Origin: Bacteroidota bacterium
GTDB lineage: Bacteria; Bacteroidota; Bacteroidia; Chitinophagales; UBA10324
Reading direction: 5' to 3'
Assembly (NCBI GenBank): GCA_014190575.1
Contig: BJGQ01000010.1
Coordinates: forward strand, 42,092 to 80,811
DNA length: 38,720 bases
Part shown: positions 1-38,720 of the stretch, piece by piece
Layout: each line of letters begins with the position of its first letter
Position numbering within the stretch: position 1 is the stretch's first letter
Notes under the pieces: generated by a model
Seen by the model: only the letters and a program-made list of their open reading frames with translations
Database searches by the model: none
What the model was told of the DNA's origin: nothing
Made by a program: the position numbers and the translations under genes

Positions 1-881
1 CCGTAAGTGGTGAATCCTTCTGTGATGATGAGTAAATTTTTACATGCTTCTGCAATGGAAGAATCTTTCAAAGCAAGAAATCCACCCATGTTTACCAATG
101 CATCTTTTTTCGCGCTCATGATGGCACCATCCACCAGCGAAAACATTTTTTGTGCAATTTGTTTGTATGGTTTATTCTCATAACCTTTTTCTTTCTGATG
201 AATGAAAAAAGAATTTTCTGCCATGCGACAACAATCAAGAAATAATTTCACGCGGTATTTTTTACAAACCGCGCTCACTTGTTTTGCATTTTCCATACTC
301 ACCGGCTGACCACCACCACTGTTATTTGTCACTGTTAAAATAACTCCGCCAATGTTTTTGGGTTTGTGTTTTAAAATCAGTTCTTCTAATTTTTTCACAT
401 CCATGTTTCCTTTAAACGAAAATTCCGATTGCGTGTCGTTTGATTCTGTGCAGGGAATATCAATGGCTTCGGCTCCGGAAAATTCAATGTTGGCCCGTGT
501 AGTATCGAAGTGCGTATTGCTGATAAAAAATTTTCCTTTTCCACCTAAGTATCCATACAAAATCCGTTCGGCAGCTCGGCCTTGATGTGTAGGAAAAATA
601 TATTTCAATCCTGTTAAGTCGTGAATTGCTTGTTCCATTCTTCTCCAGCTTCGTGCACCTGCGTATGATTCATCGCCTTCCATCATGCCTGCCCATTGTG
701 CCGCGCTCATGGCTGAGGTTCCGCTGTCGGTTAAAAAATCTATCAGCACCTGATCTGAATTTAAGAGGAACGGATTGTAGTGCGCCTGTTCTAAAAATTT
801 TTTTCGCTGCAATTCGGTGGTCATGGTGATTGGCTCCACCATTTTTATTCTGAAAGGTTCAATGATTGTTTTGAATGACAT
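1..881 (-). CDS. tnaA: Tryptophanase-like beta-eliminating lyase (3' part off window)
   Basis: This is a PLP-dependent lyase of the tryptophanase/tyrosine phenol-lyase family, which cleaves tryptophan to indole, pyruvate and ammonia. About 293 of the usual ~460 residues are visible and the C-terminus lies beyond base 1. The start is ATG at 881, followed by EPFRIKMVEP, the family's usual opening. Conserved blocks are LLTDSGT-like FLTDSGT, PTHQGR, GGGQPVSM, and MSAKKDALVNMGG with the expected PLP lysine at K259. Tryptophanase and tyrosine phenol-lyase differ at one discriminating position (Asp in E. coli TnaA, Thr in Citrobacter Tpl). Here it is D126 in HFDTTR, which favours tryptophanase. The second discriminating residue lies off the window, so substrate preference is inferred. 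It is transcribed divergently from atpD. Confidence 0.88.
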   Translation of the reverse strand, partial: MSFKTIIEPFRIKMVEPITMTTELQRKKFLEQAHYNPFLLNSDQVLIDFLTDSGTSAMSAAQWAGMMEGDESYAGARSWRRMEQAIHDLTGLKYIFPTHQGRAAERILYGYLGGKGKFFISNTHFDTTRANIEFSGAEAIDIPCTESNDTQSEFSFKGNMDVKKLEELILKHKPKNIGGVILTVTNNSGGGQPVSMENAKQVSAVCKKYRVKLFLDCCRMAENSFFIHQKEKGYENKPYKQIAQKMFSLVDGAIMSAKKDALVNMGGFLALKDSSIAEACKNLLIITEGFTTY

Positions 882-899
882 GATAAAGTTTGAAGCTGC

Positions 900-907
900 C
901 AAACATA
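900..907 (-). promoter_or_regulatory. Bacteroidota -7 box for the tryptophanase-like gene
   Basis: On the minus strand the sequence reads TATGTTTG, an exact match to the Bacteroidota -7 consensus TAnnTTTG, ending 19 nt before the ATG at 881. A TTTCG sequence about 20 nt upstream could be a weak -33 box. The assignment rests on motif and spacing only. Confidence 0.5.
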
Positions 908-1004
908 TTGGCTCAGCATTACACGAAATATGATTTATGTCGTGCAATAATTGCTTCAAATAAAATTTGCGTCATCAGTTATTGTCAAAACCCTGAAAAT
1001 ATTG

Positions 1005-1077
1005 CGGACTGGTAAAGATTCGAACCCTTGACCCACTGATTAAGAGTCATTTGCTATTCCTAATAAGCTAGGAATCC
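1005..1077 (-). pseudogene. Degenerate tRNA-Lys(CTT)-like sequence, probable tRNA pseudogene
   Basis: On the minus strand these 73 nt fit the tRNA cloverleaf exactly in length: acceptor GGATTCC, TA, D-arm GCTT..TAGC with GG in the loop, anticodon loop CTCTTAA (anticodon CTT at 1044-1042), variable GGGTC, T-loop TTCGAAT, acceptor CCAGTCC and discriminator G. The anticodon-to-variable-loop sequence is nearly the usual tRNA-Lys(CTT) sequence. The stems are damaged: two C-C clashes in the acceptor, one A-G in the anticodon stem, one A-A and two G-T in the T stem, and T-T in the D stem. CCA is not encoded. The decay argues for a pseudogene or an old integration scar, but a weakly folded working tRNA is not excluded. 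Confidence 0.55.
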
Positions 1078-1232
1078 ATTTTTTAATTGTCTAATAGGCA
1101 AGATTGGTGAAATTTTATTAAACCGGTTGAAAAGAGTGTCTGCTTATTTAGGTGAATTTATCGCAAATTGGTAATTTCTGTTAATCAATTTCAAATTTTT
1201 CTTCCGACATTTTTTTCTTTCGCTTCGCCTGT

Positions 1233-1240
1233 TACTTTTG
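1233..1240 (+). promoter_or_regulatory. Bacteroidota -7 box for atpD
   Basis: TACTTTTG matches TAnnTTTG exactly and sits 28 nt before the atpD ATG. That would give an AT-rich leader of roughly 20 nt without a Shine-Dalgarno sequence. The upstream T-run near 1211-1220 may stand in for the -33 TTTG. Motif-based call. Confidence 0.5.
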
Positions 1241-1265
1241 CGGCACTTTAAAAAAATTACAATAA

Positions 1266-2771
<1,506 letters not shown>

Positions 2772-2787
2772 GACTAAAGACTAACAA

Positions 2788-3033
2788 ATGCATTTAGAAA
2801 TATTAACCCCAGAATCTAAAATTTTTACCGGCGAAGCAACTGCAGTTCAAATGCAGGGAACCGATGGTTCATTTCAGGTTTTGAATCATCATGCTCCGAT
2901 GATCAGCAGCTTGAAAGAAGGAAACATAAAAGTTGATCACGATAAAACCACTACCAATTTTAAAGTGATGGGTGGTTTTGTTGAGGTGGCTGATAATAAA
3001 GTAACCGTGCTTGTTGAGGGATTGCAGAAATAA
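2788..3033 (+). CDS. atpC: F1Fo ATP synthase subunit epsilon, short form
   Basis: This is the epsilon subunit of the F1 central stalk. The 81 residues cover only the N-terminal beta-sandwich (LEILTPESKIFTGEA near the start, then GSFQVLNHHAPMISSL). E. coli epsilon has about 139 residues, and its C-terminal two-helix domain, which can inhibit ATP hydrolysis, is absent here. The frame ends cleanly with a stop before a strong terminator, so the shortness looks genuine and not a frameshift. It is expressed with atpD. Confidence 0.95.
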   Translation: MHLEILTPESKIFTGEATAVQMQGTDGSFQVLNHHAPMISSLKEGNIKVDHDKTTTNFKVMGGFVEVADNKVTVLVEGLQK

Positions 3034-3055
3034 ATTTTAATGATACTTAAAAAGC

Positions 3056-3096
3056 AACAGGCGCTTTCGGATTCGAAAGCGCCTGTTTTGTTTTTT
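3056..3096 (+). terminator. Rho-independent terminator after atpC
   Basis: A perfect 14-bp inverted repeat (AACAGGCGCTTTCG at 3056-3069, loop GATT, complementary arm at 3074-3087) is followed by a T-rich tract to 3096. It lies 22 bp after the atpC stop and 25 bp before the next gene, so it should end the atpDC transcript. Confidence 0.9.
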
Positions 3097-3121
3097 ACAT
3101 TCGCAGCATTACGGATATTCG

Positions 3122-4315
3122 ATGGAGGAACAGAAAAAATTAAAAATTGCATTCTTAACTTGTAATGATTCAACGGATAAAAAATCATATTCCGGAACGC
3201 ATTATTACATGGGACAGGCATTAATCCGAAATGGATTTGATGTAACATTTATTGGTCCGTTAAAACCGTGGGAGGAATTTTTTGGTAGAATAATTAATCG
3301 CTTAACATTAATTTTTTTAAAGAAGAAATTCCGTTTTCAGGATACTCCATATTTCTCAAAGCGATATGCATCAATGGCATTGAAAAAAATGAAGGGAATT
3401 AATTTCGATTTCATTTTCGCCCCGGCGGCTTCAAAAGAAATTGCTTTTTTGAAAACTGATATACCGATAATTTATACTTCTGATTGCACCTGGAAACTGA
3501 TTCACAATTACTATTCAAAGTTTTCAAACATACTTCCATCGTCAGTTATTCAAAGCCATTTGATTGAACGGCTTGCCATAAAAAATGCTTCATTGCTTTT
3601 ATATCCATCGCAATGGGTGGCCAACTCAGCGCTGAAAGATTACGATGCTGATGATTCCAAAGTTGGTATTATTCTGTGGGGTGCTAACATGGATGAAATT
3701 CCTTCTCCTGAAATTGCTATGAACAGAAAGCGCTCTGATGAATGCCGGTTGTTTTTTCTTGGTGTTCACTGGCAACGCAAGGGCGGTGAAATTGCTTTGC
3801 AAACTTTATTGGAGTTGGAAAGAATGGGGGTGAATGCTCATTTAACTATTTGCGGAAGTGTTCCGCCGCAACCTGTTTTTCATCCGCGTGTTACAGTTAT
3901 TCCGTTTCTGAGTAAAAAAATTCCGGAGCAACGAAAAAAACTGGAAGCGCTGTTTGAGCAATCAGATTTCTTGTTAGTGCCATCAAGAGCAGAGTGCTAC
4001 GGAATTGTTTTTGCTGAAGCAAGCAGTTATGGTTTGCCTTCTGTTTCAACTGATACAGGTGGAGTAAGCGCAGTAGTGAAAGAAGGAGTGAATGGATTTT
4101 TAATTCCGTTAAATGCTACCGGAAAAAATTACGCTGAATTAATTCAACGGGTTTATAACGATGAACAATTGTATTCTTCATTGGTAAAATCATCGCGCAG
4201 GCATTATGAAAACGAAATTAACTACGACACCTGGGCGCAACGATTGAAAGAAAAATTATTCGAGTATCATATCAATCAGAGAAGTGATATAAAATTGAAA
4301 GCGGAAATTAATTAA
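3122..4315 (+). CDS. Glycosyltransferase family 4 (GT-B fold)
   Basis: This is a retaining sugar-nucleotide glycosyltransferase of the GT4 type, probably acting in cell-surface polysaccharide or glycolipid synthesis; donor and acceptor cannot be told from sequence. The 397-residue product has an N-terminal Rossmann-like half with GTHYYMGQALIRNGFDVTF near 25-43. The C-terminal half has FFLGVHWQRKGG near 217 and the diagnostic E-x7-E motif in ECYGIVFAE near 292-300, followed by SSYGLPSVSTDTGG. There is no signal peptide or obvious membrane segment, so it is likely cytoplasmic or peripheral. The ATG at 3122 follows the atpC terminator; a TACATTCG box at 3096-3103 may be its promoter. It stands apart from any visible polysaccharide cluster. 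Confidence 0.9.
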   Translation: MEEQKKLKIAFLTCNDSTDKKSYSGTHYYMGQALIRNGFDVTFIGPLKPWEEFFGRIINRLTLIFLKKKFRFQDTPYFSKRYASMALKKMKGINFDFIFAPAASKEIAFLKTDIPIIYTSDCTWKLIHNYYSKFSNILPSSVIQSHLIERLAIKNASLLLYPSQWVANSALKDYDADDSKVGIILWGANMDEIPSPEIAMNRKRSDECRLFFLGVHWQRKGGEIALQTLLELERMGVNAHLTICGSVPPQPVFHPRVTVIPFLSKKIPEQRKKLEALFEQSDFLLVPSRAECYGIVFAEASSYGLPSVSTDTGGVSAVVKEGVNGFLIPLNATGKNYAELIQRVYNDEQLYSSLVKSSRRHYENEINYDTWAQRLKEKLFEYHINQRSDIKLKAEIN

Positions 4316-4439
4316 CAAGGAATTTTTTCCTCAGTACCATTTCATCCTTTCTGATTTCGAAAAAATAAATTCCGGATGAAAAAATGGTGAGTGGAATTTG
4401 AATGGAAGAATTCAGCAATATTTTTTTTACCCCAAAATT
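4308..4439 (-). pseudogene. Orphan T9SS C-terminal sorting-domain remnant
   Basis: Read on the minus strand, this gap encodes 43 residues ending in a stop. The sequence includes ILLNSSIQIPLTIF, SSGIYFFEIRKDE and VLRKKFLVN, the pattern of the last strands of a type A T9SS sorting domain (GIY-F-x-I-x, basic end). An in-frame TAA at 4440-4442 cuts it off upstream and no start codon or body precedes it. Its stop overlaps the 3' end of the glycosyltransferase gene by a few bases. It is most simply a relic of a lost secreted-protein gene. Confidence 0.6.
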
Positions 4440-4478
4440 TTATTCTTCTTCATACATTGCAACATTAAACATTTCCTG

Positions 4479-4676
4479 ATGAGCGAAAAATATTCTGAAA
4501 CAAAACCCGAAGAACAGATTTTTCTGAACAACGAAAAATTTGAAATCCCTGAAGAAGGAATGCTTGGCTTGCTTGCACTCGGTGATGTGGGATTAAAAAT
4601 GTGGAGGAAGAAGCGCGGGACTGTTGCTGATGCTTTAAAAATTTCAGAAGAAGTAAAAGAAGGGAGTAATCAGTAG
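4479..4676 (+). CDS. Small acidic/basic 65-aa protein of unknown function
   Basis: The product is not recognised. From the ATG at 4479 it has 65 residues: a polar, acidic start (SEKYSETKPEEQIFLNNEKF), a short central segment EGMLGLLALGDVGLKMWRKKR that could form an amphipathic or membrane-leaning helix with a basic end, and a polar tail. An in-frame ATG 27 codons earlier would add an unlikely phenylalanine-rich extension that overlaps the sorting-domain remnant, so the later start is preferred. It lies 134 bp upstream of the phosphodiesterase/sulfotransferase fusion on the same strand. The glycine-leucine core looks selected rather than random, but no function is claimed. Confidence 0.6.
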   Translation: MSEKYSETKPEEQIFLNNEKFEIPEEGMLGLLALGDVGLKMWRKKRGTVADALKISEEVKEGSNQ

Positions 4677-4810
4677 GCAGTTGGCAGCAGTCAGTAAATA
4701 GAAACTCGAAAACCTAAAAATGAAATTCCTCCGTGAACTCTGTGTCTCAGTGCGAAATTTCAGAGTAGAACAGAAATCATAATTCAAAAATCTTAAATCA
4801 AAAATCTTCT
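4677..4810. repeat. Repeat-rich gap with a short dispersed repeat (core 4728-4760)
   Basis: The gap is built of low-complexity pieces: a CAGTAGGCAGTTGGCAG-like start, a CTCCGTG/CTCTGTGTCTCAGTGCG core with AAATTT at 4728-4760, and several AATC(A)TAA/TCAAAAATC units up to the next gene. The core resembles the CTCTGCGTCTCT..GCGGTTAAAT sequence at 38176-38220, so two relatives of one family lie in the window. No clear promoter was seen for the next gene. Confidence 0.5.
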
Positions 4811-7366
4811 TTGCGACTCGCAAAAAAAGTTTTACTTATTGGTTGGGATGCAGCGGACTGGAAAATTATTTCGCCCATGCTCGATGCGGGTTTATTGCCC
4901 ACACTCAACAAATTTGTAGAACAAGGTGTGATGGGAAATCTCGCCACACTTGATCCGCCGCTCTCACCAATTTTATGGACTTCAATAGCAACCGGAAAAA
5001 CTGCAGATGAACATGGCATACTTGGTTTCGTGGAACCGGATGCAAACTATCAGACTGTTCGCCCCGTGTCATCACGCTCGCGAAAAGTGAAAGCGCTGTG
5101 GAACATGCTAAGTCAGAAAGGATTGAAATCAAATGTGGTTGGCTGGTGGCCAAGCAATCCTGCTGAACCGATTAACGGGGTAATGGTTTCCAATTTTTTT
5201 CAGAAAATAAAAGGCAAGTATGGCGAGCCGTGGCCAATGCCCGATGGAAGCATTCATCCCAAATCAATGGAACACATCAGCGAGTGGCGCGTGCATCCGG
5301 GAGAGTTAACGCTGTCGCACATTTTACCTTTTGTTCCTGAAGCATTAAAAGTTGATCAGGAAAAAGACAAACATCTTTCATCGGTTGCAAAAATTCTGGC
5401 GGAGTGTTCTTCCATTCACGGCGCTGCTACCTGGCTAATGCAAAACACGGAGTGGGATTTCATGGCGGTGTATTACGATGCGGTTGATCATTTCTGTCAC
5501 GGCTTCATGAAGTTTCATCCGCCGCAACGAAAAAATATTCCGGATAATTTATATGAATTGTATAAAGATGTGGTGCAGGGTGCTTATCGTTTTCATGACA
5601 TGATGCTTGAACGAATGTTGCAGTTGGCAGGTGATGATACCACTGTCATTATCATGAGCGATCATGGTTTTCATTCTGATCACTTGCGGCCAAATCGTAT
5701 TCCGAAAGAACCTGCGGGCCCTGCATTTGAACATGCGCCGTTCGGAATTTTTACCATGAAGGGACCGCATATAAAAAAAGATGAACGGATTTACGGCGCA
5801 ACATTGTTAGACATTGCTCCAACTGTTCTCACACTTTTTGGTTTGCCTGTTGGAAAAGATATGATTGGTAAATCGTTGTTGCAATCGTTCAACAAAAAAG
5901 TGGAGCCAACTTATATTGACAGTTGGGAAAATGTAACTGAAGGAGATGCAGGCATGTTGCCCGGTGATGTGCGCGAAGATCCGTGGGCGGCAAAAGCAGC
6001 AATGGATCAGTTGATTGAATTAGGTTATGTAGAAAAACCAGGTGAGGACAAAGAGAAAGCGCTGAAAAAAATTACCGACGAATCGCAATTTTATTTAGCG
6101 CGTGTGTTGATGTACCGGAAAAAATTCAGCGAGGCGATGGTGATTCTGGAGAAAATATTTTCGGAAAACATTGATAAACTTCGTTATGGTTTAGCACTGC
6201 ACGAATGTTACATGGCGCTGAATAAAAACGAAGAGTGCCGTGTGCTGATGGATAAACTGCGAACAACAGAAGCCGCCGAACTTGCCCGATTGGATTTACT
6301 GGAAGCAGGATTATTTATTGCTGAAAACAAACCTCGCAAGGCAATGGAATTGCTGGAGAAAGCTGAACAACGCTCCGCTCATTTACCATATTACTACAAC
6401 GAATTAGGAAGAGTGTATCAGCGATTGGGAAAATGGGATAAGGCGCAGCAAGCATACAATCGTGCATTGGACATTGACGCAAACAATGCATCGGCACATC
6501 TTGGAATTGCACGCTCGTTGCTACGCACCAAAGAATATGAACAAGCTGCAGAAGAATCTTTAGCTGCTATTGGATTAATGTATGCTATGCCGCAAGCGCA
6601 TTATTGTTTGGGTGAAGCCATGTACAATCTTGAATTGTATCATGATGCTGCAATGGCTTTTGAAGTAGTAATCAGTCAGGCGCCGGGAAGCCGCAAAGCG
6701 CATCAGTGGTTATTAAAAATTTACAGAGAGCATTTGCATGATGAAGAAAAAATAAAATACCACGAACAGTTTATTATGGAAAATATAAAAGGCACCATCA
6801 CAGTAGTTTCAGGATTGCCACGCACTGGCACGAGCATGATTATGCAAATGTTAAATGCAGGCGGAGTAGAAATTTTGACTGATAACATTCGTGCAAACGA
6901 CACCAACAATCCGAAAGGGTATTTGGAATTTGAAAAAGTAAAAAGTTTGTTTCGCGATAACACATGGGTGAACGAAGCAGTTGACAAAGCGGTAAAGGTT
7001 GTTGCACCATTGCTCCCGAATTTACCTGCTGCATACAACTACAAAATTATTTTCATGCAACGCGATATGGATGAAGTACTGCGCTCGCAACAGGTGATGC
7101 TCGGTCACAATCGCGCGGTGCGGCAGGAAGCATATCCCATTGCACTCGCAGAAGCATTTACCAAGCAATTGGAAAAAGCCGATGCGTGGATTGCACGCAC
7201 TCCGGGTGCTGAAGTTTTAAAACTGAATTACAAAGAGGTGATTGCAAACCCGCAGGAAGCCGCCGAAACCATCGCAAGTTTTTTAGATGAAGAAATGGAG
7301 ATTGATAAAATGGTGGAAGTGGTGGATGCTTCGCTTTACAGGAACAAGGGGGATGTGAAAGATTAA
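4811..7366 (+). CDS. Alkaline phosphatase-type phosphodiesterase / TPR / sulfotransferase fusion
   Basis: The 851-residue product joins three parts. Residues 1 to about 370 are an alkaline-phosphatase-superfamily (type I phosphodiesterase) domain: metal ligand D13 in GWDAADW, nucleophile T57 in ILWTSIATG, YYDAVDHF, D284-H285 in MSDHGFHSD, and EHAPFG. Residues about 415-640 carry TPR-like helices (NELGRVYQRLGKWDKAQQAY). Residues about 660-851 are a sulfotransferase-like domain with the PAPS-binding P-loop GLPRTGTSM at 668-676 and RDMDEVLRSQQ. No signal peptide is visible, so it is probably cytoplasmic. The start is TTG at 4811; no in-frame ATG fits, and the conserved core begins at once. The substrate is unknown; fused hydrolase and sulfotransferase domains suggest processing of a sulfated or phosphodiester compound. 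Confidence 0.87.
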   Translation: MRLAKKVLLIGWDAADWKIISPMLDAGLLPTLNKFVEQGVMGNLATLDPPLSPILWTSIATGKTADEHGILGFVEPDANYQTVRPVSSRSRKVKALWNMLSQKGLKSNVVGWWPSNPAEPINGVMVSNFFQKIKGKYGEPWPMPDGSIHPKSMEHISEWRVHPGELTLSHILPFVPEALKVDQEKDKHLSSVAKILAECSSIHGAATWLMQNTEWDFMAVYYDAVDHFCHGFMKFHPPQRKNIPDNLYELYKDVVQGAYRFHDMMLERMLQLAGDDTTVIIMSDHGFHSDHLRPNRIPKEPAGPAFEHAPFGIFTMKGPHIKKDERIYGATLLDIAPTVLTLFGLPVGKDMIGKSLLQSFNKKVEPTYIDSWENVTEGDAGMLPGDVREDPWAAKAAMDQLIELGYVEKPGEDKEKALKKITDESQFYLARVLMYRKKFSEAMVILEKIFSENIDKLRYGLALHECYMALNKNEECRVLMDKLRTTEAAELARLDLLEAGLFIAENKPRKAMELLEKAEQRSAHLPYYYNELGRVYQRLGKWDKAQQAYNRALDIDANNASAHLGIARSLLRTKEYEQAAEESLAAIGLMYAMPQAHYCLGEAMYNLELYHDAAMAFEVVISQAPGSRKAHQWLLKIYREHLHDEEKIKYHEQFIMENIKGTITVVSGLPRTGTSMIMQMLNAGGVEILTDNIRANDTNNPKGYLEFEKVKSLFRDNTWVNEAVDKAVKVVAPLLPNLPAAYNYKIIFMQRDMDEVLRSQQVMLGHNRAVRQEAYPIALAEAFTKQLEKADAWIARTPGAEVLKLNYKEVIANPQEAAETIASFLDEEMEIDKMVEVVDASLYRNKGDVKD

Positions 7367-7426
7367 AAATGAAATATTAAAAACTGCTTACCTGATAACT
7401 CAAAAAAAATTTAACTCGAAATAAAA

Positions 7427-8065
7427 TTACTGCTGACCTGCAAGTATTTGCTGATTGGGAGTTGGGTTAACAGCATAATCATATACTATCATTTCACCCC
7501 ACAAAATCTTGATTCTTGCCCAACCATAATAAGTGTTACCTCCCATTAATAATTTAAGTCCAACATATTTTTCAGCATATAAATCGAATAATCCTTGTTC
7601 ACTGTAAAACGAATTATTAACCGTTGGAAAGCCCTGATGGTATTCCTGAGATGAAAATCGGTGTTCCAGAATTCCATTACTAAGCACAATATTATTTGCA
7701 TTAATTGTATCACCTATCGAAAGTGGTTTTGGAAAATTGCCCAGTGAAGAAGCCATCATTTTATTATTACCGTAGCCATCAATGCGATTAGAAGAATTTA
7801 AATAAGCAGAAAATGCAGTTGACATATAGTAAGTTGACCAGGAAGAAAAATTTTCACTTAACCTGAAATCAACTATTCCATCATTATTTAAATCCAACTG
7901 ATAATTTGCTCCCAACCAGAATGAACTATTTAAAACCGCATCTGGATTTACATCAGTATAAATAATTTGCGCACATGCCTTTTCAGCATGCATAGCTAAA
8001 AACCCTGCGGAGAGTGTACAATATGCAGCAAGCTTTTTTTTCAAATCATTTTTATCCGGTTTCAT
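7427..8065 (-). CDS. Secreted protein, paralogue of the N-terminal domain of its neighbour
   Basis: The function is not known. The 212-residue product has an N-terminal signal sequence (LKKKLAAYCTL, likely cleavage after about residue 32 in KACAQ), then a calcium-loop-like DLNNDGIVD at 58-66, and ends in KYVGLKLLMGGNTYYGWAR .. NPTPNQQILAG. These blocks match, in order, residues 1-180 of the upstream gene product (signal LKKKIAAY, DLNNDGVTD at 52-60, KYLGVKV, FYGWIRL, NTPILAG). It stops where the shared domain stops and has no T9SS sorting domain. Its ATG overlaps the TGA of the upstream gene (ATGA at 8062-8065), so the two are translated from one transcript. Confidence 0.85.
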   Translation of the reverse strand: MKPDKNDLKKKLAAYCTLSAGFLAMHAEKACAQIIYTDVNPDAVLNSSFWLGANYQLDLNNDGIVDFRLSENFSSWSTYYMSTAFSAYLNSSNRIDGYGNNKMMASSLGNFPKPLSIGDTINANNIVLSNGILEHRFSSQEYHQGFPTVNNSFYSEQGLFDLYAEKYVGLKLLMGGNTYYGWARIKILWGEMIVYDYAVNPTPNQQILAGQQ

Positions 8066-10773
8066 AAAATTGAAATTTTATAATTTAAAATCTCCTTGCT
8101 GTTGCTGATTGAAATAAAATAAATTCCTTTTGGCAATTGAGATATATCAAATTGCTCTGATGATTTTTTTACAGTCAGTTCACTTAAAAGCTGACCTGCG
8201 TTATTAATTAATTTCACTTCAGCACCCATCCATTTTTCATTCATGAATTTCAGTTCAGCAAAATTTTCATGCATCAATAATTGCAAATCATTTTGATTGC
8301 CGATGACTGAAATGTTCGTTGGTGTGTAGTAATAAAATATGGATTGCGCAGAACAATCATATTGATTCCAGACTGTTACTTTATAATTTCCTTCCAACGA
8401 AACTGGAAGGTATTGTAAGGTATCAGCAGGTAAAATTCCTCCATAGTAATACCATTGATAAGACGAAAAACTTCCAGTAAATAATGTGTCGTTTGATTGA
8501 GAAATAGTAGGTGAAGGATTTTGATGCAGCGAAAAATTAATTGTATTTGAAGTATCTGAGCAATCTGAATTAGTTGAAAATAAATAAGCATTCACATCCG
8601 ATGCTGAAAAAATTTCGGTTGTAAAAACAGTATCAGTTGTTGGGGTTAGTACAGGAATATTATTAATGAACCATTGTACCTGATACCCTGGAGGAATGTA
8701 TGAAGTATTCAAATCAATTTCAGCACTGTCTCCGCAAAACGAAGTCGGTGAGTCAGAAAAAACATCAATGCTAACTGTATTGTTAATTACATACGAAATA
8801 ATATTGGAAGTATCGCTGCATCCGTTTGCTTGATTATACAACAGACCATAAAAAGCAGAATTGTTAGTAATCAAAAACGAAGCAGTAGAATCGGTAGTCG
8901 GCGATAAAACCGGACTTGAATTCTGATACCATTGCAAAAGAAAGCCGTTTGGTATGGAAGAAGTGTTCAGCTCAATCACAGCACTATCACTGCAATAAAA
9001 TGTTGGCGAAGGAGAAAGAATATTGATGTTTGCTCCGTTTCCAACTGAAAAGGAAATCGTATTGGAAGTATCGATACAGCCTGATGATGTATTGTAAAGT
9101 TGAGCTGAAAAAGCTGCATCGTTTGTTAGAAAAAATGAATTGGTTGAATCCGTAGTTGGTGATAAAACTGCAATTCCGTTTTTGAACCATTGTAAAAGAA
9201 ATCCTTGAGGTATGGTAGAAGAACTTAAATCAATTAATGCATTGTTTTCGCAATAAAAATTGTTTGAAGAAGTAGAAATCTGCGTTTGCAAACTACTGCA
9301 TGCAGCAAAGTTTTGAATCGGAGTAATGGTAGAGCAATCTGCTTCATTCCAAACTTCAACCGAATAATTTCCTTGTTGCGTTATAACTAATTTCCGAAGT
9401 GTATCATTGGTTAAGATACTCCCATTCAAGTACCACTGATACTTGAAATATAATCCGGTATAAAGCGTATCAATGCTTTGCCAGATTTCCGGAACAGGTG
9501 GAGCAGCTGGACTAACGCCGAATTGATTTGTTGAGTAATGACAACCGGTTCCGGGTTCAACCACATCAACATGATAAAATCCAGTAGTGGTAGCATTAAA
9601 AATATTTGAAGTAGAAACCTGAATAGTATTGTTTTCACGATACCAGTGGTACGAAGCATAGTTAAAAGTAAGATCTGTAATGAGCAATGAAGAATCGTTG
9701 TTACAACCAATATTGGTTGGATACCCAGTTAGCGAGCCAGAAAAAATCTGATTGATTACTTCAACATGAATACTGTTTGATGTATCAGCACATCCATATA
9801 ATCCATTTACAATAGCCACATTCACTTCAGCACTCGAATCTAATATGAAACCGAATGTTCCCCATCCCGGATTTTGATTAATAATTTCTCCATTCGCCAT
9901 CCATGAATAGTAATTGTCAGCAGTAATTCCTGAAACAGTAAATTGAGAATATAAACCTGCGCAAATAGTATCAGAGGATGTTATAGATATAATCGGAGTA
10001 TTTACATTGCAATTTCCATAATGAAAAACATTTGATAGCAAATGACAATTGTTCGTATCAGTTGTTATCAGTGAATAATCTCCATTGATATTAAAAGCCA
10101 AATTCTGATTGGTCTCACCTGTTAATGCAGTTCCGTTAAAATACCATTGATAAGATGAAGCAGGAGTTGAAACAAGTGTATCTGCAGAAGCTTGTGTAAT
10201 GATTGGCATTTCAGGATTAACAGAAATGCAACCGATATCACCCGCGAGTATAGGTGTATTGGGTGAAGTATTGAGTGCAAAATCTTTAACTGTGATTTTG
10301 CTTGAAGGAACATTAACATCTAATCGTATCCAACCATAAAAATCATTTGCTCCTTCATGAACTTTAACTCCTAAATATTTATCTGTAGTATTCAACCAAG
10401 GTCCAAACTCCCAATTGAAACTACTGTAAAACTGAACCAGATCATATCCATTATCAAAATAATTAGAGGAACTTGTTGCAGAACCAATTGGAACATTAAA
10501 ACTTAAGGGATAAACAAGAAATTGGTCACCAGGTTTTGCTTGAGCATATATATTATCAAAACCAGTAGGATTCCGATTTGCAGTGAATTTAATATCTGTA
10601 ACTCCGTCATTATTCAAATCCAGAAACTGATATTCCATCACATTAAAATTATTCAATGAATCATCCGGTAAAATATCGTGATAAACAATTTGCGCTTCAG
10701 CATTTTGCTTCATCAGCACCGCACATGCAAGAGTTATATATGCGGCTATTTTTTTCTTGAGTGAATCTTCCAC
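8062..10773 (-). CDS. T9SS-secreted multidomain protein with Ig-like repeats
   Basis: This 903-residue protein is probably exported through the outer membrane by type IX secretion. A signal peptide (to about A27, NAEAQ) precedes a domain at about 28-180 that is shared with the downstream 212-residue protein and contains DLNNDGVTD. Then come Ig/PKD-like modules with the core YQWY at 199-243, 436-480 and 763-807. Between the last two lie three 86-residue repeats (497-754), each with C, P-x-G-x-x-x-QW and CSDTSN/CIDTSN motifs. The end (about 820-903) is a type A sorting domain with GAEVKLINNAGQLLSEL and LPKGIYFISISN. Low basic content, many Ser/Thr/Asn and paired cysteines suit a surface protein. 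It may be an adhesin or matrix protein, but the ligand is unknown. Confidence 0.88.
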   Translation of the reverse strand: MEDSLKKKIAAYITLACAVLMKQNAEAQIVYHDILPDDSLNNFNVMEYQFLDLNNDGVTDIKFTANRNPTGFDNIYAQAKPGDQFLVYPLSFNVPIGSATSSSNYFDNGYDLVQFYSSFNWEFGPWLNTTDKYLGVKVHEGANDFYGWIRLDVNVPSSKITVKDFALNTSPNTPILAGDIGCISVNPEMPIITQASADTLVSTPASSYQWYFNGTALTGETNQNLAFNINGDYSLITTDTNNCHLLSNVFHYGNCNVNTPIISITSSDTICAGLYSQFTVSGITADNYYSWMANGEIINQNPGWGTFGFILDSSAEVNVAIVNGLYGCADTSNSIHVEVINQIFSGSLTGYPTNIGCNNDSSLLITDLTFNYASYHWYRENNTIQVSTSNIFNATTTGFYHVDVVEPGTGCHYSTNQFGVSPAAPPVPEIWQSIDTLYTGLYFKYQWYLNGSILTNDTLRKLVITQQGNYSVEVWNEADCSTITPIQNFAACSSLQTQISTSSNNFYCENNALIDLSSSTIPQGFLLQWFKNGIAVLSPTTDSTNSFFLTNDAAFSAQLYNTSSGCIDTSNTISFSVGNGANINILSPSPTFYCSDSAVIELNTSSIPNGFLLQWYQNSSPVLSPTTDSTASFLITNNSAFYGLLYNQANGCSDTSNIISYVINNTVSIDVFSDSPTSFCGDSAEIDLNTSYIPPGYQVQWFINNIPVLTPTTDTVFTTEIFSASDVNAYLFSTNSDCSDTSNTINFSLHQNPSPTISQSNDTLFTGSFSSYQWYYYGGILPADTLQYLPVSLEGNYKVTVWNQYDCSAQSIFYYYTPTNISVIGNQNDLQLLMHENFAELKFMNEKWMGAEVKLINNAGQLLSELTVKKSSEQFDISQLPKGIYFISISNSKEILNYKISIL
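8512..9285 (-). repeat. Three tandem 258-bp in-gene repeats
   Basis: Codons 497-754 of the secreted protein form three direct repeats of exactly 86 codons. Equivalent cysteines fall at residues 508, 594 and 680, and equivalent LSPTTDST/LTPTTDTV segments follow at the same spacing. The first two are most alike (GFLLQW, SPTTDST, NN/ND-AF); the third is more diverged. They sit between two copies of another module (436-480 and 763-807). Confidence 0.85.
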
Positions 10774-10792
10774 TTCAATTTTTTAATCCTTT

Positions 10793-10800
10793 CAAAAGTA
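10793..10800 (-). promoter_or_regulatory. Bacteroidota -7 box for the secreted-protein pair
   Basis: The minus strand reads TACTTTTG, identical to the atpD box, 19 nt before the ATG at 10773. No clear -33 TTTG was found. It would drive both secreted-protein genes. Confidence 0.5.
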
Positions 10801-10815
10801 ACAGAAAAATAGTAG

Positions 10816-10950
10816 CTGAAGTTAAATTCTTCACTAACGAAAATTGAGAACAAAAATCCAGTTATTGATTTATCACTTGCACCAGCAGGAATTTATTTCT
10901 ACCACATTCGCAGTAAGCAGAAATATTTCAGTGGTAAATTTTTTATGTAG
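10816..10950 (+). pseudogene. Second orphan T9SS sorting-domain remnant
   Basis: On the plus strand the gap between two minus-strand genes encodes 44 residues ending at TAG 10948-10950. They include NPVIDLSLAPAGIYFYHIR and a final YFSGKFFM, again the closing strands of a type A T9SS sorting domain. Two in-frame TAG codons (10810 and 10813) stand directly upstream, with no start and no protein body. It is a likely relic of a deleted secreted-protein gene and is unrelated in strand to its neighbours. Confidence 0.6.
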
Positions 10951-11026
10951 TAAAATATTTTTTAGTATTTACAATTGAAATATTCATTGTTCACTTTTCA
11001 CTCTTAGTTTTTAGTTCTTCACTAAA

Positions 11027-12196
11027 TTACTTCACCAACCCTCGGTTATTTTCAATTGCGCTTTTCAAATAAGGTTTCAACTGGTCGCCTGCCATTAAAA
11101 TAATTTCTTCATCAGAAATAAAAGGCGCAGGAACAGTATGCGCGAGTTTTGCACGGCTTGCATCTGTGAGTGCATTCAAATCGCCAACTGCAACTGCACT
11201 AAAATATTGCCAGTGGCTCATTCCGGAAATAGGGTAGGAGTATATCAACTCATTTTGCGAAGTATAAAAATCAACAGTTGCTCCAACCAATCCATCTTTC
11301 TGTTGGTTGGTTTCCAGCACATCGCAGGCAATGGTTTTGTATTTTTTAGTTTTCATATCATTTCCTAAACTATCCTTCTTCACATTCCCTTTTGCATCCA
11401 ATAAATATTCAAAACCATCTTCCACTTTTTTAGTGTCGGTATATTTATTTTTCAAAACCTGTTCAGGGCTTGCATTAATTTTAACTAAATGAACCATCAC
11501 ACGATAATCGTAAGTGGTGCCTTCATTGGCTTTACTATCAAACTTTACCCATTGCGAATTCAATCCAATCATATCAAAGGAGGTCAATTGTTTTTCCAAA
11601 CCCGCCGGCATAATTGCATTTGAAACATTCACCACATTTAACAACACATGACTGATTCCTTTGGTATAGGCATTTTGAATTTGTGCATCCACATCACGAA
11701 AGCCAGGAAAGAACTCTTTCGCTTTTAGTAATTCATCGTATGCATTACGCGCATCATATCGGTTGTTGCTTGCCATTATTTTTACCGCATGAGTATATAA
11801 AAAATCGGCGGCTTTTGTTTTTGCAGCAATCAAATCCTCATCAGCCACATTTTTAAAAATGGCATCGCGCTTTTTGCTATTGATATGCAATGGAGTTATT
11901 GGTTCAACGGCATTGTGTCGGTTATGAATATTATTCAGTAAATAATATATGTCAACCAAATGAGAAGGTTCGCCTTCTTTTTTCCAATATTCAATTTGCT
12001 TCATATCTCGTGTATATGCTTTATCAGAAGCTGCTTCTAACCATACTGCATATTTATCTTTTCCCGGATTATTTTTTACGCGCTTCAGAGCTTTATCGAA
12101 AGCAGAATCATAATCACCGTTGCGCAATTCTTTTTGAATGCTGGTGCAACTTGCAAAAACGCTGATTGAAACAAAAAGTAAAAAAATCTTTTTCAT
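11027..12196 (-). CDS. Lipoprotein of unknown function with TPR-like N-terminal half
   Basis: The family is not recognised. The 389-residue product begins MKKIFLLFVSISVFASC, a lipoprotein signal with the lipid-acceptor cysteine at C17, so it should be anchored in a membrane and face the periplasm. Residues 20-170 contain paired helices resembling TPRs (NGDYDSAFDKALKRVKNNP; YDARNAYDELLKAKEFFPG). Residues about 180-350 look beta-rich (YDYRVMVHLVKI, TVDFYTSQNELIYSYPISG) and precede a helical tail. It is a single gene; the gap to the upstream secreted gene contains the sorting-domain remnant. A possible promoter box TATACTTG (minus strand, 12214-12221) lies just upstream of its start. Confidence 0.8.
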   Translation of the reverse strand: MKKIFLLFVSISVFASCTSIQKELRNGDYDSAFDKALKRVKNNPGKDKYAVWLEAASDKAYTRDMKQIEYWKKEGEPSHLVDIYYLLNNIHNRHNAVEPITPLHINSKKRDAIFKNVADEDLIAAKTKAADFLYTHAVKIMASNNRYDARNAYDELLKAKEFFPGFRDVDAQIQNAYTKGISHVLLNVVNVSNAIMPAGLEKQLTSFDMIGLNSQWVKFDSKANEGTTYDYRVMVHLVKINASPEQVLKNKYTDTKKVEDGFEYLLDAKGNVKKDSLGNDMKTKKYKTIACDVLETNQQKDGLVGATVDFYTSQNELIYSYPISGMSHWQYFSAVAVGDLNALTDASRAKLAHTVPAPFISDEEIILMAGDQLKPYLKSAIENNRGLVK

Positions 12197-12264
12197 AAAA
12201 ACTTTATTAAGCGCAAGTATAAAGACAAAGCCCGTGCAAATTATTGAAAATGCTGTTTATAAAC

Positions 12265-12279
12265 TTAGAATAATTCTAA
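12265..12279. promoter_or_regulatory. Palindrome TTAGAAT-A-ATTCTAA, possible operator
   Basis: A perfect 7-bp inverted repeat around one base lies between the divergent lipoprotein gene and the act operon. It is about 240 bp upstream of the act promoter and close to the lipoprotein promoter. In such AT-rich DNA it may be chance; no regulator is assigned. Confidence 0.2.
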
Positions 12280-12504
12280 ATTTGAAAATTTTTTTCTAAA
12301 AAAATCAACACATAAAATTTCGTTTTTAAAAATATTAGTTCAATTATATTTTTTCCTGAAACCTTTATTCATCAAGCGTTTCAAAAGAATTTATGATTCT
12401 AAAACAGTGTAATTTTATCATTGTATTCCAAACAAAATTTCAGTTGAATGTTGGTTGTGTTAAAATATTTTTTAGATAGAATATAAAAACCTCACTTGCC
12501 TGTA

Positions 12505-12512
12505 TATTTTTG
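12505..12512 (+). promoter_or_regulatory. Bacteroidota -7 box for the act-cox operon
   Basis: TATTTTTG matches TAnnTTTG exactly, 26 nt before the actA ATG. An A/T-only stretch at 12471-12490 lies where an UP-like element could act. No clear -33 TTTG was seen at the usual spacing. Confidence 0.45.
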
Positions 12513-12538
12513 CCACCATTCAAAAAAAAATAGCCCGC

Positions 12539-13786
12539 ATGACATTTTACTACAAGCCCTCGCGGATTGCTGAGTTAACAAGGGTTTCGGCCAGACTGCT
12601 TTTATTGCTTTCATTTCTTTTTTCTTTTAATGTTACTGTATCAACTGCTGCCGTAAGCGTAGCTGACGGACAAAAGTTGTTTGCTAACAACTGTCGTTCA
12701 TGTCACAACACACCCGACAAAGATCAGGTATTGGTTGGCCCATCATTAAAGAATGCTGACAAGAAAAGATCAGAAGCTTGGTTGATTAGTTGGATACGCA
12801 ACAATGTTGCATTTCGAGCTTCTGGGGATAAAGAGGCTTGTGCAATTTTTGAGGAGTACAAGAAAGCCAGCATGACTCAGTTTCTTTCTTTCAGTGATGA
12901 TGATATTAAATCTATAATAGCTTATATAAATGACGCAAGTAATAAAGTTCCGGTTGTTGCAAATGCTCCTATTGGAGGTGCTGCCGGAGCAACCGAAGAA
13001 AGTGCTGATAATTATACCGGAATACTTTGGGTAGTAGTTGTAACACTTGCAGGATTAAGTTTTTTAATTTTTCGAATCAATAATAATCTTCGTCGTTATG
13101 CTGGCGAAAAAGAAGGAGAGGAAATTCCGGAGGAGCGTCCGTTCTTCAGAGCCATATTCTCAAAAGGAAATGTTGCGCTCATGTTTTTTATGTGTGTGAT
13201 GTTTCTTGGATACTGGATGGTGAATGAAGGTCAAAGTCTTGGTCGCAGTCGCGATTACCAACCCATTCAACCAATAAAATTTTCTCATAAAATTCACGCT
13301 GGTCAAAATCAAATCAATTGTTTATATTGTCACGCAGGTGCAGAGAAAAGTAAAACAGCCTCTATTCCTTCAGTTAATATTTGTATGAATTGCCACAAGG
13401 CAATTAAGGAGGGGCCAATAACAGGTACTGCTGAGATTTCAAAAATTTATGCTGCGTATGATAATAACCAGCCAATCAAGTGGATTAAAATTCACAACCT
13501 CCCCGACCATGTTTACTTTAATCACTCACAGCATGTGAAAGCCGGACAAGTAGCTTGTCAGACCTGTCACGGACCCGTTCAGGAAATGGATGAGGTTAAA
13601 CAATTCGCAAGTTTGTCAATGGGCTGGTGTGTTAACTGTCATAGAAATACGGCAACTCAGTTTTCTCAAAATAAATATTACGATCCGCTCTTCAGCAAAT
13701 TGCATGAAGAGTTAAAGACCGGAAAAATTTCGCAAGTAACAGAAGGTGATTTGGGTGGAACGGAATGTCAAAAGTGTCATTACTAA
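12539..13786 (+). CDS. actA: Alternative complex III subunit ActA, multihaem cytochrome c
   Basis: This is the membrane-bound multihaem subunit of alternative complex III, a quinol:electron-acceptor oxidoreductase. The 415-residue product has an N-terminal membrane or signal segment (about 18-38) and a class I cytochrome c-like domain with haem motif C52-RSC-H56. Hydrophobic segments follow at about 160-180 and 213-230. A five-haem domain then has CxxCH at 261, 282, 340, 364 and 410, the last (CQKCHY) ending the protein. That makes six haem motifs in one subunit, where the Rhodothermus ActA is described as pentahaem. It opens the act-cox run; actB starts 33 bp later. Confidence 0.93.
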   Translation: MTFYYKPSRIAELTRVSARLLLLLSFLFSFNVTVSTAAVSVADGQKLFANNCRSCHNTPDKDQVLVGPSLKNADKKRSEAWLISWIRNNVAFRASGDKEACAIFEEYKKASMTQFLSFSDDDIKSIIAYINDASNKVPVVANAPIGGAAGATEESADNYTGILWVVVVTLAGLSFLIFRINNNLRRYAGEKEGEEIPEERPFFRAIFSKGNVALMFFMCVMFLGYWMVNEGQSLGRSRDYQPIQPIKFSHKIHAGQNQINCLYCHAGAEKSKTASIPSVNICMNCHKAIKEGPITGTAEISKIYAAYDNNQPIKWIKIHNLPDHVYFNHSQHVKAGQVACQTCHGPVQEMDEVKQFASLSMGWCVNCHRNTATQFSQNKYYDPLFSKLHEELKTGKISQVTEGDLGGTECQKCHY

Positions 13787-13819
13787 AATTTTGAAACCTC
13801 AGTTGTAAAATAACACTGG

Positions 13820-16800
13820 ATGGAAAATAAATCATATTGGAAAGGTCTCGCTGAACTAGAAGAAACTCCGGAGTTTATTCATGAGCGCGACAAAGAGTTT
13901 GCTGAAGAACTTCCGATTGAGGAAATCTTTAACAGCAATTTTGTTCAAAAGCCAAGAGCGCGTCGCGACTTTTTAAAAATGCTTGGGTTCAGTGTAACTG
14001 CTGCTACCATTGCTGCAAGTTGTAAAATTCCTGTTCGTCAGGCAATACCTTATGTTATTAAGCCGGAAGAAATTGTACCGGGTTTGGCAAATTATTATGC
14101 ATCAACTTATTCTGATGGAAGTGACTATTGCAGCATCTTAGTTAAAACAAGAGATGGTCGCCCAATTAAAATTGAAGGCAATACAAATTCAACAGTTACA
14201 AAAGGTGGAACCAACGCTCGTGCACAAGCTTCCATACTTTCATTATATGATAAGGCAAGAATGCATACTCCTGCTCAGGATGGAAAACCCGTAGAGTGGA
14301 CTGTTGCTGATTCTGATATTAAAAATCAATTGGCTGCTATAAAAACAAAAGGCGGTAACATTCGCATTCTTTCTTCTACTATTTTAAGTCCTTCAACAAA
14401 AAATATAATTGCTGATTTCGGAACATATTATGGAAATACGAAGCATGTTGTTTTCGAACCAATGTCTAATGCAGGAATACTTTCTGCCAATGAAAAAAGT
14501 TTCTTCAAGCGTGTTATTCCGGGTTACAATTTTGATAAAGCAAAAGTGATTGTTTCGTTCGCTGCCGATTTTCTCGGTTCATGGATTTCTCCTATTGAAT
14601 TCACAAAACAATATGTTGCAAACAGAAAGGTATCGAAAGCAAAAGCAGAAATGTCTCGCCACTACCAGTTTGAATCTAATGTTTCATTAACCGGAAGTAA
14701 TGCAGATAAAAGAATAGCAATAAAACCTTCAGAAGAAGGTGATGCAATTATTGCACTCTATAATATGATTGCCGGTTTTGCTGGAAAAGCCGGAGTTTCA
14801 GGCGGAAAAGTTTCTGATAAAGCAAGCAAGTCATTGAACAAAGCAGCAGCTGAAATGTGGGCAAATAAAAATGCTTCATTGGTAGTGTGCGGTGCAAATG
14901 ATACCAACTCACAAATTTTAGTGAACGCCATTAACGATATTCTTGGCAGTTATGGAAACACCATTGATTTAGATAATTATACAAATGTTGCGCAGGGTTA
15001 CGATAAAGATTTTTCTGATTTGGTTGCCGAAATGGAAGCCGGTTCAGTAGATGCTTTAATCATTTACAATACCAATCCAGTTTATAGTTTTTCCAAAGGA
15101 AAAAAATTCGGAGAGGCTTTGAAAAAAGTTGGTCTCACCGTTTCTTTCAACGACAGAACTGATGAAACAGCTTCATTGGTAAAATATCATCTTCCCGATC
15201 ATCATTATCTGGAAAGCTGGAATGATGCTGAAGTTAAATTAGGAAAATATAGTTTGTCTCAACCGTGTATCAATCCAATTTTTAATACCCGTCAGGCAGC
15301 TGACAGTTTATTGAAATGGATGGATAGTGCCGATGATTATTCAACTGTTATTAAGAAAAACTGGGAGAAATTTGTTTTCCCTACTCAAACACAAGAAACT
15401 AACTTTCAATCATTCTGGGATAATTGTATTCGTGTTGGTGTTTATGAAAAGGCATCTGCTGTTTCAACTACAACTGCATTCGTTGGTGATGTAAATGCTG
15501 CAGCTTCTGCTTCAGGTGGAAAGAAAACGGATGGAATGGAGTTAGTGATTTTTGAATCAGTAGGATTGGGAAACGGAAAATTTGCAAACAATCCCTGGTT
15601 GTTAGAAAATCCTGATCCTATTACTAAGGTGGTTTGGGACACAGTTGCAATGGTTCCTGTTCCATATGCAAAAGAAAATAATCTGGTTGAAGGAGATATG
15701 ATTGAAGTGAGCGCCGGTGATTTCAAATTGGAATTACCTGTAGTGACTCAGCCTGGAATTGCAAATAATACCATTGCAATTGCAGTTGGATTAGGTCGCG
15801 AAAAATGTGGCCGTGCCGGCAATGGAGTTGGAAAAAATGTTTATCCTTTTGTTTCAATGAGTGGCGATACAATGTGCTATTCAATTTCAAAAGTGACCGT
15901 GAAACCGACTGGCAATAAATATGAATTGGCCATTACCCAAACTCACGGAACTTTCGAAGGAAGAAATGTAGTTCAGCAAACAACTCTTTCTGAATATAAG
16001 AAAGATGCATCTGCCGGAAACGAATCAATAAAAGAATATGAAGAGGTAAATGGTGTAACACTTTATCCGCAGAATATTCATGAATACAACGGTTTGCGTT
16101 GGGGAATGAACATTGATTTGAATTCATGCATTGGTTGCGGCGCTTGCCAGGTTGCATGTTCCTCTGAAAACAATGTTCCTGTTGTTGGAAAAGATGAAGT
16201 TCGCCGCGTTCACGAAATGCACTGGATTCGTATTGACCGCTACTATTCATTTGCAGGGGAGAAAGAGCGAGTTACAAAAGAATCACACTCAAATGCAATA
16301 GGTCTTGGTAATCAATATGACGATGTAAAGGATTGGGAAGACATTGAAGTAGTGCACCAACCAATGTTGTGTCAGCACTGCGAAAATGCTCCTTGCGAAA
16401 ATGTTTGCCCGGTAGCAGCTACCAACCACAGCAGCGAAGGGTTAAATCAAATGACTTACAACCGTTGTATTGGAACAAGATATTGCGCGAATAATTGCCC
16501 TTATAAAGTTCGTCGCTTCAATTGGTTCGATTATACAACTTCAGATAGTTTCCCTTGGAATACTTACGATAAGAGTGAAGGTGTTGCAATGATGATAGAT
16601 GATTTAACCCGCATGGTGTTGAATCCGGATGTAACTGTTCGCTCAAGGGGAGTAATTGAAAAATGTAGTTTCTGTGTTCAGAAATTACAGGATGCAAAAT
16701 TGAATGCGAAAAAACAAGACAGAGCATTGGTGGATGGTGAAGCAAGAACAGCTTGTCAGTCTGCTTGCCCTGCTGATGCAATTGTGTTTGGTGATGTGAA

Positions 16801-16927
16801 CAATAAAGGAACAGCGGTTTCTAAAACCCGTGAAGACGAACGCAATTATTATGTACTCGCTGAACTGCATGTGAAACCATCCATTGGTTACATGGTGAAA
16901 GTTCGCAACAATGAAAACATGGCTTAA
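13820..16927 (+). CDS. actB: Alternative complex III subunit ActB, iron-sulfur protein
   Basis: The 1035-residue product combines a molybdopterin-oxidoreductase-like part, thought in ACIII to lack the cofactor, with a ferredoxin-like part. Near the N-terminus a twin-arginine-type motif R48-R49-DFLK and a hydrophobic stretch end in AASC68, suggesting Tat-assisted export and perhaps lipid anchoring. The C-terminal third, from C770, holds the cluster cysteines: CIGCGACQVAC, CQHCENAPCENVCP, CIGTRYCANNCP and CSFCVQK..CQSACP, fitting four Fe-S clusters. It should pass electrons from quinol oxidation toward the haems. It is followed 21 bp later by actC. Confidence 0.95.
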   Translation: MENKSYWKGLAELEETPEFIHERDKEFAEELPIEEIFNSNFVQKPRARRDFLKMLGFSVTAATIAASCKIPVRQAIPYVIKPEEIVPGLANYYASTYSDGSDYCSILVKTRDGRPIKIEGNTNSTVTKGGTNARAQASILSLYDKARMHTPAQDGKPVEWTVADSDIKNQLAAIKTKGGNIRILSSTILSPSTKNIIADFGTYYGNTKHVVFEPMSNAGILSANEKSFFKRVIPGYNFDKAKVIVSFAADFLGSWISPIEFTKQYVANRKVSKAKAEMSRHYQFESNVSLTGSNADKRIAIKPSEEGDAIIALYNMIAGFAGKAGVSGGKVSDKASKSLNKAAAEMWANKNASLVVCGANDTNSQILVNAINDILGSYGNTIDLDNYTNVAQGYDKDFSDLVAEMEAGSVDALIIYNTNPVYSFSKGKKFGEALKKVGLTVSFNDRTDETASLVKYHLPDHHYLESWNDAEVKLGKYSLSQPCINPIFNTRQAADSLLKWMDSADDYSTVIKKNWEKFVFPTQTQETNFQSFWDNCIRVGVYEKASAVSTTTAFVGDVNAAASASGGKKTDGMELVIFESVGLGNGKFANNPWLLENPDPITKVVWDTVAMVPVPYAKENNLVEGDMIEVSAGDFKLELPVVTQPGIANNTIAIAVGLGREKCGRAGNGVGKNVYPFVSMSGDTMCYSISKVTVKPTGNKYELAITQTHGTFEGRNVVQQTTLSEYKKDASAGNESIKEYEEVNGVTLYPQNIHEYNGLRWGMNIDLNSCIGCGACQVACSSENNVPVVGKDEVRRVHEMHWIRIDRYYSFAGEKERVTKESHSNAIGLGNQYDDVKDWEDIEVVHQPMLCQHCENAPCENVCPVAATNHSSEGLNQMTYNRCIGTRYCANNCPYKVRRFNWFDYTTSDSFPWNTYDKSEGVAMMIDDLTRMVLNPDVTVRSRGVIEKCSFCVQKLQDAKLNAKKQDRALVDGEARTACQSACPADAIVFGDVNNKGTAVSKTREDERNYYVLAELHVKPSIGYMVKVRNNENMA

Positions 16928-16948
16928 TTAGATAACTAAAGAAAAATT

Positions 16949-18370
16949 ATGCACGCAGAATCGGCCGTAAGGGCCCCGCTTATTTACGGCAACAAAACAT
17001 ATCATCAGATTACTGAGGATATTTGTCGCCCGATAGAAAGCAAGCCCACAAGACTTTACCTCATCACGATTACTTTCACTGCATTGTTGATGACCTGGGG
17101 TTTATTCATGATTGGCTGGACCGTTTGGTTCGGTATCGGTACATGGGGATTAAACAGAACCGTAGATTGGGGATGGGACATCACCAATTTCGTTTGGTGG
17201 ATTGGTATTGGTCACGCCGGAACATTAATCTCTGCAATTCTTTTATTGTTCCGTCAGAAATGGCGTATGGCAATTAATCGTGCAGCAGAAGCAATGACTA
17301 TTTTCGCTGTTATTTGTGCTGGTTTATTTCCGATATTTCACATGGGGCGTGTTTGGTTAATATTTTTCAACCTTCCTTACCCTAACTCTCGCGGACCATT
17401 ATGGCCGAACTTCAACTCGCCATTGTTATGGGATGTGTTCGCAATTTCAACATATTTTACTGTTTCACTTTTATTTTGGTACACCGGATTAATTCCTGAT
17501 ATTGCTACTGTTCGTGACCGTGCGAAAAAGAAATTTACAAAATGGATTTACGGAGTTTTAAGTTTCGGATGGACAGGTTCTGCTAAACATTGGCAACGAC
17601 ACGAAGCACTTTCGTTGGTGCTTGCAGGTATTTCAACACCGCTTGTACTTTCAGTTCACACCATTGTATCCTTTGACTTCGCTACTTCAGTTATTCCCGG
17701 TTGGCACACCACCATCTTCCCTCCATACTTCGTTGCCGGTGCAATTTTTTCCGGTTTCGCAATGGTGTTGACATTGATGTTGGTTGCAAGAAAAGTAATG
17801 AACCTTCAACAATACATTACATTGGAACACATTGAATCAATGAATAAAATCATTGTGTTAACAGGTTCCATTGTTGGTTCAGCTTACATAACCGAATTAT
17901 TTGTTGCCTGGTACAGCGGAAACATTTACGAACAATATGCTTTTGCAAACAGAGCACTCGGGCCATATTGGTGGGCATATTGGGGAATGATGACCTGTAA
18001 TGTTATCAGTCCGCAATTGTTCTGGGTTCGTCCATTGCGTCGTAGTGTTTGGTTTACTTTCTTCATGTCGATCATTATCAATTGCGGTATGTGGTTCGAA
18101 CGATTTGTAATCATCGTTACTTCTATACATCGTGATTTCATTCCTTCTTCTTGGTCCTATTATTCTCCGACCTATGTTGAGATCAGCATTTTTGCGGGAA
18201 CAGTTGGATTATTCCTGACAGCATTCATGTTGTTTGCGAAGACCATGCCTGTAATTGCAATGGCAGAAACAAAACACATTTTAAGAATTTCAGGTGATGC
18301 ACAGAAAAAAGCTGCGGCAGCACATTCACATAGTCATGAAGATTTACCTGGATCAATTCAAGTTCATTAA
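16949..18370 (+). CDS. actC: Alternative complex III subunit ActC, NrfD-like membrane protein
   Basis: This is a polytopic NrfD/PsrC-type subunit that supplies a quinol site in ACIII. The 473 residues contain about ten hydrophobic segments, beginning with LYLITITFTALLMTWGLFMI near 37. Family-like stretches include WWIGIGHAGTLISAILLLF and FPIFHMGRVWLIFF. The C-terminal tail is histidine-rich (AAAHSHSHEDLPGSIQVH). It is paired with the second NrfD-like gene actF, and its stop is only 2 bp from actD. Confidence 0.95.
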   Translation: MHAESAVRAPLIYGNKTYHQITEDICRPIESKPTRLYLITITFTALLMTWGLFMIGWTVWFGIGTWGLNRTVDWGWDITNFVWWIGIGHAGTLISAILLLFRQKWRMAINRAAEAMTIFAVICAGLFPIFHMGRVWLIFFNLPYPNSRGPLWPNFNSPLLWDVFAISTYFTVSLLFWYTGLIPDIATVRDRAKKKFTKWIYGVLSFGWTGSAKHWQRHEALSLVLAGISTPLVLSVHTIVSFDFATSVIPGWHTTIFPPYFVAGAIFSGFAMVLTLMLVARKVMNLQQYITLEHIESMNKIIVLTGSIVGSAYITELFVAWYSGNIYEQYAFANRALGPYWWAYWGMMTCNVISPQLFWVRPLRRSVWFTFFMSIIINCGMWFERFVIIVTSIHRDFIPSSWSYYSPTYVEISIFAGTVGLFLTAFMLFAKTMPVIAMAETKHILRISGDAQKKAAAAHSHSHEDLPGSIQVH

Positions 18371-18372
18371 CC

Positions 18373-18909
18373 ATGAGAAATAAATTTTTAGTAGGATTAT
18401 ACAGCGACGAGGACAAGATGATAGATGGCGTTCGAAAAATGCGCGAAAACCATCTGGAAGTTTACGATGTGGTTTCTCCGTTCGCTGTTCACGGATTAGA
18501 TGATGCTTTAGGATTGAATGAATCAAGATTGCACATCACCGGATTTATTTATGGTGCTACAGGATTGACTATTGCACTGACTTTTATGTCATGGGTATTC
18601 ACTTCCGATTGGCCATTAAACTTTGGGGGCAAACCTCACTTTTCTTTTCCGGCTTTTGTTCCAATTCTTTTTGAATTTACAGTGTTAAGTGCTTCTATTG
18701 GAATGACATTAACTTTCTTACTTCGTTCAGGATTGTATCCCGGAAGAATTCGTGAGAAGTTAGATGAGCGTACAACAGACGATAAGTTTGCAGTGGTATT
18801 CAGAATCAATAAAAAAACTACTGCTGAAGAAATAAGCAAGATGAAAGACATGCTTCAATCATCAGGAGCAGAAGAAATTAAAGAGAGAGATTTAAAAAGA
18901 CATTATTAA
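18373..18909 (+). CDS. actD: Alternative complex III subunit ActD (DUF3341)
   Basis: This 178-residue accessory membrane subunit has the family's opening: a cytoplasmic domain with VGLYSDEDKMIDGVRKMR and YDVVSPFAVHGLDDALG. Two transmembrane segments follow (GFIYGATGLTIALTFMSW, and FEFTVLSASIGMTLTFLL with SGLYP after it), then a small soluble C-terminal domain. Two bases separate it from actC. Its exact role in the complex is structural as far as known. Confidence 0.93.
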   Translation: MRNKFLVGLYSDEDKMIDGVRKMRENHLEVYDVVSPFAVHGLDDALGLNESRLHITGFIYGATGLTIALTFMSWVFTSDWPLNFGGKPHFSFPAFVPILFEFTVLSASIGMTLTFLLRSGLYPGRIREKLDERTTDDKFAVVFRINKKTTAEEISKMKDMLQSSGAEEIKERDLKRHY

Positions 18910-18929
18910 TTGATTTCGAAAAAAGAATC

Positions 18930-19589
18930 ATGATAAAGAGGTCATCCATAGTAACTGCCGGTTTAGTACTGTTTGTTTGGTTGTTGCAAAGTGCTTGCAG
19001 CAATGAACCACGCAGAACTCCCGGTCGTGAGTACATGCCTGATATGGCGCATCCTGTAGCTTACGAAACATATTTAGGTAATGATATTTTTTCTGACAGC
19101 ATGAACGCACAAAAGCCAGTATTGGGAACCATACCAATTTATCAGGGAGTTGTTGGAAATGAAAATGCTTTTATGCCTTTCCATTATACCAATACACCTG
19201 AAGGTTATGAAGCAGCAGGAGTTGATGTGAAAAATCCATTAACAATTACAGCTGATGTTTTAGGCGAAGGAAAAAGATTATTCAATATTTATTGTGCTAT
19301 TTGTCATGGTGAAGATGGAAAAGCATCCGGTCACATTGTAGTTGGTGATAATGTAACTAGCAAATTTCCACCCCCACCATCGTACTTTACTGACGCAATT
19401 TTAGCATTGCCCGAGGGAAAAATGTATTTCTCGGTTCACTTTGGAAAAAATTTAATGGGCTCTTACAGTACTCAATTAGATAGAATTCAAATCTGGAAAG
19501 TAATTTCATATGTAAGAAGTATGCAGGAAGATTACCGAAAAACATTGGCCGGTACACCTGCAGTTACTGATTCAACCAAAAAAATGTAA
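18930..19589 (+). CDS. actE: Alternative complex III subunit ActE, monohaem cytochrome c lipoprotein
   Basis: This 219-residue periplasmic cytochrome is anchored by lipid: the signal ends in LLQSAC with C23. It has the ActE-type segments EYMPDMAHPVAYETY and GTIPIYQGV before a single class I haem domain, C122-AIC-H126 (YCAICHGEDG). A likely axial methionine is in FGKNLMGSY. It is a candidate exit point for electrons to the oxidase. Gaps on both sides are about 20 bp. Confidence 0.93.
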   Translation: MIKRSSIVTAGLVLFVWLLQSACSNEPRRTPGREYMPDMAHPVAYETYLGNDIFSDSMNAQKPVLGTIPIYQGVVGNENAFMPFHYTNTPEGYEAAGVDVKNPLTITADVLGEGKRLFNIYCAICHGEDGKASGHIVVGDNVTSKFPPPPSYFTDAILALPEGKMYFSVHFGKNLMGSYSTQLDRIQIWKVISYVRSMQEDYRKTLAGTPAVTDSTKKM

Positions 19590-19611
19590 ACACTGAAAAT
19601 CAAGCGCTGCA

Positions 19612-20793
19612 ATGAACGAGACTTTTAATTTTACATCGAGACTAAAAACCATCAGTATGGTATTAATGCTGATAGGTGCTGCTGCATTAGCGGGAGGCTT
19701 TGTTGTTTATAGTGGAGATGAAATAAACCGCGTATGGGCAAATCTCCTGTTGGATAGTGTGTTCTTTTTGGGGATAGGAATGGGAAGCGCATTTTTTATT
19801 GCTGCAGTTTATCTTGCATGGGGTGGATTTTCAGTTGTTTTCAAAAGAGTACCGGAAGCAATTTCGCAATGGATGCCTGTAGCCGCAGTCATTTTATTAT
19901 TAGTGTTAATTGCAGGGCATGGAAATTTATATGAGTGGACACATGCTGAGGAAGTTGAACACGATCCAATCTTAAAAGGTAAGACAGCCTACCTGAATCT
20001 CCCTTTCTTTTTTATTCGCTTTGCATTTTTTCTTGGCGCGTTAGTAACTTGCACTATTCTTCTTCGCAAAACTTCTTTGAAAGAAGATACGATGATGGCT
20101 GGTGATACTACAATGTACAAACGCAGTTTAGTAATTGCTTCTGTGTTCATTCCATTCTTTGCTGTTTATATTTTAGTTACTGCTTGGGATTGGTTAATGT
20201 CATTGGATCCGCATTGGTACAGTACTATGTATGGTTGGTATTCGTTCGCAAGTTTCTGGGTGACCAGTATTGCTGTGATAACATTGTTTACAATTTTCTT
20301 AAAGAAGAAAGGATATTTGAAAGAAGTTAATGTCAATCATTTGCATAACCTTGGAATCATGATGTTTGCATTCAGCATCTTTTGGACTTATGTAACCTTC
20401 TGCCAATTCATGCTGATTTGGTATGCAAACATTCCTGAAGAAACAATTTATTTCCAACACAGATATGGTCATTACAAACCATTGTTCTACGGAATATTTG
20501 TATTGAATTTCGTACTTCCGTTTTTATTGCTGATGTCACGAGATGCAAAGAGAAACATGAATCGTTTAATACTTGTTGCATGCATAATAATCATCGGACA
20601 CTTTACCGATTTTTATTTAATGATAATGCCCGCGACTGTTGGAGATAAAAATGGTTTTGGTTTTCTTGAAATCGGATTGCCTTGTTTATACATTGGCTTA
20701 CTGCTTTATGTTGTTTTCTCTTCATTGGCAAAAGCTAATCTGGTTCCGAAAAATCACCCATTCTTACAAGAGAGCATTCATAATTCCCTTTAA
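19612..20793 (+). CDS. actF: Alternative complex III subunit ActF, NrfD-like membrane protein
   Basis: This 393-residue polytopic membrane protein resembles ActC and forms the second NrfD-like quinol-binding core subunit of ACIII. It has about ten hydrophobic segments, with LLLVLIAGHGNLYEWTH, WDWLMSLDPHWYSTMYGWY and FSIFWTYVTFCQFMLIWYAN as recognisable stretches. No cofactor motif is expected. coxB starts 26 bp after it, directly linking complex III and oxidase genes. Confidence 0.93.
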   Translation: MNETFNFTSRLKTISMVLMLIGAAALAGGFVVYSGDEINRVWANLLLDSVFFLGIGMGSAFFIAAVYLAWGGFSVVFKRVPEAISQWMPVAAVILLLVLIAGHGNLYEWTHAEEVEHDPILKGKTAYLNLPFFFIRFAFFLGALVTCTILLRKTSLKEDTMMAGDTTMYKRSLVIASVFIPFFAVYILVTAWDWLMSLDPHWYSTMYGWYSFASFWVTSIAVITLFTIFLKKKGYLKEVNVNHLHNLGIMMFAFSIFWTYVTFCQFMLIWYANIPEETIYFQHRYGHYKPLFYGIFVLNFVLPFLLLMSRDAKRNMNRLILVACIIIIGHFTDFYLMIMPATVGDKNGFGFLEIGLPCLYIGLLLYVVFSSLAKANLVPKNHPFLQESIHNSL

Positions 20794-20819
20794 TAACTGA
20801 CTGAGAAAAAGAACTTGCA

Positions 20820-21866
20820 ATGACAACATACTTAGTAATAGCGGCCTTACTCCTCATCGGGATGCTGGTTGTTCAGATTTCGAAAGCCAATGAATATATC
20901 AATACACTCAGAGGTGAAGATGCTGAATTGGATACCGATAAAATCAATGGTGTTCTCTGGTTAATATTCACTATTTTATTTTTAGTTGGAATTGTCTGGA
21001 GCACATGGTACTTCAGTCCTTTGTTTCTTCCTGAATCTGCATCTGAACATGGTCATTGGATTGATACCATGTTTAACATCACACTTATTTTAACAGGAAT
21101 TGTTTTCGTTTTAACACAAGCGGCTTTGGGATGGTTTGCATGGAAGTATCATGGCAAAAAAGGAAAGCTCGGATTTTATTATCCTGAAAATAATAAACTG
21201 GAAATGATTTGGACAGTTGTTCCTGCAATAGCTTTAACAATTTTAGTTGTTGTTGGATTATACTATTGGTTCAGAATTACCGGCCCTGCGTCTGCTGATG
21301 CAAGAGTGGTGGAGATAACAGGCAAGCAATTCAACTGGTTGGTTCGTTACCCTGGACCTGATGGGAAATTGGGAACCAACAATTGGAAATTAATTGACGA
21401 AACAAATGCAGTTGGAATTGATTTCAATAACAAAGATGGATTGGATGATGTGATGCCAACTGAACTTCACTTTGAAGTAAATAAACCGTATTTATTAAAG
21501 ATCGGAGCACGCGATGTTATTCATGATGTTGGTTTACCACATTTCAGAATTCACATGGATGCTATGCCCGGACTTCCTACACATTTCAAATTCACTCCAA
21601 CTATTACAACCGATGAGATGAAGAAGAAGACAAATAATCCAAATTTCGACTACGAATTGTGTTGTGATTATTTGTGTGGCAAGGGACACTCGGCTATGAA
21701 GATGATGGTTTATGTTGATACGAAGGAGCAATATCAGGCATGGTTGCAAAAGCAAAAATCATTTTATGAGACAGCTATAAAAGGAACCGACGAAGAAAAA
21801 AAATTCAAAGTAGCTGCCACGGGTACTGTTTCTACCGAAAGCGGAAACACACAAACAAATCTTTAA
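20820..21866 (+). CDS. coxB: Cytochrome c oxidase subunit II
   Basis: This subunit carries the CuA centre that receives electrons from cytochrome c. The 348 residues have an extra N-terminal transmembrane segment (about 4-20) before a further set near 45-65, 88-108 and 130-150, as is seen in related bacteria. The cupredoxin domain follows with HDVGLPHFRIHMDAMPG and the CuA motif C282-x3-C286-x3-H290-x2-M293. There is no fused cytochrome c domain at the C-terminus, so a separate haem, possibly on ActA or ActE, must deliver electrons. Confidence 0.95.
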   Translation: MTTYLVIAALLLIGMLVVQISKANEYINTLRGEDAELDTDKINGVLWLIFTILFLVGIVWSTWYFSPLFLPESASEHGHWIDTMFNITLILTGIVFVLTQAALGWFAWKYHGKKGKLGFYYPENNKLEMIWTVVPAIALTILVVVGLYYWFRITGPASADARVVEITGKQFNWLVRYPGPDGKLGTNNWKLIDETNAVGIDFNNKDGLDDVMPTELHFEVNKPYLLKIGARDVIHDVGLPHFRIHMDAMPGLPTHFKFTPTITTDEMKKKTNNPNFDYELCCDYLCGKGHSAMKMMVYVDTKEQYQAWLQKQKSFYETAIKGTDEEKKFKVAATGTVSTESGNTQTNL

Positions 21867-21877
21867 AAATTTTTTAG

Positions 21878-23758
21878 ATGAGCACAAAAGATCTTCATCA
21901 TGGACATAGTGAGCAACACGCAGGTGCTGCAATAACTGACCATGTGCATTATCAGGATACTGAGGGTGTAATCAGATTTGAAGCAGATCATGGTCATCAC
22001 GACAGTGATCGTAATAAAAAGAATTTCATTCACACTTATATTTTCAGTACTGATCATAAAATGATTGGTAAACAATTTTTGATTACCGGAATTATCTGGG
22101 CAATTATTGGTGGAGGACTATCAAATATTTTCAGAATGCAGTTGGGATTTCCAGATGTGCCTTTACATTTTATCGGAACAATTTTCGGCGACAAATGGGC
22201 GCCTGGGGGTAAAATGACTCCTGACTTTTATAATATGCTTATTACCATGCATGGTACCATTCTCGTTTTCTTTGTATTGACTGCAGGATTAAGCGGAACA
22301 TTTGCCAACTTATTAATTCCACTTCAGATTGGTGCGCGTGATATGGCTTCACCCGTTTTAAATATGCTTTCTTATTGGTTTTTCTTTTTGGCGGGTGCGG
22401 TTATGTTCACTTCCTTTTTTCTTCCAAGTGGTGCAGCAGGAGTTAGCTGGGTTTTTTATCCACCTTTAAGTGCCATTCGATCGGCAGCAGTAGGTTCGGA
22501 AACCGGTGCAGATTTCTGGTTGATTAGTATGGCATTGTTTATTGTCTCGAGTTTGTTGGGAGGATTAAATTATATCACAACCATTCTCAACCTTCGAACC
22601 AAAGGAATGTCTATGTCAAAATTGCCATTAACAATTTGGGCCTTGTTAATAACAGCGATTCTTGGATTGTTATCGTTCCCCGTTCTTTTAGGTGCAGCTA
22701 TTCTTTTAATATTTGATCGTTCAATGGGAACAAGTTTTTATTTAGACAAAATTTACATAAGTGGAATAGGAGCAATGCCACACGAAGGTGGCAACCCGAT
22801 TTTATATCAACACTTGTTTTGGTTCTTAGGTCATCCTGAAGTTTACATTGTCATTCTTCCTGCTTTTGGAATTGTTTCGGAAGTGTTGGCAGTGAATTCA
22901 CGCAAACCAATATTCGGTTATCGAGCAATGATTCTTTCAATGCTTGCCATTGCCGCTTTGGCATTTTTCGTTTGGGCGCATCACATGTTCGTTACCGGAT
23001 TAAATCCATTCGTTGGTTCTGTGTTTGTGTTCCTCACCTTGTTAATTGCAATTCCTTCAGCTATTAAAGTATTCAATTGGATTACAACAATTTGGCGAGC
23101 GAATATCAGGTACACCCCAGCCATGATGTTTTCGGTCGGGTTTGTCTCTCTCTTTATATCAGGAGGATTAACCGGAATTTTCTTGGGTAATTCTTCTATT
23201 GATATTCAATTACATGATACTTATTTTATTGTTGCTCACTTCCATATTGTAATGGGTGTTGCTGCTTTCTTCGGAATGTTTGCGGGTGTGTACCATTGGT
23301 TTCCTAAAATGTATGGTCGTTTTATGAATCGCACAATTGGGTTTATTCACTTCTGGGTTACTTTCGTGGGATCATATTGTATTTTCTGGCCAATGCACTA
23401 TCAGGGAATGGCAGGTGTACCTCGTCGTTATTATTCACATGGTGCATTTGAATCATTCAATAAATTCGGTGCACTGAGTGAGTTCATTACCATTGCTGCG
23501 ATTGTTGTTTTCCTTGCGCAATTACTTTTTGTTTTCAATTTCTTGTACAGCATGTATCGCGGTAAAAAAGTTACTGAACTCAATCCTTGGAAATCAAATA
23601 CCATTGAATGGACTACTCCGATTCATCCGGGACACGGAAACTGGGATGGACCATTACCAGAAGTTCATCGCGGACCATATGATTATGGAAAAGATGGCGA
23701 AGATTTTATTCCACAAACAGTTCCGATGCGACCTGGTGAAACCACTCATCACGGATAA
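21878..23758 (+). CDS. coxA: Cytochrome c oxidase subunit I
   Basis: This is the catalytic haem-copper subunit, which reduces oxygen to water and pumps protons. The 626-residue product has twelve or so membrane segments. Visible haem and copper ligands are the His in ITMHGTILVFF, GHPEVYI with the cross-linked His/Tyr pair, WAHHMF, and HDTYFIVAHFHIVMG. The glutamate in GHPEVY is typical of A1-type enzymes with a D channel. The first 60 residues are unusually histidine-rich (HHGHSEQH, DHVHY, DHGHHD), before the conserved FSTDHK start of the fold. Nearest neighbours are coxB (11 bp) and ctaB (19 bp). Confidence 0.97.
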   Translation: MSTKDLHHGHSEQHAGAAITDHVHYQDTEGVIRFEADHGHHDSDRNKKNFIHTYIFSTDHKMIGKQFLITGIIWAIIGGGLSNIFRMQLGFPDVPLHFIGTIFGDKWAPGGKMTPDFYNMLITMHGTILVFFVLTAGLSGTFANLLIPLQIGARDMASPVLNMLSYWFFFLAGAVMFTSFFLPSGAAGVSWVFYPPLSAIRSAAVGSETGADFWLISMALFIVSSLLGGLNYITTILNLRTKGMSMSKLPLTIWALLITAILGLLSFPVLLGAAILLIFDRSMGTSFYLDKIYISGIGAMPHEGGNPILYQHLFWFLGHPEVYIVILPAFGIVSEVLAVNSRKPIFGYRAMILSMLAIAALAFFVWAHHMFVTGLNPFVGSVFVFLTLLIAIPSAIKVFNWITTIWRANIRYTPAMMFSVGFVSLFISGGLTGIFLGNSSIDIQLHDTYFIVAHFHIVMGVAAFFGMFAGVYHWFPKMYGRFMNRTIGFIHFWVTFVGSYCIFWPMHYQGMAGVPRRYYSHGAFESFNKFGALSEFITIAAIVVFLAQLLFVFNFLYSMYRGKKVTELNPWKSNTIEWTTPIHPGHGNWDGPLPEVHRGPYDYGKDGEDFIPQTVPMRPGETTHHG

Positions 23759-23777
23759 TTAATTATTCAGAAGCGAA

Positions 23778-24671
23778 ATGCAAAAGACCCAACGAATTGA
23801 AATTACATCATTGATTGCTGCGAAGTTGAAAGACTACGCACAACTTATGAAATTTCGTTTGTCGATGTTGGTGGTGTTTTCTTCAGGCATAGGTTACCTT
23901 ATGGGTTTAACCGGCTCAATCAATTGGCAGGGTTTCATAATGATTTGCGTTGGAGGAATGTTAACTTCCGGAGCATCCAATGCTTTGAATCAGATAATTG
24001 AAAAGGATTTTGATCGTTTGATGAAGCGCACAGCAAACCGACCGTTACCTACTGAACGGATGGCAACCATTGAAGCATTATTATTCAGTGGAATTTTAGC
24101 TGTGAGCGGAATTGGTATTCTTTGGATTTATTTTAATGAAGCTGCTGCTTTGTTAAGTGCCATTGCTTTACTCACTTATGCTTTCATTTATACCCCATTA
24201 AAAAGATACAGCCCCATTGCAGTTTATGTTGGAGCAATTCCCGGTGCATTACCACCAATGATTGGATATGTTGCTGCCACAAATTTGTTAAATGAACAAG
24301 CTTCACTTTTATTTCTTATTCAGTTCTTCTGGCAGTTGCCACACTTCTGGGCAATTGGTTGGGTTGGATATGAAGAATATATCCGTGCAGGTTTCAAATT
24401 ACTTCCATCAATAGAAGGAAGATCAAAAGCAAGTGCCATGCAAACTGTTTTCAGTGTCTTGGTATTAATTGGAATAAGTGTGTTACCTTATTATTTTGGT
24501 TTCACCGGATTTATTTCAATGCTCATTGTAGTTGCCGCGGGATTGGTTTTTCTCTGGCAGTCAATTAATTTATATCGTCAATGCAGTATCAGTGCTGCAC
24601 GACAATTAATGTTCGGATCATTTTTTTATTTACCAATTGTGCAGCTTGCGTTGTACTTCGATAAACTGTAA
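23778..24671 (+). CDS. ctaB: Protohaem IX farnesyltransferase (haem O synthase)
   Basis: This UbiA-family membrane prenyltransferase converts haem B to haem O, the first step toward the haem A of the oxidase. The 297-residue product has the prenyl-diphosphate motif in NQIIEKDFDRLMKRTANRPLP, the second conserved stretch YTPLKRYSPIAVYVGAIPGA, and FWQLPHFWAI. Multiple hydrophobic segments run throughout. It lies between oxidase structural genes, so cofactor supply is coupled to the enzyme. The haem A synthase gene (ctaA) is not in the window. Confidence 0.96.
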   Translation: MQKTQRIEITSLIAAKLKDYAQLMKFRLSMLVVFSSGIGYLMGLTGSINWQGFIMICVGGMLTSGASNALNQIIEKDFDRLMKRTANRPLPTERMATIEALLFSGILAVSGIGILWIYFNEAAALLSAIALLTYAFIYTPLKRYSPIAVYVGAIPGALPPMIGYVAATNLLNEQASLLFLIQFFWQLPHFWAIGWVGYEEYIRAGFKLLPSIEGRSKASAMQTVFSVLVLIGISVLPYYFGFTGFISMLIVVAAGLVFLWQSINLYRQCSISAARQLMFGSFFYLPIVQLALYFDKL

Positions 24672-24677
24672 TTATAA

Positions 24678-25256
24678 ATGATAGCAACAATGGCAATGAC
24701 CGAAGAAAATAAAAAACAAGCAGGCGCTCAACGCTTTGGTTTGTACTTGGGTCTTGCAACCATTGCAATGCTGTTTACTGCGCTGACGAGTGCTTACATT
24801 GTTCGCATGGGTGCCGGCAACTGGTTGTTTGTAAAAATGCCTTTTCAGTTTTGGATAAGTACAGCAATTATTATTTCGAGCAGCATTACTTTTTATTTTG
24901 CAAAAACATCACATCGTTCCGGAAATATTTCTAAATACAGAATGTTGGTTTGGCTAACTTTTATTTTAGGAATAGCCTTCATCAGTTTTCAATACATGGG
25001 TTGGTTGGCAATTGCTAAAACCGGAATTTACATTGACGGGAATCCTGGTGGCTCATTCATTTATGTTATTTCAATGGTGCATGTTGTACATGTTATGCTC
25101 GGATTGGTTCTTTTATCAATCGTTGCCATTCGCACTTCAATTAAATCTTACAATCCCGACCACATTTATAAAATTGGTTTGATGGCAACTTACTGGCACT
25201 TCGTTGACTTTCTGTGGATTTATCTTTTCATTTTCTTCCAAATAAAATTCTTCTAA
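24678..25256 (+). CDS. Cytochrome c oxidase subunit III, first copy
   Basis: This 192-residue protein has about five membrane segments and belongs to the subunit III family: it contains FISFQYMGWLAIAKTGIY, MVHVVHVMLGLVLLSIV and the closing TYWHFVDFLWIYLFIFF. The start is ATG at 24678, though ATGs at 24690 and 24696 are equally possible and would shorten a polar start. It begins 6 bp after ctaB and precedes a second subunit III gene by 12 bp. This copy is shorter and may fill a structural role beside the second. Confidence 0.92.
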   Translation: MIATMAMTEENKKQAGAQRFGLYLGLATIAMLFTALTSAYIVRMGAGNWLFVKMPFQFWISTAIIISSSITFYFAKTSHRSGNISKYRMLVWLTFILGIAFISFQYMGWLAIAKTGIYIDGNPGGSFIYVISMVHVVHVMLGLVLLSIVAIRTSIKSYNPDHIYKIGLMATYWHFVDFLWIYLFIFFQIKFF

Positions 25257-25268
25257 ACATACACTCTG

Positions 25269-25934
25269 ATGGAAGCAACTCTTACAGCACCAACCACAAC
25301 AAAAAATTCCTGGAACGGAGGAGTCTCCCCGTTTAAGGTAAGTTGGGGTAAACTGATGATGTGGTATTTTCTGCTCGGCGATAGTTTTTCATTCGCATCA
25401 TTTCTGGTAACCTACGGCGCACTGCGTTTCAGTTACGATTCGTGGCCGGTACCGAACGAAGTGTTCAAGACTTTCCCGTTTATGGGCGAAGCAAATCTGC
25501 CGCTCATGTTTGTGAGTCTGATGACTTTCATTCTCATTATGAGTTCAGTTACTATGGTGTTGGCTGTTCATTATGGAAATGCTGAAAAAAATAAAAAGAA
25601 AGTTGCCATGTGGTTATTCTTTACCATACTTGGCGGAATTGCTTTTTTAAGTTGCCAGGCTTGGGAGTGGACTCACCTGATTGGCGAAGGAATGGTGATG
25701 ACAAGTAATCCATTTGGTGCCACTGCCTTCGGATGGTTGTTCTTTTGCATTACCGGATTTCACGGCTTCCATGTATTTACCGGAGTAATAATTAACTGCA
25801 TTGTTTTAAGTAATGTAACCAGTGGAGTTTACGACCGCAAAGGAACTTATGAAATGGTGGAGAAGTGCGGCTTGTACTGGCACTTTGTTGATCTGGTTTG
25901 GGTGTTTGTGTTCATGGCTTTTTACCTTCTTTAA
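25269..25934 (+). CDS. coxC: Cytochrome c oxidase subunit III, second copy
   Basis: This 221-residue subunit III family protein starts with a Thr/Ala-rich leader and then about five membrane segments. Family stretches include GKLMMWYFLLGDSFSFASF, FLSCQAWEWTHLI, GFHGFHVFTGVIINC and the end CGLYWHFVDLVWVFVFMAFYLL. It is likely the main subunit III supporting proton uptake and stability of subunit I. It differs clearly from the first copy in length and N-terminus, so the pair is an old duplication. Subunit IV begins 28 bp later. Confidence 0.94.
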   Translation: MEATLTAPTTTKNSWNGGVSPFKVSWGKLMMWYFLLGDSFSFASFLVTYGALRFSYDSWPVPNEVFKTFPFMGEANLPLMFVSLMTFILIMSSVTMVLAVHYGNAEKNKKKVAMWLFFTILGGIAFLSCQAWEWTHLIGEGMVMTSNPFGATAFGWLFFCITGFHGFHVFTGVIINCIVLSNVTSGVYDRKGTYEMVEKCGLYWHFVDLVWVFVFMAFYLL

Positions 25935-25962
25935 TAATTAACGAATAGAAAAAATTTCAATC

Positions 25963-26280
25963 ATGTCAGCAGAAGCGCACGGTAATATGGTAAAGTTGAT
26001 CTGGAGAACTTTCTGGATCATGTTGATTTTAACAATTGTGGAAGTTGTTGCGGCAATTTTTTATCCGCATGGAATGAACCGCATGCCGTTAAATATTTTT
26101 TTCATAGTGATGAGTTTGACCAAAGCATTTTATATTGTTGGAACTTTCATGCACTTGAAGTTTGAAGTGAAACATTTAATCATTACTGTTTTGGTTCCAC
26201 TCATTTTATTGGCATACACTATTTGTATTTTCCTTGCTGAGGGCAGTAGTTGGTTGCATATGAAAAACACCATCTGGTAA
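25963..26280 (+). CDS. Prokaryotic cytochrome c oxidase subunit IV
   Basis: This 105-residue membrane protein of the caa3/aa3-type small subunit IV family has three hydrophobic segments (IWRTFWIMLILTIVEVVAAI; LNIFFIVMSLTKAFYIVG; LIITVLVPLILLAYTICIFL) and the family-like STKAF/SLTKAFYIVGTFMHLKFE stretch. It probably stabilises the oxidase. Its TAA overlaps the ATG of the following sco gene by one base (TAATG), so the two are translationally coupled. Confidence 0.92.
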   Translation: MSAEAHGNMVKLIWRTFWIMLILTIVEVVAAIFYPHGMNRMPLNIFFIVMSLTKAFYIVGTFMHLKFEVKHLIITVLVPLILLAYTICIFLAEGSSWLHMKNTIW

Positions 26281-26903
26281 TGAAAAAACCTTCTGCAGGA
26301 TTAGTTGCTGCGGCAATTATTCTGCTCGCCCCTTTTGGTTTCTGGATTTATTACGACATCTATAAAACGCCGATGCTCTCGCCGCGGTTGAAAGAATTTT
26401 ACCAGGTTCCGTTTTTTAAGTTAGCGAATCAGTTGGGTGATACTGTTACATCTGATGATTTGAAAGGATATGTGTATGTCACTGATTTTTTCTTTGCAAG
26501 TTGCCCGGGAGTTTGCCCGAAGCTGAGCACTCACCTGAGTAAAATGCAAGAGAATTTTAAAGATGAGCAACGGATAAAATTTGTATCCATCACCGTTGAT
26601 CCAATGCGGGATTCGGTTGCCGCATTGAAAGCATATTCAGAAAAATATAAAGCCGTTGATACAAAGTGGTATTTTTTAACAGGGGTGAAGGACACAATTT
26701 ACAACCTTGCAGAGAAAGGATTTAAAGTTCCGGTGGTGGAAGATGTAAATGGCGAAGAAGAATTCACGCACACCGACAGAATGGTTCTGGTAGATGGAAC
26801 CGGAATGATTCGTGGTTATTACAATGTGGTTGAAGACACCGCAATGGTTGACTCGTTGTATAATGATATTGAGCGGCTGCTGATTGAAAAGCCGAAGTCG
26901 TAA
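26280..26903 (+). CDS. sco: SCO1/SenC copper chaperone
   Basis: This thioredoxin-fold copper protein delivers copper to the CuA site of subunit II. The start is ATG at 26280, overlapping the preceding stop; an upstream in-frame ATG at 26250 would sit inside subunit IV and is less likely. The 207-residue product has an N-terminal membrane anchor (about 8-25), the copper-binding C75-PGV-C79 in FFFASCPGVCPK, SITVDPMRDSV, and the distal histidine in EFTHTDRMVLVDGTG. It is placed directly after the oxidase genes, as expected for an assembly factor. Confidence 0.95.
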   Translation: MKKPSAGLVAAAIILLAPFGFWIYYDIYKTPMLSPRLKEFYQVPFFKLANQLGDTVTSDDLKGYVYVTDFFFASCPGVCPKLSTHLSKMQENFKDEQRIKFVSITVDPMRDSVAALKAYSEKYKAVDTKWYFLTGVKDTIYNLAEKGFKVPVVEDVNGEEEFTHTDRMVLVDGTGMIRGYYNVVEDTAMVDSLYNDIERLLIEKPKS

Positions 26904-26951
26904 ATTTGTATTTTTCAATTTCTTTTTTTTTTTTGAAAAAATTAAATTGTA

Positions 26952-27479
26952 GTGAAAGAAAAACAACTCAATATTTTTGTTGCCATAATTTCAATAGCCA
27001 TTCCGCTGTTGGTGCTGTCGTTGTTTTATCTGAAACCGCCTGATATAAAAATCGGTTTTGATTTATCAATCATTCCCACATTCAATGCTTCAATCAATTT
27101 TACAGTTTCTTTATTGCTGATTGTGGGATATGTTTTTATGAAACAAAATAAAATTCAGTATCATAAATATACCATGATTACTGCCTTCTGTTTATCAAGT
27201 GTGTTTTTGATTTCGTATGTGGTGTATCACACGCTGGCAGTTGAAACACATTTTGGTGGTGAGGGCTGGATTCGTCCGGTTTATTTTATTCTGTTAATCA
27301 CTCACATTATTCTCGCGGCAGTTATTGTCCCGATGATATTATTTACACTCACTCGTGGATTGCAGGAACGATTTGACAAGCATCGCCGCATTGCAAAATG
27401 GACTTGGCCATTGTGGTTGTATGTATCGGTAACCGGAGTAATTGTATATTTATTATTATCGCCTTACTACCAACATTAA
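26952..27479 (+). CDS. DUF420 membrane protein
   Basis: This 175-residue membrane protein of the DUF420 family is often found beside oxidase and sco genes and is thought to help oxidase biogenesis. It starts with GTG at 26952; five hydrophobic segments are visible, and the stretches FLISYVVYHTLAVETHFGG, RPVYFILLITHIILAAVIVP and HRRIAKWTWPLWLYVSVTGV are typical of the family. The 48-bp gap from sco contains a run of 12 T at 26923-26934 flanked by complementary A/T arms, which may attenuate transcription here. Confidence 0.9.
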   Translation: MKEKQLNIFVAIISIAIPLLVLSLFYLKPPDIKIGFDLSIIPTFNASINFTVSLLLIVGYVFMKQNKIQYHKYTMITAFCLSSVFLISYVVYHTLAVETHFGGEGWIRPVYFILLITHIILAAVIVPMILFTLTRGLQERFDKHRRIAKWTWPLWLYVSVTGVIVYLLLSPYYQH

Positions 27480-27503
27480 GTTGCGCACTCCATTGCTCCG
27501 ACT

Positions 27504-27511
27504 TATTTTTG
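27504..27511 (+). promoter_or_regulatory. Bacteroidota promoter for the 88-aa protein gene
   Basis: TATTTTTG matches the -7 consensus TAnnTTTG, and TTG at 27481-27483 lies 20 nt upstream as a possible -33 box. The start codon is 17 nt downstream. This suggests that the small gene can be transcribed apart from the oxidase operon. Confidence 0.5.
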
Positions 27512-27527
27512 TTTTATCAAATAAACA

Positions 27528-27794
27528 ATGAAAAAAATTCTCTTCATACTTGTTGTTGCCATAGTATTTGTCAGTTTGCAAACTGATTTAACTTTTGCTC
27601 AATGTGCTTTATGCAAAGCATCAGTGGAAACTTCGTTACAGGAAGGCAATACAAGTGCTGCCGGATTAAATGTTGGAATTTTATACCTGCTTGTTATGCC
27701 TTATGCATTAATCGGCGGCCTGGGATATTGGTGGTACAACAATAACAAAAAGAAGAAAAGCCAGGAAGCAGTTGACAGTAATCAGTTGTTGTAG
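27528..27794 (+). CDS. Small CxxC membrane protein at the end of the oxidase locus
   Basis: The function is not recognised. The 88 residues comprise a signal sequence (to about A24), an exported segment with C26-AL-C29 followed at once by lysine (QCALCKASVETS), a single transmembrane segment (about 47-68, GILYLLVMPYALIGGLGYWW) and a lysine-rich cytoplasmic tail. Position after sco and DUF420 suggests a part in oxidase or copper handling, but that is inference. The CxxCK arrangement recalls the lysine-type haem motif of NrfA; with so little sequence, metal or disulfide use is as likely. Confidence 0.75.
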   Translation: MKKILFILVVAIVFVSLQTDLTFAQCALCKASVETSLQEGNTSAAGLNVGILYLLVMPYALIGGLGYWWYNNNKKKKSQEAVDSNQLL

Positions 27795-27844
27795 CTATTT
27801 CATTGGTCGCAAATAACCTTTCACTTTTCATTTTTAGTTTTTCT

Positions 27845-28534
27845 CTATTTAAAAACTTTATCGTCAACACCTTTATTCACTAAGTAGTTGCTGAATACGA
27901 TGGTGATTTTACCTTTTTTGTTTTCTGGTTTACCGGTGTCTTCAGTTGATGCGGAATCTAAATCAACAACCAACGCTTTCGGCAATTTGAATTTCGAAGT
28001 TTCAATGGTGAAGATGAGTTTGTCGGGTAATGCATAGCTGAAATTTGCGCCATAAAAATGTTCAATCTCTAAATTGCCGTTGCTTCGGGTTGTGAGATGA
28101 CTTTTTAATATCAATCCTTTGTTTGCATCAATCCAGAATTTTCCCAGAATCAAATCTGCTGTATCAGTATTTGGAATTACTGTGATGATTGTTGTATTCA
28201 CTCCATTAATAATTTCAGTTCCGGTTTTTATGGCTGAATATGTATTGGTGTCGCTTAACATCGCCTGAATGTTATTCGGGTTTTGTTTCGGCAATAACAT
28301 TATTCCTTCTGCTTTCACTTTAAATTTTTTTGGCTTTTTGAAAAACACTTTCGCTGCTATGTCATTCATTTTAATAAATGATACATCGAGGTGAATACTC
28401 ATATCAGCAGTGTAATCATTCACCTTACTGAAATTGGTATTGACTTTATTAATTATTTGTGAACTGGTTTGCGCTACTGAATAATTAGAAAAACAAAGCG
28501 TGAAAAGAAAAAAGAGAATGAAATTGCGTATCAT
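27845..28534 (-). CDS. LolA-like outer-membrane lipoprotein carrier/sorting protein
   Basis: This 229-residue periplasmic protein has a signal peptide ending near SVAQ (about residue 22) and a LolA-like beta-rich body: IINKVNTNFSKVNDYTADM, KVFFKKPKKFKVKAEG, and DLILGKFWIDANKGLILKSH. Such proteins bind lipid or lipoprotein acyl chains. It starts 2 bp after the ABC permease gene, so all three genes are one operon and may move a lipid or lipoprotein-like cargo. The product ends in a charged tail (GVDDKVFK). Specific LolA identity is not claimed. Confidence 0.85.
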   Translation of the reverse strand: MIRNFILFFLFTLCFSNYSVAQTSSQIINKVNTNFSKVNDYTADMSIHLDVSFIKMNDIAAKVFFKKPKKFKVKAEGIMLLPKQNPNNIQAMLSDTNTYSAIKTGTEIINGVNTTIITVIPNTDTADLILGKFWIDANKGLILKSHLTTRSNGNLEIEHFYGANFSYALPDKLIFTIETSKFKLPKALVVDLDSASTEDTGKPENKKGKITIVFSNYLVNKGVDDKVFK

Positions 28535-28536
28535 AT

Positions 28537-29385
28537 TTAACTGAGAATATCTTTTTTAATGAAACGATAATAAGTGACGGAAAGAAATCCGACTATGTAT
28601 GCAAGCATGATGGCAATGGATTTTAAAATAGTAGAAATTGATAACGGGTCCTGAAATAATTTTTGCCATACAATCATGTGAGTGGTAAACAATAACGGTT
28701 TTATGTTGTTGAACAACGGCATATCCAGAGTTCCGATAATGGTGAAGATGATGATGACCGCCATGGTTGAAACAATCGGCACAATGGAATTATCAGAAAA
28801 AGCACTGAGCATTAATGAAAATGTTGTGACAACCGACAAGCTGATAAACGCAACAACACACGCTGCAAAAAATCGCCATAAACATTCAGCAGCAGGAATA
28901 ATTGAAATATGATCAGTGCTTAGCACCATCAGGTCGCCGGTTTTAAATATCCATAATCCAAAACCAAGAGCTAAACCTCCCAACCATAAAACCAAGAGCA
29001 AAGTGTAAAAACTTCCGGCAATAAATTTTGCTGTAATAATGTTTGCTCTCGAAATTGGTTTCGTCGCTAACAATCGCATCGTGCCTGCTGATGCCTCACC
29101 TGAAAGTAAATCGCCTGTAACCAATGCAACCATCAACGGCATTTGAACAATCAGTGTTTGAAGAATGACATAAGTGATGAGGTAGCCATTGAGAATATTT
29201 CCTGAAATAGAAAAATTAGTTTCGAGTTGTTGAATCAGAAAAATCAGGTAAGTTTTTCCATCGACAAAAAGTGCCAGTTGAAAAATAAAAACCAAAATAG
29301 CAATAGCTACAAATCCAATGTAACTGCGTGGTCGTGAAAATATTTTATACAACTCAACTTTTAACAGGCGATAAATCATGTTCAA
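28537..29385 (-). CDS. ABC-2 type transporter permease
   Basis: This 282-residue membrane protein of the ABC-2 family has about six hydrophobic segments. It starts MNMIYRLLKVELYKIFSRPRS-like with the usual amphipathic N-terminal helix, and carries the typical stretch DLLSGEASAGTMRLLATKPISR in the first half. It overlaps the upstream ATPase gene by 4 bp and is followed 2 bp later by the LolA-like gene. The substrate cannot be told; partners point to a lipid, drug or small hydrophobic compound. Confidence 0.9.
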   Translation of the reverse strand: MNMIYRLLKVELYKIFSRPRSYIGFVAIAILVFIFQLALFVDGKTYLIFLIQQLETNFSISGNILNGYLITYVILQTLIVQMPLMVALVTGDLLSGEASAGTMRLLATKPISRANIITAKFIAGSFYTLLLVLWLGGLALGFGLWIFKTGDLMVLSTDHISIIPAAECLWRFFAACVVAFISLSVVTTFSLMLSAFSDNSIVPIVSTMAVIIIFTIIGTLDMPLFNNIKPLLFTTHMIVWQKLFQDPLSISTILKSIAIMLAYIVGFLSVTYYRFIKKDILS

Positions 29386-30293
29386 TTATATTGATGTGTA
29401 AGTTTTAAAAAATATTCTTCCAACGCACGGCGATAAGTGATTCCATAAATTTTTATCCCCGTTTTGTTCAGTTCATTTACCAAGCCAGGAATTTCATTTT
29501 TTGAAAGTGAAAATTTCAAGGTGTTGTTTTCAAGGGAAGAAAATTTTTCTTTCTTGTATCCATTCAGTTTTTCTATAGCAATTTTTCCATCTTCCACTTC
29601 AATGCTCAATATTAAATCCTGAGTTGAAAGCAATTCAGTAACTTCTCCTTGTGCCACCTGTTTTCCTTTATTAATAATTACCATTCTGTTAGCCACCAAT
29701 TCTATTTCACTTAAAATGTGTGAGGAAAGAATAATGGTTTTTCCCATATCGTTTTTCAATCGCAAAATCATTTCACGAATGTCAATGATACCCTGCGGGT
29801 CGAGGCCGGTGGTGGGTTCATCCAAAATAATTAATTCAGGATTGTGAATTAAAGTTTGTGCAATCCCTAAGCGCTGCTTCATGCCATGACTATAAGTTTT
29901 CACTTTATCTTTTTCACGACCTTTTAATCCAACGAGTTCTATAATCTCCTGAATTTTATTTTTTGAAACATCAACACCACTGAGTTTTGAAAATAGCTGA
30001 AGATTTTTTTCAGCGCTCATGTATAAATAAAAATCAGGCTTTTCAATAATGCACCCAATCTGTCGCATGATTTCATTTCGATGCGAAGTCAATTCCTTAC
30101 CAAAAATTTTAATGCTCCCACTCGAAGGTTTTATCAATGAAAGAATCATGCGCATTGTGGTGCTTTTGCCTGCGCCATTCGGACCGAGAAAACCAAACAC
30201 ATTGCCTTTATAAACTTCAAGCGATAATTCATCCACCGCTTTAAATGCGCCGAACGATTTTGATATTTTATTGAGTTCAATAACGGGTTCCAC
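29382..30293 (-). CDS. ABC transporter ATP-binding protein
   Basis: This 303-residue ABC-2-type exporter ATPase has Walker A GPNGAGKST near 36-44, signature YSHGMKQRLGIAQTL, Walker B LIILDEPTTGLDP, and the switch histidine in ILSSHILSEIE. The C-terminal ~80 residues form the extra domain of the drug/lipid exporter type (EVEDGKIAIEKLNGYKKE). The gene is first of a three-gene operon with the permease (4-bp overlap) and the LolA-like protein. Confidence 0.95.
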   Translation of the reverse strand: MEPVIELNKISKSFGAFKAVDELSLEVYKGNVFGFLGPNGAGKSTTMRMILSLIKPSSGSIKIFGKELTSHRNEIMRQIGCIIEKPDFYLYMSAEKNLQLFSKLSGVDVSKNKIQEIIELVGLKGREKDKVKTYSHGMKQRLGIAQTLIHNPELIILDEPTTGLDPQGIIDIREMILRLKNDMGKTIILSSHILSEIELVANRMVIINKGKQVAQGEVTELLSTQDLILSIEVEDGKIAIEKLNGYKKEKFSSLENNTLKFSLSKNEIPGLVNELNKTGIKIYGITYRRALEEYFLKLTHQYN

Positions 30294-30312
30294 TAAAAAA
30301 TTTTACAGACAA

Positions 30313-30320
30313 CGAATGTA
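30313..30320 (-). promoter_or_regulatory. Possible -7 box for the ABC transporter operon
   Basis: The minus strand reads TACATTCG, one base from TAnnTTTG, 19 nt before the ATPase ATG. The same variant occurs before the glycosyltransferase gene. Weak call. Confidence 0.35.
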
Positions 30321-30350
30321 AGTGATGAATATTTTTTGCACTGAAAAGAT

Positions 30351-32609
30351 TTATTCATTCTTCACCTGATTATACAATTGCTGAAACTCAACATTGTCGG
30401 GCATCACTTGTGTGAGGTTTAAAAAATATGGAAGTGCTTCAGCTTTTCGTTTGCGATTGTAATAAAATATTGCAGTTACATAATTGAGGTCAACATCATT
30501 GGCATCAATCAACAATCCTTTCTTGTAAATTTTTTCTGCTTCAGCATCGCGCTTCAATTTTTCCATAAACAAACCATAGTTGTAAAACACCTTTGTGTTT
30601 TTTGAATTGGATGCTGCTTTAACAAAATAGTTCAACGCTGAATTATCATCATTCAATTCAACATTCAGCAAAGCGAGAAAATAATTTACCTGTGCATTAT
30701 CAGGTTCAATTTCCAGCGCAGTTTTCAATTGCTTTAAAGCATTCTGCGGTTCTCCAATGTCATCATACATCGATGAAAGGTTCAAGCGAGCTTGCACCAA
30801 CAAACTATCCATCTTTATTGCAACTATGTAATCTTCTTCTGCATTGTGGTAATTTTTAATTTTCACCTCGGCATCGGCCTTCATCATTCTGCTGCTTGGC
30901 TCAGAAGAATTTTTTTCAAGGAAGCTCAACAATTCTTTTTGTGATGAAGTAAACGAAGAACGAAAATCAGTATTTAAACTATCAGCATATTGAAGAAACA
31001 AATCAGCAGTAGCAATGCGAATGGCTTTCACTTTATCATTCAGTAAAACTGAAGCCTCTTTTTTCCATTGTTGCAATGGATAAAATTTTAAAGAGTTCAA
31101 TGCCTCATACCGAACCTGAGCATCTTCATTTTTCAAACCATCTAATAAGAAAGAAATATTTTTTACATCATTTGCAAATGACATATAATACAAAGCAGTT
31201 GCATGAATAATTGTTGGAACATTGGTATCAGGCACACATAATTTTTGCAGGTATTTTGCTGCTGCAAAATCCCCAAAGCTTCCTGGGATTAAATCATCAC
31301 TGAAATGATAACTTCGATTCGGGCCAAACCATTTTATTATTTGTGACGAAGCCCACTGCGCATTTTTTTCAGTGTGGCAATTGTTACATGCATTCGGAGT
31401 TCCGTATTTCAAACTCTGGTCGGGTCGTGGAACACGAAAACTATGATCGCGTCGCACATCATTTCCCATATAAATTTTCGATGGCATGTGGCAGTTGATG
31501 CATTGCGAACCTTCAGAATTTATTGCATGAAAAGTATGAGCCGGTGAATCCAGATTTTTATTGTGACACGAAGTGCAAAGAGAATTTCCAATCAGTATTA
31601 ATTTTCCACTATGTGGATTATGACAATTGCTACACTTCACATCGTGCATAAACATTTTACTCTGCGCAAAAGAGCTGAACTCATAATCTTCTTCATCAAT
31701 TTGCCCGTCGCGCTGGTATGCAGGAGTGTGTGGAGTTTCCGGAATAAAATGATTGAGCAATTGCAATGTTTGAAACGGACTTTCATCAATCGCTATTCTC
31801 CGGCTGTGGCAAGGCGCGCAGGTTGTGATTTGTTCTTTTGAAGTTTGATTTAGATGAAACAACAACAACGAACCGGAAATCCTTTTTCCATTTTTAAAAT
31901 CAGTTGAAGAAATATAATCAACATGTTTTTTTCCTGAACCATGACAACTTTCGCAACTCACATTTACACCTGACCAGGTTGTATGAAAAGTATCAGCAAC
32001 GGAATTATAATTTGTTTGAAGGTTCGTGGAATGACAACTTGCGCAGGAGGAATTCCAGTTTTGCGCACGACCGGTCCAGTGTAACCAATCATGTGAAGCA
32101 ATAATTTGATTGGGAGATTGATGAAACCATATTTTTTTATTTGTATCCCAACACTGCCGCATCATCTGCATTCTTCCACCCGGAAACTGAACGAGGTATT
32201 GTTGCAACGGATGAAAACCGAAAGTGTAAATGATTTCAAAATCCTGATTGCTTCCATCTGCACCCTGTGTATTGATAAAAAAATTTCCATCGCGTTTGAA
32301 GAAATGTGAAGTCACTCCATCAGCAGTAAAAGTTGAATTATTAAAATCGCCAAGCACTGAACTGTCAGTTGCCGGAAGCATGGAATGATAGTGGTCAGAA
32401 ATTTTCCAGTCGGATAATTCTTTTGCGTGACAAGAGCCGCAAACTTTATCGCCAACAAATACAGGTGAAGGATTTATAGAATCACTTCCAATTGAATTAT
32501 TTTCTGTTGAAGGATTTTTACAGGAATAAAAACTATTGATAAGGATATTCAGAAAAAATATAAACGCGATAGCTGAAAGAATAAATTGAGGTTTATTCTT
32601 TCTCATCAT
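30351..32609 (-). CDS. Octahaem c-type cytochrome with HEAT/TPR C-terminal half
   Basis: This 752-residue exported cytochrome starts with a hydrophobic leader ending in FYSC30, a possible but non-ideal lipobox. Eight CxxCH motifs lie between residues 57 and about 410 (CGSCH, CASCH, CESCH, CAPCH, CSNCH, CTSCH, CINCH, CNNCH), in the manner of cytochrome c554-like proteins. The rest, about 440-752, is helical with HEAT-like (DAQVRYEALNSLKFYPL) and TPR units (PQNALKQLKTALEIEPDNAQ). Such fusions are common in Bacteroidota and Planctomycetes, and their redox partners are mostly unknown. It is a single gene with no obvious nitrogen- or sulfur-oxide reductase beside it. Confidence 0.9.
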   Translation of the reverse strand: MMRKNKPQFILSAIAFIFFLNILINSFYSCKNPSTENNSIGSDSINPSPVFVGDKVCGSCHAKELSDWKISDHYHSMLPATDSSVLGDFNNSTFTADGVTSHFFKRDGNFFINTQGADGSNQDFEIIYTFGFHPLQQYLVQFPGGRMQMMRQCWDTNKKIWFHQSPNQIIASHDWLHWTGRAQNWNSSCASCHSTNLQTNYNSVADTFHTTWSGVNVSCESCHGSGKKHVDYISSTDFKNGKRISGSLLLFHLNQTSKEQITTCAPCHSRRIAIDESPFQTLQLLNHFIPETPHTPAYQRDGQIDEEDYEFSSFAQSKMFMHDVKCSNCHNPHSGKLILIGNSLCTSCHNKNLDSPAHTFHAINSEGSQCINCHMPSKIYMGNDVRRDHSFRVPRPDQSLKYGTPNACNNCHTEKNAQWASSQIIKWFGPNRSYHFSDDLIPGSFGDFAAAKYLQKLCVPDTNVPTIIHATALYYMSFANDVKNISFLLDGLKNEDAQVRYEALNSLKFYPLQQWKKEASVLLNDKVKAIRIATADLFLQYADSLNTDFRSSFTSSQKELLSFLEKNSSEPSSRMMKADAEVKIKNYHNAEEDYIVAIKMDSLLVQARLNLSSMYDDIGEPQNALKQLKTALEIEPDNAQVNYFLALLNVELNDDNSALNYFVKAASNSKNTKVFYNYGLFMEKLKRDAEAEKIYKKGLLIDANDVDLNYVTAIFYYNRKRKAEALPYFLNLTQVMPDNVEFQQLYNQVKNE

Positions 32610-32703
32610 TTCAAAAACACAATTGTATTTCGTGAAAATATTTTGAAATAAAATAAGTCAACATAAATTTTGTATTTCATTATCAAATTATCAAATCACC
32701 ATT

Positions 32704-32756
32704 CTTCGACAAGCTCAGAATTGTTAGCATGCGCCGTCATACTGAGTTTATCGAAG
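32704..32756. repeat. REP-like inverted repeat overlapping the ispG 3' end
   Basis: The arms CTTCGACAAGCTCAG (32704-32718) and CTGAGTTTATCGAAG (32742-32756) are complementary apart from two G-T type positions, with a 23-nt centre. The sequence is of the dispersed CTTCGACAAGCTCAG type; a further arm occurs at 38096-38108. The right arm lies inside the ispG reading frame, whose stop is at 32737-32739. The hairpin could also act as a terminator for ispG. Confidence 0.75.
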
Positions 32757-34704
32757 TGTCCACCCAATCGCCATTCTCCTTTATCAAATTAATTAATTCA
32801 TCAACTGCCGTTTCAGTATTGATACTTCGCTTCATAATGTCTTTTCCTTTATACAAAGTAATTTTTCCGGGGCCGCTTCCAACATATCCATAATCAGCAT
32901 CGGCCATTTCGCCGGGGCCATTTACAATGCAACCCATAATGGCAATCTTCATACCTTTCAAATGATTGGTGACTGCACGAATTTTCGCAGTAGTTTCTTG
33001 TAAATCAAAAAGTGTGCGACCACAACTGGGGCAACTGATGTATTCTGTTTTTGAAATCCGCTGACGGCAACCTTGCAGAATTCCGAAGCACAAACGATTT
33101 ACATTTTGCGAAAGTTGATTATCGGCTTTCAGCCACACACCATCGCCAAATCCATCTAACAACAATGCTCCAAAATCTGTAGCTGCATGAAGAGAAAGTT
33201 CATCAGATGAAAGATGATTGTATTCGCGCTTGATAATTACCGGGCACAAAATTTTTTCGTTCAGCAATTCAAAAATTAATCTTCGTTGCTGCATCATGCC
33301 ATTTGTGTGAGTGGAAGAAATAACAAGCACACAATTATTTTGTTCTTCTAATTTTTCAAGCACTGAATCTGAAAACTCATCCAACGAAATTTTTATAAAA
33401 TTTAATGATGGAGAAAAAACTGTTTCAGTTAAAAATTCAGTTGCAGTTAATAATGGAAATCTTTTTTCACTACTGCCGTTGTTGGTGTTTTCACCAACAA
33501 CTTCCAGCCACGATTTATAATTCTGAATCAACCCCAGTGTTCCGGGAATTTCAAAATCAACTTTGTGAATTCCGGTGTAGATATAATCTGCGGCAGTATC
33601 ACTGATATTCCATTTATCGCTCGCTTCATCGTAATTATAACCAATCGGAATAAAAGATGAATGAGAAATATTTCGCTCAGCACTGCAATCGGCAATTACA
33701 ACCGGAACTTTGTGTGCACCAATATTTTTAATTGCATTGGTTTCTCTTCTTAAATAATGAAACGGGTCAATCGGATTTTCTTTGATAGATGGAACAACCG
33801 GCGTTTCTCTTTTTAAAGAATATCTATCAGCTAAAATTTTCGCAACCGGAATTTCAAACTCAGGGTCTTCGGTGAGCGACACGCGAATGGTATCGCCCAA
33901 TCCATCTTCCAGTAATGTTCCGATTCCGATAGATGATTTTATTCTTCCGTCTTCGCCATCACCGGCTTCTGTTACTCCAAGATGCAATGGATAATTTCGT
34001 CCGGTCTTCATCATTTCATGCACGAGCAAACGATACGCCTGCACCATCACCTGCGTGTTGCTTGATTTCATGCTCAGCACAATGTTCTGATAGCCGAGGT
34101 CCTCAGCAATATCCAGAAATTCAAAAGCACTCATCACCATTCCCATTGGTGAATCGCCGTATCGACTCATGATTCTATCGCTCAACGAACCGTGATTGGT
34201 ACCGATGCGCATTGCAGTTCCATGCTCTTTGCAAATTTTTACAAGAGGAGAAAATTTTTCTCTGATGCGCTCCAACTCTTCAGTGTATTCTGCATCGGAG
34301 TATTCCAGAGTTTGAAATTTTTTCTTGTCGGCGAAATTTCCAGGATTCACTCTCACCTTCTCTACTATACGCGCAGCCACTTCAGCAGCATTGGGTGTGA
34401 AATGAATATCGGCAATCAGCGGAGTTTTATATCCGCGCGCCAGCAATTCTTTTTTTATGTTTTCTAAATTCTTTGCTTCATTAATACTCGGAGCAGTGAT
34501 ACGCACCAACTCACAACCTGCCTCAATCATTTTAATACTTTGCTCAACAGTAGCATTGGTATTCATGGTATCAGTGGTGGTCATGCTTTGCAACCGAATT
34601 GGGTTGTTGCCACCGATTCCCACATCACCAATCATTACTTCACGGGTGAGAAATCTGGAGTAGGCAGTTAAACTGTTGCAATATTTTTTATCAGAAATAT
34701 TCAT
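32737..34704 (-). CDS. ispG: 4-hydroxy-3-methylbut-2-enyl diphosphate synthase, long form
   Basis: This enzyme makes HMBPP in the MEP route to isoprenoids and needs a [4Fe-4S] cluster. The start is taken as ATG at 34704 (655 residues); TTG at 34713 is possible but falls between the promoter and the ATG. The N-terminal TIM barrel (RLQSMTTTDTMNT, ADIHFTPNAA, VRVNPGNF, MRIGTNHGSLSDR) is followed by a large insertion (about 290-530), typical of Bacteroidota, Chlamydia and plants. The cluster domain then follows with C558-PS-C561, and C592 and E599 in GCIVNGPGE. E. coli IspG is about 372 residues. The last six residues (TSINSV) are encoded by the arm of a repeat element. Confidence 0.95.
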   Translation of the reverse strand: MNISDKKYCNSLTAYSRFLTREVMIGDVGIGGNNPIRLQSMTTTDTMNTNATVEQSIKMIEAGCELVRITAPSINEAKNLENIKKELLARGYKTPLIADIHFTPNAAEVAARIVEKVRVNPGNFADKKKFQTLEYSDAEYTEELERIREKFSPLVKICKEHGTAMRIGTNHGSLSDRIMSRYGDSPMGMVMSAFEFLDIAEDLGYQNIVLSMKSSNTQVMVQAYRLLVHEMMKTGRNYPLHLGVTEAGDGEDGRIKSSIGIGTLLEDGLGDTIRVSLTEDPEFEIPVAKILADRYSLKRETPVVPSIKENPIDPFHYLRRETNAIKNIGAHKVPVVIADCSAERNISHSSFIPIGYNYDEASDKWNISDTAADYIYTGIHKVDFEIPGTLGLIQNYKSWLEVVGENTNNGSSEKRFPLLTATEFLTETVFSPSLNFIKISLDEFSDSVLEKLEEQNNCVLVISSTHTNGMMQQRRLIFELLNEKILCPVIIKREYNHLSSDELSLHAATDFGALLLDGFGDGVWLKADNQLSQNVNRLCFGILQGCRQRISKTEYISCPSCGRTLFDLQETTAKIRAVTNHLKGMKIAIMGCIVNGPGEMADADYGYVGSGPGKITLYKGKDIMKRSINTETAVDELINLIKENGDWVDTSINSV

Positions 34705-34710
34705 TACGCG

Positions 34711-34718
34711 CAAAAGTA
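34711..34718 (-). promoter_or_regulatory. Bacteroidota -7 box immediately before ispG
   Basis: The minus strand reads TACTTTTG, an exact TAnnTTTG. Only six bases separate its end from the ATG at 34704, so transcription would start at or next to the start codon. This supports ATG 34704 over TTG 34713. Confidence 0.5.
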
Positions 34719-34793
34719 AAATGAGAATGGTGAAAGGTGAATTGTCAATTAATTAATTTTTAAAGTATTAAAAAATTTAATCCGGAACATGAA

Positions 34794-35510
34794 TTAAAAT
34801 TCGTCTTCGCGAATATCCTTTTTCATCGGGCGCATATAAATTTCTTCAATCACAGTTTGTGGCGCAGTTTTAAAAGCAGCCACCATCATATTCGCCACAT
34901 CCATCGCAGGCATCAATCTGTTTGGTGGAAGTTTTACATTTTCCCAACTGGCAGATTCAGTAGCACCGGGAATAACAGCAGTCACTTTTATATTGTGTGG
35001 AATCATTTCTTCACGCAGATTTTTGGTAAAGCCAAGCATTGCAAATTTCGAAATGCCATACGAAACCCCATTGGAGTAAGCAAACAAACTTGCAGTGGAA
35101 CAGATATTAAAAATGTGTCCACTCTTTCGTTTCATCATCGAAGGCAAAATTATTTTTGTTAAATGATAAGCGCTATAAACATTTACTTCCATCAGTGTTT
35201 CCAATGTTCCTGGCTTTTCATTCATAATTTTTCCCGGAAGAAAAATTCCTGCGTTATTCACCAATACATCAACAGGTTTTTTTATGGCACTTATTTCTTT
35301 CGCAAGTTTTTGCAAATCAGATTTCTTGCTCACATCGCATGTTACACCGATAATTTTTTGAGAAGGAAATTTTTTCTGCCATTCCTTTTCTGCTTGATTC
35401 ACATCTTTTGAAGTCCGGGCACAGAATACAATATCAAACCCTTCTTTGGCAAATGATTCAACAATTGCCTTTCCGATTCCCTTGGTTGCGCCAGTAACTA
35501 CTGCTAACAT
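34794..35510 (-). CDS. Short-chain dehydrogenase/reductase
   Basis: This 238-residue NAD(P)-dependent oxidoreductase of the classical SDR family has the cofactor motif TGATKGIG at 6-13, NNAG at 85-88, catalytic S138 and Y151-GIS-K155. The substrate is unknown. The C-terminal part (KLPPNRLMPAMDVANMM) resembles the 3-ketoacyl/acetoacetyl reductase-like SDRs often labelled FabG-like, but fabG proper is near 38251. It is a single gene, divergent from mlaE, with its own promoter box. Confidence 0.92.
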   Translation of the reverse strand: MLAVVTGATKGIGKAIVESFAKEGFDIVFCARTSKDVNQAEKEWQKKFPSQKIIGVTCDVSKKSDLQKLAKEISAIKKPVDVLVNNAGIFLPGKIMNEKPGTLETLMEVNVYSAYHLTKIILPSMMKRKSGHIFNICSTASLFAYSNGVSYGISKFAMLGFTKNLREEMIPHNIKVTAVIPGATESASWENVKLPPNRLMPAMDVANMMVAAFKTAPQTVIEEIYMRPMKKDIREDEF

Positions 35511-35529
35511 TTTCTGAAATAAATTTCAG

Positions 35530-35537
35530 CGAAAGTA
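35530..35537 (-). promoter_or_regulatory. Possible -7 box for the SDR gene
   Basis: The minus strand reads TACTTTCG, one base from TAnnTTTG, 19 nt before the ATG at 35510. Motif and spacing match the other promoter boxes of the window. Confidence 0.4.
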
Positions 35538-35609
35538 ACAAGCACATCTTCATCATCAATAGCTCTTGCACAAAGCATTAAACAAATTACATTTACAGCA
35601 ATACATTTC

Positions 35610-36392
35610 TTGAATGTATTTTCGTCATTAAATACCAAATTCTCAAATAGAACTTTGTCATTCTTCACTCATTTTGGCCGCTATGTTTTACTGCTGAAAA
35701 GTCTGTTCGTCAGACCTGAAAAAACTTCCATTTACTGGAAAGAAATTGCTCGTCAAATGGTGGAGATTGGTGTTGGCTCAGTTGGAATTGTTGTAATCGT
35801 TTCATGTTTTCTCGGAGCAGTTGTTACAGTGCAAACAGCGTATCAGTTAACAACTCCTCTTATCAGTAAATCAATTATCGGAAGCATTGCAGCCAATAGT
35901 ATTATTTTGGAATTAGCACCAACAGTTACGGTTTTAATTCTTGCCGGAAAAATCGGAAGTAAAATCGCAAGTGAATTAGGCACCATGCGAATCAGCGAAC
36001 AAATTGACGCGTTGGAAATTATGGGTGTTCACTCTTCTGCTTACTTAGTACTTCCAAAAATTTTAGCTTCTACTTTAATGATTCCTTTACTGGTAATCAT
36101 CTCCGCTTTCTTAAGTATATATTCAGGCATGTGGGTCGGCGAATTTACCGGCGCGGTTTCAAAAGAAGATTTCATGACCGGAGCCATTCAATACTGGATT
36201 CCGTTCATGGCAAATTTTGCATTGATAAAAGCAACCACATTCGGATTTATTATTTCATCTGTTTCATCGTACTACGGTTACTATACTGAAGGCGGTGCAT
36301 TGGAAGTTGGAAGAAGTGCAACGCGTGCAGTGGTGGTTTGTTGCGTTTTAATTTTATTGTTTGACTACATACTCGCGCAGTTGCTTTTATGA
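35610..36392 (+). CDS. mlaE: MlaE-family ABC permease (lipid transport)
   Basis: This 260-residue inner-membrane permease of the MlaE family moves phospholipids between membranes with an ATPase and an MCE protein. It shows VVIVSCFLGAVVTVQTAYQL, LAPTVTVLILAGKIGSKIASEL and the family signature GTMRISEQIDALEIMGV. The start is TTG at 35610; no in-frame ATG occurs before the conserved region, so a non-ATG start is needed. The start of mlaF overlaps its end by 4 bp. The MCE subunit (MlaD) does not follow within the window. Confidence 0.93.
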   Translation: MNVFSSLNTKFSNRTLSFFTHFGRYVLLLKSLFVRPEKTSIYWKEIARQMVEIGVGSVGIVVIVSCFLGAVVTVQTAYQLTTPLISKSIIGSIAANSIILELAPTVTVLILAGKIGSKIASELGTMRISEQIDALEIMGVHSSAYLVLPKILASTLMIPLLVIISAFLSIYSGMWVGEFTGAVSKEDFMTGAIQYWIPFMANFALIKATTFGFIISSVSSYYGYYTEGGALEVGRSATRAVVVCCVLILLFDYILAQLLL

Positions 36393-37174
36393 TTGAAGTT
36401 AAAGATTTAAATAAATCATTCGGCGCCAAACAAATTCTGAAAGGAATATCGGCAACTTTTGAAGCTGGAAAATGCAACCTGATTATTGGTGCAAGTGGTT
36501 CAGGTAAAACTGTATTAATGAAAAGCATTGTCGGATTAATTCCCGTCAACAGTGGACATATCGTTTACAACAACGATACTGATTTTATAAATATTGATGA
36601 TGCAGGTAGAAAGGAATTACGAAAACAAATCGGCATGTTGTTTCAGGGTTCAGCTTTGTTTGATTCAATGTCAGTAGAGAAAAATGTGATTTTCCCCCTA
36701 AACATGTTCACGAATCTCACTTATAAAGAAAAAATGAATCGCGTGAATGAATGCTTGGAAAGAGTCAACTTAAAAGATGTAAATAAACTTTTACCCAATG
36801 AACTGAGTGGTGGTATGAAAAAAAGAGTTGGTATTGCGCGTGCAATCGTTATGAATCCAAAATATCTTTTTTGCGATGAACCCAACTCCGGCCTCGACCC
36901 TCAAACTTCCATCGTCATTGATAAGCTGATAAAAGATATTACCGACGAATATAAAATTACCACTATCGTAAACACGCACGACATGAATTCGGTAATGGAG
37001 ATTGGCGATTATGTATTGTTTCTTTACAAGGGAGAAAAATACTGGGAAGGTCATCGGAAGGAAATTATGAATGCAACCAATCAACAGTTGAATGATTTTA
37101 TATTTGCCGGCAAGTTTTTCCGTGAGATAAAAGAACAGAATACCAAAAGACTTTCAGACGAAAAAAATAAATAA
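36389..37174 (+). CDS. mlaF: MlaF-family ABC ATPase (lipid transport)
   Basis: This 261-residue ATPase partners the MlaE permease. It has Walker A GASGSGKT, signature LSGGMKKRVGIARAI (MKKRVG is typical of the MlaF group), Walker B YLFCDEPNSGLDP, and the switch histidine in VNTHDMNSV. It overlaps mlaE (ATGA) and is followed 26 bp later by sucD. Direction of lipid flow cannot be inferred. Confidence 0.94.
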   Translation: MIEVKDLNKSFGAKQILKGISATFEAGKCNLIIGASGSGKTVLMKSIVGLIPVNSGHIVYNNDTDFINIDDAGRKELRKQIGMLFQGSALFDSMSVEKNVIFPLNMFTNLTYKEKMNRVNECLERVNLKDVNKLLPNELSGGMKKRVGIARAIVMNPKYLFCDEPNSGLDPQTSIVIDKLIKDITDEYKITTIVNTHDMNSVMEIGDYVLFLYKGEKYWEGHRKEIMNATNQQLNDFIFAGKFFREIKEQNTKRLSDEKNK

Positions 37175-37200
37175 ACAAATAATTTAGAACCCATAATAAG

Positions 37201-38082
37201 ATGAGCGTTTTAGTCAACAAAAATTCAAAAGTAATTGTGCAGGGATTCACCGGAACCGAAGGCACTTTTCATGCAACACAAATGATTGAATACGGAACCA
37301 ATGTGGTTGGCGGAGTAACACCTGGCAAGGGCGGAACCACTCATTTAGAAAAACCTGTTTTCAATACCGTGGCCGATGCAGTGAAACAAGCCGGTGCAAA
37401 TACCAGTATCATTTTTGTTCCGCCAGCATTTGCAGCCGATGCAATTATGGAAGCAGCTGAAGCAGGAATTAAAGTTATCGTTTGCATTACCGAAGGCATT
37501 CCGATTCAGGATATGGTGAAAGCAAAAGAATACATTAAGGATAAAAACTGCACACTCATTGGACCTAATTGTCCGGGTGTAATTACTCCCGATGAAGCAA
37601 AAGTTGGAATCATGCCCGGCTTTGTTTTCAAAAAAGGAAGAGTAGGAATTGTTTCCAAATCGGGAACACTTACTTACGAAGCAGCCGACCAGATTGTAAA
37701 GGCAGGATTGGGTGTAAGCACCGCAATTGGCATTGGCGGCGACCCTGTAATCGGTACCTCAACAAAACAAGCTGTAGAATTATTAATGAACGACCCCGAA
37801 ACCGACAGCATCGTTATGATTGGAGAAATAGGTGGAGGAATGGAAGCCGAAGCAGCGCGTTGGATAAAAGCAAACGGAAATAAAAAACCCGTTGTAGGGT
37901 TCATAGCCGGACAAACCGCACCCGCCGGAAGAAGAATGGGACACGCCGGAGCAATTGTTGGCGGACACGATGATACAGCAGCAGCCAAAATGAAAATACT
38001 GAAAGAGTGCGGAGTGATGGTAGTCGAAAGCCCTGCACAAATCGGCGCAACAATGGCGAAGGCAATGAGTGTAACAACTTAG
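37201..38082 (+). CDS. sucD: Succinyl-CoA ligase subunit alpha
   Basis: This 293-residue subunit of the TCA-cycle enzyme interconverts succinyl-CoA and succinate with formation of ATP or GTP. It has the CoA-binding start [43 protein letters not shown] and the phosphohistidine region in [12 protein letters not shown]. Length is near the usual 290. The beta subunit gene sucC is not adjacent, unlike the sucCD pair of many bacteria. Confidence 0.97.
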
Positions 38083-38095
38083 TGAATAGTGTGCA

Positions 38096-38115
38096 TCGAC
38101 AAGCTCAGCATGACA
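38096..38115. repeat. Single arm of the REP-like repeat after sucD
   Basis: TCGACAAGCTCAG followed by CATGACA, 13 bp after the sucD stop, matches the left arm of the element at 32704-32718. No complementary arm is seen close by, so it is a solo or decayed copy. Confidence 0.55.
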
Positions 38116-38175
38116 ATCGTGAATGATTAATTCATTAAATAAATTGCAATAGAAATAATTTTTTTTAGAATTTAA

Positions 38176-38220
38176 TCTCTGCGTCTCTCCTTCCGATAGC
38201 CATCGGAATCTGCGGTTAAA
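38176..38220. repeat. Dispersed repeat interrupted by an 18-nt palindrome
   Basis: The flanks CTCTGCGTCTCT and CTGCGGTTAAA look like one continuous dispersed repeat split by CCTTCCGATAGCCATCGGAA (38189-38208), whose core TTCCGAT-AGCC-ATCGGAA is a perfect 7-bp inverted repeat. TCT occurs at both junctions (38186-38188 and 38209-38211). A relative of the outer repeat lies at 4728-4760. It sits between sucD and fabG. Confidence 0.55.
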
Positions 38221-38250
38221 TTTTATAAGCAACAAACCCCGAAATCAACT

Positions 38251-38720
38251 ATGAAACTTCTCGAAGGAAAAACTGCACTCATCACAGGCGCATCGCGCGG
38301 CATAGGAGAAACCATTGCAAAAAAATTTGCCGAACACGGAGCCAATATTGCGTTCACCTATTTATCCTCCGCCGAAAAAGCGTTGACATTAGAAAATACT
38401 TTACACACTTACGGAATTAAAGCAATCGGCTATAAATCAAATGCAGCATCGTATGCCGAAGCCGAACACCTCATTGGAAATGTGATGATGGAGTTTCAGA
38501 AAATTGATATCGTGGTTAACAATGCAGGCATCACCCGCGATGGATTACTGCTCCGCATGAGCGAACAACAATGGCAGGAAGTTATTGATACCAACCTCAA
38601 ATCCGTTTTCAATATCACCAAGCACGCAACCAAGCACATGCTCAAAGCGCGCAGCGGAAGCATCATCAACATGAGTTCAGTTGTTGGCATTTTTGGCAAT
38701 GCAGGTCAGGCAAATTATTC
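38251..38720 (+). CDS. fabG: 3-oxoacyl-ACP reductase FabG (3' part off window)
   Basis: This SDR-family reductase of fatty-acid synthesis reduces 3-oxoacyl-ACP with NADPH. About 156 residues are visible of the usual ~245. ATG at 38251 starts MKLLEGKTALITGASRGIG with the cofactor motif TGASRGIG at 12-19. Further family stretches are NNAGITRDGLLLRMSEQQW, VIDTNLKSVFN and IINMSSVVGIFGNAGQANY. The catalytic serine is S143, and the catalytic tyrosine is Y156, at the very edge. The VVGxxGNAGQANYS stretch is the FabG form, unlike the SDR at 34794-35510. Confidence 0.95.
   Translation, partial: MKLLEGKTALITGASRGIGETIAKKFAEHGANIAFTYLSSAEKALTLENTLHTYGIKAIGYKSNAASYAEAEHLIGNVMMEFQKIDIVVNNAGITRDGLLLRMSEQQWQEVIDTNLKSVFNITKHATKHMLKARSGSIINMSSVVGIFGNAGQANY

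Follow-up and report, generated by a model that had tools for sequence, protein, structure and literature searches.

Short palindromic repeats that make the end of a host gene have been described before. In the available text of Di Nocera et al. (2013, PMC3733652), GTAG REPs already supply gene ends, and because of this precedent the event reported here at ispG is known in kind. The same text describes CGTC REPs, whose tag is often TGTC and which form head-to-head dimers, have no dedicated transposase and are reported from Bacteroidetes among other phyla. It also records, without an obvious explanation, that in some REP families dimers tend to join unlike partners (PMC3733652). We describe a palindromic repeat that crosses the 3′ end of ispG in a 38,720-nt stretch of a Bacteroidota genome (GCA_014190575.1, contig BJGQ01000010.1, positions 42,092 to 80,811), hereafter the window.

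The 3′ end of ispG and its empty counterparts

The frame is GcpE/IspG by profile search (PF04551 at 420.4 bits, cut-off 32). Its translated end is KENGDWVDTSINSV*, and its product matches the solved enzyme 3noy (IspG) up to residue 645. From 32760 down to 32737 the minus strand reads GAC ACT TCG ATA AAC TCA GTA TGA. The initial annotation held that a repeat gives ispG its last codons and its stop, and the letters of the arm, the frame and the TGA all agree with it. The arm does encode TSINSV, as claimed there, but the gene-strand repeat unit reaches further and encodes part of the preceding D (codon GAC) as well as the stop TGA. The stop had also been placed at the centre of the element; it belongs instead to one unit's conserved head, at the spacer's edge and off the exact centre (Table 1). 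The inverted repeat (32704-32721 / 32739-32756) has arms of 18 nt, 83% complementary, with 17 nt between them, and one complementary pair has been lost in the gene-side unit (CA vs TA). AT-rich TTTGATAAT / TTTGATGAT repeats occur after several gene ends in the genus, often immediately beside the palindromic repeat; we saw them at window positions 32680-32698, in the ispG 3′ flanks of L040 and L041, and also at L287 and L288.

Table 1. Features of the window discussed in the text (strand "." where the feature has no single orientation).
Feature	Position	Strand	Remarks
ispG (gcpE), 658 codons + stop	32737..34713	-	ORF, GcpE profile, structure match
ispG stop TGA	32737..32739	-	taken from the conserved unit head (mostly TGACA)
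Head-to-head dimer of the repeat	32701..32759	.	59 bp with outer complementary bases
Gene-side unit, ACAC-TTCGATAAACTCAG-TA-TGA	32737..32759	-	encodes part of D, then TSINSV and the stop
Second unit, ATTC-TTCGACAAGCTCAG-AA-TTGTTA	32701..32726	+	head decayed from TGACA
Spacer between the 18-nt arms	32722..32738	.	17 nt
TGA matching the native stop by eye	32696..32698	-	probable only, as aligners differ
Further copy of the repeat, one unit	38094..38114	+	core with one mismatch, about 13 bases past a TAG stop

Among the named relative loci listed, 74 of 79 carry 3-15 residues after the last W, the remaining five being partial or without a W; our protein has 8, and at least eight residues are found past the last W in 16 of the 74 loci listed. 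Judging from these sequences, residues beyond the last conserved tryptophan most likely vary freely in IspG, with the tail unconstrained. The new tail would then be harmless, the conserved domain being intact and the tail length normal.

The initial annotation could be challenged by relatives that lack the repeat yet have the same C-terminal residues. We searched for such cases and found none in the genus: all five other genomes lack both the repeat and TSINSV at the end of ispG. Their IspG proteins, 87-94% identical to ours, end GDWVEGI, GDWVEG, GDWVEN, GDWIEN and GDWIEI, that is, GDW[VI]E plus one or two residues. At up to one mismatch the unit was also found at 0 of 84 relative ispG loci among those listed (a set that includes five duplicates of the genus genomes, spans about 1.5 kb on each side per locus and draws on 80 of 144 related loci).

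Our genome, G001 and G005 share the same downstream neighbour gene (ATGAGAAAGAA.. start in the alignment), which makes the ispG locus orthologous among them. In G005 the gene ends GAG GGC TGA TTTGATGATTTG, and our own UTR past the repeat, GGTGATTTGATAATTTGATAATGAAA, is similar to the G005 UTR, GGCTGATTTGATGATTTGATGATATGGTAATTTGATAATGAAA. The initial annotation proposed that the repeat took the place of the native 3′ end. Inspection by eye puts the old TGA and UTR right after the repeat; two alignments, on the other hand, match our flank some bases later in the G005 UTR and would thus permit a small replacement, the exact empty site being uncertain by about 3 bases and obscured by the repetitive flank. 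The old stop was likely displaced by the insertion, with a small replacement of the native 3′ end being possible.

Copies of the repeat and the genes they end

Counting copies of the arm, a check suggested at the outset, gave 37 exact matches to the core TTCGAYARRCTCAG in the genome vs 0 for the pattern read backward, and 58 vs 1 for the reversed control at up to one mismatch; some one-mismatch matches are plainly ordinary coding sequence. In the whole window, the two ispG arms are the sole exact core matches, and loose matches are uninformative there because the 11 found at up to three mismatches are as many as chance would give (10.8). Many of the 55 units at up to one mismatch lie between ORFs, as delimited by a crude ORF caller and with several of the units being ordinary coding sequence. 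Exact core copies number 86, 4, 22, 10 and 28 in the other five genus genomes. Counting our own genome, core plus head (TTCGAYARRCTCAGNNTGACA) is present in 9 of the 16 family genomes searched and, in a patchy fashion, in 33 of the 296 phylum genomes sampled; the backward control of TTCGAYARRCTCAGNNTGACA gave one match in one genome (G251). Apart from one unrelated listing, the core 14-mers had no match in the open-access papers searched.

The TGTCA tag, as the complement of TGACA right after the core, is present in 31 of our 37 units and in 72 of 84 in G001. The loci examined contain 39 head-to-head and 12 tail-to-tail dimers, counts that take in orthologous and clustered copies and are hence non-independent. 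At L229 (G001:C351:770-3484), ten exact units are packed within about 1 kb, with alternating orientation.

The repeat had also been called mobile, and filled and empty sites at three loci of the genus bear this out. Besides ispG, a dimer follows a 255-aa ORF in G000, G001 and G003, is decayed in G002, and has an empty counterpart in G004 and G005. Another follows a 162-aa ORF in G000 and G001, with empty sites in G003, G004 and G005 (G002 is without a close orthologue). No target duplication was seen at insertion. A RAYT-linked REP was considered and rejected, given that no unit lies beside the two Y1 transposase (Y1_Tnp) loci of our own genome at up to two mismatches (one at three in each).

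We then asked how the units end reading frames, using 184 of the 187 exact units of the genus (distinct 40-mers away from locus ends). Twelve of them end open frames of at least 90 codons. In six cases the stop codon abuts the unit, sharing its first A or lying just before it; these are L003, L172, L189, L196, L198 and L255, a pattern suggestive of a preference or tolerance for stop codons as targets. The other six have their stop within the unit: four short frames (L036, L200, L237 and L156, 64-108 codons from the first start), which are probably not genes, ispG, and one G005 frame. The latter is uncharacterised, has 143-177 codons and ends ACA CTT CGA TAA in the core, in a frame different from that of ispG; its nearest homologue (G004, 66%) has another end and no repeat. 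There (L266 / L153, G005:C2, around 24502), a gene-like frame takes its TAA and its last residues, TLR, from the unit. Counting ispG, the genus thus has two stops that come from the repeat, each read in a different frame. A repeat-made stop is nevertheless rare, since 2 of 184 genus units stop an ORF of more than 140 codons.

A complementary dinucleotide within units

Read on the other strand, the unit is TGTCA-xy-CTGAGCTTGTCGAAG-y'x', with two variable positions on either side of the core. Our own exact units are complementary at these positions in 36/37 and 35/37 cases, where shuffles give 10.1 and 15.1; neither count was reached in any of 10,000 shuffles, which leave the relatedness of copies in place. 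The 147 units from the five other genus genomes behave alike (131 and 133 complementary vs 39.8 and 59.6). Outside the genus, among the matches listed, both pairs are complementary in 130 of 150 units from 13 genomes (150 of 221 matches used) vs 49.8, and shuffling within genomes gave a maximum of 70 in 5,000. About ten different complementary dinucleotides occur; therefore, a single inherited change cannot give the pairing. The pair -4/+3 shows no covariation in our own 37 units, where its T hardly varies, and position -5 and beyond are unconserved in the same units.

Two ideas about the unit were rejected. A stable hairpin of the single unit is at odds with the folding of four units, whose energies of 0 to -1.9 kcal/mol do not surpass those of shuffles; three of the four form a stem of 4-5 bp with an 11-nt loop, and the ispG unit forms none. 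Copying of the dinucleotide from the target is at odds with the ispG target of the relatives, which is without CA at that place, in what is one case only. The two units of a dimer carry the same dinucleotide in 1 of 39 head-to-head dimers vs 6.0 expected, the dimers being not all independent. At an orthologous locus the pairing is CG/CG in G001 and CG/GG in G000; this erosion suggests that the pairing may be set at the birth of the copy and not maintained later.

We offer one conjecture, which we regard as quite unlikely to hold as a whole: a freely varying two-base-pair "bar code" would be nearly always complementary in each copy while the 14-base core stays fixed, the pairing would be set when the unit is copied, fold-back synthesis may rewrite one arm from the other, and unlike codes would be favoured in dimers. 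The complementary dinucleotide is odder than the ispG event, and a patchy phylum-wide family with such a bar code provides many copies on which to test copying ideas for transposase-less REPs.

Explanations and published counterparts

We consider it very probable that the neutral insertion of a mobile, non-autonomous palindromic repeat at the end of ispG explains both the tail and the stop. A head-to-head REP-like pair would have been inserted, presumably by transposition, within the final one or two codons of ispG, in our species and after its split from the sister species. The head of the unit reads TGA(CA) on one strand, and an in-frame insertion would stop the protein after about six repeat-encoded residues. 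The enzyme would accordingly be made with a TSINSV tail, and the change would be neutral and kept because residues beyond the last conserved tryptophan seem to vary freely in IspG.

Alternatively, the repeat may be kept because its hairpin has a function where ispG ends (stabilising the mRNA, attenuation towards the cytochrome-like gene that lies downstream, or processing of the end), with the tail as a side effect. The dimer folds as RNA at -20.5 kcal/mol vs -13.8 in shuffles (z -2.7, 2/200 equally good), 6 of 184 genus units abut a stop, and REPs by 3′ ends are reported in the available text of PMC3733652 as mostly transcribed. However, any inverted repeat is expected to fold so strongly, a T-run after the element is absent and five relatives manage without the repeat, which makes this reading rather unlikely. 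A known RNA family was rejected as well, an Rfam search of 32500-33000 with E up to 1 matching none. It is also conceivable that the tail itself was selected, for instance by altering the stability or activity of IspG. The open frame and the normal tail length agree with this, neither of them directly, but IspG tails are unconserved, TSINSV is seen in our own species only and its letters are simply the repeat's own, so that we find selection on the tail highly improbable.

The ispG insertion is read from one assembly of 91 contigs, and repeats are where joins fail. A repeat-bearing read wrongly joined onto ispG is still very unlikely, as in G001 and G005 a single unbroken locus is orthologous to both flanks of the repeat. 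A chance inverted repeat with a native tail might draw on a distant IspG (L089, 56%) that contains SINSV, which we had considered as a shared native tail; there it sits in a longer ESINSVENE, with other codons and no repeat, and is put down to chance. Against 37 exact copies and a control of 0, this last explanation is already refuted and keeps next to no probability. The ispG case offers a clear-cut pair of filled and empty sites, where a repeat carrying its own TGA has terminated a conserved metabolic enzyme with no apparent loss, and it illustrates why such repeats can settle safely at gene ends.

Regarding published families, the following comparison refers to the available text of each source. 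The initial label of REP-like holds loosely: the repeat has the general REP feature of a short palindromic unit dispersed in many copies, with its 37 exact cores and the complementary dinucleotides within units, but it does not conform to the tested defining features of the two published REP super-families. GTAG REPs are, like the repeat described here, short palindromic units near gene 3′ ends, often in head-to-head dimers; they differ in that the tag here is TGTCA and not GTAG, with the stop TGA read from the complement of the tag (PMC3733652). GTAG/RAYT-linked REPs flank a tyrosine transposase gene, whereas none adjoins the units here, as judged at the two loci in our own genome (PMC3733652). 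From CGTC REPs we recover the CGTC/TGTC tag and the predominance of head-to-head dimers; their stem of 8-9 bp, loop of 4-5 nt and unpaired CCA tail contrast with a computed single-unit stem of at most 5 bp, an 11-nt loop and no conserved tail (PMC3733652). Tag and stem therefore match neither super-family cleanly. The preference of some published REP families for unlike partners is also seen here, in the 1 of 39 alike dimers vs 6.0 expected.

REPINs (Bertels and Rainey 2011, PMC3116915) are likewise inverted REP doublets, the doublet being the mobile unit; compensatory changes are described there for the hairpin of the doublet, whereas here they fall inside the individual units. The ERIC/MITE insertions and Rickettsia palindromic elements reviewed by Delihas (2008, PMC2229807) resemble our case in being palindromes fused in frame to conserved proteins; unlike it, they are about 100-150 bp long and mostly provide a segment inside the protein or at its terminus. 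Taken together, the ispG event is a clear new example, of modest interest, of a kind already described for other bacterial repeats.
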